Shown: positions 1 through 64,000 of the stretch, in pieces | Position numbering within the stretch: position 1 is the stretch's first letter | Layout of the letters: each line of letters opens with the position of its first letter | NCBI GenBank assembly: GCA_029881255.1 | Contig: JAOUMY010000001.1 | Coordinates: 868,001 to 932,000 of the forward strand | From: Gammaproteobacteria bacterium | GTDB lineage: Bacteria > Pseudomonadota > Gammaproteobacteria > S012-40 | Reading direction: 5' to 3' | DNA length: 64,000 bases | Position numbers and translations under genes: made by a program | The notes under the pieces: model-generated | What the model was told of the DNA's origin: nothing | The model's input: only the letters and a program-made list of their open reading frames with translations | The model's database searches: none

Positions 1-96
1 CTGTTGTTCGTTGGCGTTAATGAACTGAGGTTTTACCTGTATGCCGGTGCAAGCCGCAAGAGCCGAACAAAGAACAAGCAGCGCAAATGCACGCAT
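1..96 (-). CDS. lolB: LolB-like outer-membrane lipoprotein, N-terminal part only
   Basis: Only the first 32 codons lie in the window and the gene runs off the left edge. The translation begins MRAFALLVLCSALAAC, a lipoprotein signal peptide with an LAAC lipobox at Cys16. The start codon shares one base with the stop of the upstream TPR gene (TAATG), so the two are probably translationally coupled. LolB receives lipoproteins from LolA and inserts them into the outer membrane. The name rests on context: in Pseudomonas-type genomes a TPR protein gene followed by lolB diverges from hemA, exactly as here. The visible residues alone show only that this is a lipoprotein. Confidence 0.7.
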   Translation of the reverse strand, partial: MRAFALLVLCSALAACTGIQVKPQFINANEQQ

Positions 97-1814
97 TAGT
101 GGCCAAATCGTTTCATGGTCTGGAGTAATACTTCGTTGTCGCCAAATTGTTCTCTGGCCTCATCCCATACTTGACGTGCCTCGCTTGTCTGACCGGACAC
201 AAATAGGGCCTCACCCAAGTGTGCTGCAACCTCACCGTCGCGAATCATGGTATAGGCCTGACGCAAGAGTTCCACCGCTTTGTCATGCTGTCCAAGGCGG
301 AAGTATACCCAGCCCAGACTGTCAATAACCGCTGGATCCTCGGGCTCAAGTTCCATGGCTCTCTTGATGTGCTGCAGTGCTTCTTCCAGGCGATTCGTGC
401 GGTCAGCAAGCGTGTATCCAAGTGCGTTGTGTGCGGCGGCGTTATCTGGTTCGCGTTGCAGAACAAACTGGAGATCTTCTATGGTTACATCAATGCGATC
501 CAGCTTTTCGGCTACCAGCGCGCGCGAGTAAAGCAGATCGATGTCGTTTCTGAATTCGTCGAGTCCACGAGAATATAAATTGTAGGCATCTTTGAATTGT
601 CCGGCGTTCTTTAGCAGATTGCCTTCAAATATCAGGATCTCCTTTTTCTCTTCCAGCGTTTTGATTTCCAGTGCGCGGATGTGCTCCAGGGCTTCATTGA
701 GTGAGTTAGAGCGCGCTAATACGGAGGCAATACGCAACTGTGAGTCCAGGTAATATTCGCCACTGGAGATTCGGTTATACCAATTGAGCGCATCGGAATC
801 GTTTTCTTTTTGCTCAGCAATCTGTCCGAGGTAATACATCACCTGTGAAGAACTTTTACCCATCTTGTATAACTGGCGCAGGTATCCGTCTGCCTCATCG
901 AGTTGTTTAAACTGCATGGAAAGCATGGCTAGCGTGAACAAAACATCTTCATTGTCCGGCATTTTAACTGCAAGCAGTTCAAATTGACTGCGGGCTTCTT
1001 CAAGGCGACGTACGTCAACTAGTGCACGGGCATAGGTCAGGCGGACACCATCTTCGCTGGGGTGGCTCTTGAGGTATTTTGCAAGATAGGTGAGCGCTTC
1101 TTCACTACGACTTAACTGAATGAGTACGCGTGCTCTAAGGGTGATAGCGTCTATCCAGTCCTGTTTGATTTTTAGTGCTTTCTCAACCGCTGCGAGGGCC
1201 TGCTCTTTTTCATTAACCCCAAGTAGCAAGCTGGCGTGTACATAATGGGTTTCGGCGTATTGCGGGTAACGTTCGCTCACAAAAGCTGATATCTCTACAG
1301 CGGATTTCTCGCTTGCTTCCCTTTGTAGCATGGCGCCTATGTGTAAAATGGTGCGCGAAATTCGCTCTTCGCTAGCCTCAAGCAGGGTCATAACCAGCTT
1401 CTTGGTGTCTTCGATTTTTCCAGTTCGGATATAAAAAACGGTGAGCATACGCGTAGCTTCAAGATTGCCTGGGTCGTTTTCCACCCAGATGCGTGCTGCT
1501 TCCAGGGCAACGGTGTCTTCTTTTGCAAAGCTGGCAATGCGGGCTGTACGCGCAGCAATCTCCGGATCGTGACTTTTCTTGGCGGCCTCGAGATAGAAGT
1601 GAGCCGCTACATCCGGCTGGCCGCGTTGTGTGGCTATTTCCCCCACCAAGATTTCGTACATCATATTTGCTTGAACAGAGCCGAAGTCCACGTCTCCAGG
1701 TTTTTCCAGTAGACGGCCATTGTTGGAATCGTGGCGTTGAGGTGTACTACTACAGGCAGTGAGCAGGCCTGTTGCCATAAGTAATAGAATGCCGACACTT
1801 GGCCTAATCTTCAT
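96..1814 (-). CDS. TPR-repeat lipoprotein upstream of lolB
   Basis: The 572-residue protein starts with a lipoprotein signal ending LLTAC (Cys21), so it should be anchored on the periplasmic side of a membrane, probably the outer one. The rest is helical and built of tetratricopeptide repeats. The clearest are in the last third, where residues such as AHNALGYTLADR and DSLGWVYFRLGQHDKA follow the TPR pattern of small and large residues. Such proteins are scaffolds, and no catalytic domain is visible. It is co-oriented and overlapping with lolB and divergent from hemA, the arrangement found in pseudomonads. The exact client is unknown; a role in envelope or lipoprotein biogenesis is inference from the neighbour. 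Confidence 0.85.
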   Translation of the reverse strand: MKIRPSVGILLLMATGLLTACSSTPQRHDSNNGRLLEKPGDVDFGSVQANMMYEILVGEIATQRGQPDVAAHFYLEAAKKSHDPEIAARTARIASFAKEDTVALEAARIWVENDPGNLEATRMLTVFYIRTGKIEDTKKLVMTLLEASEERISRTILHIGAMLQREASEKSAVEISAFVSERYPQYAETHYVHASLLLGVNEKEQALAAVEKALKIKQDWIDAITLRARVLIQLSRSEEALTYLAKYLKSHPSEDGVRLTYARALVDVRRLEEARSQFELLAVKMPDNEDVLFTLAMLSMQFKQLDEADGYLRQLYKMGKSSSQVMYYLGQIAEQKENDSDALNWYNRISSGEYYLDSQLRIASVLARSNSLNEALEHIRALEIKTLEEKKEILIFEGNLLKNAGQFKDAYNLYSRGLDEFRNDIDLLYSRALVAEKLDRIDVTIEDLQFVLQREPDNAAAHNALGYTLADRTNRLEEALQHIKRAMELEPEDPAVIDSLGWVYFRLGQHDKAVELLRQAYTMIRDGEVAAHLGEALFVSGQTSEARQVWDEAREQFGDNEVLLQTMKRFGH

Positions 1815-2155
1815 CTAAACTCCGCTTTCGACTGGTAGCACTATATCGTCAATAAATTCAGTTGCTTAAATATTCTGTATCAACAGGGTTAATAGCGGCA
1901 TAATGCGTCCGCCTATACTATTGGCCCATTCGACTGAATTTGGTTCCCGCCTATGGGTCAAACGGTGTGAACGTTGCCCGACATTGTTTAGCAAAAACAG
2001 GAAGTTGTTATATCCGGAGCAAGCGCTGCTACTATACCATTTTTGACAAAGGAATCAGTAAGCAAGAATTGCCCCGAGCGAAAGTATGGCTTGTTTTTAC
2101 GGTGGCCTTTTAAGAAAATTACGGGTTCGCTGCTTCAGGACTCCTTGGCACTTAT
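1815..2155. other. Divergent intergenic region between the TPR gene and hemA
   Basis: These 341 bases separate two divergent genes and should hold both promoters. On the plus strand TACTAT at 2030-2035, preceded by TG at 2027-2028, resembles an extended -10 box; TTGTTA at 2005-2010 is a possible -35 at a long 19-base spacing. That would give hemA a leader of about 110 bases. A TTGACA at 2043-2048 has no convincing -10 partner. I found no tRNA, no strong hairpin and no further open reading frame. Confidence 0.4.
2005..2035 (+). promoter_or_regulatory. Possible extended -10 promoter for hemA-prfA-prmC
   Basis: TTGTTA (2005-2010) and TG-C-TACTAT (2027-2035) form a sigma70-like pair with a 19-base spacer. 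The spacer is longer than ideal, but an extended -10 can compensate. It is placed upstream of hemA in the only sizeable gap on that strand. Weak call based on consensus alone. Confidence 0.35.
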
Positions 2156-3421
2156 ATGAAACTACTGGCATTCGGTATTAACCACAAGACCGCTCCCGTC
2201 GACATTCGGGAAAAGGTCGCATTTGCGCCAGAGCGCTTAGCTGAGGCCCTAAATGGGTTGGTGGCCGGCGCGCGTGTAAAAGAAGCCGCTATCTTGTCCA
2301 CATGTAACCGTACAGAGCTCTATTGTTGCCTGAACGACGCGGATACCAGCGCGATCGAACACTGGTTCTCCGACTATCACCACCTGGAACTGGAAAAGCT
2401 TCGTCCCTATTTCTATGCTCATCCGGATAATGAAGCTGTACGTCATCTCCTACGAGTCGCCAGCGGTCTTGACTCACTGGTGTTGGGCGAACCGCAAATT
2501 CTGGGCCAGGTAAAAACCGCCTATCGTCAGGCAACCGAGGCGGGCACGGTTGGAAAGATTCTCAATAGACTTTGTCAGCATACGTTTAATGTAGCCAAAC
2601 AAGTTCGCACAGATACCGCAATTGGCGAAAGCCCTGTTTCTGTAGCGTTTGCGGCGGTGAGTTTATCCAAACAGATTTTTAGCAATTTCGAAAAACATAC
2701 GGCGATGCTCATTGGCGCAGGCGAGACAATTGAGCTGGCAGCGCGTCACCTGCATGAAAACGGTATTGGCCGTATGATCATCGCGAACCGCACTGTACAA
2801 AGAGCGCAAGCCTTGGCAGATGAATTGGGCGCTTATGCGATTCCTCTAGGCGATATTCCTAAGCATCTGGCAGAAGCCGATATTGTTATTTCTTCGACGG
2901 CCAGTCCTTTGCCAATTTTAGGTAAGGGAAGTGTCGAAAGGGCGATAAGGGCGCGTAAACATCGTCCAATTCTGATGGTTGATATTGCTGTGCCGCGGGA
3001 TATTGAACCTGAGGTGGGTGAGTTGGCGGATATCTATCTCTATACCGTCGATGACCTCCAGGAAATTATTCAGGAAGGCTTGAAGAGTCGCCAGGAGGCC
3101 GCGTTCAAGGCAGAGGAAATCATAGATGGACAGGTTTCCAATTTCATGGGGTGGATGAAATCACAGGACTCGGTAAGTCTCATTCGAGAATTTCGTACCC
3201 AAATGGATATCCTCAAAGATGCGGAACTGGAAAAAGCGATTGCCGCACTGAATGGCGGCGCGAATGCAGAAGACGTTTTGCATCGTTTGGCGCATAATCT
3301 CACCAATAAACTCTCTCATAATCCTACGGCTGCGCTGCGTCGTGCCAGCCAGGATGGCGAAGTCGAATTGCTAAAAGCCATCCAGGAAATCTACAACCTC
3401 AAACATTCTGAAGAAGGTTAA
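2156..3421 (+). CDS. hemA: Glutamyl-tRNA reductase
   Basis: HemA reduces glutamyl-tRNA(Glu) to glutamate-1-semialdehyde with NADPH, the first committed step of tetrapyrrole synthesis by the C5 route. The 421-residue length is normal. The N-terminal catalytic domain carries the signature STCNRTELY with the nucleophilic Cys at residue 50. A Rossmann NADPH domain follows ([13 protein letters not shown], then ANRT), and a C-terminal helical dimerisation domain ends the protein. The gene is followed after two bases by prfA and then prmC, the common gammaproteobacterial hemA-prfA-prmC order. A second heme-pathway gene, hemE, lies at 41827. Confidence 0.97.
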
Positions 3422-3423
3422 CT

Positions 3424-4512
3424 GTGAAAGCATCCATACTGGCCAAGCTGGAGCATATCTCCGAGCGGGTAGAGGAGATAAATGCCTTGCTCGCCGATCC
3501 TGGTGTTATTGGTGATCAAAATAAATTTCGAAATCTGTCGAAAGAACACGCGCAGCTAACGCCGGTTGCTGATTGTTTTCATGGTTATCAACAAACGCTA
3601 GAGGATATCGAGGCGGCGCAAATGTTGATGGATGACAGCGACGCGGACATGCGCAAGATGGGCGTGGAAGAATTCAAGCTTGCGGAAAAACGCCGTGAAG
3701 AATTATCGCTGGAATTGCAAAAACTTCTGTTACCCAAAGATCCCCATGACGACAGCAATATCTTTCTTGAAATTCGCGCAGGTACTGGTGGAGACGAGGC
3801 GGCGATATTTGCCGGTGATTTATTCCGAATGTATTCAAAATATGCCGAGATACAGCGTTGGCAAGTGGAAACCATGAGTGAGAGCCTGGGCGAACACGGT
3901 GGTTACAAGGAGGTTATCGCACGCATCATTGGAAAAGGCGCCTATTCAAAATTGAAATTCGAATCAGGGGCGCATCGCGTGCAACGTGTGCCAGAAACCG
4001 AGTCACAGGGGCGCATACATACGTCTGCATGTACGGTCGCGATTTTACCTGAAGTCGACGAAGTGGAAGCGATCAACATCAATCCTGCAGATCTAAAAGT
4101 CGACACCTATCGCGCATCAGGCGCTGGTGGGCAGCACGTTAACAAAACTGATTCGGCCATTCGGATAACCCATTTACCGACAGGCATCGTTGTTGAGTGT
4201 CAGGACGAAAGATCACAGCACAAGAATCGCGCTCGCGCTATGTCTTTGTTGCAATCAAGGCTGTTAACACAGGAACAGGAAAAACAGGCTGCGGAACAGG
4301 CTGAGTCCAGACGTTTGCAAGTCGGCAGTGGAGATCGCTCTGAGCGCATACGTACCTATAATTTTCCGCAGGGGCGTGTTACCGATCATCGTATCAATCT
4401 CACTCTGTACAAACTGGAAGCGCTAATGGAAGGCGAAATGAATATGATCGTCGAACCGTTGATTAATGAATATCAGGCGGATCAGCTGGCTGCGCTTAGC
4501 GAAGAGAAATAG
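3424..4512 (+). CDS. prfA: Peptide chain release factor 1
   Basis: RF1 recognises UAA and UAG stop codons and triggers peptide release on the ribosome. The 362-residue protein has the universal GGQ motif at residues 235-237 within [10 protein letters not shown], and the conserved downstream [19 protein letters not shown] block. It starts with GTG two bases after the hemA stop, which suggests translational coupling. The glutamine of GGQ is methylated by PrmC, encoded immediately downstream. Confidence 0.97.
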
Positions 4513-4521
4513 AGGCGTGTT

Positions 4522-5355
4522 GTGCCCGAGTCTATACAACAGGCTTTAAAGCAGGCGTCGGAGAAAATGCCGAGCGACACAGCTGTTCTGGATGCTGAGT
4601 TATTGCTGTGTCATGTTCTCGATGTAAAGCGTGCTTATCTACGTACCTGGCCTGAGCGAGAGTTGAATGAGGACGAAGAGAAGTTCTTTCGCGCGCTGGT
4701 AAGCAGGCGTGCCACTGGTGAACCACTGGCTTATATTACAGGTACGCAGGAATTTTGGTCGCTAAGCCTCAAGGTGACATCGGATACCTTAATACCCCGC
4801 CCTGAAACAGAGTTGCTGGTGGAGCATTCGTTGGATTTGTTATCCAATGTCCGCAGCCCTGTCATTCTCGATTTGGGAACCGGCAGTGGAGCGATCGCGT
4901 TGGCGCTGGCGATTGAGCGCCCAGACGCAATGATTGTCGCAACGGACAAGTCTGCGGCAGCACTGGATATCGCAAAATTTAATGCGCTTAAACATCATCT
5001 GGCAAACGTTCACTTCGTGCGTGCGAGTTGGGGAGTATGTTTTGCCGATCATCAGTTTGATCTTGTCGTTAGTAATCCACCATACGTCGATAAGAATGAT
5101 CCAGATCTTGCCTCTGATGTTCAAAGATATGAGCCTGGAGTTGCCCTGTTTTCGCAAGCTGCGGGTTTGCAGGATATTGATGCAATCACCACGCAGTCGA
5201 AGAATTTATTAAAGGATGAAAGTTGGTTGTTACTTGAGCACGGTTGGAAACAGGCTGAAAATGTTCGCGCCCTGTTGATGCAGAAAGGCTTGACCGACGT
5301 TCAAACTGTAAAAGACTTGGCGGGTCATGACCGAGTGAGCATGGCGAGACGATAA
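4522..5355 (+). CDS. prmC: Release factor glutamine methyltransferase
   Basis: PrmC (HemK) N5-methylates the glutamine of the GGQ motif in RF1 and RF2 using S-adenosylmethionine. The 277-residue protein has the helical N-terminal domain, the SAM-binding motif I (ILDLGTGSGAIALALA) and the glutamine-binding NPPY motif at residues 185-188. It starts with GTG ten bases after prfA, the gene for its substrate. The start gives a normal family length and no better upstream start is visible. Confidence 0.96.
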   Translation: MPESIQQALKQASEKMPSDTAVLDAELLLCHVLDVKRAYLRTWPERELNEDEEKFFRALVSRRATGEPLAYITGTQEFWSLSLKVTSDTLIPRPETELLVEHSLDLLSNVRSPVILDLGTGSGAIALALAIERPDAMIVATDKSAAALDIAKFNALKHHLANVHFVRASWGVCFADHQFDLVVSNPPYVDKNDPDLASDVQRYEPGVALFSQAAGLQDIDAITTQSKNLLKDESWLLLEHGWKQAENVRALLMQKGLTDVQTVKDLAGHDRVSMARR

Positions 5356-5367
5356 CTAGAGCAGAAT

Positions 5368-5775
5368 ATGAAATCTTTCCCTATTTCACGCACCGTAGTT
5401 AATAAAATTCTGACTCAAGCACAACACAATATCGAAGTTGAAATATGTGGGCTGATTGGCGGTCGAGACAAACGACCTGAGACAGTCTATCCAGTGCCTA
5501 ATATTGCCTGCGATCAAACGCGCTTATTTGAAATGGACCCTGCTAGACAAATAGAGGCAATGCGCGAAATGCGCGAAGCGGGCGAACAACTGCTGGCGAT
5601 ATATCATTCCCATCCCACTGCCCCTGCGCGACCATCACTAAAAGATATTCATGATGCGGCTTATAAAGAGGTCGTTTATTTGATAGTGTCGCTCAGTACT
5701 GAGGGTGTATTGGAAATGCGTGGTTTTTTTATCAGGGATGATGTGACAGAAGAGATTGAATTGAGCCTGGAGTAG
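5368..5775 (+). CDS. JAMM/MPN+ family metallopeptidase (M67-like)
   Basis: This 135-residue protein has a complete JAMM zinc motif: HSH followed by seven residues, then S-L-K-D (residues HSHPTAPARPSLKD), with a conserved upstream Glu in VEICGLIGG. Bacterial stand-alone JAMM proteins of this size are zinc peptidases. Characterised members such as Mec cleave amino acids from the C-terminus of ubiquitin-fold sulfur-carrier proteins, and many sit near moeB/thiF genes. Here it follows prmC by 12 bases, presumably in the same operon, where Pseudomonas has moeB. No sulfur-carrier or moeB gene is in the window, so the substrate cannot be named. It converges with hslO, leaving 15 bases between stops. 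Confidence 0.88.
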   Translation: MKSFPISRTVVNKILTQAQHNIEVEICGLIGGRDKRPETVYPVPNIACDQTRLFEMDPARQIEAMREMREAGEQLLAIYHSHPTAPARPSLKDIHDAAYKEVVYLIVSLSTEGVLEMRGFFIRDDVTEEIELSLE

Positions 5776-5790
5776 CGGAGTAGCCTGGGA

Positions 5791-6684
5791 TTAATGCTTG
5801 GTGGGAGGAATATCCTGGCGAGTATCTGAGGCGAAAATTTCTTCCGCATCAATTCGGTCAAATATATATTGCTGGCCGCACATTTCGCAATTGATGTCGA
5901 CTAGCCCTTTTTCTTCGATAATGCTCCGCACTTCGGTAAGGCCAAGGCCGCGTAGCATGTTGCGCACGCGTTCACGGCTACACGAGCAGCGAAAGAAAAC
6001 AGGCTCCGCATCCATAAGACGAATGTCTTCTTCGTGATATAAACGGTGTAAAATCTCCTGGGCTGACAACTCTACTAATTCCTTTTCTGTCATTGTCGAC
6101 GCCAGCGTGGTCAGGCGATTCCAATCATCGGCATCGGGTTCGGTTTTTCCAGGCATGCGTTGTAATAACATGCCCGTCGCTTGTTCATTGTCTGTTGCCA
6201 ACCACAGACGTGTATCCAGTTGCTCAGACTGGGTAAGATAATATTCCAAGGCCTCGGCGATAGTGTTACCGATTAATTCAATTATGCCCTGGTAACGTTC
6301 ATTGGTGATGTTGTTCTCGATAGTGATGACAAGGTTTCCCTTGCCAAACAGTTCATGGAGTGTTCCTTGTTCCGGCATGTCCTCACTGTGTTTTGCGACG
6401 CCGCGTAGTGTGTGATCGTTGCTGGCTTCCATCACCATCAGTGAAATGGGTCCGTCGCCGGTTACCTGAAACGACAAGGTGCCTTCAAATTTCAACGTGG
6501 AGGATAGTAGCGCTGCAGCGGCCATGAATTCCGCCAAAGTTCTTTTTACGATTTCGGGATATTGATTTCGTTCAAGCACCGCGCGCCAGGTAGCATCGAG
6601 ATGCACAATCTCGCCACGTACGGGGATATTTTCAAACATAAATCGTCGGATGATATCTTTTTCTTTCATAGATTGAATCTTCAT
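5791..6684 (-). CDS. hslO: Redox-regulated chaperone Hsp33
   Basis: Hsp33 is a holdase chaperone switched on by oxidation and heat. The 297-residue protein has the expected length. Near the C-terminus it has the redox-switch zinc site: a CSC pair within FFRCSCSRERV and a CEMC pair within DINCEMCGQQY, giving the CxC...CxxC pattern. The start at 6684 is preceded by GGGAA four bases upstream; an in-frame ATG five codons later (6669) is an alternative. It lies downstream of gatB on the same strand with a 47-base gap, so it may share the gatCAB transcript. Confidence 0.95.
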   Translation of the reverse strand: MKIQSMKEKDIIRRFMFENIPVRGEIVHLDATWRAVLERNQYPEIVKRTLAEFMAAAALLSSTLKFEGTLSFQVTGDGPISLMVMEASNDHTLRGVAKHSEDMPEQGTLHELFGKGNLVITIENNITNERYQGIIELIGNTIAEALEYYLTQSEQLDTRLWLATDNEQATGMLLQRMPGKTEPDADDWNRLTTLASTMTEKELVELSAQEILHRLYHEEDIRLMDAEPVFFRCSCSRERVRNMLRGLGLTEVRSIIEEKGLVDINCEMCGQQYIFDRIDAEEIFASDTRQDIPPTKH

Positions 6685-6731
6685 AGCGTTCCCGAACCAA
6701 AGCCCAGTCTGAACGCAAACGTTGCCGTTTC

Positions 6732-8168
6732 TTATCCCTTTAATTTATCGCGCAGCAATTGGTTAACTTGTCCAGGATTTGCTTTGCCCTGGCTGGCCTT
6801 CATGACCTGTCCTACGAAAAAGCCGAGTACTTTTTCTTTTCCAGCGCGGAATTGCTCAACCTGGTCCATATTGTCGGCCATGATTTCGTCAATAATCTTT
6901 TCGATAAAGCCGGTGTCTGTAACCTGCTTCAGCCCCTGGCTCTCGATAATACTATCGGCATTGCCTTCACCGGCCCACATGGCTTCAAACACTTTTTTGG
7001 CAATTTTTCCGGAAATGGTGTTGTCACGTATACGTAGCAGCATCCCGCCCAGCAATTGCGGTGTAACCGGGCACTCGCTGATATCTTTTTCGTCACGATT
7101 GAGTCCGGCGATGACGTCACCCATAACCCAGTTGGCGCATAGCTTTGGATCTTCGCCACCCTCGCGTATGCATGACTCGAAGTAATCTGCCAATTCACGA
7201 GATGCCGTTAGAACGCCGGCATCGTATTCCGGAAGCCTGTATTCGTTGACGAAGCGGTCACGTTTCTGATCGGGCAGTTCTGGAAGATTTTCTTGTATCG
7301 CGTCAAGAAATGCCTGATCGACTTCAACAGGAAGTAGATCAGGATCTGGAAAGTAGCGATAGTCGTTGGCTTCCTCTTTGGAACGCATGGAACGGGTTTC
7401 GCCTTTGTCCGCATCATAGAGTCGCGTTTCCTGTACGACTTCGCCGCCGCTTTCGAGTATATGAATCTGGCGATCTACTTCGTAGTCGATAGCTTTTTCG
7501 ATAAAGCGGAAAGAGTTGAGATTCTTGATTTCAGCGCGGGTACCGAATTTCTCTTCACCTTTTAACCGTACCGACACGTTGGCGTCGCAACGGAACGAGC
7601 CTTCCTGCATATTGCCATCAGAAATCCCAAGATAACGCACGATAGCGTGAATCTTTTTCATATAGGCGACGGCTTCTTTGGCTGAGCGCATGTCTGGCTC
7701 TGATACAATCTCCAGCAAAGGTGTGCCGGCGCGATTGAGGTCTATGCCTGTCATGCCTTGAAAATCTTCGTGCAAGGATTTGCCTGCGTCCTCTTCCAAA
7801 TGCGCGCGAGTCACGCCTATCGTCTTGGTCGTACCGTCTTCCAGTTCGATGTCCATGGTGCCGTTTGCGACGATAGGTAATTCAAATTGGCTTATCTGGT
7901 AGCCTTTGGGTAAATCAGGATAAAAATAATTCTTTCGTGCAAACACAGAGCGTTTGGCGACTGTCGCGCCTATCGCGAGGCCAAATTTTGCGGCCATAAC
8001 GACGGCTTCTTTGTTTAATACCGGCAATACACCTGGCATACCCAGGTCGATTAATGAGGCTTGCGTGTTCGGTTCCGCGCCGAACGTCGTCGCGCTACCG
8101 GAAAAAATCTTACTCTTTGTCGCAAGCTGCGCGTGAATCTCTAGACCGATGACTGTTTCCCATTCCAT
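6732..8168 (-). CDS. gatB: Asp/Glu-tRNA amidotransferase subunit B
   Basis: GatB, with GatA and GatC, phosphorylates and amidates misacylated Glu-tRNA(Gln) and/or Asp-tRNA(Asn). The 478-residue protein begins [15 protein letters not shown] and contains the conserved [10 protein letters not shown] block and the YRYFPDPDL block of the family. A C-terminal YqeY/GatB tail domain follows. It starts 18 bases after gatA. Presence of the trimer means at least one of Gln-tRNA or Asn-tRNA is made by the indirect route, unlike E. coli, which lacks GatCAB. Confidence 0.97.
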
Positions 8169-8186
8169 CTTCGAATAACCTCAATC

Positions 8187-9641
8187 TTATGCGTACGCAG
8201 CTGGACATTGTTTGTGCCAGTCAGTGTTCAACTGAAACTGGTGTGCGACATTGAGTAAGCGAGACTCATCGAAATAGTTTCCGATGAGCTGCATGCCCAC
8301 GGGCATATTGTTCGAAAAGCCAGCAGGCACTGATATCCCGGGCAGTCCTGCAAGATTGACTGAAATCGTATAAATGTCTGAAAGATACATTTTGACCGGA
8401 TCGCTAGATTTCTCGCCAATCTTGAACGCTGTTTCCGGAGCCGTTGGGCCGAGTATAAGATCGACTTCCTGAAAGGCCTTGGTGAAATCCTCGCTGATCA
8501 AGCGACGTATCTGCTGTGCTTTTAAATAATAGGCATCGTAGTATCCGGCCGACAAGGCGTAGGCGCCGATCATAATACGTCGTTTCACCTCAGCACCAAA
8601 TCCTTCGCCCCGACTACGTTTGTACAGGTCTTCAAGGTCAACGGCATTCTTACAGCGATAGCCGTAGCGCACACCATCGAATCGCGACAGATTAGACGAA
8701 CACTCTGCTGGGGCAACAACATAGTAGGCGGGGACCGACAATCGAGTATTCGGCAGACTAATGTCTTTAAAGCTTGCGCCCAATTTGCCTAAAACCTGAC
8801 GTGCTTCCTCGATAACGGCACCAGTACCCGCATCCAGGGCGTCGTCAAAATATTCTTTGGGTAGACCAATTGTTAAGCCCTTAAGCGAGTTGTTCAAAGC
8901 CTGGGTATAGTCCGGTACATCGCGTTCCGCGCTGGTGGAATCTTTTGGATCAAAACCCGCCATAGCATTGAGAAGAATGGCGGCATCTTCGGCGCTACGA
9001 GCAAAGGGGCCTGCCTGATCGAGGCTTGAGGCAAAGGCGATCATGCCCCAGCGCGAAACGCGGCCATAGGTAGGTTTAAGACCGGTAACGCCACACATTG
9101 CAGCTGGTTGCCTGATAGAGCCACCGGTATCGGTACCTGTGCTTGCTACTGCCAGACGAGCCACAACAGCGGCCGCTGAGCCACCTGACGAACCACCTGG
9201 AATACGCTCCAGATCCCAGGGATTATGCACAGGTCCGTAAAAGCTGCTTTCGTTGGAAGAACCCATGGCGAACTCATCCATGTTGGTCTTGCCCAACATA
9301 ATTGCGCCCTCGGTGTTGAACTTTTCAACAACGGTTGCGTCGTAGGGGGAGACAAAATTATCAAGCATCTTCGAAGCACAACTGGTTTTGACGCCAAGCG
9401 TACAGAAGATGTCTTTGTGGGCAATCGGAATGCCGGTCAATTGACGATGGGTTTTTGCGGCAATGCGTTCATCAGCCGCCTTTGCTTGAGCCAAAGCCTG
9501 TTCTTCAGTGACAGTGATATAGCTGTTAATGCCTGAATCGTGTTGTTTTATGCGCTTCAGATATTCCTTTGTCAGTTCAAGACTGGAGATCTTCCCGGTG
9601 GATAAATCTGAAGAGAGTTCCGCAATTGTCTTTTCTAACAT
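8187..9641 (-). CDS. gatA: Asp/Glu-tRNA amidotransferase subunit A
   Basis: GatA is the amidase subunit that releases ammonia from glutamine for the GatB active site. The 484-residue protein shows the amidase-signature catalytic elements: the Lys of PIAHKDIF, the Ser-rich loop [12 protein letters not shown] and the nucleophile loop near [11 protein letters not shown]. It begins [16 protein letters not shown] and has normal length. It is the middle gene of gatC-gatA-gatB, with an unusually wide 119-base gap behind gatC and 18 bases before gatB. Confidence 0.97.
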
Positions 9642-9760
9642 GTTCTATTGGCTCCAGAACTTTGACTGTCGAATGGTTCCTGGGGAATTCGGAACGGTTT
9701 CTGCATTGTGGTTTATCGCTTTGAAATTACAATGTTTACTGGCTACAGTTTGCTATTCTG

Positions 9761-10048
9761 TTATTCGATGACTTTCGGAACCAGATACAAACCGTCTTCA
9801 GTGAGCGGAGCGAGCGATTGATAGTCGTCCCGATGATTCGTTTCGGTGACTTCGTCAGTACGCAAGCGTTGATGCATATCCAGGGGATGAGCCATAGGTG
9901 TAACACCCTGGGTATCGACAGAGCTCATTTGCTCGACGAGTTGCAAAATACTGGAAAGATTTTCTGACAAGGCAGGAATATCTTTCTCGTCGATAGCGAT
10001 TCGGGCTAAATGGGCAATGTTTTTGACATCGTCTTTTTGTAAGGACAT
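9761..10048 (-). CDS. gatC: Asp/Glu-tRNA amidotransferase subunit C
   Basis: GatC is the small clamp subunit that holds GatA and GatB together. The start chosen is the ATG at 10048 ([19 protein letters not shown]), giving 95 residues, the usual family length. A GGAG sits seven bases upstream. The reading frame stays open to 10093, but that would add 15 residues not expected in the family. The C-terminus contains the typical LR-DEV...[15 protein letters not shown] pattern. The gene diverges from mreB, the same arrangement as in Pseudomonas. Confidence 0.95.
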
Positions 10049-10104
10049 CGTGGTCTCCGGCGTCACTGTTTTGCTGGGGACGAACCTTATCACACGTTGA
10101 TTGC

Positions 10105-10133
10105 TTGCCCAAAGTGTTTCACGTTGTTAGATT
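10105..10133 (+). promoter_or_regulatory. Possible sigma70 promoter for mreB
   Basis: TTGCCC (10105-10110) and TAGATT (10128-10133) are separated by 17 bases and lie 43 bases before the mreB start, in the divergent gap with gatC. Match to consensus is moderate. Consensus reading only. Confidence 0.35.
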
Positions 10134-10158
10134 AGGCAACCTTTTAATTATTAACTAG

Positions 10159-11223
<1,065 letters not shown>

Positions 11224-11273
11224 GCCTTAGCGCTACTCCATTTCATAAAGTATCAGGTTTACGGAGGTAGACC

Positions 11274-12302
11274 ATTAAACCGCTATTTGCTTACGGGCAG
11301 GCAGCAGGGCTTCGGTTCGTCTTGCTGGTGGTGTTTTCCAGCGCCCTGATGACTTTGGACCATAGACAAGGTTTCTTGAGCGATATCCGCTCAGCCATCT
11401 CCGTTATTGTATATCCGATACAAGCACTGGTTAGTCTCCCGGTCTCCGCCAGCGGATGGCTGGGAGAAAATCTTTCCTCGCGCGAAGCCCTGATGGAGGA
11501 GAATGGGGCTTTACGTTCGCAAAACATTTTCCTGAAGGCGCAACTGCAAAAATTCGTTTCGCTTGAAATAGAAAATATGCGTTTGCGTAAGCTGTTGCAG
11601 GCGTCAGAGCGAATCAATGACCGGGTGCTTGCTGCAGAATTGCTTTCTGTTGACCTCGATCCTTTTAGCCATCAAGTCGTGGTAAACAAAGGATTACGTC
11701 ATGACATCTATAATGGCCAGCCGGTATTGGATGCTGAAGGGGTTTATGGCCAGGTCGTCCATGCAATGCCGCTGACCAGTCAGATCATGTTGATAACAGA
11801 CCCCGCCCATGCCTTGCCCGTTCAGTTCAATCGTAATGGCATCCGAACAATCGCCGTCGGTACCGGCGCGATGGACAAACTCGAGCTGTTACATATTCCT
11901 AATAATTCCGATGTGCAGGTCGGTGATGTATTGGTGACATCGGGTTTAGGTGGTGTTTTTCCAGTGGGATACCCCGTTGCCGAAGTAATTGAGTTTGAAC
12001 CTATCGTCAGTCAACCCTATGCAAAAGTATTTGCGCGCCCATTGGCTATGCTTGATCGTTCGCGGGAAGTTATGTTGGTTTGGCACCAGGAGCGCGTTGA
12101 TTTAATTGCTGCTCAGAAAGCAGCGGAGGAACAGGCGCTGCAACTAGAAGAAGAGAAAAAGCGCAAAAAGGAACAGGCAAAGCGTGATGAAAAGGCCAAG
12201 CCCAAGGCTAAGCCGAAACCAGAACCTCGCCCTGAGCCTGAACCGGAAATCGATCCTGTACCGGAAGACGTGATTGAGTCAGAGATTGATGTACAACCTT
12301 AA
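11274..12302 (+). CDS. mreC: Rod-shape-determining protein MreC, probable ATT start
   Basis: MreC is a bitopic membrane protein that activates PBP2-RodA. The family normally starts M-K-P-L-F followed by a membrane helix. The in-frame codons here read ATT-AAA-CCG-CTA-TTT from 11274, five bases after a strong GGAGGT (11263-11268). An in-frame TAG at 11268-11270 excludes any earlier start. The next possible start, TTG at 11322, would cut into the membrane helix and has no ribosome-binding site. I therefore assign ATT, giving 342 residues. After the helix come a coiled coil (residues about 65-105) and the beta-rich MreC domain. The last 60 residues are a highly charged Lys/Pro/Glu-rich tail beyond the usual fold. 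Confidence 0.9.
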   Translation: MKPLFAYGQAAGLRFVLLVVFSSALMTLDHRQGFLSDIRSAISVIVYPIQALVSLPVSASGWLGENLSSREALMEENGALRSQNIFLKAQLQKFVSLEIENMRLRKLLQASERINDRVLAAELLSVDLDPFSHQVVVNKGLRHDIYNGQPVLDAEGVYGQVVHAMPLTSQIMLITDPAHALPVQFNRNGIRTIAVGTGAMDKLELLHIPNNSDVQVGDVLVTSGLGGVFPVGYPVAEVIEFEPIVSQPYAKVFARPLAMLDRSREVMLVWHQERVDLIAAQKAAEEQALQLEEEKKRKKEQAKRDEKAKPKAKPKPEPRPEPEPEIDPVPEDVIESEIDVQP

Positions 12303-12333
12303 TTAAAGTGAGAACAAGGGAAGCGTTTGCGAA

Positions 12334-12825
12334 ATGAGTGAAATTCAACGCCGTGGCGGCAGCACAATCCTGACTACCTTTGTGGTGGCCTTAGCGCTGG
12401 TGGCGCTTCCGCTACCAGATTGGGCGCGTTGGATGCGGCCGGAATGGGCGACACTGGTGCTGATCTATTGGTGTCTGGCCTTGCCGGGGCGCGTGAATGT
12501 TGGTGTTGGCTGGATGGTCGGGTTGTTTGTCGATGTCATTACCGGAAATTTGCTCGGCCAACACGCCCTGGCTTTGTCTATTGTCGCGTTTGTGACAGTG
12601 AAAGTGCACAAACAAGTTCGTGTCTATCCCTTGTGGCAACAAGCGTTGAGTGTTTTCGTACTTGTTGCGCTGGGACAATTATTGGTTGTATGGGTAAAGG
12701 GAATTATCGGACAGGCGCCAGAGGACTGGCTGTACTGGGTGCCATCGCTAACAAGTGCCTTGTTGTGGCCATGGGTTTATATCGTATTGCGGGATGCTAG
12801 ACGTAAATTCCGAGTAGCAGGCTAG
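12334..12825 (+). CDS. mreD: Rod-shape-determining membrane protein MreD
   Basis: This 163-residue protein is almost entirely hydrophobic, with about five predicted membrane helices, and begins MSEIQRRGGSTILTTFVVALALV. It carries the family-typical RPEWATLVLIYWCLALPGRVNVGVGW region and a GNLLGQHAL motif. Position between mreC and mrdA fits MreD of the elongasome. It stops one base before the mrdA start, implying translational coupling. Confidence 0.95.
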   Translation: MSEIQRRGGSTILTTFVVALALVALPLPDWARWMRPEWATLVLIYWCLALPGRVNVGVGWMVGLFVDVITGNLLGQHALALSIVAFVTVKVHKQVRVYPLWQQALSVFVLVALGQLLVVWVKGIIGQAPEDWLYWVPSLTSALLWPWVYIVLRDARRKFRVAG

Positions 12826-12826
12826 A

Positions 12827-14689
12827 ATGAAATTTGGCGCGGATTCAAGAGTAAGACTCAAAGACCATTTGCGGGAAACGCAATTGTTTTCCAGTCGCGT
12901 AATTGCGGCAGTGTTTGTCGTGTCCTTGCTTGTGCTTACTCTGATCGGCCGCATGATTTACCTGCAGATACTGAGTCATGAGCATTACACTACTTTGTCG
13001 CAAAACAACCGGGTGAGTCTTGTACCGATTCCACCTACTCGCGGTTTGATCTATGACTTTAATGGTGTGGTGCTAGCGCAAAATATACCTTCGTTCACCC
13101 TGGAGATTGTTCCAGAAAAAGTTGAAGACTTTGACGAGACTATAGCGCGGCTGCGGGAAATCATGGAGATCACCGATGGTGATCTTGAGCGCTATCACAA
13201 AATACGCCGAAGAACGTCGAGATTTAAGCCAGTACCTCTACGCTTTCGTTTAACTGAGGAAGAAGTAGCACGTTTTGCGGTGAGGCGACATCAATACGAA
13301 GGTGTGGATATTCAGTCACGTCTGCTGCGGCAGTATCCTCAGGGGGCGCTGGGTGTGCATGCAATTGGCTATGTCGGCCGTATCAATGAAGCTGAAATGG
13401 ATACTCTGGATCAGGCCGAATATAACGGTACGACGCATATCGGTAAGAGTGGTGTCGAAAAATCCTATGAAGAGTCTCTGCATGGCAAAGTTGGATTTAA
13501 ACGTGTTGAAACCAATGCGCAGGGACGCATTATTCGTGTGCTTGAAGAACAAGCGCCCACGCCAGGAAAACACCTCTATTTAAACCTCGACGCGCAGGTG
13601 CAAATGATTGCCGAGCAAGCGCTGGGACAAAATCGAGGAGCCATCGTCGCAATCGATCCGCGCACCGGCGGTGTGATTGCCTTGGCCAGTATGCCGGCGT
13701 TTGATCCGAACCCATTTGTGAATGGAATCGACAGCGCTTCTTATGCCGCGCTTGCAAAGAACAAAGCCCAACCGTTGTTCAATCGCGCCCTGCGTGGACG
13801 TTATCCTCCCGGATCAACAATCAAACCTTTCGTCGGGCTTGCCGGTCTTGAATACGATTTGATACACGGCGGATCGCGCATTCCGTGTCCAGGTTATTAC
13901 ATGCTCAAGAATGACGATCGCCGATATCGCGACTGGAAAAAGGAGGGTCATGGCGAAGATGTTACTTTGCTTAGCGCCATTCGTGAGTCTTGTGATGTCT
14001 ATTTCTATGACCTTGCGCTTAATTTAGGTATAGATCGCATTCATGAATACATGAAGCAATTTGGTTTTGGTGAACGAACCGGTATTGATGTCTCAGGTGA
14101 AACGCTTGGCTTGTTACCTTCGCGTGAATGGAAGCGGCGCGTAAAACGTGAACCCTGGTATCCAGGTGAGACATTGATTAGCGGTATAGGTCAGGGTTTT
14201 AATCTGGCTTCGCCACTCCAACTGGCGTCGGCAATAGGCGCCTTTGCCAACTTCGGTTTACACATGCAACCTCGCCTGGGTTATGCAACGGAAATCCCCG
14301 GTACTTTCGAGCGAGAATACGTTGAGCCTGAAATTAAGGCGATGATACCCGTTTTGAAAAAACAGAATTGGGACTACGTCGTGAAAAGTATGGAACGAGT
14401 AGTTCACAGTGCGCGTGGAACAGCGAAAAATATCAGTGACGCGCCATACCATATCGCCGGGAAAACCGGCACTGCACAGGTTTTTGGTATTAAGCAAGGC
14501 GAGGAATACGTCAAAGAGGAAATCGAGTTGCACCTGCGTGACCACGCATTATTCGTAGCCTTCGCCCCGGTTGATGATCCGAAGATAGCAGTATCGGTAA
14601 TTGTAGAAAATGGTGGTGGCGGTGGCTCAACTGCGGCACCTATTGCGCGCGCTGTACTCGACGCCTACTTACTGAAGAAGACCATATGA
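12827..14689 (+). CDS. mrdA: Penicillin-binding protein 2, elongasome transpeptidase
   Basis: PBP2 cross-links new peptidoglycan during cell elongation. The 620-residue protein has a short cytoplasmic N-terminus, one membrane helix (about residues 23-45) and a pedestal domain. The transpeptidase domain has the active-site STIK with Ser330, the same number as in E. coli PBP2. The SxN motif is SCD in RESCDVYFYD, as in other PBP2 proteins, and K546-T-G follows in GKTGTAQV. It overlaps rodA by four bases (ATGA). Beta-lactams such as mecillinam target this family. Confidence 0.97.
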   Translation: MKFGADSRVRLKDHLRETQLFSSRVIAAVFVVSLLVLTLIGRMIYLQILSHEHYTTLSQNNRVSLVPIPPTRGLIYDFNGVVLAQNIPSFTLEIVPEKVEDFDETIARLREIMEITDGDLERYHKIRRRTSRFKPVPLRFRLTEEEVARFAVRRHQYEGVDIQSRLLRQYPQGALGVHAIGYVGRINEAEMDTLDQAEYNGTTHIGKSGVEKSYEESLHGKVGFKRVETNAQGRIIRVLEEQAPTPGKHLYLNLDAQVQMIAEQALGQNRGAIVAIDPRTGGVIALASMPAFDPNPFVNGIDSASYAALAKNKAQPLFNRALRGRYPPGSTIKPFVGLAGLEYDLIHGGSRIPCPGYYMLKNDDRRYRDWKKEGHGEDVTLLSAIRESCDVYFYDLALNLGIDRIHEYMKQFGFGERTGIDVSGETLGLLPSREWKRRVKREPWYPGETLISGIGQGFNLASPLQLASAIGAFANFGLHMQPRLGYATEIPGTFEREYVEPEIKAMIPVLKKQNWDYVVKSMERVVHSARGTAKNISDAPYHIAGKTGTAQVFGIKQGEEYVKEEIELHLRDHALFVAFAPVDDPKIAVSVIVENGGGGGSTAAPIARAVLDAYLLKKTI

Positions 14690-15828
14690 ACTATCAGCAA
14701 GGAACATCAGGCTGGAGTGATGCGCGACCGACGTCGGTAATGTCCAGTCTGCAAAACGCGCATATGGACTGGCCTTTGCTCGCCGGAATTCTGGTGCTAA
14801 CCTCCGTCGGCTTGGTCATACAATATAGCGCAAGCGGTCAGAATTGGGATCTGGTAATAAAACAAATGATGATGCTAGCACTTGCCTATGTTGTGATGTT
14901 TCTCATCGCGCAGGTTCAGCCGCGTCACATCGAGCTATGGACGCCCTGGTTCTTTGGTTTCGGAATCCTATTGCTGTTGATCGTGCTTTTTTTCGGCGAC
15001 ACGGGAAAAGGCGCGCAGCGCTGGTTGGATTTGGGGATTTTCCGCTTTCAACCTTCTGAGATCATGAAAATTGCGGTGCCGATGATGGTCGCCTGGTATG
15101 TAGCAGAAAAAGCCTTGCCGCCAAGTATTCCCCGCCTGATTGTTGCCATTTTCATTATACTGGTACCCGTGGTGCTGATCGCAAAACAGCCTGATCTAGG
15201 TACTTCGATATTGGTCGCAAGTGCTGGCGTGTTTGCACTTTTACTTACAGGCCTAAGCATGCGGTTGATCATTGGTGCAGGCGTTTTGCTTGCGTCAGTA
15301 GCACCTGTCGTGTGGTTTTATCTGATGCGTGACTATCAGCGGCAACGCGTATTGACGTTTCTTGACCCGGAAAGTGATCCACTGGGTTCCGGTTATCACA
15401 TCATTCAATCAAAAATCGCGATTGGCTCAGGCGGAATTTACGGAAAGGGCTGGCTGAACGGAACGCAGTCGCAGTTGGATTTTCTACCTGAACGAACCAC
15501 AGACTTTATCTTCGCTGTATTTGCCGAGGAATTTGGCATGATAGGTGTTATCGTTCTGTTGGCGATTTATCTATTCATTATTTTCCGCGGTCTGACGATT
15601 GCATATCAAGCTCAGTCTGGTTACACACGACTGCTGGCAGGCAGTCTGATCCTGACGTTCTTTGTCTATGTGCTTGTGAATATTGGCATGGTAAGCGGTT
15701 TGATGCCGGTAGTTGGCGTACCCTTGCCGCTCATTAGCTATGGCGGTACCTCGATGGTGACGCTAATGGCAGGCATGGGAGTGTTAATGTCGATTCAAAC
15801 TCACCGTAAATTGCTAACGGCCACTTAA
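14686..15828 (+). CDS. mrdB: SEDS peptidoglycan glycosyltransferase RodA
   Basis: RodA polymerises lipid II in partnership with PBP2. The 380-residue protein has about ten membrane helices. It carries SEDS hallmarks: GAQRWLDLGIFRFQPSE, KQPDLGTS, the long loop with LPERTTDFIFAVFAEEFG and the end motif VVGVPLPLISYGGTS. The start ATG overlaps the mrdA stop as ATGA, so translation is coupled to PBP2. The N-terminus carries about 25 polar residues before the first helix, slightly longer than in E. coli. Confidence 0.97.
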   Translation: MNYQQGTSGWSDARPTSVMSSLQNAHMDWPLLAGILVLTSVGLVIQYSASGQNWDLVIKQMMMLALAYVVMFLIAQVQPRHIELWTPWFFGFGILLLLIVLFFGDTGKGAQRWLDLGIFRFQPSEIMKIAVPMMVAWYVAEKALPPSIPRLIVAIFIILVPVVLIAKQPDLGTSILVASAGVFALLLTGLSMRLIIGAGVLLASVAPVVWFYLMRDYQRQRVLTFLDPESDPLGSGYHIIQSKIAIGSGGIYGKGWLNGTQSQLDFLPERTTDFIFAVFAEEFGMIGVIVLLAIYLFIIFRGLTIAYQAQSGYTRLLAGSLILTFFVYVLVNIGMVSGLMPVVGVPLPLISYGGTSMVTLMAGMGVLMSIQTHRKLLTAT

Positions 15829-15849
15829 TTATTAATTGAATTTAACGTT

Positions 15850-16866
15850 ATGAATACTCAAAAAATGCCAGTTGTTAACTGGGCTGTGGTTTTGTTGTGC
15901 CTCTGTATCATCCAATCATCTGCGTGGGCAAACGCTCAATCATTGACGCAAAACCCGAAGATAGTTTCCTTCATCGATACGATGGTAAAAAAACACAGCT
16001 TTGATCGAAAAGAGCTAGTTGGGATATTTTCGCGCGTTGAAGTATTGCCTGAAATTATCGAAAAAATTACTCGTCCTGCGGAGGCAATGCCATGGCACCG
16101 TTACCGAAAGATTTTCATGCAGGAAGAACGTATTGCCCAGGGTCGAGAGTTCTGGCAAAAAAATGAACAAGTTCTGCGTGAGGCGGAAAAGAAATACGGC
16201 GTGCCTCCCGAAATCATCATAGCCATCATCGGTGTGGAAACTCGATATGGACGACACACGGGTGGATTTCGCGTTCTGGATTCGCTAACTACCTTAGCCG
16301 TAGATTATCCGCGACGCAGTAAATTTTTTACCAAAGAGATGGAAGAGTTTTTGTTGCTGACGCGAGGCGAAGGATTTGACCCTTTGTCAGTTGAAGGCTC
16401 GTATGCTGGAGCGATAGGTAAACCGCAGTTTATGGCGAGTAGCTATCGTCGTTACGCAGTGGATTTTGACGGTGACGGTGTGCGAGATTTGCTAAATAAT
16501 AGTTCAGATGCGATCGGAAGCGTGGCAAATTATCTGAATCGTCATGGATGGAAGCGCGGACAACCTGTTGTTACGAAAGCAGCGATTAAAGGCAAAGTCG
16601 GTAAGCGCTTACTCAAAAAAGGTTTCAAGCCGCAAACAACATTAGCGGAATTCAAGCGGCAGGGTATCACTAGCCGCGAACGGCTGAATCAAGACACAAA
16701 ATCAGCACTGTTTCGTCTTGAGGCTGAAAAAGAAATGGAATATTGGTTAGGACTTGATAATTTTTACGCAATAACGCGTTATAATCACAGTGCTTTATAC
16801 GCGATGGCGGTGTATCAGTTGGCTCAAGCGATTGCGGAGTCACGGCAAAACATCGCGGCAAAATAG
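15850..16866 (+). CDS. mltB: Lytic murein transglycosylase B
   Basis: MltB cleaves glycan strands to 1,6-anhydro-muropeptides. The 338-residue protein has a Sec signal peptide (hydrophobic stretch ending about residue 28, ...SSAWA) with no lipobox, so it may be soluble. The catalytic Glu is residue 130 in GVETRYGRHTGG. A calcium-binding EF-hand-like loop, DFDGDGVRDL, follows in the usual position, and the GAIGKPQFMASSYR substrate-groove motif is intact. It sits 21 bases after rodA, and the order mrdAB-mltB-rlpA is common in gammaproteobacteria. Confidence 0.95.
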   Translation: MNTQKMPVVNWAVVLLCLCIIQSSAWANAQSLTQNPKIVSFIDTMVKKHSFDRKELVGIFSRVEVLPEIIEKITRPAEAMPWHRYRKIFMQEERIAQGREFWQKNEQVLREAEKKYGVPPEIIIAIIGVETRYGRHTGGFRVLDSLTTLAVDYPRRSKFFTKEMEEFLLLTRGEGFDPLSVEGSYAGAIGKPQFMASSYRRYAVDFDGDGVRDLLNNSSDAIGSVANYLNRHGWKRGQPVVTKAAIKGKVGKRLLKKGFKPQTTLAEFKRQGITSRERLNQDTKSALFRLEAEKEMEYWLGLDNFYAITRYNHSALYAMAVYQLAQAIAESRQNIAAK

Positions 16867-16940
16867 TGAACCAGTCTATGTATCTACGTGTCTACCTGGT
16901 TTAGGTAAATACGATATGTATCTGTAAATCGGCAAATATT

Positions 16941-17750
16941 GTGATTCAAACGAAAGTTCTTTCTACATCAGTTCTGGTGTCATCGCTAGTCGTATTCAAT
17001 GCGTGTTCGATGCTGGGTTTTCGTGACGGGCCACCACGTCATCCGCGTGGGTTCGATATCGCCAATATTGAAAATGCACAACCTCGCCCAGAACCATTGA
17101 GTAAATATGGTAACCCGGATAGTTATACGGTCAACGGCGTACGTTATGAAGTACTCGAAAGCGCCGCCGACTACCGCGCGACAGGCAAAGCATCGTGGTA
17201 CGGGAGCAAGTTTCATGGCAAGCGCACCTCAAGCGGCGAACCTTATGATGCGTTTGCGATGACAGCTGCACACAAAACTCTGCCTATTCCCTCTTATGTT
17301 CGTGTGCGCAATCTTGAGAATGACAAAGAAATCGTCGTGAAGGTTAATGACCGAGGACCATTTCACCCGGAACGCGTCATTGATTTGTCTTATGCAGCGG
17401 CAATGAAACTCGGTGTATATGCCAAAGGCACTGCGGAAGTGGAAGTGCTTGCCATTGATCCAACTGGATCAGGCGTGTGGCCAAGTCGATCGGCTAGCAG
17501 AGAGGACTTTATCAAGCCGCTTTTTGTGCAAATTGGCGCATATTCGGCGCAAGAAAATGCTGAGCGTGTGCAGTACGAGTTAAAAAAATCAGACATACAA
17601 AGCGGCATATATGTTGCCAGTAGTTTAAATGGACATGGCAAGGTTTTTCGTGTGCGAGTTGGACCTTTTACAGATCGACAAGACGCCGATCGAGTCGCAC
17701 GCGATTTATTAACTATGGGAATTCCTGAAGCAAAAATTGTGAGCGATTAA
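16941..17750 (+). CDS. rlpA: Septal-ring lytic transglycosylase RlpA
   Basis: RlpA is an outer-membrane lipoprotein that cleaves denuded glycan strands. The 269-residue protein starts with GTG and a signal ending VFNAC, a plausible lipobox. Residues about 70-160 form the double-psi beta-barrel with GKASWYGSKFHGKRTSSGE. The His of TAAHKTLP and the Asp of VNDRGPF correspond to the catalytic pair described in Pseudomonas RlpA. A C-terminal SPOR domain (about 190-269) should bind denuded septal glycan. Neighbouring mltB and the DD-carboxypeptidase support the role. Confidence 0.95.
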   Translation: MIQTKVLSTSVLVSSLVVFNACSMLGFRDGPPRHPRGFDIANIENAQPRPEPLSKYGNPDSYTVNGVRYEVLESAADYRATGKASWYGSKFHGKRTSSGEPYDAFAMTAAHKTLPIPSYVRVRNLENDKEIVVKVNDRGPFHPERVIDLSYAAAMKLGVYAKGTAEVEVLAIDPTGSGVWPSRSASREDFIKPLFVQIGAYSAQENAERVQYELKKSDIQSGIYVASSLNGHGKVFRVRVGPFTDRQDADRVARDLLTMGIPEAKIVSD

Positions 17751-17762
17751 GGTTGATTGATA

Positions 17763-18917
17763 ATGTTTGAAGTGAATAATGTACGTGTTTTCCTGAGAAT
17801 GTCCGGTTGCTTTTTGTTATTGGCTTTGTGCGCTGCTAATGTCCACGCGGCTATCAATAATAATCTGAAACTGGCGGCTAAGGCATACATACTCCAGGAC
17901 TTCAATAGCGGCAGAATTATCGCAGAACACAACGCCGACAAGACTGTAGAACCTGCCAGTTTGACCAAGATGATGTCGACCTACGTTGTAGAGCAGGAGC
18001 TTAAGCTTGGCAACGTCACTCTGACTGACATGGTAAAAGTGAGCAAAAAAGCCTGGAGTATGGGTGGCTCTCGCATGTTTATCGAAGTCGGTTCTACCGT
18101 AAGCGTTAAAGATTTACTTATGGGGGTGATAGTTCAATCGGGAAATGATGCCACAATTGCGTTGGCTGAGCATGTCGCCGGGACGGAAGATGCATTCGTC
18201 GCCTTGATGAATGAGTATGCACGTATGCTCGGTATGAAAGAGACAAACTTTGTGAATGCGACGGGCATGCCCCATAAAGATCATCGCACCACGGCGAAAG
18301 ACCTGGCGATTTTAGTTGGTGCACTAGTTCGTGATTTTCCGGAAACCTATGAATGGTATTCGATTAAAGAGTTCACCTTTAATGGTATAAAGCAATACAA
18401 CCGCAATAAGCTTTTGTGGCAGGATAAATATGTGGACGGGGTTAAGACTGGCCACACTGATTCGGCCGGATTTTGTCTCGCGGCTTCCGCCGTACGTGGC
18501 GACATGCGCTTGATATCCGTGGTGCTCGGAACCAAAAGTGAAAGTGCACGCGCCACCGAATCTCAGAAATTACTTACCTACGGATTTCGTTTTTTTGAAA
18601 CATACAAGCTATATGCTGCTTCGGAGCCTCTTACCACGGCGCGGGTATGGAAAGGTCAGGCTGAGCGAATTTCTCTGGGACTGGCGGAAGATCTGTACGT
18701 GACCATTCCCCGCGGCAGTTACGACAAGTTGAAAGCAACAATGAGCATAGACGCTAAAATTATTGCCCCGGCACATAAGGGAAGGATTTATGGGCAAGTG
18801 AATATCTCACTTGATAAAGAGCCATATTTAAATCGTGAATTGACGGCACTGAGTGATGTACAGGAAGGTGGTTTGATTACCAGCATTCTTGATGAAGTGC
18901 AGTTATTATTTGAGTAA
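17763..18917 (+). CDS. dacA: D-alanyl-D-alanine carboxypeptidase (PBP5/6 family)
   Basis: This enzyme trims the terminal D-Ala from peptidoglycan pentapeptides. From the ATG at 17763 it is 384 residues. An in-frame TTG two codons earlier is less likely because AAGGT is nine bases before the ATG. A Sec signal peptide ends near residue 29 (NVHA). Active-site motifs are SLTK (Ser66), SGN in QSGNDATIALAE and KTG in VKTGHTDSAGF. A beta-rich PBP5 C-terminal domain follows, and the protein ends with an amphipathic helix (LITSILDEVQLLFE) that would anchor it to the inner-membrane surface. The dacA versus dacC name is not resolvable by eye. Confidence 0.95.
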   Translation: MFEVNNVRVFLRMSGCFLLLALCAANVHAAINNNLKLAAKAYILQDFNSGRIIAEHNADKTVEPASLTKMMSTYVVEQELKLGNVTLTDMVKVSKKAWSMGGSRMFIEVGSTVSVKDLLMGVIVQSGNDATIALAEHVAGTEDAFVALMNEYARMLGMKETNFVNATGMPHKDHRTTAKDLAILVGALVRDFPETYEWYSIKEFTFNGIKQYNRNKLLWQDKYVDGVKTGHTDSAGFCLAASAVRGDMRLISVVLGTKSESARATESQKLLTYGFRFFETYKLYAASEPLTTARVWKGQAERISLGLAEDLYVTIPRGSYDKLKATMSIDAKIIAPAHKGRIYGQVNISLDKEPYLNRELTALSDVQEGGLITSILDEVQLLFE

Positions 18918-18920
18918 GAC

Positions 18921-19760
18921 ATGGACGTATATTTGAACGGTGCCTTCATGGCGCGCGATAAGGCCTCGGTTTCCGTTCTGGACCGGGGCTTTTTGCTGGG
19001 CGATGGTATTTATGAAGTCATTCCTGCCTATAAGGGACGACTTTTTCGACTGAACGAACATCTACAACGATTGCAAAATAATCTGGATGCCGTCGGTATG
19101 CGTAATCCACTTGATGAAAAGAAGTGGTCTGAAGTATTGAACGAGCTGGTACAGCGTAACGGGGAGGGGGATTTGTCGGTGTATCTACAAATAACCCGTG
19201 GCGTGGCTGAGCGTGATCACGCCTTTCCCATAGGTGTTGAGCCTACGATGTTTGCAATGGCGACACCGATTACACCATTGCCTGACAAGGTCTACCGAGA
19301 GGGAGTCGCCGCCGCGGTCTATGATGATGATCGCTGGCGTCATTGCGATATCAAATCCATCAGCTTGCTGGCAAATGTGTTGTTACGTCAGCGCGCATTG
19401 GAGGCCGGATTCGCTGAGGCCATACTGATTCGGGACGGATTGGTGACGGAAGGTGCTGCCAGCAATGTCTTTATCGTCAGTCAAGGCGAGGTATATACAC
19501 CGGTCCAGACGCCTTTTCTATTGCCAGGCATCACTCGCGACCTGGTGGTCGAATTGTTGGAAAAAGCGGGCGTTCCTTGTCACCAGGAATCGATCACCAA
19601 AGAGCGGTTGTTTGCTGCGGACGAGGTATGGTTAAGTAGCTCGACCAAGGAGGTCGTGCCGGTGACTCGTTTGGATAATATCCTTGTTGGGAGCGGACTA
19701 CCAGGCGAAGTGTGGAAAAAAGTAATTGAATTGTATAGAAATTATAAGCGCGCGCTATAG
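18921..19760 (+). CDS. dat: D-amino-acid transaminase
   Basis: This fold-type IV PLP enzyme interconverts D-alanine and D-glutamate with their keto acids. The 279-residue protein has the PLP lysine at residue 145 in CDIKSISLLANVL, the same number as in Bacillus D-amino-acid transaminase. The phosphate-binding VTEGAASNVFIV motif is present. It starts four bases after the carboxypeptidase stop. The dacA-dat-ybeD-lipB order recurs in non-enteric gammaproteobacteria. A branched-chain aminotransferase or 4-amino-4-deoxychorismate lyase is the alternative within the fold, but the D-Ala-handling context argues against both. Confidence 0.9.
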   Translation: MDVYLNGAFMARDKASVSVLDRGFLLGDGIYEVIPAYKGRLFRLNEHLQRLQNNLDAVGMRNPLDEKKWSEVLNELVQRNGEGDLSVYLQITRGVAERDHAFPIGVEPTMFAMATPITPLPDKVYREGVAAAVYDDDRWRHCDIKSISLLANVLLRQRALEAGFAEAILIRDGLVTEGAASNVFIVSQGEVYTPVQTPFLLPGITRDLVVELLEKAGVPCHQESITKERLFAADEVWLSSSTKEVVPVTRLDNILVGSGLPGEVWKKVIELYRNYKRAL

Positions 19761-19832
19761 TCGCGGCGGACTTAAGCTTGCATTTAAGCCTAGTGCCCCA
19801 AAATACACCGCCTAGTCAAAAGCGGAGTCAAC

Positions 19833-20099
19833 ATGTCTGAACAAGAAACCTTGCTGGAGTTTCCCTGTGCTTTTCCCATCAAGGTCTTTGGTGAGAACAG
19901 CGAAACCTTTGAAGTCGCGGTAATCGAGATCATCAACCGCCACTGTAGTTCTCTGTCCGAAGGGGCCGTATCAAGCCGTGAGAGTAGCGGTGGGCGTTAC
20001 CTGGCCCTGACGATTACTATAGAGGCCCATAGCAAGCAACAGTTGGACAATATCTACCAAGAGCTTTCCTCGCATACCCTGGTGAAAATGGCGCTGTGA
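19833..20099 (+). CDS. ybeD: YbeD/DUF493 family protein
   Basis: The 88-residue protein matches the DUF493 family in length and pattern: EFPCAFPIKVFGENSETFEVAVIEII near the start and VKMAL at the end. The fold resembles the regulatory ACT-like domain, and the function is unknown. It lies between the D-amino-acid transaminase and lipB, its conserved position in many proteobacteria. Its TGA stop overlaps the lipB ATG (TGATG), so the two are translationally coupled. Confidence 0.92.
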   Translation: MSEQETLLEFPCAFPIKVFGENSETFEVAVIEIINRHCSSLSEGAVSSRESSGGRYLALTITIEAHSKQQLDNIYQELSSHTLVKMAL

Positions 20100-20770
20100 T
20101 GGGGAGACCATCAACAGTGCAGGTCAGGCGATTCGGGCTCGTGCCATATGAGCCGATGTTTCATTTTATGCAGTCCTGGAGTGCTGAGCGTACAACTGAA
20201 ACTTCAGATGAGTTTTGGTTGGTGGAGCACCCACCGGTATATACCTTCGGACGGAATGCCAAACCAGAGCACTTGCTCAATCCAGGCGATATTCCTGTGG
20301 TGAATGTGGACCGTGGGGGACAAGTGACCTACCATGGCCCAGGCCAACTGGTGCTCTATTTGATGCTCGACGTCAGACGCGGCGGCTGGGGAGTTCGTCA
20401 ATTGGTGACTTCTATGGAGTCAGCTATTGTCACATTGCTGTCAGGTTATGGTCTTCAAGCCTATGCGGACCGTCAAGCCCCCGGCGTTTATATCGACCGT
20501 AGAAAGATTGCAGCACTGGGCCTGAGGGTGAAAAGTGGCCGCAGCTACCACGGACTCAGCCTCAACTTGGATATGGATCTGGCGCCATTTCTGGGAATCA
20601 ATCCCTGTGGCTATCAGGGCCTGGAGGTGATTCGGCTCGCCGATCAGGTAGAATACCAACGCGAAACGCTCGAGCGACGGCTCGTGGAGCTATTGGCTCA
20701 AGCGTTGGGCTTTGAGCATATGACGTGGCTGCCACCTCTGGAATTGGAAGATTTAACATGTCAAAAATAG
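20099..20770 (+). CDS. lipB: Octanoyl-ACP:protein octanoyltransferase
   Basis: LipB moves the octanoyl group from acyl carrier protein to lipoyl domains. From the ATG at 20099 it is 223 residues. The thioester-forming Cys170 sits in [12 protein letters not shown] and the catalytic Lys136 in [12 protein letters not shown]. The [20 protein letters not shown] signature is complete. The start overlaps the ybeD stop. The 3' end overlaps lipA by 13 bases, so ybeD, lipB and lipA form one translationally coupled unit. Confidence 0.97.
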
Positions 20771-21705
20771 AACCCGGTAAGAAAATGCGCGGCGCAGATA
20801 AAGTGGCACGCATCCCGGTAAAGATACAACCAACAACGAAACCCTTGCGCAAACCTAGCTGGATTCGTGCGAAAACCCCATTGACTGGGCGTGTAAACAA
20901 ACTTAAAGACGTTTTGCGTGAACAGCGCCTGCATACCGTCTGCGAAGAGGCGTCTTGCCCAAATCTGGGTGAGTGTTTTAGTCATGGTACGGCGACTTTT
21001 ATGATTATGGGTGACATATGTACCCGTCGCTGTCCGTTTTGCGATGTCGGTCATGGTCGTCCGCTACCGTTGGATGAAGATGAGCCGAAACATCTGGCTG
21101 AAACCATTAAAGCTATGGATCTCGACTATGTGGTGATTACCTCTGTCGATCGGGATGACTTGCGTGACGGCGGCGCTGCTCATTTCAAAGCGTGCATCAG
21201 CGCGGTGCGCGAATATAGTCCCAAAACCAAAATAGAAATACTGGTGCCGGATTTTCGTGGTCGTATGGATATCGCGCTCGAGATTTTGCAGGAAACACCA
21301 CCGGACGTGTTTAACCACAATTTAGAAACCGTACCACGACTATATAAAAAAGCGCGTCCTGGCGCCGACTACGAATATTCGTTACAACTCATCCGCAGAT
21401 TTAAGGAAATGTTTCCCGATGTCCCGTCTAAATCGGGCATTATGCTTGGTATAGGCGAGGAAGAAGAGGAAGTTAAACAGGTGCTTAGGGATTTGCGCGA
21501 GCATCAATGTGATATGTTGACCTTGGGCCAATATTTGCAACCAAGCTTGCATCACCTCGCGGTGGAACGCTACGTCACGCCGGATGAGTTTGATCAACTT
21601 GGTAAGTATGCCGAGGAAATTGGTTTCACCAGCGTCGCCAGCGGTCCGATGGTGCGATCTTCCTATCACGCTGATTTGCAGGCGGCGGGTAAAAAGATTT
21701 CCTGA
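20758..21705 (+). CDS. lipA: Lipoyl synthase
   Basis: LipA is a radical-SAM enzyme that inserts two sulfurs into protein-bound octanoyl chains. I start it at the ATG at 20758 ([12 protein letters not shown]; 315 residues) inside the lipB end; the frame is open further upstream but that region is lipB coding. The auxiliary cluster ligands are in [12 protein letters not shown] and the radical-SAM CxxxCxxC is CTRRCPFC. The C-terminal RSSYHAD serine that ligates the auxiliary cluster is present. It acts on the substrate made by LipB. Confidence 0.97.
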
Positions 21706-21759
21706 GTCACAAGAGCCACACGGATCTGGTGAGCAGGGAATGCCATACAAGGAGATAAC

Positions 21760-22959
21760 GTGTTCAGAGCTTTTGTCTTGAGTCTGCTGTCACTTTTTGC
21801 TGGAGCGCAAGCCTCCTATGCCGCCAGTCAATGTGTGCCTGTTGGCAACTGGGTAGATACAAAATCAGAAGAAGTCATAGAAGCCAAGAAAGTGCTGGGT
21901 AAAGCCGAAGGCGCGAAAGTTGTTCTGCTCGGAGAAGATCACGAAAACGCCGAGCATCATCGCTGGCAGTTAGGAATGATTTCGCAGATTTATTCACGTC
22001 GTCAAAACATTGCGCTCGGATTCGAAATGTTTCCACGTGAAGTACAGCCGATTTTAGATGACTGGGTTGCTGGAGAGATTTCCGAAGATCAGTTTCTGTC
22101 CCAAGTGAAATGGCATGAGATCTGGAACTACGATTCAGATCTTTATATGCCGATTTTTCACTTTGCACGTATGAATCGCATACCTATGTTCGCATTGAAC
22201 ATCCCTCGCGAAGTGGTTTCGATGATTGGTGACAAAGGCTGGGCCGAATTGAGCCCCAAGATGCGCGAAAGTATAGGCGAGCCAGCACCACCGACGTCTG
22301 AATTCAAAGAAATGATGCAGCAAGTATTTATGCAGCACATGCCTCATGGACAAGCTCAGGAAGGCGAAGCACCAGAGATTGATCAGGATAAACTGAGTAA
22401 TTTTATGTACGGTCAATTGGCCTGGGACAGGGCAATGGCGGGTTCGATCAAGTCGATACTCGAGTCAGATAAATTCGATTCCGTCGTTGCGATTATGGGC
22501 GCCGGTCACATTATTCCCACCACAGCTGTTCCGTATCAGTTGAGCGCATTAAAGACAAAAGATGTTTTATCGTTTATGCCATGGGACGATACCATGCATT
22601 GCGAGGAGTTTTCCCAATCTATTGCGCATTTTGCATTTGGTGTTGATAAGAAAACAGAGCGCTTTGCCCATGGCAAGAGTTCCAAGCTTCGACGCGTAAT
22701 GTTAGGTGTGTTTTTAGAGAAGTCGGAAGACGGTGTGCTGGTCTCTCGCGTAGTAGATGACAGTATTGCCCAGTCCGCCGGTATAGAAAAAGACGACATT
22801 ATTGTTGAAATAGCGGGTAAGAAGGCGACTGAAGTGGAAGATGTGATTCGTGCTGTGCGCAAGATTGCACCTGGAACCTGGTTGCCACTAACCGTCAAAC
22901 GCATGACGAAGAACATCGCTATGGTGGCAAAATTTCCGCCCTCGCCCAGCGACGATTAG
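21760..22959 (+). CDS. ChaN-like (heme-binding/iron-regulated fold) protein with C-terminal PDZ domain
   Basis: The 399-residue protein starts with GTG five bases after a clean GGAG and has a Sec signal peptide ending near residue 20. Residues about 45-280 match the ChaN/DUF399 fold: VVLLGEDHENAEHHRWQ with conserved Asp-His, FEMFPREVQPILDDWVAGEI, and MGAGHIIPTTAVP near the end. Family members bind heme or iron-regulated cofactors in the envelope. Residues about 308-399 form a PDZ domain (VLVSRVVDDSIAQSAGIEKDDIIVEIAGK). It follows lipA after 54 bases and converges with the flagellin gene, 11 bases apart. Heme binding here is inference from the family. Confidence 0.82.
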   Translation: MFRAFVLSLLSLFAGAQASYAASQCVPVGNWVDTKSEEVIEAKKVLGKAEGAKVVLLGEDHENAEHHRWQLGMISQIYSRRQNIALGFEMFPREVQPILDDWVAGEISEDQFLSQVKWHEIWNYDSDLYMPIFHFARMNRIPMFALNIPREVVSMIGDKGWAELSPKMRESIGEPAPPTSEFKEMMQQVFMQHMPHGQAQEGEAPEIDQDKLSNFMYGQLAWDRAMAGSIKSILESDKFDSVVAIMGAGHIIPTTAVPYQLSALKTKDVLSFMPWDDTMHCEEFSQSIAHFAFGVDKKTERFAHGKSSKLRRVMLGVFLEKSEDGVLVSRVVDDSIAQSAGIEKDDIIVEIAGKKATEVEDVIRAVRKIAPGTWLPLTVKRMTKNIAMVAKFPPSPSDD

Positions 22960-22970
22960 TCTGGCTGAAT

Positions 22971-24413
22971 CTATTTCAACAGATTCAAAGCCAGTTGTGG
23001 TCGTAGATTTGCCTGTGCCAGCATTGCAATCCCACTCTTCTTGAGTATGAGTGAACGCGTCAACTCCGCTGTTTCCTTAGCATAGTCGGCATCTTCGATG
23101 CGACTACGTGAAGCGGAAAGGTTCACATGATAGGTTTCAGAGTTGCGTATGGTGGATTCAAATTTACTTTGTAATGCACCGTAGGCGGCACGTTGAGACG
23201 ACACACTCGCAATAGCGGCATCAACCATTGCCAACGCCTTATTGGAAGCGTCTACGGTGCTGACGTCTAGTTCTGCTACTTCGAGAAGCTTAGATGCCTC
23301 GGTGGAGTTAGTAATTACATCTCCCGCATTGCCCGTGACCGAAAACGATTTTTCAGAATCAAACGTAACCTGGCCTGTGACTTCCACCGTGTCTGCAACC
23401 GCGTCAGCGGTTAGCGTTTGTGTGCTGCTCGCGCCTTTAACTACAACATCACCGTCATTGGCGTTAGATGTATCGCTGAGGGTGATGTTTTCACCCCCAA
23501 AATGGGTCAGCGTAATACCAGAACCATCTTCTTTCACTGAGGCAACGACACCTGTTGTGGCAGTTTGATCGTTAAATGCTTGAGCTGCCTGATTGAGTGA
23601 CTCTACACCTGTATTGTTATCGATTTCAAAGGCAACGGTTTTGGTTTCGCCATTGTCTGCAGTGATATTCAATTGATATGAACCCGCAGCACTGAACTCT
23701 AGATCAATTTCTGTCTGCGCAAAGGCTGTAACACCGGTTGACTCAGAGACAAGATTGACGTTTTGCGCAATTGTCGCGGCAGAATCACCAGCATCGTAGT
23801 TTACCGTTGCCGTGCCTTCTGAACCGGTGATGTCGACACTACCTGGAGCGGCAATTCGACTGGCAAGGTCTACCGATGAGGTATTACCTTCCAGACGATT
23901 ATCGCCATACTGATCAGTCTGAAAATTCTTGGTGTTAGCGGAAATAACATTTCCTGCATTCGGGCCCACCTGAAACAGGGCGGTGTTAAAAGAGCCATCG
24001 AGCAATTTCTGCCCATTAAATTCTGTCGTCTGCGCAATACGATTAAGTTCGGAAGTTAACTGTCCGACTTCCTGTTGTAATGCATCACGATCCGAATCCG
24101 AATTGGTTGCATTAACGGATTGAACCGCCAATTCACGTACGCGCTGGAGTATACCGCTGGCTTCTTGTAAAGCACCTTCAGCAACTTGTGCCAGAGAAAT
24201 ACCGTCGTTGGTATTGCGTATGGCCTGGCTGGTGCCGAGTATTTGGGTCGTCATGCGTGCAACGATTGCCAGGCCGGCGGCATCATCGCGCGCACTATTG
24301 ATGCGTTTACCAGAAGACAGTCGCTCAAGTGGTGTCTTAATCTTGCTTTCCGTACGGTTCAGATTCTTCTGAGCGTTGATCGAAGACACATTGGTGTTGA
24401 TGTTCATGGGCAT
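22971..24413 (-). CDS. fliC: Flagellin
   Basis: Flagellin is the filament subunit of the flagellum. I start at the ATG at 24413 ([15 protein letters not shown]), seven bases after GGAG; the frame stays open to 24575 but that extension is not flagellin-like. The 480-residue protein has the conserved N-terminal D0/D1 helices ([22 protein letters not shown], then [11 protein letters not shown]). A beta-rich variable middle (about residues 180-390) follows, and the C-terminal D0 helix has [19 protein letters not shown] and RPQLALNLL. No cap, chaperone or other flagellar structural gene is nearby, so it is a stand-alone flagellin locus. I did not find a convincing sigma28 box. Confidence 0.95.
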
Positions 24414-24662
24414 GACAAATCTCCAGCCTATACGCGGGTGTGTCCTTTTTACGGCCGGCGGCGGAAAAAGCCTCGGATTTGCGTCACATTTCCATAGTCC
24501 GAATCTACGAAAAAGTGAAAAATGTGATGCGGTTGGCGGTTCTGAGCTTAAGTCTGAATGGCGTGGATAGTGCACGTGGATAGAAGTAGATTATCGATCT
24601 GTTTTGAACTAAGAAGCATAATGATATATTTTGTGGCGTTAATTTCGTTAGGACAGCGCGTA

Positions 24663-24896
24663 GTGACATTCAATCAACGCAATTTGTGCGTACTTACTGT
24701 TGTATTTTGTTTGCTTTTTCTCAGTGGGTGCGGATACAAGAAAATTAAGCCATGGCACCGTAATATACTGGCGCAGGAAAAAGCACAGTTAATAGATGAT
24801 AAATTGGAGGCGGAAGCCGACCAGCACATCTACTTCAGCAAAGAAGCGGCCAATGGTGGTGAAGGATTTGGCGGTGGAGGTTGCGGATGCAATTAA
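24663..24896 (+). CDS. Small DUF4266 lipoprotein
   Basis: The short protein has a lipoprotein signal ending FLSGC and a mature part that reads KPWHRNILAQEKAQL and then HIYFSKEAANGGEGFGGGGCGCN. This matches the DUF4266 pattern: W-x-R near the start, an F-S-K/R-E-A block and a Gly/Cys-rich end with CGCN. I place the start at the GTG at 24663 because it gives a typical 20-residue signal with AGGA nine bases upstream; the ATG at 24621 is an alternative adding 14 residues. It overlaps the DUF3570 gene by ten bases. The terminal Cys pair could bind metal or a cofactor, but no function is established to my knowledge. Confidence 0.85.
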   Translation: MTFNQRNLCVLTVVFCLLFLSGCGYKKIKPWHRNILAQEKAQLIDDKLEAEADQHIYFSKEAANGGEGFGGGGCGCN

Positions 24897-26176
24897 AAAA
24901 AGGCCTCCCCAAGATCAGCGGTGCACTTGCGGTGGCGACTGGTACTTTGCTCCATGGTGTTGGGCAGGTATTGGCTGCAGATTCAGTTGATAACAAGGCT
25001 AGTATTTCCCATCTGGAATATCTAGAAGCGGATCGTGTCGCGGTAAAAAAGACACAGTTGCTCTATGAAAAAGATTTCGACGCAGACAATCAGTTAAGCT
25101 TGAGTTTTGTTTACGACACGATGACGGGCGTTTCGCCAAATGGTCGACGAGTGGACTTCTCTAAACTGGACTCTGGTGAAATACCCGTAACGACAGCCTC
25201 TGGATTTTCATTCCAGGTGACAGGCGATACAACTGCCGACCCACGGACCTGGGTAACGGCTTTTTCTGACAGACGTTACGCGGGCTCGGGCGATTGGACG
25301 CGTAAATTCAATTCTAATCTAACAGGATCTTTCAGCGCTTCATTTTCGGACGAAAACGATTATCGTTCCTATGGTGGCGCGTTAAAGTTTGTTAACGAGT
25401 TTAATAGCAAGCTTTCGGCATTAACTTTTGGTGTTGGACGAAACAACGATCAAATTCGACCAGTGAGTAAAATACAAGAGGCAAAATCGGTTCTATGGTG
25501 CGAGGACTCGCACAATTATCAGCCAATTTGGATAGATTGTGTTCCCTCTTCTGTTCGTTACGAAGTGGGAAACAAGACATCAGTCGATGCGATGATCGGT
25601 TACTCTCAGATATGGAACAAGCGCACGATCTGGCAGCTCAATTATGGCTATACCAACTTGAGCGGTTATCTTACCGATCCCTATAAGCTAGTCAGTGTAT
25701 TTGACCCCGTGTTTGGCGAATCAGCATTTATCTATGAGAAACGCCCTGAACAACGGAATATGCATCGACTGTTTTTCAAATTGGTAAAAGTTATTCGCGA
25801 AAACGTGGCGCGAATTTCGTATCGTTTCTTCTGGGATGATTGGGGAATACGTGCACATACCGTAGATTTGAAGTATCGCTATGAAATGAAGAAGTCGTTC
25901 TATCTTCGACCAAGATTTCGTTATAGCTATCAAAACAGTGCTTATTTCTTTCAAAACTATATCGACTCAAATTCATTGGAGCCGGAGTTTGTGTCTGCGG
26001 ATCATCGCGTAGGCGAGCAAATAACGATTACGGCGGGTTTGAAAGTGGGTTTTGATTTGTCAGACGTCCATCGTATTTCTATTAAGAGTGATTATGTGCG
26101 TCAAATGTATCCCCAAAAAAACTTGCCTGCCATGAATACGCTGGTATTTCAATTTATATACGCCACCAAGTTTTAA
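24887..26176 (+). CDS. DUF3570 outer-membrane beta-barrel-like protein
   Basis: I start at the ATG at 24887, preceded by GGAGG within the end of the DUF4266 gene, giving 429 residues. An N-terminal signal (about residues 1-32, ending VLAADS) is followed by alternating aromatic strands, such as QLSLSFVYDTMTGVSPNGRR and SYRFFWDDWGIRAHTVDLKYRY. The C-terminus ends in a phenylalanine (QFIYATKF), the usual outer-membrane barrel signal. This matches the DUF3570 family, which is commonly found beside DUF4266 and ApbE. The role is unknown. Coupled translation with the DUF4266 gene suggests the two products work together in the outer envelope. Confidence 0.85.
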   Translation: MQLKKGLPKISGALAVATGTLLHGVGQVLAADSVDNKASISHLEYLEADRVAVKKTQLLYEKDFDADNQLSLSFVYDTMTGVSPNGRRVDFSKLDSGEIPVTTASGFSFQVTGDTTADPRTWVTAFSDRRYAGSGDWTRKFNSNLTGSFSASFSDENDYRSYGGALKFVNEFNSKLSALTFGVGRNNDQIRPVSKIQEAKSVLWCEDSHNYQPIWIDCVPSSVRYEVGNKTSVDAMIGYSQIWNKRTIWQLNYGYTNLSGYLTDPYKLVSVFDPVFGESAFIYEKRPEQRNMHRLFFKLVKVIRENVARISYRFFWDDWGIRAHTVDLKYRYEMKKSFYLRPRFRYSYQNSAYFFQNYIDSNSLEPEFVSADHRVGEQITITAGLKVGFDLSDVHRISIKSDYVRQMYPQKNLPAMNTLVFQFIYATKF

Positions 26177-26190
26177 CAGGCGAATATCTG

Positions 26191-27075
26191 ATGCACGAAG
26201 AATCGCTCACCCTGAAATTCAATAAACAATACTGGATTGCCAGTTTTAGTGCTATGGCTAGCCCATGTTATGTGTATATTGATCACAATGATGTGGAAAA
26301 GGTGAAAAATGCTGCGGTTGTTGTAGCCAACGAAGCGTATCGTATAGAAAGGAAGTTTAGCCGTTATCGTGATGACAATGTCATTTACCAGATCAACAAT
26401 AGCCAAGGTATGCCAGTTAAAGTTGATGCTGAGACTTCGTTGTTGCTCAATTATGCTGAACAGTGTTATCAGCTCAGTGAAGGCGCTTTCGATATCACTT
26501 CAGGCGTTTTGCGTCGCGCGTGGACGTTTGATGGTAGTGACAACCTTCCCCGCAAGTCGGATGTCACGCAGCTTTTGGAAAAGGTAGGTTGGGAGAAAAT
26601 TCAGTGGCAGTCTCCTCAGCTAACCTTACAAGATGGCATGGAACTAGATTTTGGTGGTATCGGTAAGGAATACGCGGTTGATCGCGCCGCAACATTATTA
26701 AAGGAAGCCGGTATCCAGTCTGCCATCGTCAACTTTGGCGGAGACCTGGTGTGTATTGGAGAAAGGCAAGCTGGATATCCTTGGGAAGTGGCCATAGAGC
26801 CAACTTCCTCGTCAGAAAAGGTCAAGTTAATAAAGATTCGTAGCAGCGCCTTGGCGACTAGTGGTACGACAAAACGCTATGTTAAAAAAAATGGGGTGCG
26901 TTATGGGCATATTATTGATCCGCGTAGTGGTTACCCCGTAGAACATGCGCCATTGTCTGTGACTGTAGAGGCGGCTACATGTTTGGAGGCCGGTATACTT
27001 GCAACGATGGCAATGTTGCACGGCGAGCACGCCGAGGCTTTTCTCAAGCTTCAGGGCGTGCGTTATTGGATGTAG
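26191..27075 (+). CDS. apbE: ApbE-family FAD:protein FMN transferase
   Basis: ApbE transfers FMN from FAD to a threonine in target proteins. The 294-residue protein has the core motifs ERKFSRYRDDNVIYQIN, GAFDITSGVL, LDFGGIGKEYAVDRA, IVNFGGDLVCIG, ALATSGTTKRYV and HIIDPRSGYPVEHAP. It starts 14 bases after the DUF3570 gene and is evidently in the same operon. Unlike typical ApbE lipoproteins it shows no signal peptide or lipobox: the N-terminus is MHEESLTLKFNKQYW. Possible substrates elsewhere in the window are RsxD and RsxG, which contain flavinylation-type SGAT and TGAT motifs. The DUF4266 or DUF3570 product may instead be its partner. Confidence 0.93.
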   Translation: MHEESLTLKFNKQYWIASFSAMASPCYVYIDHNDVEKVKNAAVVVANEAYRIERKFSRYRDDNVIYQINNSQGMPVKVDAETSLLLNYAEQCYQLSEGAFDITSGVLRRAWTFDGSDNLPRKSDVTQLLEKVGWEKIQWQSPQLTLQDGMELDFGGIGKEYAVDRAATLLKEAGIQSAIVNFGGDLVCIGERQAGYPWEVAIEPTSSSEKVKLIKIRSSALATSGTTKRYVKKNGVRYGHIIDPRSGYPVEHAPLSVTVEAATCLEAGILATMAMLHGEHAEAFLKLQGVRYWM

Positions 27076-27078
27076 ACT

Positions 27079-28539
27079 TTACAAGGTCGAGACATCCCCT
27101 GGATCTACCCACTCATTTGTCGTACCGGTTTGATCGATGGGTGCAATTCCTCCAGTGAGAACTTCTGGATTATTTATTCCGAAATATCGATACATTGTTG
27201 CCGCCATGGCAAACGGCTCACATTGATAACTGTCGTCGGCAGGGGTTGTATAGAGTCGATTGTTGTCGGCAGAGCCTTTCAGTTTTGTCTTTCCAACTAA
27301 ACGTCCGAGATTTTGAGTAGGAATACCAGTTCCAGCGGAGGGACCTGCGCCGACGATATACAAATTCTGATTGTTACCGTGATCCCATCCCAGTGAATTG
27401 TTGAGATTCGCGTTACGCCCAAAATCTCCGTGAACGAAAATCGCAATATTGTTTTTGCCCGATGCCTCTATGTGCTTAGCCGCAACTTCCAGAGCGCTGA
27501 ACAGATCGCGCATGCGCGCGCTGTACTCTTGAATGGCATCATTGTGATCATCCCATCCACCGAGCCCGTCACTTCCCATGCTTAATGCTAGTGTGTCAGG
27601 ATTGCTAACCAACAGGCGAATCGCGTTCTCTAGTTTACGGCTAAACTGGTTGTTATCCGGATAAACCAGTGTTGTGCCAGGATTGTCTGGGTCATCAGGT
27701 AACGCGCTAGTGCGAACTTGGGTGCTTAATTCCTCTATAAACGAAGACATCTCGCCGCGTTTCTTAAAGGCCTCGATCACCTTGGTGTACCGCTCTGTTT
27801 GGCCGGATATGGTTTGCTGCGCAAGTAGATCGAGTCGTTCATGTTCATCTGGATTGAATGCATCGTTATTTGCACGCTGATAAGGATTGCCGAGGTTTCG
27901 ATCTAGCGAAAGCGGTTTAAATCTCGGATCTAGTGACAGATCACCCTGATTGAAGAACAAGGAATCACCCTCCATCGAAACAAAGGGAAAAAGCGCGTCA
28001 AGTGAAATAGCATCGTTCGCCGACAATATAGCCGCGACATTGCTTCCAATGCCTGGCCTCATATCTTCTTCTCCGACTAAACCGGTTAAATTGGAAAAAA
28101 TACTGGGGCGATGCGCCTTTGAATCATCTAATACGCGATTTAATGTTCTGTATACTGAAAGGCGTCCGGCCTTCATCATGCGTTCCATTTGTCGACCGCC
28201 GGCATTTAACCAGAAGAGATTAGGTGTTACCTCGGAGCCACTCATCTCAGGCATGAGGTTGTTACTATATTTGTTTTGTGAAACGGAATTGATTTCATCC
28301 ATGTTGCTCAAATTGGCGCCCAGTTCTGATGGGCCGCCATATAGAAATATATTGATGATCTGAGGTAATTTAGCTGGTTTGACAAAATCAATTTGTCCAA
28401 GAACCAGTGCTCTGGCATTCAATAGTTTCTTCTTGGAAATTCCCGCGGCGGAGGCAGGTGCTATGATGCCACCCGGGCCCATCGTCCAGCCAGCCGCGCC
28501 TAATATACCTAATGCTTTTAAAAGTGATCGTCTTTTCAT
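27079..28539 (-). CDS. DUF1501 family Tat-exported protein
   Basis: From the ATG at 28539 it is 486 residues. It starts with a twin-arginine signal, MKRRSLLKALGILGAAGW, followed by a hydrophobic stretch and an Ala-rich cleavage region near residue 32. The body has DUF1501 features: INIFLYGGPSELG near the start, then LALSMGSDGLGGWDDHNDAIQEY, and NIAIFVHGDFGRNANLNNSLGWDHG with metal-binding-like Asp/His residues. The family is grouped with alkaline-phosphatase-like folds, but its activity is not established. It follows the lipoprotein at 28578 with a 38-base gap, paralleling the DUF1800-DUF1501 pairs of other bacteria, and converges with apbE. Confidence 0.85.
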   Translation of the reverse strand: MKRRSLLKALGILGAAGWTMGPGGIIAPASAAGISKKKLLNARALVLGQIDFVKPAKLPQIINIFLYGGPSELGANLSNMDEINSVSQNKYSNNLMPEMSGSEVTPNLFWLNAGGRQMERMMKAGRLSVYRTLNRVLDDSKAHRPSIFSNLTGLVGEEDMRPGIGSNVAAILSANDAISLDALFPFVSMEGDSLFFNQGDLSLDPRFKPLSLDRNLGNPYQRANNDAFNPDEHERLDLLAQQTISGQTERYTKVIEAFKKRGEMSSFIEELSTQVRTSALPDDPDNPGTTLVYPDNNQFSRKLENAIRLLVSNPDTLALSMGSDGLGGWDDHNDAIQEYSARMRDLFSALEVAAKHIEASGKNNIAIFVHGDFGRNANLNNSLGWDHGNNQNLYIVGAGPSAGTGIPTQNLGRLVGKTKLKGSADNNRLYTTPADDSYQCEPFAMAATMYRYFGINNPEVLTGGIAPIDQTGTTNEWVDPGDVSTL

Positions 28540-28577
28540 ATTCGTTACTCGTTCGTTGCCGTGCATGTGGCTTCGCG

Positions 28578-30119
28578 TTAAAGCGAAGCGTCCTCAATTT
28601 TGTTTAGAAAATATGTCTCTGGGAGACGAGACAGATAATCAAATACGATTTGAGTTTTACGAATTTCATTGCTGTCGTATTGTTTGTCAGATATGAAATC
28701 GTTTAGCGCTTTTAGCTCCTCATCTGAGGCTCGCCTGTTGGCGACGGACAGGAACAGGTAGTTAATAAAATCATCCCCGGTAAGAAATAATGCGTTTTCC
28801 AGTAATTCGGGCGCCCATCCTCGTTGACCGGTGTTCAGTTTGTCGCTAACACGCGGAAGTAACAATTGTTCACGCATTCCCTTGTGAAAAACCGCGAAGC
28901 TAAGCGAGTCAAGCGGTTGATCCTTCCAGCGTCCGAGTTTTAGTGTCATTGCAGGCTGGTTCATTTTTGCCAATGTCGGAAAGTCGGTGGATGTCGAAAG
29001 ATTTGTGATGTTATTGAAGAAATCTCTATTAGCATGCCAATAGATTCGGCCACCTGTGCCAAAAAAAGCTTCCTCAAAACGTTTGGGTCTTTCGTTTTCC
29101 AGCAAATATGCTTTTGAAAATAACATCGCGATAAAAATGTGCTTAAAATGCGTTGGTTGTGAGCTCACTATAGACTGTACGATCGTGGCTCTTTTCTCTG
29201 ACGTACTGGTTGGAAAGAAATGGTCAACCAGAACTGTTGTGATACGCGGGATTACCAAAGGGTGTTGCGCGATCGCCGCGTAAAATTCATCACACGTGGT
29301 TACCCACTTATTGTCCAGCACTAACTGAGGTTCGGTATTTTCATCCAGAAGATCCACCACTAATTGATAGTCCTCTGTGTCATCGGTTAAATACCAGTTT
29401 TTGCATGCCTTAGACGCCTTTGGTACGTCCTCGTCACGGTCAAATAGTCCGAGATAGATCTCAATCATTTCGCGAGTATTGTCTTCGGGTGATCGAAAAC
29501 GACGCCAATTTGCCTCGGACTTCATGTGAGTAAGAATGATCTGTCTAATGTTGTCATCCCTAGCCATTGCGCGTGCAAGACCGGCATGTACCTTTTGAAC
29601 ATCTATATGAGATGCGGAATCAATTTCCTCAGCAGGCGAAAATAGAATAGTATTAGCAAGTGTATAAGCCATCCAGATTTCGAACTGATCACGGCTCACT
29701 GGTAGTTCATACATTGCGGCTAAGGGCTCAGCCATAGGCTTTCTGGTAGCGTTGAAGGCGTATTTTTCTTCGATTAGTTGTGCATAACTGTCCCGGCTGT
29801 CTAATCGAATATTGAGTTGCGCCACAGTCTCATTTAGAAAATCAGCATGCATGGGGCGCAGTTTCTGTACACCTTTTTTCAAGTCAAAAAACTCATGCAT
29901 CGGCTCCCCTTTATACAGAGTGCCCAGCAATTTGCTCGCGACAGCATATTGGTTTTCCGGGCTAAGCCGATTGAAGTCGTTAGCGGTAAGCGGTGCCGCA
30001 GCGCCGGAAGTTACGCGGAAATTACTATTGTTCGCGTTCAACCCTTCTAATGCGTCAGTCTGACACGCGTTGATGGAAACGATGACGCCAAGTGCCGTTA
30101 ATAGGCGAAGTATTTTCAT
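28578..30119 (-). CDS. Uncharacterised lipoprotein paired with the DUF1501 protein
   Basis: I do not recognise this 513-residue protein with certainty. It has a lipoprotein signal ending INAC (Cys19). The mature part is helical and acidic, with several Trp/Tyr-rich blocks (for example GGRIYWHANRDFF). Near the end a segment reads NYLFLSVANRRASDEELKALNDFI, followed by DYLSRLPETYFLNKI, which resembles the tail of DUF1800/DUF1553-type proteins. DUF1501 genes usually have such a partner, so it may be a divergent member of that group. It is the first gene of a two-gene minus-strand unit. Export as a lipoprotein is well supported; function is not. Confidence 0.75.
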   Translation of the reverse strand: MKILRLLTALGVIVSINACQTDALEGLNANNSNFRVTSGAAAPLTANDFNRLSPENQYAVASKLLGTLYKGEPMHEFFDLKKGVQKLRPMHADFLNETVAQLNIRLDSRDSYAQLIEEKYAFNATRKPMAEPLAAMYELPVSRDQFEIWMAYTLANTILFSPAEEIDSASHIDVQKVHAGLARAMARDDNIRQIILTHMKSEANWRRFRSPEDNTREMIEIYLGLFDRDEDVPKASKACKNWYLTDDTEDYQLVVDLLDENTEPQLVLDNKWVTTCDEFYAAIAQHPLVIPRITTVLVDHFFPTSTSEKRATIVQSIVSSQPTHFKHIFIAMLFSKAYLLENERPKRFEEAFFGTGGRIYWHANRDFFNNITNLSTSTDFPTLAKMNQPAMTLKLGRWKDQPLDSLSFAVFHKGMREQLLLPRVSDKLNTGQRGWAPELLENALFLTGDDFINYLFLSVANRRASDEELKALNDFISDKQYDSNEIRKTQIVFDYLSRLPETYFLNKIEDASL

Positions 30120-30373
30120 TGAGGCAGCCTCTCAATTTATAAACATTGTTGGAGCGAACTACAAGGCAGAGTCTATGCCATTAGGCTATGTTTCGTCCGC
30201 GAGCATAAAAATTTTGTGAAAAAGTAGTCTTTTTTACCAGAAACATTTAGGGGTTCTTATTAAATCAATAGCTTAACTTCAATGCTGACAAGATAAAATT
30301 TCGATGCGATGTGCGACGTCAGTAGGAAATGCTTTATTTAGTCTAATTATGTCGGGTATTAGCGACTCCCTTG

Positions 30374-31837
30374 TTATATCCCCAATGACTGCCAAATACT
30401 ATCAATCCGTGACTTCACTTCGGTATCCATAACAATGGGCGAGCCCCATTCTCGGTTTGTTTCGCCCGGCCACTTATTGGTGGCATCCATGCCCATCTTG
30501 GAGCCCAGGCCAGATACCGGCGAGGCAAAATCGAGGTAGTCAATCGGTGTATTCTCGATCATGACGGTATCGCGTGAAGGGTCCATGCGTGTCGTCATCG
30601 CCCATACGACATCTTGCCAGTCGCGAGTGTTGATATCATCGTCGACGATGATGACAAATTTTGTGTACATGAACTGGCGCAAAAATGACCAAACACCGAG
30701 CATGATACGTTTCGCGTGTCCTGCATATTGTTTTCGTATGCTGACTATCGCCATGCGATACGAGCAACCTTCCGGTGGCAGATAAAAATCGACAATTTCG
30801 GGAAATTGCTTTTGTAATATTGGTACAAATACTTCGTTCAACGCCACCCCTAAAATTGCGGGTTCATCCGGTGGTCTTCCGGTGTATGTTGAGTGATAAA
30901 TCGGATTGTCTCGATGCGTGATGCGTTCTACAGTGAAAACAGGGAAGGTATCGACTTCGTTATAGTAACCCGTGTGATCTCCAAACGGTCCTTCAGGTGC
31001 GGTTTCACCTGGATAGATAAATCCTTCCAGTACAATCTCCGCACTGGCGGGGACTTGTAAATTATTTTTGTGGCAGTTCACAACTTCCGTTTTGCTGTCG
31101 CGCAACAATCCTGCAAAAGCATATTCAGACAACGTATCGGGCACCGGTGTCACCGCGGCGAGTATTGTCGCAGGGTCTGCGCCGAGCGCGACGGCAACTG
31201 GAAACGGTTCGCCTGGATGTGCCTTTTGCCAGTCACGGAAATCCAGAGCTCCACACCGGTGTGCTTGCCAGCGCATAATCAGCTTGTTTTTACCGATTAC
31301 CTGTTGGCGATAAATTCCCATGTTCTGGCGTTCTTTTAGTGGTCCTTTGGTGACGACAAGCGCCCACGTAACCAAAGGTCCTGCATCGCCAGGCCAACAG
31401 GTTTGAACGGGTATCGTGGACAAATCGACATCACTGCCTTCGATGATATTTTCCTGGCATGGGGCTTTGCGCACGACTTTCGGTGACATGCTCAATACTT
31501 TTTTCAACAGTGGAAGTTTATTCCAGGCGTCTTTCATGCCTTTTGGTGGGTCGGGTTCCTTGAGATAGGCGAGTAGTTTTCCGATCTCACGTAGCGCACT
31601 GATATCTTGTGCGCCCATACCCATGGCAACGCGTTTCGGTGTGCCAAAAAGGTTGCCTAGTACCGGCCACTTATAATCAGTCGGATTCTCGAACAGAATC
31701 GCCGGGCCTCCTGCGCGCAAGGTTCGGTCGCAAATCTCTGTCATTTCAAGACGAGGACTAATGGGCTGAGAAACCCGTTTTAAATCGCCGGATTTTTCCA
31801 GTTGTTGAATAAAGTCGCGCAGATCATGATATTTCAT
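30374..31837 (-). CDS. ubiD: 4-hydroxy-3-polyprenylbenzoate decarboxylase
   Basis: UbiD removes the carboxyl group of polyprenyl-hydroxybenzoate in ubiquinone synthesis, using prenylated FMN. The 487-residue length is typical. Recognisable blocks are [19 protein letters not shown] at the start, [41 protein letters not shown] and [21 protein letters not shown]. No ubiX is in the window, but ubiC, which makes the 4-hydroxybenzoate precursor, begins at 63875. The gene is monocistronic as far as I can see, with gaps of 253 bases on its 3' side and 73 bases on its 5' side. Confidence 0.96.
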
Positions 31838-31910
31838 TGTGGGTTTCCACTAGATAGCGAGGCGTCATTATAGCGTAGTGTGCGGCTGATTTGCTTGATT
31901 GGCATGCGTA

Positions 31911-32735
31911 TCAGGATTTGGGATCGTTACGTAGTCGCAATACGTTGGTAATGCCTGTGTTGACGCCTGCGCGCATTGCAAGTGTGATGGCTTCAGTGAG
32001 TGCCATTACAAACTTGCGCCGTAACGGGTTTTGGTGCAGGACAAGAATTTGTTGTAGTTCCTCGTCAGACAATTCGCGATAACGAAACTGTAAATCAAGT
32101 CTGTTTGCATTGCGTAAGTTGTGCTCAACGGTATCTTTGAAGCTGGAAATCTGGTATTCCAGTTTTTGTTTGTTTTCGTCATCGTACTTATCAAAGTAGA
32201 TTAGCTTCGCTTTGGCCCGTTCTTGAAACACGTTTGCTTTAAGGTAAAGTTGTGACTCTGTAGTGAGTGACGCCTCTTCTACCTGGTTGATAAGTTGTAT
32301 GCGTGCTTTGGGTGGAATATGCTGGTCGAGAAAATTGAAAAAATCGTATTGAGATTTAAGTTGTTCTGGCTTCTCGTATGGTCTATCTAATACGGTTAGC
32401 TTGCGCGCGAGCGGTTGTTGGTAAAAATCGATTAGCTGTGAAATTTCCTCTTCGGAAAGGGCTTTGACTAAGTAGTCTTTGACGCGAGAAGTGAGAATAG
32501 CTTCAGAAAGTTTTTCCAGATAAAGATCTTTTTCGCTAGTAGATAAAGCTTGTTCTGGGCGAGTAAGATCTTCCTCACTCAAGTCTGTGCGTATCTTCCG
32601 CTCCAGGCGTTGTATGCTGTTGTCGACTTCTGTAGTTGCCAAAAGCGTGTCAATTTTTGAGTTCGTTTCGTCGGACAAAGCTGGGTTTACAGCAGCTAGG
32701 TATGCTAGCAGCACATACAGGAATCGTTTGCGCAT
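31911..32735 (-). CDS. Exported protein with two DUF2059-like segments
   Basis: The 274-residue protein begins with a Sec signal peptide (MRKRFLYVLLAYLAAVNPALS). Two regions share the pattern L-S-x-E-E-x-x-Q-x-x-x-x-x-x-Q-x-P-L-x-R-K. The first, near residue 105, reads LSEEEISQLIDFYQQPLARK. The second, near residue 235, reads LSDEELQQILVLHQNPLRRK. This motif is the hallmark of DUF2059-type periplasmic proteins, so the protein appears to be an internally duplicated version. Function is unknown. It starts five bases after the stop of the 157-residue lipoprotein gene at 32741, so the two probably form an operon. Confidence 0.65.
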   Translation of the reverse strand: MRKRFLYVLLAYLAAVNPALSDETNSKIDTLLATTEVDNSIQRLERKIRTDLSEEDLTRPEQALSTSEKDLYLEKLSEAILTSRVKDYLVKALSEEEISQLIDFYQQPLARKLTVLDRPYEKPEQLKSQYDFFNFLDQHIPPKARIQLINQVEEASLTTESQLYLKANVFQERAKAKLIYFDKYDDENKQKLEYQISSFKDTVEHNLRNANRLDLQFRYRELSDEELQQILVLHQNPLRRKFVMALTEAITLAMRAGVNTGITNVLRLRNDPKS

Positions 32736-32740
32736 TGTTT

Positions 32741-33214
32741 TTATGCTCCCAGCTTTATGTTCAGCATTTCTTCAATCGTATCCAGTTTCTCTTTTATTGT
32801 ATGGCCATAGAAATCCTGATAACGCTGATCTTTGCGCCACTGCTGAAAGCTTTTATCAAAGTGTTTGTTCCAGTTTGACTCACCCACAACAGACTTGACT
32901 GATGCCTCAAGCCCGGCTTCGTGGAGTATGAAAAAAGGAATTTCGTCAGGAAAATAATTTCGAAAGTAGGGACTATCGATTTTGACACCAGTGACACGTA
33001 CCACGTACATGCGGTGATTCTCCTGAGTGGTGTATGCCTCTACGATACTTAGCCGTGATTGTTCTTCCCCAGGGCGCGTATCGTAACTCCATATCTGACC
33101 CAGGCGAAAACATTTGTTGTGCTGCTGACTTGTTATGTTGGCGCAGCCAGATACCAGGCCAAGGAATAAAATTGCAGCAATGTGTACGGCCAGGGGAGGA
33201 GTCGTAAATATCAT
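32741..33214 (-). CDS. Uncharacterised small lipoprotein
   Basis: The 157-residue protein has a lipoprotein signal ending LVSGC (Cys24) and a mature region of mixed strand and helix, including GQIWSYDTRPGEEQSRLSI and EIPFFILHEAGLEASV. I do not recognise a family. It is the first gene of a two-gene unit with the DUF2059-like protein and diverges from the TRAP-binding-protein genes. The close coupling (five bases) suggests related work in the envelope. Confidence 0.65.
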   Translation of the reverse strand: MIFTTPPLAVHIAAILFLGLVSGCANITSQQHNKCFRLGQIWSYDTRPGEEQSRLSIVEAYTTQENHRMYVVRVTGVKIDSPYFRNYFPDEIPFFILHEAGLEASVKSVVGESNWNKHFDKSFQQWRKDQRYQDFYGHTIKEKLDTIEEMLNIKLGA

Positions 33215-33426
33215 TTTTCTCGGTGCGCTGATGAGTTTTGTTGGTGTTCACTATATAGAAATTCAATGTGCTGGAAAAGTACTACGCATTACATGTAAAT
33301 ACGGTGAAATGTTTAGGTGGAGACTAAGGTTGGAATTTTTGCTTGCGATTCATGTTGTTGATGATTTGCGCTCACAAACTGGCATAGGTAATATGAGCAC
33401 ATTCAATTTCACGCGGAGTCTTGTCA

Positions 33427-34509
33427 ATGGATAGAAGAAAGTTTCTTTCAGGTGTAGGTGCGGGCGTTGCTGTTGCTGGCGCCAGTGTGGCAGGAATGAA
33501 GACAGCTGCCGCGGCGAAAAAGATTAAATGGAAAATGGTTACTACCTGGCCGAAGAATTTCCCAGGTCTTGGTACCGGTGCGAACACCCTGGCCAGATTG
33601 GTCGGCGAAATGAGTGGTGGGCGCATGGAGGTAAAGGTATACGGCGCCAACGAGCTAGTGCCTCCCTTCGAGATATTTGACGCGGTTTCCAAAGGCACGG
33701 CGCAAATGGGTCACGGTGCGGCCTATTATTGGAAGGGTAAGAGCGAAGCCGCGCAGTTTTTCGCCGCAGTACCCTTCGGTCTCACCGCACAGGAGATGAA
33801 TGGCTGGCTTTATCATGGTGGTGGCATGGAGCTGTGGAAAGAGGTTTACAAGCCATTTGGCTTGATTCCTTCCGCTGCAGGTAATACGGGCGTTCAAATG
33901 GGCGGGTGGTTCAACAAGGAAATAAACAGCGTAGGCGATCTGAACGGTTTGAAAATGCGTATCCCGGGCCTGGGGGGCGAGGTGCTCAAGCGTGCTGGTG
34001 GTACCCCGGTAAATCTACCCGGAGGGGAAATTTTTACATCTCTCAAGTCTGGTGCTATCGACGCGACGGAATGGATTGGACCATACAATGATCTCGCCTT
34101 CGGTCTGCATAAGGCTGCTAAGTATTATTACTACCCCGGTTGGCACGAGCCCGGTACCACGCTTGAATGCTTTATCAATGAGCAAGCATTTAAAGAGTTG
34201 CCTGCTGATCTGCAATCCATCGTGATGCAGGCCTGTCGTATCGCCAATCAAGATATGTTGGCTGAGTATACTTCTAATAATAATGCGGCTCTCGCTACGT
34301 TGAAGAATAAACACAAAGTGGAAGTCAGACGTTTCTCTGATGATGTGCTGAAAAAACTGCGTGACCTTTCTGATGAGGTGGTGCGCGAGGTGGCTGCGAA
34401 AGACGCCATGTCGAAGAAGGTATTCGAATCTTTTAATACGTTCAGGCAACAGGTTATCGCTTGGCACGATATTTCGGAATTGGCTTATTTGAACGCACGT
34501 AAACTGTAA
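33427..34509 (+). CDS. TRAP transporter substrate-binding protein, Tat-exported (first copy)
   Basis: I start at the ATG at 33427 (MDRRKFLSGVGAGVAVAG), about eight bases after GGAG; a TTG two codons earlier has poor spacing. The 360-residue protein has a twin-arginine signal. The DctP-type fold follows, with KWKMVTTWPKNFPGLGTG, NELVPPFEIFDAVSKGTAQMGH and the ligand-site block DATEWIGPYNDLAFGLHKAAKYYYYPGWHEPG. That block is characteristic of the TakP-like subfamily, whose studied member binds 2-oxoacids with a sodium ion. No dctQ or dctM permease gene is within the window. A close paralogue follows after 15 bases. Confidence 0.92.
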   Translation: MDRRKFLSGVGAGVAVAGASVAGMKTAAAAKKIKWKMVTTWPKNFPGLGTGANTLARLVGEMSGGRMEVKVYGANELVPPFEIFDAVSKGTAQMGHGAAYYWKGKSEAAQFFAAVPFGLTAQEMNGWLYHGGGMELWKEVYKPFGLIPSAAGNTGVQMGGWFNKEINSVGDLNGLKMRIPGLGGEVLKRAGGTPVNLPGGEIFTSLKSGAIDATEWIGPYNDLAFGLHKAAKYYYYPGWHEPGTTLECFINEQAFKELPADLQSIVMQACRIANQDMLAEYTSNNNAALATLKNKHKVEVRRFSDDVLKKLRDLSDEVVREVAAKDAMSKKVFESFNTFRQQVIAWHDISELAYLNARKL

Positions 34510-34524
34510 TACGGAGAGGATGCA

Positions 34525-35604
34525 ATGAAACGTCGTGATTTACTCAAGGGAACGAGTGCAGTCGTCGGCAGCGTCGCATTGGCGGGTGCGCCAGCCATCG
34601 TAGGCGCGGCAAATAAGATTCAATGGAAGATGGTCACGGCGTGGCCGAAAAATTTTCCCGGTCTCGGTACCGGCGCAAACTTCCTGGCCAATCTGATCAC
34701 AGAGATGAGTGGCGGGGAGCTTGAAGTAAAAGTGTATGGTGCGGGCGAGCTCGTGCCACCCTTTGAAGTGTTTGATGCGGTTTCCAAGGGAACGGCGCAA
34801 ATGGGGCACGCAGTGTCTTATTACTGGAAAGGCAAGACCGAAGCGTCCCAGTTTTTTACCTGTGTACCCTTTGGTTTGAATGCCCAGGAGATGAATTCCT
34901 GGTTGTACCACGGCGGCGGACTGGAGTTGTGGCAGGAACTATATGCGCCTTACAGTATTGTGCCGGCGGCCGGTGGAAATTCGGGTACGCAAATGGCCGG
35001 TTGGTTTAACAAGGAGATTAATTCCCTGGAGGACTTGAAAGGCCTGAAAATGCGTATCCCAGGCTTTGCTGGGGACGTTTTCAAGCGCATAGGCGGAACT
35101 CCTGTGACGATTCCCGCGGGCGAAATCTTTACCGCGTTAAAGTCTGGTGTGATAGATGCTGCGGAGTGGGTGAGTCCTTACAATGATCTCGCATTTGGTT
35201 TATATAAGGCGGCTAAGTATTACTACTACCCTGGTTGGCACGAGCCCGGTCCAGCCCTGGAAGTTCTCATTAACGAAACGGCGCTCAAGCAGCTTCCCAA
35301 AGATATGCAAAGCATCGTAATGAATGCCTGTCGTGTAGCGAATGCTGATATGGAGGCGGAGTTCACTGCCAGGAACAGCACGGCGTTGACGACGCTCAAG
35401 GAGAAGCACGGTGTTCAGGTTAAGCAATTACCTGATGACGTGTTGCGGAAGCTGCATCAAATCTCAACAAGCGTTGTGCAAGAACTGGCTTCAAAGGACA
35501 AGATGGCGGGGAAAATTCATGAATCAGTGGTGAACTTCCAGCAACAATCTTCGTCCTGGTTGGAGCTTTCAGAGCATGCTTACATGCTGTCGAGGCGGAT
35601 TTAA
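34525..35604 (+). CDS. TRAP transporter substrate-binding protein, Tat-exported (second copy)
   Basis: The 359-residue protein is a tandem paralogue of the preceding gene. Long blocks are nearly identical (WPKNFPGLGTG, LVPPFEVFDAVSKGTAQMGH, PYNDLAFGLYKAAKYYYYPGW), while the signal and C-terminal third differ. It has its own twin-arginine signal, MKRRDLLKG, and a GGAG six bases before the ATG. Ligand-site residues differ slightly: EWVSPYND here against EWIGPYND in the first copy. The pair may therefore bind different 2-oxoacids, which is inference. A hairpin follows the stop codon. Confidence 0.92.
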   Translation: MKRRDLLKGTSAVVGSVALAGAPAIVGAANKIQWKMVTAWPKNFPGLGTGANFLANLITEMSGGELEVKVYGAGELVPPFEVFDAVSKGTAQMGHAVSYYWKGKTEASQFFTCVPFGLNAQEMNSWLYHGGGLELWQELYAPYSIVPAAGGNSGTQMAGWFNKEINSLEDLKGLKMRIPGFAGDVFKRIGGTPVTIPAGEIFTALKSGVIDAAEWVSPYNDLAFGLYKAAKYYYYPGWHEPGPALEVLINETALKQLPKDMQSIVMNACRVANADMEAEFTARNSTALTTLKEKHGVQVKQLPDDVLRKLHQISTSVVQELASKDKMAGKIHESVVNFQQQSSSWLELSEHAYMLSRRI

Positions 35605-35624
35605 GCGACGTTAGCGTCGCTTTC
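35604..35624 (+). terminator. Probable intrinsic terminator after the TRAP-binding-protein pair
   Basis: AGCGACG (35604-35610) and CGTCGCT (35615-35621) form a perfect seven-base-pair stem with a TTAG loop, overlapping the stop codon and followed by TTTC. The T tract is short, so efficiency is uncertain. Confidence 0.5.
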
Positions 35625-35756
35625 GCTACAATTTCCTTAATTTTGCCGCGCTGTACTCTCCAGATTGCGCATGCCCCATCGTGTCAGTATAATTTCTGGC
35701 CATTTTGCCTGTGATCCGGACACTATTCGAAAAAATATGCCGGTTCCGTACTCTCA

Positions 35757-38700
35757 ATGTTGGATACATCAGTGGAACAGAAAAACGCTTTAAACACAGG
35801 GCTTTATCGCCCGGAATTCGAAAAAGACAATTGCGGTTTCGGCCTGATCGCGAATATGGACGGTAAGCCCAGCCACTGGGTGGCGGATACCGCTATTAAA
35901 GCATTGGCACGTATGACTCACCGTGGAGCGGTTGCTGCAGATGGCAAGACCGGTGACGGGTGTGGTCTTTTGTTCCGCAAACCCGATAGTTTTTTGCGAC
36001 AAGTGGGAGAGAGTCTAGGCTTTGAGCTCGCCGATAACTATGCCGTGGGAATGGTGTTCCTTAATCCTGATCAATCCAAGGCTGAAGCCGCGCGCACTAA
36101 GTTGGTAGACGAATGTCGTGCACAAGGTCTTGAGGTGCTCGGCTGGCGTGAAGTGCCCGTCGATCCATCAGCCTGTGGTGAAGAGGCTTTAAAGAGTCTG
36201 CCACGTATTGAGCAGTTATTTGTCAATGGACCCACGGGCATGGACGAGGATACTCTCGACCGCCAACTGTTTCAGGCGCGTCGTCGTACCGAAAAAGCCC
36301 TGGAGGTTAGTGACCCAGTCTTTTATATACCGACGTTCTCGTGCAAGGTAATTTCCTACAAAGGCCTGGTAATGCCCGAGTATCTGCCAATCTTTTATAA
36401 AGACTTGCAGGACGCAGGACTGGAGACATCGTTGGCAGTTTTCCACCAACGGTTTTCTACCAACACCTTGCCACAGTGGCGTCTTGCCCAACCCTTCCGT
36501 TATCTGGCGCATAACGGTGAAATCAATACCGTACAGGGCAACCGTAATTGGGCTATTGCGCGTGGACACAAATTTGAAACGCCATTGATTAGCATGGAAG
36601 ACGTGCGCCCAGTGGTGTCATTAACAGGATCAGATTCCAACAGTCTCGATAATATGCTTGAGACCTTGTTAGCCGGCGGGATGGACATTTTTCGCGCCAT
36701 GCGTTTTCTTGTCCCACCGGCGTGGCAAAACGTCGACACCATGGACCCCGATTTGCGTGCTTTCTATGAGTATGCCTCCATGCACATGGAGCCATGGGAT
36801 GGCCCTGCCGGTATCGTTTTGACCGATGGCCGTCATGCGGCCTGTTGTTTAGACCGCAATGGTTTGCGTCCAGCGCGCTACGTGATCACTAACGATAGGC
36901 ATATCACGCTAGCCTCTGAGATCGGCGTATATGACTACAAGCCCGAGGATGTTGTTGCCAAGGGTCGATTAAAACCAGGTCAGATGTTGGCGGTAGACAC
37001 CTTTACTGGTGAGTTGAAGTTGCCGGAAGATATCAACAAAGATATCGCCAGCCGTCATCCTTACAAAGAATGGATGAGCAAACACGCTCAGCGTCTTGAA
37101 GCACGGCTGTTTGGTGATGTGGCCGGCATGGGGAGTTTTGAGCCGGAGCAGTTGGATGTATATCAGAAGATGTTCCAGGTCTCTTTCGAAGAGCGAGATC
37201 AGGTAATTCGCGTTCTCGCCGAATCTGCTGCGGAAGCGGTAGGATCAATGGGCGACGACACGCCTATGGCTGTGTTGTCCGAGCGTCAACGTTCATTGTT
37301 TGATTATTTCCGTCAGCAGTTTGCCCAGGTAACGAATCCGCCGATTGATCCTTTGCGGGAACAGATCGTCATGTCGCTAGAGACCTGCTTTGGACGTGAG
37401 CTGAATATTTTTGAAGACAGCGCCGAGCACGCGAGACGCTTACTCGTCGATTCGCCTGTGTTGTCTCAGGGCAAGCTAGAGCAGTTACTCAGCATCAATG
37501 ACGCCGACTACGCTCACCATAGCATCGAGTTGAATGTGGATGAAAATATCCCGCTTAGCAATGCATTGAAGTCAATCACCGATGAAGCTGTCAATGCAGT
37601 ACGTAGCGGCAAAGTGGTATTGGTGCTGAGTGACAAAAACATCGCCAAAGGCAAACTACCCGTTCATGCATTGCTTGCGACAGGTGCAGTACATCATCGC
37701 TTGATTGCTGAAGGGCTGCGTTGTGACGCTAACATCGTGGTAGAAACCGGTGTGGCGCGTGATCCGCATCACTTCGCGGTATTGCTTGGTTACGGCGCGA
37801 CAGCAATCTGTCCTTACCTGGCCTATGAAATCCTGTCAGACATGGTGCGAACTGGTGAAGTTCGCGATGGTGTGAAGCCTAGACTTGCCCAACGTTACCG
37901 TCGCGGTATCAACAAAGGCCTGTTCAAAATTATTTCCAAGATGGGTATTTCTGCAATTTCCAGTTATCGAGGCGCTCAGCTATTCGAGGCTGTAGGTTTG
38001 GATAATGAAGTGATCAATTTGTGCTTTAAAGGTACGACGGCACGTATCCGTGGAACCGGCTTTGCTGAATTGGAAAATGATCAACGTTCGCTGGCTAAGT
38101 TAGCCTGGACACCACGTAAGAATATCGATCATGGCGGTCTACTGAAATATGTGCATGGCGGCGAATATCACGCCTATAACCCTGACGTAGTGCGTAGCCT
38201 CCAGGTTGCCGTTAAGAGTGGTAAATATGAGGACTATCAGGTTTACGCGGATATCGTGAACAATAGACCGGTTTCCTCATTGCGCGATTTGCTTGCGCCT
38301 CGCACAGACATTAAAGCAATCGCGGTCGATCAAGTTGAGGCTGAAGACGTCATACTTAAGCGCTTCGATAGCGCTGGTATGTCATTGGGCGCCTTGTCAC
38401 CAGAGGCGCACGAATCCTTAGCCATTGCGATGAATCGTCTCGGTGGCCGTTCGAACTCGGGTGAAGGCGGCGAAGACCCTGCCCGTTTCGGTACTGAAAA
38501 GGTTTCCAAGATCAAACAGGTTGCATCTGGTCGTTTTGGCGTAACGCCACACTATCTCGTTAACGCTGAAGTAATTCAGATCAAAATTGCCCAGGGCGCC
38601 AAGCCTGGTGAAGGCGGTCAGCTACCGGGCAAGAAAGTGGACAAGCTCATCGCGACCCTGCGCTATGCGCGTCCCGGTGTGTCGCTGATTTCACCACCAC

Positions 38701-40238
38701 CTCATCATGATATTTATTCGATTGAGGATCTGGCGCAGCTGATTTTCGACCTTAAGCAAATCAATCCGAAGGCACTGGTGTCGGTCAAACTTGTCGCCGA
38801 GGCTGGTGTTGGTACGATCGCCGCTGGTGTTGCTAAGGCCTACGCCGATCTGATTACGATTTCCGGTTATGACGGTGGTACGGGTGCAAGTCCTTTGACG
38901 TCAGTAAAGTATGCAGGAAGTCCGTGGGAATTAGGCCTTTCTGAAACACACCAAACACTGCGCGCAAATAACCTGCGTGACAAGGTTCGCCTGCAAGCGG
39001 ACGGTGGTCTGAAGACAGGTCTTGATGTCATCAAGGCGGCCATACTCGGCGCGGAAAGTTTTGGTTTCGGTACCGGTCCTATGGTGGCTTTGGGATGTAA
39101 ATATCTGCGCATTTGTCACTTGAACAATTGCGCAACGGGTGTTGCCACCCAGGATAAGGTGTTACGCATGGAACACTTTATTGGTTTACCCGAAATGGTG
39201 ATGAACTATTTCAAGTTTATTGCGCGCGAAACACGCGAGTGGATGGCAAAACTGGGCGTCAGCAAAATGGAAGACCTGATTGGTCGCACAGACTTGTTGA
39301 CTATCCTCGAAGGTAAAACGGCTAAACAGCGCAAACTGGATTTGTCGCCGATTCTGTCTGATGGTGGTGTTGCAGCCGACAAACCGCGCTTCTGCGTAGA
39401 GCCACACAACGAACCTTTTGATAAAGGCGAATTGGCTGAACGCATGGTAGCTGATGCCTTGTCTGCGATTGAAAGCAAGAGTGGTGGCGAATTCAGCTAC
39501 GAAGTGAAGAATGTGAATCGTTCAATCGGTGCACGTTTGTCTGGTGAGATCGCCTTGCGTCATGGCAACCAGGGTATGGTTGAGGCGCCAATCAAGCTTC
39601 GACTAACAGGAACTGCGGGTCAAAGTCTTGGAGTGTGGAACGCAGGCGGTTTGCATATCCACTTGAAAGGCGATGCCAACGATTATGTGGGTAAAGGTAT
39701 GACAGGTGGCAGAATTGTTATTTCGCCTCCGGTCGGTAGTAAATTCAAGAGTAACGAAGCCGCAATTATCGGCAACACCTGTTTATATGGTGCCACCGGT
39801 GGTGTGCTCTATGCGGCCGGTACGGCCGGTGAACGTTTTGCCGTGCGTAATTCGGGCGCCATGTCTGTTGTTGAAGGTGTGGGTGATCATGGCTGCGAAT
39901 ATATGACTGGTGGCGTGATTACTGTGCTTGGTGAAACCGGCGTTAACTTCGGTGCAGGCATGACCGGTGGTTTTGCCTATGTTCTCGATCTGAATAATCG
40001 CTTCGTCGATCGTTACAACCATGAGTTGATCGACATACATCGCATATCGACAGAGAACACCGAGGCGCATCGCCACTACCTGCGCGACATGATTCAGGAC
40101 TATGTGAGTGAAACTGATAGTGAGTGGGGGCGCGAAATCCTCGACAACTTCAGTGATTACATCGGCAAGTTCTGGCTGATTAAACCGAAGGCCTCTGAAC
40201 TTGAGACCCTCATGGACGCTCTGCGTAGCGCGGCATAA
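35757..40238 (+). CDS. gltB: Glutamate synthase (NADPH) large subunit
   Basis: GltB makes glutamate from glutamine and 2-oxoglutarate. The 1493-residue protein begins with a 25-residue propeptide, then the class II glutaminase domain whose nucleophile is Cys26 in [13 protein letters not shown]. The central domain is followed by the FMN-binding synthase domain with [23 protein letters not shown] and the 3Fe-4S cysteines in [12 protein letters not shown]. The C-terminal beta-helix GXGXG domain completes it. gltD follows after 26 bases. Length and domain order are complete. Confidence 0.98.
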
Positions 40239-40258
40239 GCAAGTTATAAATTGGTTGA

Positions 40259-41671
<1,413 letters not shown>

Positions 41672-41826
41672 CTGATTTAGTTATTTATAAATTTAAAACC
41701 AAAACCGAATTCATTTTTTGTGCTTTCGTCGGTCCTTTGATGAATTCAAACAACTGAGCTGTTTCTCCCGTTAGTCTATAGCTTGTTAAGACTGTTTTTT
41801 TCGAGAAAACACAAATAGAGATAATC

Positions 41827-42891
41827 ATGACTGAATTAAAAAACGATCGTTTTCTTCGCGCCCTGTTAAAAGAACCTGTTGACTATACGCCAGTGTGGAT
41901 GATGCGTCAGGCTGGCCGCTATTTGCCAGAATATCGTGCGACTCGTACTAAAGCGGGTAGTTTCATGGATCTCTGCAAAAACGCAGATCTGGCTTGTGAA
42001 GTTACTTTGCAGCCTTTGGATCGTTATCCACTAGATGCGGCTATTCTGTTTTCAGATATCTTAACTATTCCCGATGCAATGGGTCTGGGTCTGCGCTTCA
42101 CGACTGGCGAAGGGCCAGCCTTTGATCGTCCGATTCAAAGCGAAGCGGACGTGAAGAAGCTGGGTGTTCCTGATCCAGAGGGTGAGTTGAAGTATGTTAT
42201 GGATGCGGTTCGCACCATACGCCGTGAACTAAACGGGCGTGTACCTCTAATCGGATTTTCCGGCAGTCCGTGGACGCTTGCGACCTATATGGTAGAAGGT
42301 GGTTCAACCAAAGATTATGCGAAAGTCAAAGGCATGATGTATGACCGTCCAGATTTGATGCATAAGGTGTTGGATACCACCGCACAATCGGTTATTTCTT
42401 ATCTCAACGCACAAGTGGACGCGGGCGCACAAGCTTTAATGATTTTTGATACTTGGGGCGGCATCCTCACGCCAAGAGATTACAAAGAATTTTCTCTGCG
42501 CTACATGGCGCAAATCGTTGATGGTCTTAAACGCGAAGCCGAAGGGCGTAAAGTGCCTGTGATCCTGTTCACCAAAGGCGGCGGTGCCTGGCTGGAAGAC
42601 ATGGCCGCGACCGGATGCGATGGTTTGGGTCTTGATTGGACGATTGAAATTGGTGAAGCACGTCGACGTGTGGGCAATAAGGTCGCGCTTCAAGGAAATA
42701 TGGATCCGTCTATCCTGTATGCCTCGCCAGAAAGAATTCGCAAAGAAGTCGCGTCTATCCTGGAAAGTTATGGTACAGGTTCTGGTCATGTCTTCAATCT
42801 TGGTCATGGTATTCATCAACACGTTAACCCGGAACATGCCGGCGCTTTTATCGAGGCCGTACATGAGTTAAGCGCGAAGTACCATAAATAA
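41827..42891 (+). CDS. hemE: Uroporphyrinogen decarboxylase
   Basis: HemE decarboxylates uroporphyrinogen III to coproporphyrinogen III. The 354-residue protein carries the signature [14 protein letters not shown] near the start and [17 protein letters not shown] in the middle, both lining the active site. The C-terminal [15 protein letters not shown] is intact. It lies 155 bases after gltD, probably with its own promoter, and ends at a clear terminator. Confidence 0.98.
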
Positions 42892-42910
42892 TATTTTTCA
42901 GATCGACTGA

Positions 42911-42933
42911 AGGGGCTGTTGAAGCCCCTTTTT
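42911..42933 (+). terminator. Intrinsic terminator after hemE
   Basis: AGGGGCT (42911-42917) and AGCCCCT (42923-42929) form a perfect seven-base-pair GC-rich stem with a GTTGA loop, followed by TTTT. It lies 20 bases past the hemE stop. Confidence 0.88.
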
Positions 42934-43258
42934 CATTTGTGAATCCTAGTATCCTGAAACGCATATCTATACAACTCAACGATTGACGTTGATATCTGCA
43001 TTTCTAACGTCCTAGCCTTAGCCTGTCTTAGTCGATATAGGGGCGATTCCGATCTAAAAAGTATAGTGGTATCGTAGGTTCTCGTCTCTACTCTGCAATA
43101 CATGTATACAAATCGCGTATTGGGACCGTGTTCACACTTGTCACGCGAAGAAATCACAAGAACTGCGCCTCCGTTCCCTTTTGTCTGTGAGCAAATCGAC
43201 ATCACTTATACGTGAATTTTCCTATGATTTCTCTACGTTAACGTTTTCGGTTTGTATT
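42934..43258 (+). other. Intergenic region upstream of the motor-like operon
   Basis: These 325 bases follow the hemE terminator and should contain the promoter of the 43259-46643 operon. The sequence CGATCTAAAAAG at 43050-43061 recurs exactly at 46803-46814, before the chemoreceptor gene. TATAGT at 43063-43068 could act as a -10 box, but no good -35 is paired with it. A reading frame on the minus strand here has no ribosome-binding site or protein-like composition, and I leave it out. Confidence 0.4.
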
Positions 43259-45580
43259 ATGTTGTCAGACCAAGTTCTGGATCAAAAGTCTCAAACTGCA
43301 GAGGCCTTAGTGCCGATGATTGATCTGTTTGCTGTCCTGGCGTTGGTCTTCATGCTGTATTCGACGCAGGAAATAATCGACGTAAAAGTAGAGACTGAGC
43401 AGCAGATACAGGAAATTGTTACACAAGTTGAAACAGAGAAAAAAGAGGAGTCACGGCGTCGAGCCTTAGCGCAGAATTCAAATTTGACATTAGACATGAT
43501 TAAGCAGCGACAGCAGGAACAAGCTGAAGAGCTGATGCAAAAATTCGCTCAATTATTGGCGGTAGAGCAAAAGAAATTTGCAGGTGAATACGAAGAGCTG
43601 GTAGTCGATATCGAAGACAAGCATGCTCGTCAGCGAGAAGATTTGGAAAAACAACGAAAGCAGGATCTTGCAATCGCAGAACAGAATTATCGCGACAATT
43701 TGGCTGCCAAAGAACGTGAGCTGGAAGAGCGAAAATATGTTGCCATAGAGCAAGCGGAACGTCGATTTGCCGGGCAACTTGTGGAACAACAAACGCGTTT
43801 GGAACAACAAAAGCGCAAAGAGTTAGAGATCGCGCGCTCTGCGCTTGAACAGGCACTTGCGGATCAAGAGTCTAAACTGGCTGATAAACGAAAAATCGAA
43901 TTGGCTAAGGTCCAGGCAGAATATGCGCGGACGCTAACCGATCAAAAAACTGCATTAGAACACCAGAAGCGAAAGGTGTTGGATGAGGCGAAGCTTGCAT
44001 TTGACCAGGCTTTGCGTGAAAACGAAAAGCAAGAGCTGGAGAACAGACGAGCTGTAATGGATAAGGCGCAAGACGAATACCGGCGCGCGTTATTGGCGCA
44101 AAAGATAGCGTTAGAAGCGCAGCGAAACCAGGAATTGAAAAATGCTGAGCAGGACTACCAGCGAGCTTTGTCAGAACAGCAGTTCGAGCTGGCACGAAAG
44201 AAACGGGAAGAACTCGCCAAGGCAAAGCAAATACATATGGCAGCGCTTTCCGAACAAAAAGCTGTTTTGGAAACACAAAAGCGCCATGATCTGGAAAAGG
44301 CGCATCAAGCATATCAGGACGCCATTAGAAGTAATAAAAGCCGTATGATTTCTGAGAAGAAAATGGAATTGACTCAGGCAAAGCGCGATTACGCAGATGC
44401 CTTAGCCGTGCAAAAAACGGCACTGGAGGCAGAAAAACAGATGGCGCTAAAGCAAGCGCACAAAGAGTATCGTGACGCCATAAAAAACAAAGAAACTGAT
44501 TTAAGCAAAGAAAAACAAATGGCTCTTGCTAAGGCGCAAGAAGAATACTTCCAGGCACTGGCAGAACAGAAAACGGCATTAGAGCGACAGACGCGCGAGA
44601 CTTTGAGTCGTGCACAGCAGGCATACGATAAGGCGCTCGCGTCAAAGCAGACCCAGATTGCAGCAAAAACTCATCGGGAACTTGAGCGCGCCAGGGCTGA
44701 GCATGAGTCTGCATTACAAGCTGAACGTGTTGCACTGAACGCGCAGAAGAAAGAAGCGCTTCAAAGAGCGCAACAGGAATATGATGACGCGCTTGCAGAA
44801 AACAAAGCGCAATTAGCAAAGGAAAAGGGTGTTGATCTGGCAAAGGCTAAAAGTGAATACGACAAAATGCTGGCAGAGCAAGTTTCTTCCCTGGAAACGC
44901 AAAAACACAATGAGCTTGGTTTAGTTAAAGCAAAATTCAGCAAGCAATTGGAAACAGAGCGCGCCAAGGCTGGTCGCTTGAAGGGTGAGTTAGATCAATA
45001 TGTAAAGGCCATGGAAGCCAAAGAAAAAATAGTATCGGAACTGAAGGAAAACTTTCTAGACTTTGATTCGCGCGCGGTAGAAATCGACAGTAAGACTGGG
45101 CGTGTGAAGCTGCATTTTCAACAGTCATACTTTAAGCGTGGAAGAGGCGAGCTAACCGATGAGATGAAGGCAGTATTGCGGGTAATGATCCCTAAATATG
45201 CGAAAAGTATTTACTCCAACAAGGAAGCGGCTAAACAACTGGGTTCTTTGAAAATTACGGGTCTTACATCCCCGGTGTATCGTGGCCGTTATGTGGATAT
45301 TAATGATAAATCGAGAGAGTCGGAAGCGGCGCGTAAATATAATCTCAAACTTAGCAACGATAGAGCGCTGGCGATGTACAACTTTATATTCTCCGATCCT
45401 TCCATGAGGAGCTTCCCCTATAGGGACGAATTGAAAGCCGATATGAGTATTTCCGCACAGGGATATTTGAACGCTAGCCCGGTACCGAAACGTCTGGTTG
45501 GGAAAAAGGCAAATTGCGTAGACTATGATTGCAGTCAGGAACAGGCGGCTGTATTGCAGTTCAGGATGAACCTGGACTAA
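43259..45580 (+). CDS. ExbD/MotB-like membrane protein with a long periplasmic helical-repeat rod and OmpA-like C-terminal domain
   Basis: From the ATG at 43259 it is 773 residues; a TTG at 43181 is in frame but adds an unusual 26-residue lead. A short N-terminus is followed by one membrane helix, LVPMIDLFAVLALVFMLYS. Its Asp22 lies in a P-x-I-D context, as in the ion-carrying Asp of ExbD and TolR. Residues about 119-560 are 17 tandem 26-residue helical repeats. Residues about 600-773 resemble the OmpA/MotB peptidoglycan-binding domain: YFKRGRGELTDEMKAVL, then SLKITGLTS, then YNLKLSNDRALAMYNFI. A MotA/TolQ-like gene follows after 31 bases. Together they look like an ion-driven stator with a periplasmic rod. 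The role is unknown. ZorB, MotB, TolR and ExbD are the nearest relatives I can name, but none has such a rod. Confidence 0.8.
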   Translation: MLSDQVLDQKSQTAEALVPMIDLFAVLALVFMLYSTQEIIDVKVETEQQIQEIVTQVETEKKEESRRRALAQNSNLTLDMIKQRQQEQAEELMQKFAQLLAVEQKKFAGEYEELVVDIEDKHARQREDLEKQRKQDLAIAEQNYRDNLAAKERELEERKYVAIEQAERRFAGQLVEQQTRLEQQKRKELEIARSALEQALADQESKLADKRKIELAKVQAEYARTLTDQKTALEHQKRKVLDEAKLAFDQALRENEKQELENRRAVMDKAQDEYRRALLAQKIALEAQRNQELKNAEQDYQRALSEQQFELARKKREELAKAKQIHMAALSEQKAVLETQKRHDLEKAHQAYQDAIRSNKSRMISEKKMELTQAKRDYADALAVQKTALEAEKQMALKQAHKEYRDAIKNKETDLSKEKQMALAKAQEEYFQALAEQKTALERQTRETLSRAQQAYDKALASKQTQIAAKTHRELERARAEHESALQAERVALNAQKKEALQRAQQEYDDALAENKAQLAKEKGVDLAKAKSEYDKMLAEQVSSLETQKHNELGLVKAKFSKQLETERAKAGRLKGELDQYVKAMEAKEKIVSELKENFLDFDSRAVEIDSKTGRVKLHFQQSYFKRGRGELTDEMKAVLRVMIPKYAKSIYSNKEAAKQLGSLKITGLTSPVYRGRYVDINDKSRESEAARKYNLKLSNDRALAMYNFIFSDPSMRSFPYRDELKADMSISAQGYLNASPVPKRLVGKKANCVDYDCSQEQAAVLQFRMNLD
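43613..44938 (+). repeat. About 17 tandem 78-base repeats coding 26-residue helical units
   Basis: The coding sequence contains 17 head-to-tail units of exactly 26 codons without a gap, residues 119-560 from the ATG start. Shared positions are Ala3, Leu4, Glu/Gln6-7, Leu11, Lys/Arg14-16, Leu19, Lys21, Ala22 and an aromatic or bulky residue at 26 (Tyr in 10 of 17, otherwise Phe, His or Leu). Two example units are ADALAVQKTALEAEKQ... and FQALAEQKTALERQTR.... Units have diverged enough that DNA identity is not obvious. Apolar positions follow a 4-3-4-4-3-4-4 spacing, seven core positions per 26 residues. That predicts a nearly straight or slightly right-handed coiled coil instead of a simple heptad one. 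Confidence 0.88.
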
Positions 45581-45611
45581 ATGACACGAAAACGATTGAG
45601 TCGAGGTATTT

Positions 45612-46643
45612 ATGTTCTTATTGTTTCTGCTGTCTTTGATATCTGCACTCGGTGCGTTGGTTTATGTGAGTGGTATTACGATAACTAACGAAATGATCGG
45701 GTTTGTGTTTGTTGCGCTAATACTTCTGGTGTTCTTTGTGTATGCGCTATTCAAATTTGGATTGCACTACAAAATTAGAGCCTTGAATAAGTATGTGATG
45801 GCATTTTACTACTCTGTATTCGAATACAAAAAACGTGCTCAGAAAAGTCTGCGCACGTCGACGTATGCACATAGTTTGAGGGATCAGGCAGAAGTCGCGT
45901 TATCGGCCAATTTTGATCCGGCAGTTGCTAAAGTGGCGATGAAGGTGCCAGTCTCGATGTACACCAAGGATAGCGCTTACATGCCTGTTTTACGTGCAAG
46001 AATCAAGGAGGCAGAACGTTTGAAGCAGGAAGCACGTGATTTGGAGGAGCAGGCTTCAAAGCTAATCGAACAAACCGAAGACATTCTAGTGAAGAAAAAG
46101 ATAAAGGAAAAATCTAAAAGAGGTTCGATGTTGGAGCGTCTATTTGGCATTCAGGAAGGCGTGCAAAACATGGTCGAATTGACAGTCAATGAAGTGGCCG
46201 ACCACGATTACAGTCATACGCCGGAATATGAAATCATTACGCATATCGCTTTAGATAATAATCCGTATTTTACGTCCGTCTACAAAATATTCAGCGCAGA
46301 AAACGTTGCCGCGATACTTAATCGGGCTCCGTTTATGATTATTCTAATCGGGATAATTGGTACGTTCGCCGGGTTTTTTCTTGCATTGTCCGAAGGAGGC
46401 GATATCAAAACCGGGGCTGCAGTAGCGATCGTCAGCTCTCTGGTAGCGTTGCCGGTATCGCTTGCGGTCGACTACATTAACACGCTGTACCCGGACAGTG
46501 AACGCTACCAGCACGCGTTCAGCCGTTACAAGATAAGCCTGGAAATTCTGTTTAATTTTGAAAAAGACCGATATCCAAACCGCCGACAGCGCAGGGATAG
46601 CGACACTAGTGCTTACCAAAAACTCGACGAATTGGATGCTTAG
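45612..46643 (+). CDS. MotA/TolQ/ExbB-like proton-channel protein
   Basis: The 343-residue protein has two N-terminal membrane helices (about residues 1-20 and 29-50). A cytoplasmic charged region with a short coiled coil (about 125-175) follows, and then two helices at about 240-259 and 267-290. The third helix contains LIGIIGTFAGFFLAL, matching the G-L-L-G-T-V-x-G motif of the MotA/ExbB/TolQ family. The fourth, AVAIVSSLVALPVSLAVDYI, matches the channel-lining helix. Four helices and the large cytoplasmic loop are closer to MotA/ZorA than to three-helix ExbB. A GAGG precedes the ATG. It is the second gene of the operon with the ExbD/MotB-like protein and ends at a terminator. Confidence 0.82.
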   Translation: MFLLFLLSLISALGALVYVSGITITNEMIGFVFVALILLVFFVYALFKFGLHYKIRALNKYVMAFYYSVFEYKKRAQKSLRTSTYAHSLRDQAEVALSANFDPAVAKVAMKVPVSMYTKDSAYMPVLRARIKEAERLKQEARDLEEQASKLIEQTEDILVKKKIKEKSKRGSMLERLFGIQEGVQNMVELTVNEVADHDYSHTPEYEIITHIALDNNPYFTSVYKIFSAENVAAILNRAPFMIILIGIIGTFAGFFLALSEGGDIKTGAAVAIVSSLVALPVSLAVDYINTLYPDSERYQHAFSRYKISLEILFNFEKDRYPNRRQRRDSDTSAYQKLDELDA

Positions 46644-46733
46644 CGCGACAAGCAGTTGCAAGCAAATATCTCGTTTTTAACAAATTTGCCTGACGTTTTT
46701 TCAGTATTTCCCAAATAACGACTCTTTCTGGCT

Positions 46734-46757
46734 GCCCCGTCCCCGGGGCTTTTTTTC
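46734..46757 (+). terminator. Intrinsic terminator after the motor-like operon
   Basis: GCCCC (46734-46738) and GGGGC (46745-46749) form a short GC-only stem with a six-base loop, followed by seven T residues. It closes the two-gene unit and separates it from the chemoreceptor gene. Confidence 0.75.
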
Positions 46758-47039
46758 AGTCTCACGAATAACGCAATTTCTTACGACCGCTAATTGTTTC
46801 TACGATCTAAAAAGAATGACGATTTGTCCATGTAGATTTCTAATAAAAGCGGTAGACCAAGTCGACTATGCGCAAGATTTTAGAATAGTTCTTTCTGTAA
46901 CCGTATGTTCCATGTGGGATAGGATGGCCAAGATCAACTTACCAACGAAAAAATGGAAGCACAAGATTAAGTAAAAAATTTCGGTATCCACCAGAAATTA
47001 AATGGTTTTCTAGGGGGAGTAAGGTAAAGAGCTGATTTA
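46758..47039 (+). other. Intergenic region upstream of the chemoreceptor gene
   Basis: The gap from the motor gene stop to the chemoreceptor is 396 bases, of which this part follows the terminator. It contains CGATCTAAAAAG at 46803-46814, shared with the region before the motor-like operon. A purine-rich AGGGGGAGTAAGG lies at 47012-47024. I saw no convincing sigma28 or sigma70 pair and no further gene. Confidence 0.4.
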
Positions 47040-48749
47040 TTGTGCCGATACTACTGGGTGATACCATCTAAGTCTAGTTATTGGGGCAGTGTCGTTTTGC
47101 TACTTGTCAATCGAACCAACCAACTATTGAGCAGAATTGTCTCTAATATTGGTTTGCGTAAAAAGATTCTATCCATCTCTATTTTTTATAGCTTTGGATT
47201 GATTGCGGTCAGTATCATGGCCGGGCTAACTGTTACCAATGAAGTAAGCACTATCAGCACGGCAACTTCTGCCTCAATTGCGCGTATTAACGCGGTGAAT
47301 TCTGTCAATACCGCGATTCAAGAATTAGCAAAACTACAAGGTGAACTAATCATCGAGAACGATGGCGAGGCAACACGCTCGGCTTCGATTGCCATGATAC
47401 GCAAAGGGGCGGAGGTCGACGAAGAGTTGCACAAACTTAAGACCATTATGCCCGAAAACCCTCTTGTGACGCGTATGGTGGAGTTGAGAAATCAGATCAA
47501 ACCGGTACAGCTCAAAATAATCAAAGACGCACGGGCAAATAACGACAGCGAAGCGTTGGCAAAAAGTCGTTCCATAAGTCAAATGGTGCAAGAGATTGAG
47601 GCGCTCGTTATTGCCGTGCTCAATCAGCAAAAAATAGAATTGGATGAATTTCTTGCTAAGCAGAAAGATGAAAGTCTGCGCGCGATACTGCTGCAAGGAA
47701 TGTTTGTCGTGATAGGCATAGTCGTTGCCATCATGCTTAGCTTTTTTATAGTAGCGCGGATTACCAAGCCAATTTCCGTTCTGGAAGACCTGATGCATTC
47801 ACTTGCACAAGGTAACCTCAATTTGACGGTGCCTGACGCTGGGCATGACGAGGTGGGGCGTATGGTCAGGGTTATGGGCAATACTGTTGACGACCTAAAT
47901 GAAATAGTAGGCAATGTAACCAACTGCGCTGTCGATGTGTCTGGAAGAGCAGATGATGTGTCGCACACGGCGAATAATATAAAAGCCATCGCTATGACTT
48001 TGAAGCATATGGTGGAGAATATAAAACATGAGTCTGATTCAGTAAGCCATTCAACTAATAGCTCTATGCAACAGCTACATCAGGCGACGACTGAGGCCGA
48101 ACAAACCGCAGCGATTGCAGAACACGCTGCTGTCGAGCTGACAGAAACGGCAAACAATTTTATACAGTTTAGGACAAAAATCGAGGCTACCGCAGTGGCA
48201 ACGAATGATCTCGCGGAAATGGCTAATAGCATTACAACGATTACCGGTACCATCAGAGACATTTCTGAGCAGACCAACCTTCTTGCCTTAAATGCAGCCA
48301 TAGAGGCGGCGAGAGCAGGTGAGCAAGGTCGAGGCTTCGCCGTGGTCGCTGACGAAGTCAGGGTGTTGGCGACTCGCACTGATGTGGCGACATCGGAGAT
48401 TTCACAGTTAATCGAAAGAATTTCCAATCAAATCCGCAGTACTGTCACGATGCTGCAGGAATCGACTGAGCAGGCCCATGTAAACGTCACCCGTCTGCAA
48501 GAGGTGGCTTCGACTACTGTCGCCAGCGGCAAAAAGACCACGGAGATGAAAGGCATCATGGGCGAAGTGGTTAATATGATGAATATGCAGGCAGACTCGG
48601 TCATAAAAATCATCGAGTCAGTCGGTTCCTTAGTTGAGTCTACAAACGAAACGAATTCGCAAACAGATCACCTGCATGACCTGGCAGGAAGCCTGACCGG
48701 AGCGTCAAATCGCCTGGGTGAAGTGATAGGTAAATTCAAACTCAGGTGA
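47040..48749 (+). CDS. Methyl-accepting chemotaxis protein
   Basis: This chemoreceptor has a first membrane helix (about residues 43-64), a helical periplasmic sensor of about 150 residues and a second helix (about 217-239). A HAMP domain starts [20 protein letters not shown]. The signalling hairpin tip is [36 protein letters not shown]. The sensor resembles a four-helix bundle, with no ligand pocket I can name. There is no C-terminal NWETF-type pentapeptide. The start is uncertain: no ATG precedes the first helix. TTG at 47040 follows a purine-rich stretch, and TTG at 47097 is an alternative that would trim 19 residues. Confidence 0.92.
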
Positions 48750-48877
48750 TGTTTAAAAACATTTGTAGATATACGCTTTTTCCTGGAGTTATTTGACTGT
48801 AGCTATCGAGGTTAAAGAGTAGATGGATATTGACGATGAATAGAGAAGTAAATACAAAAGGTTAATAGGAGACTCAG

Positions 48878-49924
48878 ATGTTTGTTCAAAATCTGACATT
48901 ACGCGGGATTATTTTCGCTGCAATAACAATGGCTTTCCTTGTGGCGTCAGTAAATACGCCTGCCAGCGCGGCAAAAAAAATCCCTAGTAATAAAGATGTA
49001 AAAACCTATTTGCGTCCAGCCAAAGTTCCAGAGCCCTTGGATAACAAGTTAACTCGGGAGAGAGTAAAGCTGGGCAAGGCCTTATTTTTTGATCCGAGAT
49101 TGTCATCTTCCAATTTCATTAGCTGTTCGACATGCCACAACCCTGCCCTGGGTTGGGCCGACGGGATGAAGACGGCGACCGGGCATGGAATGAAAACACT
49201 AGGCCGTGCTACGCCAACGATATTGAATACCGCGTTTCAAACGTCACAATTCTGGGATGGTCGCGCACAAACACTGGAAGAGCAGGCCTTAGGGCCTATC
49301 GTTGCCGGCGGTGAGATGGCACAGAATCTCGATGAGTTAATTATTGAACTGGTAGCGTTACCCGGTTATGTCAAGATGTTCCAGGAGGCCTATCCTGGTG
49401 AAGGTGTCACTGGCGAATCGATAGCCAAAGCGATAGCCAGTTTTGAACGCACGATTATCTCAACGGATTCACCATTTGATATGTGGCTAAAAGGGAATAA
49501 AAGAGCGATTTCAACATCTGCCGCCAGAGGGTTTAATCTGTTCAAGAACAAGGCACGATGTGTTGTTTGCCATGAAGGTTTTAATTTCACCGACAACGGC
49601 TTTCACAATATTGGATTGAAGGGTAATACGGATGATGGGCGCTTTGCCATCAAATCCGTCGCTGTTTTAAAAGGCGCATTCAAAACACCCACGTTGCGCG
49701 ATGTAGCGCTCACGGCACCATATATGCACAACGGTGAGTTCGATACGCTTGAAGAAGTTATTGATCACTATGATATGGGTGGAGAAAAGGTTGAAGGACT
49801 TTCGCCTAATATGAAACCTTTACGCCTAAGTAAAGCGGAAAAAATGGATCTGGTCGAGTTTCTAAAGTCTTTGACTGGAAAACCAAGGCGAGTAACGGTT
49901 CCAAACTTGCCCAAAGCAAACTAA
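48878..49924 (+). CDS. Di-heme cytochrome c peroxidase / MauG family protein
   Basis: The 348-residue protein has a Sec signal peptide ending near residue 33 (TPASAA) and two heme c sites, C83-STCH and C228-VVCH. Between them lie GWADG, GRATPTILNTAF and FWDGRAQTLEEQALGPI, which are signatures of bacterial cytochrome c peroxidases and MauG-like enzymes. Near the end, LKGAFKTPTLRDVALTAPYMHNG includes the usual distal methionine region. It reduces hydrogen peroxide or oxidises a protein partner in the periplasm. The following cupredoxin gene, 34 bases away, is a plausible electron donor. Peroxidase and MauG roles cannot be separated by eye. Confidence 0.93.
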   Translation: MFVQNLTLRGIIFAAITMAFLVASVNTPASAAKKIPSNKDVKTYLRPAKVPEPLDNKLTRERVKLGKALFFDPRLSSSNFISCSTCHNPALGWADGMKTATGHGMKTLGRATPTILNTAFQTSQFWDGRAQTLEEQALGPIVAGGEMAQNLDELIIELVALPGYVKMFQEAYPGEGVTGESIAKAIASFERTIISTDSPFDMWLKGNKRAISTSAARGFNLFKNKARCVVCHEGFNFTDNGFHNIGLKGNTDDGRFAIKSVAVLKGAFKTPTLRDVALTAPYMHNGEFDTLEEVIDHYDMGGEKVEGLSPNMKPLRLSKAEKMDLVEFLKSLTGKPRRVTVPNLPKAN

Positions 49925-49958
49925 CTTTTTCCTTTAGGGATTTACAAGGAGACGATTG

Positions 49959-50297
49959 ATGAAACCAGTAGTGAACGGCATCGCATTGATGATTTTTTCA
50001 ATGGTATTGAATGGAGCGGTGTTCGCGGGAGATATCACCGTTGGGCAAAAGGATAAGGCGTTCGTAAAGAACGGAAAGTCGGTTTCAAAAATCGTTGTTA
50101 AAGTTGGCGACACGATCCATTTTAAAAACGAAGATCCGTTTTTCCACAACGTGTTTTCACTGTCTGATCTGAAAACTTTTGATTTGGGTTCATATCCCGC
50201 TGGGCAATCCAAACCCGTCACCTATGACAAAGCGGGCGAGGCTGATGTAGAGTGTGCCATTCATCCCCAAATGCGCCTCAAAGTGGTAGTACAGTAG
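49959..50297 (+). CDS. Small periplasmic cupredoxin
   Basis: I start at the ATG at 49959, seven bases after AGGAG; an in-frame TTG one codon earlier is unlikely. The 112-residue protein has a signal peptide ending AVFAG. It then has a single cupredoxin domain with type 1 copper ligands: His in DPFFHNVFS, and Cys, His and Met in VECAIHPQM. It resembles the small plastocyanin-like proteins often found beside MauG/peroxidase genes. Shared orientation and a 34-base gap support an operon with the di-heme peroxidase, to which it could deliver electrons. Confidence 0.9.
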   Translation: MKPVVNGIALMIFSMVLNGAVFAGDITVGQKDKAFVKNGKSVSKIVVKVGDTIHFKNEDPFFHNVFSLSDLKTFDLGSYPAGQSKPVTYDKAGEADVECAIHPQMRLKVVVQ

Positions 50298-50333
50298 TCC
50301 TACGGGCTCTGAAATATTTCTCAGTCGAATTAA

Positions 50334-50371
50334 CAAAAAAACGCATGCACTTAACAGTGTATGCGTTTTTT
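50334..50371. terminator. Bidirectional intrinsic terminator between convergent genes
   Basis: An A-tract is followed by ACGCAT (50341-50346), an imperfect inner stem GCAC/GTGT, and ATGCGT (50361-50366) followed by a T-tract. The outer stem including A/T pairs is over ten base pairs. It is symmetric, so it could stop both the cupredoxin transcript and the opposing transcript from 50694. Confidence 0.85.
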
Positions 50372-50466
50372 ATGTTAGTCAAATGTCCAACGAAGATGTA
50401 GTGCGCGGACAAATTCCAGCCGAGCCGTAAACTGTCTTCTTCGCGGCCTTAGACAGCCTGTCGAAG

Positions 50467-50694
50467 CTAGTTCATATCGTTAAGAAATGTATCAATATCC
50501 CGATTTGCGATGTCTGCCGGGATGCCCGGTGGTCTCTCGCGTACTATTTCAACCGGTTGTATGCGTAGTTCTGTCACATAGTGTTCGCGGTTTTCAAGTT
50601 TTTCGGGTTGGTCGGGGGTGTAGCGATTACTGATGACAATAATATCCTGGTCGCCATCTATCTCTCCTGTCACCATGTCGATGATGATATTCAT
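50467..50694 (-). CDS. Small protein of unknown function
   Basis: From the ATG at 50694 it is 75 residues, beginning MNIIIDMVTGEIDGDQDIIVI and ending DTFLNDMN. The start is preceded by GAGGAGGTG, one of the strongest ribosome-binding sites in the window, which is the main evidence that it is real. The protein is acidic, soluble, without signal or membrane segment. I do not recognise a family. It is isolated between the cupredoxin terminator and dcd. Confidence 0.7.
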   Translation of the reverse strand: MNIIIDMVTGEIDGDQDIIVISNRYTPDQPEKLENREHYVTELRIQPVEIVRERPPGIPADIANRDIDTFLNDMN

Positions 50695-51001
50695 AGGGCA
50701 CCTCCTCACCACATTAAGGGCATTTAATACAATATCGGCCTAGCGCGATACTATGTTTAGGATACCAGCATCGCAGTTTTTTGCTATAGCCTGTTTCACA
50801 GTTCTCACACTAGCCAAGCCATTGATTTATGTACGATCTTAAAAATACCGATTTTCTCTTGCCAAAAACTTAGAGCAACTTCCAGTCCAGTTTGTTCAGA
50901 AAAAGTCTAAGTGCTTTATGGGGACTTTGTGGGGTAAATCAAGCGGGATAGTGAAACATGTTATGGCGGGAGGCGCCACAAGGCCTCCCCCATCCAATAG
51001 T
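50695..51001. other. Intergenic region between the small gene and dcd
   Basis: About 300 bases without a gene. The part near 50700-50850 should contain the promoter for the minus-strand small gene; I cannot place it. A sequence TACGATCTTAAAAAT near 50832 is close to, but not the same as, the CGATCTAAAAAG motif seen upstream of the motor and chemoreceptor genes. A hairpin near 50968 lies behind dcd. Confidence 0.35.
50968..50989 (-). terminator. Hairpin downstream of dcd
   Basis: GGGAGGC (50968-50974) and GCCTCCC (50983-50989) form a perfect seven-base-pair stem with an eight-base loop, 13 bases past the dcd stop. It lacks a T tract on the minus strand, so it may be a weak terminator or a 3'-end-protecting stem. 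Confidence 0.45.
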
Positions 51002-51565
51002 TTAGGTTCTAGGTAGTGTTACGCCGGTCTGGCCCTGATACTTGCCCTCGCGATCGCGATATGAGGTCTCACAGACTTCGTCAGACTCCAGAAACAGCAT
51101 CTGCGCTACGCCCTCGTTAGCATAGATCTTTGCCGGAAGAGGCGTGGTATTGGAGAACTCCAAAGTCACGTGTCCTTCCCACTCTGGCTCCAATGGCGTT
51201 ACATTGACGATGATGCCACAGCGGGCGTAGGTCGATTTGCCGAGGCAGATGGTCAACACATTGCGTGGGATGCGGAAGTATTCCACGGTACGGGCAAGAG
51301 CGAACGAGTTTGGCGGGATGATGCACACATTTGAGCGTACATCGACAAAGCTTTCGCTGCTAAATGCCTTGGGGTCGACGACAGCAGAATTGATATTGGT
51401 GAATATTTTGAATTCATCCGCACATCGCACATCATACCCATAGCTCGACGTGCCGTAGGATACGATGCGCTTGCCATCTGACTGCTTGACCTGGCCGGGT
51501 TCGAACGGTTCGATCATTCCCTCTGCCGCCATGCGGCGTATCCATTTGTCAGACTTGATGCTCAT
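51002..51565 (-). CDS. dcd: dCTP deaminase
   Basis: Dcd converts dCTP to dUTP, the main source of dUMP for thymidylate synthesis in such bacteria. The 187-residue protein has the family blocks [13 protein letters not shown] at the start, [16 protein letters not shown], and [27 protein letters not shown] contains the catalytic Glu. It starts two bases after the apbC stop, so the two genes form an operon, a common arrangement in gammaproteobacteria. Confidence 0.97.
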
Positions 51566-51567
51566 TG

Positions 51568-52659
51568 CTAATTATTTTCTATTACGATGTTAGGGAATTT
51601 GCTGCTGTAATCTTTTGCTTGCAGGGAAAGCTTGCCGGCAACACTGCGAGCGATCTCACGGTATAGCTCTGAGATTCGGCTGTTCGGGTCTGCAATCACT
51701 GTCGGAGTTCCGCCATCGGCCTGTTCGCGGATGGTGATATCCAACGGTAAGGAACCCAACATGTCGACGCCATAGTCTTCCGACATGCGCTGTCCCCCGC
51801 CTGCGCCAAAGATGTGCTCTTCGTGACCACATTTGGAACAGATATGTATGCTCATATTCTCGATGATTCCGAGTACCGGTACGTTGACCTTTTGGAACAT
51901 CTTTAGCCCTTTGCGCGCATCCAGCAATGCGATGTCCTGAGGTGTGGTGACGATAACAGCGCCACTGACCGGGATTTTCTGCGCCAGCGTCAGCTGCGTG
52001 TCGCCAGTACCCGGTGGCAGGTCGATGACCAGGTAATCCAGGTCGCGCCAGTTGGTTTCATTTAGTAACTGTTCAAGCGCCTGGGTGACCATCGGGCCAC
52101 GCCAGATCATCGGGGTTTCTTCTTCAATGAGAAAACCGATCGACATCGCCTGAACGCCGTGGTTTTCCATGGGCTCCATGGATTTGCCATCTTTGGAGTC
52201 TGGCTTGCCGGTAATGCCCAGCATACGCGGTTGGCTTGGACCATAGATATCCGCATCCAGAATGCCAACGGTCGCACCTTCTGCCGCCAATGCCAACGCC
52301 AGGTTAACCGACGTTGTGGATTTGCCTACACCGCCTTTGCCAGACGCGACAGCAATAATATTCTTGATGTTCTGCATGGGCTTGACACCCTGCTGTACCG
52401 AATGAGCCACGACCTTGCTGCTGATTTTCACCGTGACATTGTCGGCACCACACGCTTGCTTGATCTTAGAGCTCAGTTTTTCCGACAGGGTATTAAAATA
52501 ACCCGCTGCCGGGAATCCTAAAACGATGTTTACTGTGACCTTGTTACCTTCAACGTCTATCTTTTTGACGCATCCAGCGCTAACCAGATCTTTCTGGAGA
52601 TAGGGGTCGACGTAGTTCTTAATTTCCGATTCGATTTGCGACTGGGTAATCGATGACAT
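51568..52659 (-). CDS. apbC: Fe-S cluster carrier ATPase ApbC/Mrp
   Basis: ApbC (Mrp) binds and transfers Fe-S clusters. I start at the ATG at 52659 ([13 protein letters not shown]), six bases after GGAGG; an in-frame start 18 bases earlier lacks support. The 363-residue protein has an N-terminal DUF59/MIP18-like domain. The deviant Walker A motif GKGGVGKST lies at residues 107-115, the Walker B region is [14 protein letters not shown], and the CSKC pair that binds the cluster at the dimer interface is present. It diverges from metG, the arrangement also seen in E. coli. Confidence 0.97.
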
Positions 52660-52760
52660 TTTAATCCTCCCGCACACTAAACAGGGTTACTGATCCAAAC
52701 CAGGGGGGCGAATTTTACCTGATTTACTGCGTCGTTGCCGAATTTATTCGCCCGATTGTT

Positions 52761-52769
52761 TGCTATAAT
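52761..52769 (+). promoter_or_regulatory. Extended -10 promoter element of metG
   Basis: TGCTATAAT combines a consensus TATAAT (52764-52769) with the extended TG at 52761-52762, 57 bases before the metG ATG in the divergent gap with apbC. No good -35 is at the ideal distance: TTTATT lies 15 bases upstream. Extended -10 promoters tolerate this. Confidence 0.65.
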
Positions 52770-52825
52770 GACGAGTTTTCGAAAAATACCCAAACTATCT
52801 AATTGCTTAGCTGAGTAAAAAGTTA

Positions 52826-54871
52826 ATGAATAAGCAACGTCGTATCCTGGTAACCAGCGCACTGCCCTATGCCAATGGCCCTATCCATCTTGGGCATATG
52901 GTCGAATATATTCAGACTGATATTTGGGTGCGTTTTCAAAAAATGCATGGCCATCAAATAATTTATGTATGTGCCGATGATGCCCACGGCACGCCGATCA
53001 TGTTGCACGCACAAAAGCTAGGGATAACGCCGGAAGAACTGATCGCTCAAATCGCAAAAGAACACACTCGCGATTTCGAAGGTTTCATGATCGGTTTCGA
53101 TAATTACTATTCAACGCATTCGCCTGAAAATCGTCAACTTGCCGAGACGATTTTTCTGAGCTTGAAACGCGCAGGACATATTGAATCGCGAACCATCGAG
53201 CAAGCGTATGATCCGGTCAAGGAAATGTTTTTGCCCGATCGTTTCGTTAAAGGCACCTGCCCGCGTTGTGGTGCAGATGATCAGTATGGTGACAACTGTG
53301 AAGTTTGCGGTGCCACATATGATCCTACTGATTTGAAAAATCCCGTGTCTGTTGTTTCCGGCGCTACGCCGATTCAAAAACAATCGGAACATTTGTTTTT
53401 TAAATTGGGCGATTTTGAAACCATGTTGCGCGAGTGGACGGGCAACGATGGAAACAAGAGCGCCGAGGGTCGTATTCAGCAGGAAGTCAGTCACAAACTT
53501 AAGGAGTGGTTCGACGCCGGTTTGCATGACTGGGATATTTCCCGTGATGCGCCTTACTTTGGTTTTGAAATTCCAGAAAGCCCAGGGAAATATTTTTATG
53601 TGTGGATGGATGCGCCTATGGGTTACATCGCCAGCTTCAAGAATCTGGCAGATAAAAATGGCATAGACTTCGATAGTTTTTGGTCAAGTGATAGTGACGC
53701 CGAAGTTTATCATTTTATCGGAAAAGACATTCTCCGTTTTCATACGCTGTTCTGGCCCGCTGTTTTGTCTGGAGCCGGAATGCGCACGCCAACAGCGGTA
53801 TTTGCCCACGGGTTTTTAACCGTCAACGGCAAGAAGATGTCAAAGTCCCGCGGTACTTTTATCAAGGCCGAAACTTATCTCAAACATCTTGGTCCGGAAT
53901 ACTTGCGCTATTACTTTGCCGCACGCCTGAGCAATGGTATCGATGACATCGACTTGCAGTTCGATGATTTTGTGCAGCGCGTTAATGCGGACCTGGTGGG
54001 CAAAGTTGTCAATATTGCCAGCAGATGCGCAGGATTTATCAGTAAGAATTTCGAGGGTGTGTTGGCGGCTCAGTGCAGTGAATCAGAACTCTACGCCTCT
54101 TTTGCGGATGCCGCGGGCGTGATTGGGGGGTTTTTCGAGTCGCGCGAATACAGTCGTGCGATTCGCGAGATAATGGCTCTGGCGGATCGTGCGAATCAAT
54201 ACGTCGATGAAAAACAACCCTGGGTATTGGCGAAACAGCAAGGACAGGAACAGGAGCTTCAAAATGTTGCCAGTGTCGGAATTAACCTTTTCCGTATTCT
54301 AGTGACTTACCTAAAACCTGTATTGCCTCAGTTGGCGCAAAATGCCGAAGAATTTCTGGCAGCAGGTGAATTAGTCTGGGATAGCGTCAAGCAACCCCTG
54401 ACTGGTCACAAGATACAAAAATACAAACCGCTAATGACACGAATTGAAACAAAGCAGATTGAGGCGATGGTGAACGAAAGCAAAGAAGCACAATCAGAAT
54501 CCTCTCCGGCGGCGAAAAAGAACCCCCAAGCGTCTGAGGTGTCGGCAACGATCGAATACGATGATTTTGCCAAGGTTGATTTGCGTATTGCGCGGATTGT
54601 TAAGGCAGAGCACGTTGAGGGCGCAGACAAATTACTGCGTCTGCAATTGGATATCGGCGAGGAAACTCGACAGGTGTTTGCCGGTATCAAGTCTGCCTAC
54701 AGTCCCGAGCAGCTCGAGGGCAAGTTGACGGTCATGGTTGCCAATCTGGCGCCACGTAAAATGCGTTTTGGTATGTCGGAAGGCATGGTGCTTGCGGCGG
54801 GACCAGGGGGCAAAGACTTATGGATACTTGAGCCTCATGAAGGCGCGCAACCGGGTATGCGTGTTAAATAG
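52826..54871 (+). CDS. metG: Methionyl-tRNA synthetase
   Basis: MetRS charges tRNA(Met) and initiator tRNA. The 681-residue protein has the HIGH-type motif HLGH at residues 21-24, a zinc knuckle [17 protein letters not shown] and KMSKS at residues 337-341. An anticodon-binding helical domain follows. After a low-complexity linker (about 550-575) comes a C-terminal OB-fold tRNA-binding domain ([20 protein letters not shown]), which also mediates dimerisation. Length and domain order match the long E. coli type. Confidence 0.98.
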
Positions 54872-54906
54872 CTCAATCCTGATGTGTGATTCTTGATGGA
54901 GAGTCG

Positions 54907-55488
54907 ATGACGGAAATATTCCTTTTGCTGGTTGGCACCGTGTTGGTCAACAACTTCGTGTTGGTGAAGTTTCTTGGTCTGTGTCCCTTTATGGGTGTAT
55001 CGCGAAAACACGAGACGGCGGTAGGGATGGCCCTGGCGACAACGTTTGTTCTGACCTTGTCGTCCGTGTGTAGTTATCTGGTGAATACCTACTTGCTGCA
55101 ACCCTTCGACCTGGAATTCTTGCGCACGATCACCTTTATCCTGGTGATCGCAGCGGTTGTTCAGTTGACCGAGATGGTGGTGCATAAAACCAGTCCGCTG
55201 CTTTACCGCGTCTTGGGTATATATCTGCCTCTGATTACAACAAACTGTGCGGTGTTAGGTGTGGCCTTGCTCAATGTGCAACAGGAATTCGGATTTATTG
55301 AGTCGGCGGTTTATGGCTTCGGCGCCTCAGTTGGATTTTCTCTGGTACTCATTTTGTTCTCTTCGATTCGTGAACGCTTAATTGTGGCCGATGTGCCGGT
55401 GGCGTTTCGCGGTTCGGCAATTGCCCTGATCACGGCTGGTTTGATGTCAGTTGCATTTATGGGTTTTGCCGGCCTGGTAAAAGGTTGA
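54907..55488 (+). CDS. rsxA: Rnf/Rsx electron transport complex subunit A
   Basis: RsxA (RnfA) is a polytopic membrane subunit. I start at the ATG at 54907 ([16 protein letters not shown]), five bases after GGAG; the in-frame GTG at 54886 is not needed. The 193-residue protein has about six membrane helices and the family pattern [16 protein letters not shown], with a conserved cysteine thought to help hold a membrane Fe-S cluster. [12 protein letters not shown] carries a second. It is the first gene of rsxABCDGE, 35 bases after metG. Confidence 0.97.
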
Positions 55489-55490
55489 CG

Positions 55491-56054
55491 ATGCTGACCC
55501 CTGTAATCGTCATCGGATTGTTAGCATTGGTGTTTGGCCTGGGTCTTGGCTATGCGGCGGTACGTTTTCGCGTCGAAGGTGATCCCCTTGTTGAAAAAAT
55601 CGACTCGATATTGCCACAGACGCAATGTGGTCAGTGTGGTTATCCCGGATGTAAACCCTACGCAACAGCGATAGCCCATGAAGAGGCAGAAATTAATCGC
55701 TGTCCGCCCGGAGGCGAGGCAACAATACACGCACTTGCAGATTTATTGGATCGCGATTTTGTTCCACTCGATGCTGAAGTTGGCGAAGAGAAGCCAAAAG
55801 AAGTCGCCATTATTCGCGAGGCTGAATGTATTGGCTGTACCTTATGCATACAGGCCTGTCCTGTCGATGCGATACTCGGCGCGGCCAAGCAAATGCATAC
55901 GGTGATTGAATCAGAGTGTACGGGTTGCGTGCTGTGCGTGCCGCCTTGTCCGGTTGACTGCATCGACATGGTGCCATTGATTCAGGATATAACCAACTGG
56001 CGTTGGCCATCACCGACAGATAAGAAAGCGCCTAAAACATTGGAGGCCGGTTGA
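55491..56054 (+). CDS. rsxB: Rnf/Rsx electron transport complex subunit B (ferredoxin)
   Basis: RsxB carries several Fe-S clusters. From the ATG at 55491 it is 187 residues: an N-terminal membrane helix, then a CGQCGYPGC domain for one 4Fe-4S cluster and two ferredoxin-type motifs ([12 protein letters not shown] and [12 protein letters not shown]). The start lies two bases after the rsxA stop, and its TGA overlaps the rsxC ATG. It passes electrons between RsxC and the membrane subunits. Confidence 0.97.
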
Positions 56055-57703
56055 TGCGTAGTTTGAGCCGGTTTCTCGGTGGAGTGAAGCTTCCGGGGCA
56101 GAAGCAGATGTCAACGCAGTTGCCGGTTGAGAAAGCCGCTGTGCCGCGAGAGCTAGTGTTGCCCATGCAGCAACATATCGGCAAACCTGCCGAGCCAATA
56201 GTTGCTGTTGGAGACAAGGTGCTCAAAGGGCAGAAAATCGCACGTGCTGTTGACTATATTTCTGCGCCGATACATGCACCGACCTCTGGTGTTGTGATAG
56301 CGATCGAAGCTCGTAGCGTACCGCATCCATCTGGAATGACAGCCTTGTGTATCGTTATCGAAAGCGATGGTGAAGATCGTTGGTGCGAATTAACGCCACA
56401 CGAGCAGGATTTTCGAAATCTTGATCCTAGCGCGTTGCGTAATTTAGTGCGTGAAGCAGGAATTGTGGGTCTCGGCGGAGCGGGATTTCCCAGTTATGTA
56501 AAACTCAATCCGGGACCGGATCGGGTAATAGAGACGCTCATCATTAATGGCGCTGAGTGCGAACCTTATATTACTTGCGACGACATGTTGATGCGTGAAC
56601 GTGCGGACGAAGTCATTGCCGGCATTGGCATTATTCGCCATGCAGTCCAGGCACGAGAAGTGGTAATTGCGATTGAAGATAACAAGCCGCAGGCACGCGA
56701 AGCGATCGAAAAAGCCATTGCGACTGCCAACGTATCATTTGATGTCGTCAGTGTGCCAACGATTTATCCAGCAGGTGGAGAAAAACAACTCATACACACT
56801 GTTACCGGCAAAGTGGTGCCCGCAAATGGATTGCCTGCGCATGTCGGTGTGGTCTGTCAAAACGTAGGAACTTCGGCCGCAATCTATCGCGCAATTATGC
56901 TTGGCGAACCACTGATAAGTCGGTATGTAACTGTGGCTGGTGATGTCACTCAGCCAAGGAATCTTGAAGTGTTGTTTGGAACTCCGCTTAAAGACCTAAT
57001 CTCTCAGGCAGGAGATGCGACCGACAATTTAAGACGCCTCATCGTCGGTGGCCCAATGATGGGGTTCGCGATGCATAGTGATCTCGTGCCGGTAATCAAG
57101 ACATCGAATTGCTTGTTGGTAGACTGCGGCAAAACGCAGGTGCTTTCTGAGAGCGCCTATGTGATGCCCTGTATACGTTGCGGAAACTGCGCCGAAGTTT
57201 GTCCAGTGAATCTGTTGCCACAACAGCTTTACTGGTATTCGCGTGGCGAAGAATACGAACGCTTACTGGAGTTCGATCTGTTTGACTGTATTGAATGTGG
57301 CTGTTGTGACTATGTTTGTCCCAGCCGGATTCCTCTGGTCCAGTATTTTCGTTTTGCTAAGGCAGAAGTATGGCATCGTGAAGGCGAACGCAAGAAATCG
57401 GATATCGCACGTCAACGACATGAGTTTCGGCAGTTGCGTCTCGAACGTGAGAAGCTTGAACGTTCCGCAAAGCACAAAAAACGTATGGCGGCATTAAAAA
57501 CTGACGAGCCTAAGGCGGAACAGGAAAAGACTGCTGAAGATCCGAAGAAGGCGGCGATCCTCGCTGCGATGGAGCGTGTAAAAGCGAAGAAAGCCGCGCA
57601 AAGCGTAATGCCAAAAAATACTGAAAATCTTACTGATGCGCAGCAGCGGCAGATTGCCGAAGCAGAACAACGGCGCACGCAGGCAGAATCGGAAAAGGAT
57701 TAA
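56054..57703 (+). CDS. rsxC: Rnf/Rsx electron transport complex subunit C
   Basis: RsxC is the NADH- and FMN-binding peripheral subunit. From the ATG at 56054, overlapping the rsxB stop as TGATG, it is 549 residues. GLGGAGFPSYVKLNPG marks the nucleotide-binding fold shared with complex I NuoF. Two ferredoxin motifs, CIRCGNCAEVCP and CIECGCCDYVCP, follow. The last 100 residues are a charged Ala/Lys/Glu-rich tail, far shorter than the long repeat tail of the E. coli protein. Confidence 0.96.
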   Translation: MRSLSRFLGGVKLPGQKQMSTQLPVEKAAVPRELVLPMQQHIGKPAEPIVAVGDKVLKGQKIARAVDYISAPIHAPTSGVVIAIEARSVPHPSGMTALCIVIESDGEDRWCELTPHEQDFRNLDPSALRNLVREAGIVGLGGAGFPSYVKLNPGPDRVIETLIINGAECEPYITCDDMLMRERADEVIAGIGIIRHAVQAREVVIAIEDNKPQAREAIEKAIATANVSFDVVSVPTIYPAGGEKQLIHTVTGKVVPANGLPAHVGVVCQNVGTSAAIYRAIMLGEPLISRYVTVAGDVTQPRNLEVLFGTPLKDLISQAGDATDNLRRLIVGGPMMGFAMHSDLVPVIKTSNCLLVDCGKTQVLSESAYVMPCIRCGNCAEVCPVNLLPQQLYWYSRGEEYERLLEFDLFDCIECGCCDYVCPSRIPLVQYFRFAKAEVWHREGERKKSDIARQRHEFRQLRLEREKLERSAKHKKRMAALKTDEPKAEQEKTAEDPKKAAILAAMERVKAKKAAQSVMPKNTENLTDAQQRQIAEAEQRRTQAESEKD

Positions 57704-57744
57704 ACACTGAACAACAAAAACACCAATCAAGCGGTAAGTGGCAC

Positions 57745-58761
57745 GTGTTAACGCCGAGCTCTCCGCATATTCATGGAGGCAATAGTGTAAGCAAGATCAT
57801 GCTTACCGTTGTCGCCGCGCTAATTCCAGGTATCGTGTTGGAGACCTATCTGTTTGGATGGGGCGTGATATTTAATGTCTTCTTGGCGAATGTTACGGCA
57901 CTGGTTTGCGAGGCGATAATGTTGCGTGTGCGCAAACGCCCACTCTGGCCATTTCTTAGTGATGGCAGCGCGATAGTTACCGCGACTTTGTTAGCGATTT
58001 CGATTCCGCCGATCGTTCCCTGGTGGGTAGTGGTTGTGGGAATGGTGTTTGCCATTGTTGTTGCCAAACATCTGTATGGTGGTCTGGGTTACAACCCGTT
58101 TAATCCCGCCATGGTTGCCTATGCCGTATTGCTGATTTCCTTTCCCAGGGAAATGAGTACCTGGCTGCTCCCTACGACGCTGCGCGATGCAACTATCACA
58201 TTTCAGGATTTTACCCGTATGAATTTTGGGTCGGGCCTGCCGAATATGGATGGCGTTTCCGGGGCAACTCCCCTCGACTATCTCAAAACGCAGTTGGGGC
58301 TCGGTCAAACGGTGGATGGCGTCATGCGTGACAATCCCTTGTTCGGAATGTTGGCTGCAAATGGTATTGAGTGGCTGAACGTTGCGTTTCTTGTGGGCGG
58401 TTTATGGTTGTTATATAAGCGCGTCATATCGTGGCATATCCCGGTTGCCAGCCTGCTTTCTCTGGTGTTCATTGCAGGTTTCTTCTATTTGCTCGACGCC
58501 CAATCCTTTGCCTCACCGCTATTCCATTTGTTCACTGGCGGTACGATGCTGTGCGCCTTTTTTATCGCGACTGACCCGGTGAGTGCGTCCACTACTCTGA
58601 AGGGCAAGATCTACTACGGTATAGGCATTGGTCTGCTTATTTACATCATCCGAACCTGGGGAGGCTATCCGGATGCCATTGCTTTTGCAGTCCTGTTGAT
58701 GAATCTCACTGCGCCAACAATAGACTACTACGTGAGAACCAAGGTGGTTGGGCGTGGCTGA
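57745..58761 (+). CDS. rsxD: Rnf/Rsx electron transport complex subunit D
   Basis: RsxD is a membrane subunit carrying covalent FMN. The 338-residue protein starts with GTG (MLTPSSPHIHGGNSVSKIML); the reading frame is open upstream to near the rsxC stop, but this start fits the family. About nine membrane helices are visible. The flavinylation motif is SGATPLD with Thr175, matching the FMN-bearing threonine of RnfD. A GLGYNPFNPAMVAYAVLLISFP block is typical of the NqrB/RnfD family. It overlaps rsxG by eight bases. Confidence 0.96.
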   Translation: MLTPSSPHIHGGNSVSKIMLTVVAALIPGIVLETYLFGWGVIFNVFLANVTALVCEAIMLRVRKRPLWPFLSDGSAIVTATLLAISIPPIVPWWVVVVGMVFAIVVAKHLYGGLGYNPFNPAMVAYAVLLISFPREMSTWLLPTTLRDATITFQDFTRMNFGSGLPNMDGVSGATPLDYLKTQLGLGQTVDGVMRDNPLFGMLAANGIEWLNVAFLVGGLWLLYKRVISWHIPVASLLSLVFIAGFFYLLDAQSFASPLFHLFTGGTMLCAFFIATDPVSASTTLKGKIYYGIGIGLLIYIIRTWGGYPDAIAFAVLLMNLTAPTIDYYVRTKVVGRG

Positions 58762-59419
58762 AAAGATTGGAATGGGGCGGAGTATTTTGATCGGGGGCGG
58801 CGTGTTGTGGATGTTTGCCATCGTCGCTACGGCAATTGTGGCTTTTATCTACGACGGTACGGCAGAACGGATTGCAAAAAACGAAAAAGCAGCTCTGTTA
58901 AGAGGGTTAAATCAATTGGTTCCGCGGGAAAGATACGACAACGACATACTGTCGGACTATATTTATGTGAATGCCCCCGGGCTTGAGAAAAAAGACAAAC
59001 CGATTTTGATCTATCGTGTTCGTCGTCAGCAGGAACCAGTAGCGGCTATATTACAGGTGATCGCCAGCGATGGTTACGGCGGTCCGATCAAAATGCTGGT
59101 GGCAATAGATGCTGACGAACGGCTTGCTGGTGTGCGAGTTATCGCACATCGTGAGACCCCGGGTTTGGGAGATGGAGTTGAAATTGATCGCTCCAGATGG
59201 ATATTGAGCTTTGATGGTAAATCTCTGGACAATACCGGCGAGGAGCGGTGGCGCGTGATTAAAGACGGCGGAATATTTGATCAATTCACCGGTGCGACAA
59301 TTACGCCACGCGCAGTAGTAAAAACAGTACATATGACCTTGCGGTTTTTTCGTGAAAACAAACGTGATTTGTTCACGATGCCGGCATTTCTTTCGGACGA
59401 GACGAGGATTAGGAAATGA
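58754..59419 (+). CDS. rsxG: Rnf/Rsx electron transport complex subunit G
   Basis: RsxG is a single-pass subunit whose periplasmic domain carries covalent FMN. I start at the GTG at 58754 ([16 protein letters not shown]), five bases after AAGGTGG, giving 221 residues. One membrane helix spans about residues 9-32. The FMN-binding domain ends in [13 protein letters not shown], and Thr182 is the predicted flavinylation site that ApbE would modify. The stop overlaps the rsxE ATG (ATGA). Confidence 0.96.
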
Positions 59420-60108
59420 TTAGTGCGCGTATTCGCCAACTTACTGCCGACGGTCTCTGGCACAATAATCCTGGACTGGTTCAGTTGCTGGGTTTGTGTC
59501 CCCTTCTCGCCGTATCATCGACATTTGTGAACGCATTAGGCTTGGGCTTGGCAACTATCCTGGTTATGGTCGGTTCCAATATGACGGTTTCGATGATTCG
59601 TAATTGGGTCGGCAAAGATTTGCGTATCCCGGTTTTCGTGATGGTAATTGCATCGTTTGTCACTGTGGTTGAGCTGTTGATGAGCGCCTATTATCACGAG
59701 CTGTATAAAATTCTGGGGATATTTATTCCACTCATCGTAACCAATTGCATCATCATCGGTAGAGCAGAAGCATTCGCATCTAAGAACAATGTTGTCCATT
59801 CTGCTTATGACGGTTTTATTATGGGTGCCGGATTTACCCTGGTGTTGCTGGTTGTAGGGAGTATTCGAGAGATTATTGGTCAGGGCACTTTGTTTACCGG
59901 TGTGCATTTGATGTTTGGTCCTGCGTTTGAGGGTTTGAAGATCACTTTGATCGAAGACTATCGTGGATTTCTGCTTGTGGTTTTGCCGCCTGGAGCTTTT
60001 ATAGTGCTAGGGCTTTTAATAGCGCTGAAAAATATCATTGATGATCGACTGAAAAAGCCAATAACGAAATCAGTGACGGTTGCCGAGCCTGTCGTCGAAC
60101 AGCAATAA
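59416..60108 (+). CDS. rsxE: Rnf/Rsx electron transport complex subunit E
   Basis: RsxE is the second polytopic subunit of the RnfA/RnfE pair. The 230-residue protein has about six membrane helices and the family pattern [19 protein letters not shown] near the start, and [13 protein letters not shown] with the conserved Cys. It overlaps rsxG by four bases. A hairpin follows. Together the six subunits form an Rnf complex that couples NADH-ferredoxin electron transfer to ion movement; in E. coli the same operon keeps SoxR reduced. Confidence 0.97.
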
Positions 60109-60131
60109 ACATTTTAGAACGGGATAAGTGT

Positions 60132-60162
60132 CACTGCACTGTTAGTGCAGAGTGGATTTTTA
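60132..60162 (+). terminator. Probable terminator between rsxE and nth
   Basis: CACTGCACT (60132-60140) pairs with AGTGC...GTG (60144-60154) around a GTT loop with a two-base bulge, followed by GATTTTTAT. The stem is good but the T tract begins after two intervening bases, so some read-through into nth is likely. Confidence 0.55.
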
Positions 60163-60170
60163 TTTGAAAA

Positions 60171-60806
60171 ATGAATAAACACAAAAGAACTGAAATTTTT
60201 ACGCGTCTACGTGCCGAAAATCCCAAACCGACAACGGAATTAAACTACTCAACCCCTTTCGAGTTGTTGATAGCGGTAGTGTTGTCGGCACAAGCGACGG
60301 ATAAAGGGGTGAACAAGGCAACGGCGATATTATTTCCCGTCGCAAACACGCCGCAGGCGATACTCGATCTCGGCCTTGATGGCTTGAAGGAATACATAAA
60401 AACTATAGGCCTATTTAATAGCAAGGCGGAAAATGTCATCAAGACCTGTCGGCAATTATTGGATAAGCATAACGGCGAAGTGCCGTGTGCGCGGGAGGCG
60501 CTTGAGGCCTTGCCTGGGGTTGGTCGAAAGACGGCGAATGTTGTCTTGAATACCGCTTTTGGTGAACCAACCATTGCGGTTGATACGCATATTTTTCGCG
60601 TATCCAATCGAACTGGTATCGCGCCGGGAAAAAACGTGGATGAAGTTGAGCGTAAACTGATGAAATTCGTGCCTGAGGAGTTTCGGCTCGATGCACACCA
60701 CTGGTTGATTCTTCACGGGCGTTATACCTGTATTGCGCGTAAACCCCGCTGCGGTTCCTGCTTAATTGAAGATCTGTGCGAATTTAAACAAAAGACGGAA
60801 GAATAG
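60171..60806 (+). CDS. nth: Endonuclease III
   Basis: Nth removes oxidised pyrimidines from DNA and nicks the abasic site. The 211-residue protein has the helix-hairpin-helix LPGVGRKTANVVL with catalytic Lys120 and Asp138 in VDTHIFRVS, the same numbers as in E. coli. The C-terminal 4Fe-4S loop is C-x6-C-x2-C-x5-C (CIARKPRCGSCLIEDLC). It follows rsxE, as in E. coli. The neighbouring Fe-S and redox genes suggest a shared need, but no mechanism is shown by the sequence. Confidence 0.98.
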   Translation: MNKHKRTEIFTRLRAENPKPTTELNYSTPFELLIAVVLSAQATDKGVNKATAILFPVANTPQAILDLGLDGLKEYIKTIGLFNSKAENVIKTCRQLLDKHNGEVPCAREALEALPGVGRKTANVVLNTAFGEPTIAVDTHIFRVSNRTGIAPGKNVDEVERKLMKFVPEEFRLDAHHWLILHGRYTCIARKPRCGSCLIEDLCEFKQKTEE

Positions 60807-60809
60807 AAG

Positions 60810-61238
60810 ATGTTATTTACCCAAGACCGCGACAAGCTGCGTCAGTTTTATATCGATGCCTGGAACAAAGCACAGGCGAAACAAGCTATGGAGCCCTTGG
60901 AGGAAATGGTCGCACAGGTAGTTGCTATGCATCCGGAGTTTCATGCCTTTTTGCAGAAAGGCAATGCCGCGCTAGCGCGTGAGTTCATGCCCGAACAGGG
61001 AGAAACGAATCCGTTCCTGCATATGGGTTTGCACCTGGGCATCCGTGAACAGTTATCGACTCAAAGACCCGACGGTATCGCTGGAATCTACCAGAAACTT
61101 GTGAAGAAACTCGGCGACGCCCACGACGCGGAACACCGATTGATGGAATGTCTTACAGAGATGATTTGGACGGCACAAACAAACAATACCATGCCGGACG
61201 AAGCGCAATATTTGGAGTGCATCAAGCGCTTGATCTAG
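60810..61238 (+). CDS. DUF1841 family protein
   Basis: The 142-residue protein begins MLFTQDRDKLRQFYIDAWNKA and contains HPEFHAFL, NPFLHMGLHLGIREQLSTQRP and a helical end with HRLMECLTEMIW, matching DUF1841. It is soluble and helical. The family is restricted largely to beta- and gammaproteobacteria and is of unknown function. It begins three bases after nth, so the two are co-transcribed. Confidence 0.9.
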   Translation: MLFTQDRDKLRQFYIDAWNKAQAKQAMEPLEEMVAQVVAMHPEFHAFLQKGNAALAREFMPEQGETNPFLHMGLHLGIREQLSTQRPDGIAGIYQKLVKKLGDAHDAEHRLMECLTEMIWTAQTNNTMPDEAQYLECIKRLI

Positions 61239-61262
61239 TCACAGGGCATACGCGCCTGTGAC
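61238..61262. terminator. Hairpin after the DUF1841 gene
   Basis: GTCACAGG (61238-61245) and CCTGTGAC (61255-61262) form a perfect eight-base-pair stem with a nine-base loop, starting at the stop codon. There is no T tract on either strand; it lies between convergent genes and could act as a 3' boundary. Confidence 0.45.
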
Positions 61263-61293
61263 AAGAGACCTTATGCGATAACTCCTGGGCGAA

Positions 61294-61533
61294 TCAGAAA
61301 CTGTATTCCTGATTGGACTGGCCAGAACGATGCGCGTAAGAATGTCTAACCAGCTTGAGGCATTCCCATTCATGCATGTTAATGGTCTGACACGTGCCAT
61401 TAACATATTCGATCATGATGTGAGAAATGCGTGCATCGCTATACAGAATGAATCTCACTTTGAATAGTTGGCCTGTCAGATTGGTATACCAGGCATTTAC
61501 CAGAGGTTTTTGATTTTTTGCAGCTTCCACCAT
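61294..61533 (-). CDS. Small protein of unknown function
   Basis: The 79-residue product begins MVEAAKNQKPLVNAWYTNLTGQLFKVRFILY and ends SGQSNQEYSF. GGGAGGAA lies directly upstream. Spacing suits the GTG at codon 2 (61530) better than the ATG at 61533, so the true start may be one codon later. The protein is soluble with alternating strand-like segments and no signal peptide. I do not recognise a family. It converges with the DUF1841 gene and diverges from recG. Confidence 0.6.
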   Translation of the reverse strand: MVEAAKNQKPLVNAWYTNLTGQLFKVRFILYSDARISHIMIEYVNGTCQTINMHEWECLKLVRHSYAHRSGQSNQEYSF

Positions 61534-61697
61534 TTCCTCCCATATCTAATATAGATTCTTTCTGTGAGTTTTTCGGTCATCCTAGGCCTGACAGATTAAT
61601 CGCTGATTAACCCGAAAAAATGAGGACGAGTGGTCATTTGGTAATCAGCTTTGGTCAACAGCATAGCAGACAGATACTAGCAAAATAATTTCACGGC

Positions 61698-63857
61698 GTG
61701 TTTGCTTTTTATTGTGAGCTGGTTCGTGATGTAATGCGTCTACGTACAAAACGGGTTAGAAAATTGGTGGGGACTACTGAAGAAAAAGCGCTTTTCGGTC
61801 TAGAGCGGATAGACGTTGCGCAACTGAAAGGCGTGGGCAGCAAGCTTGCGGAAAAGCTGGCTTCAATAGATATCCGATCACTCCAGGATTTGTTATTTCA
61901 CCTGCCTCTACGCTATCAGGATCGTACACGATTTCATGCCATTGGGAGTTTGCGCCCGGGAAGCGAGGGCTTAGTCCAGGGCGAGATTTTGTTGTCCCAG
62001 GTCAAATTTGGTCGGCGCCGGAGTCTACTGGTACGAGTTTCCGATGGAACCGGTACGCTCACGCTACGGTTTTTTCACTTTTCGCGTACCCAGGAACAGG
62101 GTTTTCGTCGCGGTATGTTTGTCCGTTGTTACGGCGAGGCGAGGCGTGGGCCGGACAGTCTGGAAATCGTCCACCCGGAATACACCGTAGGTGAGACACC
62201 GTTTACCGATGCACTGGAAACAACACTGACGGCGGTCTATCCCACCATTGAAGGTATCGGCCAAAAGGTTTGGCGTAGTCTGATCCATCAGGCACTGGTA
62301 CACCTGCAACAGGCGCCAAATATGTTAAGAGACCTGTTGCCTCAGGATATTGGTAATACAGTACAAATGGCGTCTCTTGAAGCCGCCGTATACCAGTTAC
62401 ACTCACCAGGTGAGGTCGACGCTCGTTTGCTGGCGCGGGCGCGCAGTCGCCTCGCCTTCGAGGAATTGCTGGCACATCATTTGAGTTTACGTCGACTGCG
62501 TGTGCGTAATGCGCGGCGACAAGCCCCGGTATTGTCAACAAACCAATCACTTAGGGAAGGTTTTATGGCTGGCCTGGCGTTTGAGTTGACCGCCGCCCAA
62601 GTGCGTGTGTTGAGCGAAATTGAGACGGATCTCCGTGCCGGTTTTCCAATGATGCGTCTGGTGCAGGGCGATGTGGGTAGTGGCAAGACCGTTGTTGCGG
62701 CGATTGCTGCCCTGGCTGCCGTATCTCAGGGATTTCAGGTGGCGATTATGGCACCGACCGAAATTCTGGCAGAACAACACTATCGCAATTTTGCGCACTG
62801 GATGCAGCCGTTAGCCCTGGAGGTGGCCTGGTTGGCCGGATCTCAGAATGCTGCAGATCGCAGAGCTGCTCTGGCTGCGATCGCTGGTGACGCTCAAATA
62901 ATTGTCGGCACCCATGCTCTTTTTCAGGATGGCGTGGATTTTCGTCAGCTCGGTCTGGTCATTGTGGACGAGCAGCACCGGTTTGGCGTTCATCAGCGGC
63001 TGGCACTGCGCAATAAGGGGCACAAGAACGGTCTTTTTCCCCATCAACTGGTCATGACGGCCACGCCTATACCGCGCACGCTTGCGATGACAGCCTATGC
63101 GGATCTGGAGGTGTCTATCATTGATGAATTGCCCAAGGGTCGACAGGCGATAAACACCGTTGTCGTTTCCCAGCAGCGCCGCCCAGACGTAATGGCGCGG
63201 GTATATCAGGCCTGCGGCGAGGGGCGTCAGGTCTATTGGGTATGTCCCTTGATCGAGGAATCAGATCTGCTGGAGGCGCAAGCGGCTCAGGAGACATATG
63301 CCACTTTCCGTGAGGCCTACCCCGAAATCCCTGTGGGACTTGTCCATGGCCGGATGAAATCTGTAGAAAAAGAACAGGTTATGTCGGAGTTTAAGTCCGG
63401 TGAGATACACTTGCTGGTGGCAACCACGGTGATTGAAGTTGGCGTAGATGTCCCGAATGCCTCACTGATGGTCATTGAGAACGCCGAGCGCCTGGGGCTT
63501 TCACAACTGCATCAGCTGCGTGGGCGCGTGGGCCGTGGTGCGGTGAAGAGTGATTGCGTACTGCTGTATAAAGCCCCGCTTTCGAAACAAGGTAAGGAGC
63601 GTCTGGCCACTATGCGTGAAACCCAGGACGGCTTTCGTATCGCAGAAAAAGATCTGGAGTTGCGCGGCCCTGGGGAATTGCTTGGGACTCGTCAAACCGG
63701 CATGCTTAATTTTCGGATCGCCGATCTCGAAAAAGATAAACACTTGCTGGATAAAGTCGACCTCGCCGCCAATTTACTCTTGAATAAATATCCGGAAAAC
63801 ACAGCGCCATTGTTACGACGGTGGCTGGGCCAGGGTATGAAATATTCGGACGCGTGA
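61698..63857 (+). CDS. recG: ATP-dependent DNA helicase RecG
   Basis: RecG reverses stalled forks and branch-migrates recombination intermediates. From the GTG at 61698 it is 719 residues, about 25 more than usual; the ATG at 61734 (707 residues) may be the real start. The N-terminal wedge domain includes QDLLFHLPLRYQDRT. The helicase core has Walker A GDVGSGKTVVA, DEQH in IVDEQHRFGVHQR, TATPIPRTLAMTAYADLE and QLRGRVGRGAVKSDC. The C-terminus reads DLELRGPGELLGTRQTG. All motifs are intact. Confidence 0.97.
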   Translation: MFAFYCELVRDVMRLRTKRVRKLVGTTEEKALFGLERIDVAQLKGVGSKLAEKLASIDIRSLQDLLFHLPLRYQDRTRFHAIGSLRPGSEGLVQGEILLSQVKFGRRRSLLVRVSDGTGTLTLRFFHFSRTQEQGFRRGMFVRCYGEARRGPDSLEIVHPEYTVGETPFTDALETTLTAVYPTIEGIGQKVWRSLIHQALVHLQQAPNMLRDLLPQDIGNTVQMASLEAAVYQLHSPGEVDARLLARARSRLAFEELLAHHLSLRRLRVRNARRQAPVLSTNQSLREGFMAGLAFELTAAQVRVLSEIETDLRAGFPMMRLVQGDVGSGKTVVAAIAALAAVSQGFQVAIMAPTEILAEQHYRNFAHWMQPLALEVAWLAGSQNAADRRAALAAIAGDAQIIVGTHALFQDGVDFRQLGLVIVDEQHRFGVHQRLALRNKGHKNGLFPHQLVMTATPIPRTLAMTAYADLEVSIIDELPKGRQAINTVVVSQQRRPDVMARVYQACGEGRQVYWVCPLIEESDLLEAQAAQETYATFREAYPEIPVGLVHGRMKSVEKEQVMSEFKSGEIHLLVATTVIEVGVDVPNASLMVIENAERLGLSQLHQLRGRVGRGAVKSDCVLLYKAPLSKQGKERLATMRETQDGFRIAEKDLELRGPGELLGTRQTGMLNFRIADLEKDKHLLDKVDLAANLLLNKYPENTAPLLRRWLGQGMKYSDA

Positions 63858-63874
63858 TATCAATAGGAATGTTA

Positions 63875-64000
63875 TGTATTTAAAAGCCTGGCAGCGCCGG
63901 GATGTGGAATGGAAATTAGCCACCCCGATGGAAAAAAACACGACTCCGAAGGCTCTGCGCCGGTGGCTGTACGATGTGGGATCGCTAACACGTCAGCTCA
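63875..64000 (+). CDS. ubiC: Chorismate--pyruvate lyase, N-terminal part only
   Basis: The gene runs off the right edge after 42 codons. The translation begins MYLKAWQRRDVEWKLATP and reaches LRRWLYDVGSLTRQL, which matches the conserved L-R-x-W-L-x-D-x-G-S-L-T-x-R-L block of UbiC. UbiC makes 4-hydroxybenzoate from chorismate, the first step of ubiquinone synthesis; ubiD, a later step, is at 30374. An AGGA lies six bases before the ATG. It starts 18 bases after recG. Confidence 0.85.

Follow-up and report, generated by a model that had tools for sequence, protein, structure and literature searches.

Two adjacent genes in the window, the 64,000-nucleotide gammaproteobacterial stretch analysed here, probably encode a standalone, self-contained ion-driven motor that is related to ZorAB and works on the cell envelope or senses it. 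The first gene (43259..45580, forward strand) encodes the B subunit, a rod protein of 773 amino acids. It was defined by its open reading frame and translation, it has homologues in 32 loci, and its start is supported by homologues with the N-terminus MLSE... The second gene (45612..46643, forward strand) encodes the A subunit, a channel protein of 343 amino acids in which hydropathy marks four transmembrane segments (residues 1-19, 29-47, 241-259 and 268-286). The genes are 31 bases apart (45581-45611) and terminator-like hairpins lie on both sides, one upstream at the end of hemE (42909..42931, +) and one 3' of the channel gene (46734..46749, +). This agrees with a first-pass annotation of the DNA, which had described two reading frames with a 31-base gap, framed by two terminators. 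A hemE-like gene (URO-D match) lies upstream of the pair and a chemoreceptor-like gene downstream. No RNA family was matched in an Rfam search of the locus.

The pairing is not a chance arrangement, since homologues of both genes occur in the same order in other genera and families. We recovered 33 loci, 20 of type A (to which the window pair belongs) and 13 of type B, from gammaproteobacteria of at least three families. The pair was found in three more genomes of the window's family, in one Pseudohongiella MAG and in a genome of another family (G352); a distant pair was present in G370, and 26 of the 41 genomes of G370's order carry it. In all 31 loci in which both genes were read they shared one strand and the rod gene lay directly 5' of the channel gene, with gaps ranging from 48 bases to an overlap. 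Of the two remaining loci, one ends at a contig end (L080) and the other has a channel gene that was hidden in the reading of ORFs and was found by search (L074). Two copies look damaged, one by a frameshift in the rod gene (L070) and one by loss of the 5' end (L075). The gene order first noted in the window, reversed relative to exbBD and zorAB, is thus that of every locus read. Class-wide and phylum-wide samples contained few other true members, and the family looks patchy within the Gammaproteobacteria. Weak channel matches at the phylum level were rejected as members, as they belonged to ExbB-like systems (L094, L095) or to long ZorA-like proteins (L096, L097). Collections of plasmids, viruses and phages gave no channel match.

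The two types differ in both proteins. Type A combines a channel of about 350 residues, of which about 190 form a cytoplasmic loop, and a rod built of 26-residue repeats. In type B the channel has 299 residues, the rod repeats have 46, and the two genes adjoin or overlap. The channels can be aligned across the two types, with about 21-24% identity to that of the window, and a profile comparison of the type A and type B channel sets gave a probability of 98.7%.

After a short N-terminus the rod protein has a transmembrane helix (43307..43366, +) that contains Asp22 (codon 43322-43324) in the sequence P19-M-I-D22, the P-x-I-D context already noticed at first reading. The consensus of the helix is P[ML][IV]DLFAVLA[LI]VFM[LI]YS in type A and SYSDLFMVLAF in type B, and the Asp is kept in all 29 matched rod proteins. 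A helical rod follows (residues 37-588 approximately; 43367..45022, +), which is free of proline and shows repeat lags of 26, 52 and 104. Its length, initially put at 442 residues, had to be corrected to about 550. Within it 18 regular 26-residue units span residues 105-572 (43571-44974, +), with the consensus KQKREELEKAQQEYDDALAEQKTALE in the window protein. Large hydrophobic residues recur in the window rod with a period of 3.715, and the power of 33 at this period, against a best value of 11.8 in 500 shuffles, shows that the periodicity is not due to chance. The unit length fits a hendecad plus a pentadecad spacing (26 = 11 + 15). Straight alpha helices make one turn in about 3.6 residues, and a hydrophobic period above that value corresponds to a right-handed supercoil. 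The period of the type A rod hence predicts a right-handed supercoil, and that of type B rods (3.54) a left-handed one. Rods of intact copies comprise 358-748 residues, which would correspond to 53-111 nm if each formed one straight helix; the window rod would measure about 82 nm. Two rods (L013 and L014) are 130 residues longer than that of the window, i.e. by exactly five 26-residue units. The periplasm typically measures a few tens of nanometres across, too little for a straight rod in radial position, so the rods would have to fold or run along the wall. Type A and type B rods have different repeats and opposite predicted handedness between two conserved ends, which suggests that the rod serves as a spacer or tether.

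The C-terminal domain (residues 590-773; 45026..45577, +; motifs GLTSP and NLKLSNDR) had been described as OmpA/MotB-like. It proved to be OmpA/ZorB-like both by HMM and by predicted fold. The PADLOC ZorB1 model matched the domain with 72-84 bits (E 1.2e-20). When calibrated on 274 genomes this model found matches in 256, ordinary OmpA-like proteins among them, and its score alone was therefore dropped as proof of Zorya; the window protein scored 77 bits, the strongest matches of ZorB length 100-196 and the tail of MotB/OmpA-like proteins below about 70. A profile of the domain compared with the PDB retrieved one sequence at E <= 0.01, the ZorB of type II Zorya (8vvi, E 4.4e-5), in which GHTSSMWEG aligned with GLTSPVYKG and NMTLSQERT with NLKLSNERA. 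ZorB was also the top Foldseek match (E 2.7e-6) of an AlphaFold model of the domain (pLDDT 77) and its best match in VIA-align (Z 13.7, rmsd 4.2 over 175 residues), ahead of the domains of Pal, OmpA and MotB with Z of about 10-11. On these structural matches the domain is predicted to have an OmpA fold. The ligand motif of OmpA-like domains was taken as an Asp and an Arg that contact diaminopimelate. All 32 rod proteins keep the Arg of N-x-x-L-S-x-x-R, and the usual Asp is replaced by Ser (GxTSP/GFASP), as in ZorB of type II. In ZorB, residues at the corresponding site bind peptidoglycan and are required for defence (PMC11890865).

The C-terminal domain also bears on the side of the membrane on which the rod lies. 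A CxxYxC motif (Cys753 and Cys758; 45515..45532, +) that is likely to form a disulfide is present in every one of the 32 rod proteins. Among the 29 listed, 27 contain no further cysteine; the third Cys counted for the window protein belongs to sequence before its true start, and the protein of L074 was likewise read from an extended ORF. Such strict pairing is in keeping with a periplasmic disulfide. The flank that precedes the transmembrane helix is, in type A, less acidic than the flank after it, and the flanks of type B are near neutral. Paired cysteines, flanking charges and the homologous transmembrane helix support, short of proof, an N-terminus inside the cell and a periplasmic rod.

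In the channel protein the sequence GIIGTFAGFF, which had drawn attention to this gene, falls in TM3, the third of the four hydrophobic segments. The TM3-TM4 core (46329..46475, +) contains Thr251 (46362-46364) and Ser276 (46437-46439). These two residues, the GI-GTF core and an NTL motif are invariant in the 22 aligned channels of both subfamilies. On its own the window channel gave no convincing family match, neither to Pfam MotA_ExbB (PF01618) nor to the ZorA models. Among the 22 family members, 9 matched MotA_ExbB (best E 1.7e-5) and up to 15 matched ZorA models (best E 1e-8). The best matches of the channel profile in the PDB were ZorA proteins (8vvn, E 2.3e-5; 8qyh, 8e-4), together with one cytochrome oxidase (3.8e-5). 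Profile-profile alignment (hhalign) of the channel with MotA, ExbB and ZorA gave no signal, the alignments being too shallow, and an AlphaFold model of the channel (pLDDT 43) was too poor for a fold search. Family matches thus point to a channel core of the MotA/ExbB/TolQ/ZorA type.

The interpretation as a standalone motor is built on the occurrence of the pair in 33 loci with the rod gene immediately upstream wherever both were read, on the invariant transmembrane Asp, Thr251 and Ser276, on the channel matches to MotA_ExbB and ZorA, and on a C-terminal domain for which ZorB is the sole sequence match in the PDB and the best fold match. Cysteine pairing and the charges beside the transmembrane helix agree with a periplasmic position of the rod, no third gene is common to type A loci, and the conserved ends of rods that differ in repeat and handedness speak for a motor with a tether. 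Against this interpretation stand the channel matches to ZorA, which are weak, short (TM3-TM4 only) and rivalled by that of cytochrome oxidase, the low pLDDT of the channel model and the partial retention of the wall-binding motif; a partner may also be encoded elsewhere in the genome.

Judged by sequence and, for the C-terminal domain, also by predicted fold, the nearest known relatives of both subunits are ZorA and ZorB. The pair resembles ZorAB of Zorya types I and II (PDB 8vvi, 8vvn and 8qyd; PMC11890865) in its transmembrane Asp, its TM3-TM4 core with Thr and Ser, and its ZorB-type OmpA-like domain with the shared motifs G-x-T-S and N-x-x-L-S-x-x-R. In ZorAB, however, the length is carried by the cytoplasmic tail of ZorA and not by a rod on the periplasmic B subunit. 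Here the gene order is B-A, no ZorC was found genome-wide and no ZorD or ZorE in the PADLOC families listed for the neighbours, and the type A channel has four transmembrane segments and a long loop. The tail of ZorA is needed for Zorya function (PMC11890865), but the 343-residue channel ends about 57 residues past TM4, whereas a true ZorA in a control locus (L026) has 718 residues. The B subunit does have the Asp and the ZorB-like, putatively peptidoglycan-binding domain of a ZorB, but about 550 residues of rod lie between them. The order zorA-zorB occurred in none of the 31 loci with both genes read, all of which have B before A. ZorC (EH_Signature) was absent from 26 pair-bearing genomes, while a Zorya-bearing control (G243) was positive. 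Without a ZorA tail, with reversed order, with no ZorC in those 26 genomes and no third gene in type A, the pair was not classified as Zorya.

It might nevertheless be a divergent offshoot of Zorya that acts in phage defence, with a periplasmic rod that senses wall damage at phage entry and an ion leak of its own, or an unlinked effector, that stops the infection. We consider this rather unlikely. The relationship of both subunits to ZorAB and the patchy distribution would fit, and so would two neighbourhoods: one locus (L024) lies beside Wadjet genes (JetA/JetB) and another beside a vWA-PP2C-kinase set. The Wadjet neighbour is a single case, and a defence island was not accepted on its account. 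The 127 neighbours examined are mostly housekeeping, regulatory or transport proteins, with LysM/M23 proteins near a few loci, and they include no Zorya effector in the 25 of 33 PADLOC families listed. No third gene was found to recur beside type A loci. The neighbours shared by type B loci are metabolic genes in genus-level synteny, as expected from inheritance at one site, and were rejected as partners. A conserved third partner among the neighbours of homologues, a check proposed at first reading, was thus sought beside the genes and not found in type A, and the initial remark that no known effector gene is adjacent holds. Besides the missing ZorC and adjacent effector, the lack of channel matches in plasmid, phage and viral collections argues against defence, and possession of the pair by 26 of 41 genomes of one order is more like a lineage trait.

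Less probable still is a role in motility, either as an accessory stator of the flagellum or as a motor of the gliding type that would move surface structures by means of a rod anchored in the wall. The motor class does include flagellar and gliding motors (PMC9389320), a chemoreceptor gene adjoins the window pair, and in one locus (L013) fliLMN genes lie about 3 kb downstream. As in MotAB/PomAB, a channel is combined with a transmembrane-Asp axle protein that has an OmpA-like wall-binding domain, and the type A channel is likewise a four-TM protein. However, MotAB/PomAB have a short plug and linker in place of the rod of about 550 residues, the window channel alone lacks a MotA_ExbB match, and the pair occurs in genomes without FliG. 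In G370's order 18 of the 26 pair-bearing genomes and 10 of the 15 others have FliG; a FliG_C match was missing from eight of the 26, all of them drafts, five being 91-96% complete, so the pair was rejected as an obligate flagellar part. The flagellar neighbours are not conserved. The window genome contains flhA and nine PF01618 matches elsewhere, which shows that ordinary motors with MotA-class proteins are encoded separately from the pair.

Other motors of the superfamily are more distant in their architecture. The axle helix of ExbD and TolR has letters that resemble P-x-[IV]-D, but ExbD and TolR are short and lack an OmpA-like domain, their gene order is A-B, and a transducer, TonB or TolA, is required. 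GldLM, the motor of type IX secretion and gliding, shares with the pair a large periplasmic extension on the axle subunit. The extension of GldM is a chain of folded domains, whereas the pair, compared here by description and not by sequence, has a helical rod with an OmpA-like end. A survey of MotAB published in 2025 reported large generic ion transporters whose B subunits have 'extraordinarily large periplasmic domains', but it found the B gene downstream of the A gene in most genomes and saw no OmpA homology in non-flagellar B subunits, and it describes no system like the pair (PMC12505986). Our searches of the available literature found no description of such a rod-channel pair, in line with the first-pass statement that no described system could be named for this architecture.

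It is very unlikely that the pair is no motor but a passive tether, or a gated channel, that maintains a membrane-wall link: rods that resemble interchangeable spacers and the absence of a load partner beside the genes would suit it, but a transmembrane Asp and channel Thr/Ser that are invariant in both subfamilies argue for ion coupling.

In the favoured reading as a standalone motor, homology suggests an inner-membrane complex in which a ring of five channel subunits encloses a dimer of the rod protein. Ions would pass the rod protein's Asp22 and the ring of Thr and Ser in the channel, residues whose counterparts build the ion path in ZorAB and MotAB (PMC11890865), and the channel ring would turn relative to the rod dimer. 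The rod would leave the membrane on the periplasmic side, for which there is support, as a very long coiled coil, and would end in two ZorB-type domains, each with a disulfide, that grip the cell wall. The first-pass annotation had proposed an ion-driven stator that passes rotation or torque through this rod to peptidoglycan or the outer membrane. Its stator class is upheld by a MotA/ExbB/ZorA-class channel and a MotB/ZorB-class axle; a radial torque rod is hard to reconcile with a straight helix several times the width of the periplasm. For the same reason the rod is most likely a tether that lies along the wall, and the motor would then pull on, twist or sense the wall tens of nanometres away. 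Because the pair lacks a cytoplasmic tail, an effector and a third gene, its output would be either the gated flow of ions as such or mechanical work done on the envelope.

The motors so far described in this class hand their work to a partner, be it a rotor, a force transducer, a secretion channel or a defence effector. The pair is conserved without a detectable partner gene, and its sole large moving part would be in the periplasm. We tentatively suggest that it may define a new class of motor that works alone in the envelope. It would be a ZorAB-type machine acting at long range on the wall through a coiled-coil arm running along it, in two versions with opposite predicted coiling, and possibly an ancestral or repurposed Zorya motor without effectors. 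As a minimal two-gene case it asks what a ZorAB-type motor does alone, and whether Zorya was derived from an envelope machine or gave rise to one.

The flanks of the type A pair, that is the rod gene and the channel gene directly downstream of it, were read at several loci. In Pseudohongiella (locus L015) the genes on either side lie at 2868-5451 and 11504-14319. They include a second, ordinary MotA/MotB-like pair, together with genes that by eye were named vWA-like, PP2C phosphatase-like and protein kinase-like. At another locus, L024, the type A pair directly adjoins Wadjet-like jetA and jetB and an SMC-like gene (13383-18905). Two rod-channel pairs, L070 and L075, appear to be decaying: in L070 there is a frameshift within the rod; in L075 the rod gene has lost its 5' end and the C-terminus of the channel is altered.

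Within the window a flagellin-like gene (22971-24575) stands isolated among non-flagellar genes, and flhA of the same genome is located on a different contig. A search of this genome, which is 99% complete, found no FliG of ordinary size. The genome carries a cluster (contig C4, about 64500-70050; L129:6543-12045) encoding MotA, MotB, proteins of 377 and 231 aa and finally a 710-aa protein that matches FliG_C (E 1.8e-19) and begins with a signal-peptide-like stretch. It is odd that a FliG-like domain should be found on an apparently exported protein adjoining MotAB. Similar FliG_C proteins of 700-730 aa are also present in genomes G004, G008 and G009.

The same genome also possesses, near 460145-461931 of contig C1 (L017:5145-6932), a gene for a MotA/ExbB-like protein of 332 aa followed by a second gene. 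The product of the latter (257 aa), which has a transmembrane helix and a vWA-like stretch, resembles the vWA force transducers described in PMC12204202.

Follow-up and report, generated by a model that had tools for sequence, protein, structure and literature searches.

A rare, probable two-gene bacterial motor, related to Zorya and flagellar motors, with a very long predicted rod on its B subunit

Motors of 5:2 stoichiometry are known with short linkers, with folded shafts (GldM, 18 nm) and with long cytoplasmic tails (ZorA). The shaft of the 5:2 motor GldLM is described as dimeric and periplasmic in a review, which also speculates that the torque of 5:2 motors is limited by what the anchoring coiled coils withstand (PMC9389320). 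The ZorA extensions of Zorya are given as residues 236–696 or 100–378 (PMC11890865), and domain II of TolA and TonB as 110–335 and up to 245 residues, respectively (PMC12204202). A MotB-like protein with a rod such as that presented here was not recognised in the full-text literature searched; the proteins treated in one paper (PMC12505986) may include such forms. The two-gene motor analysed here is rare in bacteria and is related to both Zorya and flagellar motors. Its rod-bearing architecture is well supported.

The genes of the pair, termed B and A, are on the forward strand of the window, i.e. the whole 64,000-nucleotide stretch of DNA that was analysed. The open reading frame of B extends from 43181 to 45580. 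The true start is the ATG at 43259, and the MLS... start is common to three same-family relatives in an alignment; the gene (43259..45580) encodes a product of 773 residues. Judged from its sequence, B has the plan of MotB and ZorB: one transmembrane (TM) helix with an invariant Asp, a rod and an OmpA-like domain. The N-terminal TM helix (43316..43366) carries Asp22 (codon 43322–43324), the probable ion-binding acid, which is invariant in the alignment of B relatives (19/19) and is also found in a sister type discussed below. The counterpart acids of ZorB are D24/D21 (PMC11890865). A conserved segment seen in the alignment, residues 37–118 (43367..43612), with predicted helix and a break at 76–81, connects the membrane to the repeat array, residues 119–560 (43613..44938). 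The array is followed by a helix, residues 561–598 (44939..45052), where predicted helix ends, and by a terminal OmpA/ZorB-like domain, residues 599–773 (45053..45577). In PADLOC, B matches ZorB1 (E 3.4e-24), and the NCBIfam ZorB2 equivalog gives 25.9 bits against a cut-off of 400.

The A gene (45612..46643) encodes a MotA/ZorA-like protein of 343 residues. It has the MotA pattern, with four TM helices as read from the sequence, about 55 residues after TM4, and an invariant G(I)IGTFAG motif; residues T251, S275 and S276 are invariant in all 21 rows of the alignment. Direct searches of Pfam, NCBIfam, PADLOC and PDB sequences gave A no convincing name. It is under every Pfam cut-off, and MotA_ExbB appears in one of 21 members at E 0.29. 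A profile of five A rows, however, reaches the sister protein A' at E ~1e-16, and A' passes Pfam MotA_ExbB (24.7 vs 22.9 bits); A is therefore assigned to the MotA_ExbB type, a link made through A' only. Matches of A to a glycerate kinase and to an oxidase were taken as chance. An AlphaFold2 monomer model of A, built on 21 few and similar rows, was dropped from the fold search (pLDDT 47.4, pTM 0.23).

Consensus scans place one terminator-like hairpin downstream of hemE and ahead of the pair (42909..42931), and another, with a T run, after A (46734..46749), which closes the two-gene unit. The pairing is strict. B immediately precedes A in 21 of 22 loci, two of which have a broken B frame (L047, L053), and at the 22nd (L040) the contig ends before B. 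In this count L006/L009 and L008/L010, which are the same records, are each entered once. B is whole at 19 loci, and these were measured; at one of them (L054) A is only a fragment. Elsewhere in the window's genome there are nine MotA_ExbB proteins and seven proteins with an OmpA domain, and by our reading the two kinds adjoin at three other places. The A–B pair is thus extra to the ordinary motors.

A first-pass annotation had reported 17 gapless tandem units of 26 residues at 43613–44938. The span is indeed residues 119–560 of B, and the exact count is upheld by a profile built from the units and by self-offset scoring. There is no 18th unit on either flank, where the unit profile scores below 10, versus 29–46 for the units themselves. 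The constant 26-residue offset is present, with a mean BLOSUM62 score of 1.26 versus −0.28 ± 0.10 in shuffles (maximum 0.02, n = 1000), and each unit closes, as had been described, with an aromatic or bulky residue (Tyr in 11, Phe in three, His in two and Leu in one of the 17). An apolar stripe with 4-3-4-4-3-4-4 spacing, i.e. at unit positions 4, 8, 11, 15, 19, 22 and 26, had also been proposed. Five of the seven positions are apolar, but 8 and 15 are polar: position 8 is polar in 16 units and apolar in one, and position 15 is Lys or Arg in 15/17 and apolar in none. The stripe consists of L4, L11, L19, A22 and the aromatic residue at 26, with the basic residue at 15. Columns 4, 11, 19 and 26 have bulky apolar residues at 64 of 68 places, compared with a permutation mean of 14 and a maximum of 24.

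The array has a deeper order of 52 residues. Offsets of 52, 104, 156 and 208 score 1.53–1.57 and those of 26, 78, 130 and 182 score 1.05–1.26. Two kinds of unit, 'AL..QKTALE.QK' and 'AL.SKES.L..K', follow each other in alternation, most clearly in the relatives; for each of the three arrays tested, 2000 permutations of the units never reached the parity statistic observed. At the DNA level, Tandem Repeats Finder detects nothing in the array, which indicates that the array is old.

Relatives show how the array changes in length. L006 and L008 have 22 gapless units each, and L007 has ~22, interrupted by a +7 step and a −4 step that add up to +3 residues. Window units 1–12 pair with L006 units 1–12, and window units 13–17 with L006 units 17–21; the window thus has four units plus one fewer, in register. 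A five-row alignment agrees, with gaps of 104 and 26 residues. The same pairing test of the window against L008 gives a plain 1–17 path without a jump, and the four-plus-one difference rests on L006 and the five-row alignment. A tree of A (17 of 21 rows) does not tell unit loss in the window from gain in the others. Between L006 and L008, 21 of 22 L006 units have their own counterpart as best match, and in aligned units of the window and L006 core positions are 80% identical and other positions 43%. The register is kept across relatives and the total rod length is not. The first-pass annotation had suggested old duplication and strong selection on length: the age and the constraint on unit length stand, but selection on total length is unsupported, since 17 and 22 units occur in one family and rods range from 357 to 687 residues among 19 proteins.

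A straight helix has 3.60–3.65 residues per turn. The hydrophobic Fourier period of the window array is 3.715 (=26/7; power 29, shuffle 95th percentile ~7), in agreement with the 3.71 derived earlier from the unit, and the window and its three same-family relatives together show periods of 3.71–3.715 with power 29–53 against the same shuffle level. The core period exceeds ~3.63 residues per turn, as in right-handed coiled coils of the hendecad/pentadecad class, and 26 is the sum of 11 and 15, hendecads and quindecads being known right-handed patterns (PMC6131620). A right-handed supercoil is predicted for the rod, the handedness being read from periodicity alone. All 19 whole rods have a top period of 3.66–3.725, and 13 are above the shuffle 95% level. 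This includes 15 rods outside the window's family, nine of which pass; the peaks of L041, L042, L044, L046, L050 and L054 are under that level. Strict 26-mer arrays were not seen outside the family, by unit profile in L011 and by eye in the others. The helical phase is thus common to the relatives, and the exact 26-mer appears to be particular to the family of the window.

The 66 nm computed earlier for the 442-residue array as a straight helix is correct, and the whole predicted rod is longer, with 554 residues and ~83 nm. In the 19 whole B proteins the rod, from membrane to end domain, has 357–687 residues, or ~53–102 nm at 0.149 nm per residue, and contains either no proline or one. The periplasm is some 25 nm deep. 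The length puzzle raised by the first-pass annotation is therefore real: at 53 nm or more, none of the 19 rods could cross an ordinary periplasm in a straight line, given the usual topology.

The spread of the pair is limited, and many of the genomes sampled are incomplete drafts, such that some absences may be false. In the window's order, represented by one family here, the pair is present in four of 13 genomes, counting that of the window. A class sample gave a profile match in four of 369 genomes: two in the window's family, one with a window-type pair (G352) and one with a sister-type pair (G370). In a phylum sample the single match among 398 genomes was the window itself. A Pseudohongiella MAG carries a relative (OX638378.1, L011). 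Of 41 genomes from the order to which G370 belongs, 24 are matched; the window's type occurs in 17, the sister type in 19 and both in 12, with types assigned by E-value and counted from match rows. Gap lengths of 4, 7, 18 and 22 are common among indels there, in pairs that are not independent and with an alignment that favours these lengths. A search with A' of the 369 class genomes found only its own source genome, and nothing in that of the window; neither A nor A' has a match in a plasmid collection.

The end domain is, by sequence and by modelled fold, nearest to ZorB. In a VIA-align search with the low-confidence B model, the first two matches of the domain are ZorB structures, 8VVI chain A (Z 9.0, rmsd 5.6, 147 aligned) and 8VVN (Z 7.5, rmsd 4.7, 143 aligned). 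OmpA and Pal rows rank below these at Z ≤7.0, and the top rows are all ZorB, OmpA or Pal at Z 6–9; the modelled domain would thus have the OmpA/Pal/MotB fold. Pfam OmpA gives 14.8 bits on B, under the cut-off. The motifs of peptidoglycan binders are replaced: six type-1 rows, compared with four genome-mates, have GLTS or GMTS for GHTD and EQAAV or similar for NRRVE (GLTS and EQAAV in the window). In place of the GHT His, all 17 B rows compared (the 19 whole B proteins without the near-copies L043 and L049) have Leu or Met, and the Thr that follows and the arginine of LS..R are retained. In ZorB, changing the His of GHT, or certain Arg residues, is reported to abolish peptidoglycan binding (PMC11890865). 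With the GHT His and the NRRVE stretch both replaced, peptidoglycan binding by the B domain is doubtful, and a different ligand is possible. The domain also has the only two cysteines of B (C753 and C758; 45515..45532), a Cys-x4-Cys that is invariant in 19/19 and fits an oxidising periplasm. For L006 and L008, dN/dS of the end domain is 0.034, and codon differences between relatives are greatest at third positions.

The explanation that fits best, and which we consider reasonably probable, is a ZorAB-like, ion-driven A5B2 motor with an extreme right-handed coiled-coil rod on B in the periplasm. Five A subunits would form a channel ring around two B TM helices, with Asp22 as ion carrier. The elongated part would be on B and would replace the long cytoplasmic tail of ZorA: two B chains may pair over 554 residues as a continuous, slightly right-handed coiled-coil rod, which would end in the ZorB/OmpA-like domain. 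Since its length far exceeds the depth of the periplasm, the rod most likely runs obliquely or along the envelope. The site on which the motor acts, or at which it is anchored, would then be tens of nanometres off, and the rod could be a shaft that bears torsion and is possibly springy, comparable to ATP synthase's right-handed peripheral stalk. Such a shaft might keep the motor in place, store twist or drive something at the distal end.

For the rod length, the simplest answer would be a course that is oblique or tangential. Its main rival, and one we hold to be rather unlikely, is that the B chain folds back in long antiparallel helical hairpins or a three-helix bundle and makes a compact pillar of 20–30 nm, which would fix the conflict with the periplasm. 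The AlphaFold2 model of B, a monomer built on few and similar sequences (pLDDT 58.9, pTM 0.29), is helical at low confidence over nearly all of residues 13–598, such that the predicted disorder which the first-pass annotation had named as a refuting outcome did not appear; it has breaks at 226–232 and 445–456, giving stretches of 144, 212 and 142 residues, as a folded bundle might. However, the breaks are at places of low confidence and have no Gly or Pro, the 26-residue pattern continues through both, and rods of 357 to 687 residues could not all form the same bundle. Spurious bends in AlphaFold models of coiled coils have been reported (PMC11676326).

The sister pair has the same plan, with B' (~760–980 residues in open frames, some of them cut) before A' (~300). 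A' matches ZorA2 at 1e-8 and B' matches ZorB1 at 2e-25. Fifteen sister loci were examined, and in the 14 measurable ones (L071 is too short) the B' rod has a top offset of 46 and a top period of 3.535–3.545, with power 29–63. The ratio 46/13 is 3.538 residues per turn, as against 26/7, or 3.714, in the window rod. A straight helix, with 3.6, lies between these values; opposite supercoiling of the two rods is therefore expected, by ~2–3 degrees per residue each way. Both rods were measured in seven genomes (G387, G395, G396, G398, G400, G407, G408), in three of which (G398, G400, G408) the window-type peak is under the shuffle level. This raises the question of whether some bacteria have two sister motors with giant periplasmic rods, one right-handed (26/7) and one left-handed (46/13) by similar amounts, with handedness selected to match the sense of torque or the role. 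Torque might tighten one rod and loosen the other, or the rods, as chiral torsion springs, might accumulate turns and then release them at a remote site in the envelope. As a whole, this proposal is a speculative one and quite unlikely.

A further reading, an improbable one, counts the pair among the Zorya anti-phage systems, or as a direct variant of these, with a motor that senses phage damage to the envelope and activates an effector. B has ZorB as its closest match (PADLOC ZorB1; 8VVI), as sister A' has ZorA, and the spread is patchy both in the class sample and in the window's order. However, A does not have the long cytoplasmic C-terminal extension of ZorA, which Zorya is reported to need for defence (PMC11890865), and the gene order is B then A. 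ZorC/ZorD or ZorE were not found beside the pair: only A and B recur in the flanks covered at the 22 loci, with no third gene, and of four neighbouring window genes run through PADLOC, none is recognised as a Zorya partner.

The possibility that neighbouring rods associate side by side in a periplasmic filament or lattice, the pair being mainly an envelope scaffold, is very improbable. By inference, the regular 26/52-residue pattern of charged and apolar residues could define the stagger between rods, as it does in long coiled coils elsewhere. In charge-stagger scoring, though, no stagger stands out; the best shifts, of 3–4, reflect charge pairs within one helix, and the scores do not separate parallel from antiparallel packing. 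The channel residues of A and Asp22 of B are invariant, which would be needless in a mere scaffold. That the array is a slippage-prone, low-complexity expansion of little function, as unit numbers of 17 and 22 and quickly varying surface positions might suggest, is hardly tenable and already largely refuted: no DNA repeats are left, units keep their identity between species, core positions are conserved and the register is never lost in three regular arrays.

If the A5B2 motor with a B-side rod is the correct reading, a rod of 50–100 nm that varies by whole units suggests that such a motor may have its far end at work at a distance of tens of nanometres. A natural way to test the question of coiled-coil torque limits would be offered by sister motors whose rods are twisted in opposite senses within the same cells, and the clean unit arithmetic is a good model for repeat rods that change length without loss of register.

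The pair resembles ZorAB in its ZorB-like end domain, TM Asp, MotA-type partner and one very long extension. It differs in that the extension belongs to B, where it links the membrane to the end domain, and is not a cytoplasmic tail as in ZorA, as well as in the lack of conserved partner genes, the gene order and the Leu or Met in place of the GHT His. With flagellar MotAB and PomAB it shares an A subunit with a TM3–TM4 channel motif and a B subunit with one TM helix, Asp and an OmpA-like periplasmic end; unlike these, it has a 554-residue B rod in place of a short linker and replaced peptidoglycan motifs, and is an extra pair. GldLM, of gliding and type 9 secretion, is likewise a 5:2 motor with a periplasmic shaft, but the GldM shaft is made of four domains and not of a continuous helical repeat. 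TolA and TonB also have a long segment that leads from an inner-membrane motor to a far-end domain, whereas the rod here, of 357–687 residues, is part of the B subunit itself. The peripheral stalks of rotary ATPases (b2, EG) are similar in having a right-handed 11 + 15 coiled coil, here predicted, on an ion-driven rotary machine. Right-handed coiling is reported to stiffen these stalks in the direction of rotation and to resist torque, left-handed chimeras having failed in E. coli (PMC6131620); according to another review, the handedness is disputed (PMC9389320). No sequence relation to the stalks is claimed, and the rods differ in scale: the stalks of A- and V-ATPases are ~14–17 nm long (PMC6131620), and the rods described here would reach 53–102 nm.

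The rod of the MotB/ZorB-like subunit B carries a basic residue within its hydrophobic stripe. Lysine or arginine occupies unit position 15 in 15 of the 17 units (43613-44938), recurring every 26 residues. The residue is also kept in two relatives of the same family, in 21/22 units of L006 and 20/22 of L008. The OmpA-like end domain of B (45053-45577) has both peptidoglycan-binding motifs, GHTD and NRRVE, replaced, and a Cx4C motif there is invariant.

The B-A pair lies between hemE on one side and a chemotaxis receptor gene on the other. Terminator-like sites at both ends (42909-42931 and 46734-46749) suggest, at the sequence level, that the pair is a separate two-gene transcription unit. Two genes downstream is a gene for a MauG-like di-haem enzyme (48878-49924; Pfam CCP_MauG, 1.9e-57), which scores below the cut-off of the NCBIfam mauG equivalog. 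In L006, a fliM-like gene, read from the sequence, is found ∼3.4 kb past the B-A pair (L006:11963-12976).

The rod of a Pseudohongiella relative (L011:8114-9949) has the same helical period as the rod encoded in the window and lacks the 26-mer array; its unit-like segments are spaced by sums of ∼11 and ∼15. On one draft contig, two overlapping frames together hold B (L047:3222-4977), which may represent a frameshift, an assembly error or a decayed gene.

A related sister motor (L038:5407-8768 and L065-L078) has a rod with a repeat length of 46 residues and a period of 3.54 in all 14 measurable loci. Genomes with this motor often carry the 26-residue type as well, and the supercoils of the two rods are predicted to be opposite.
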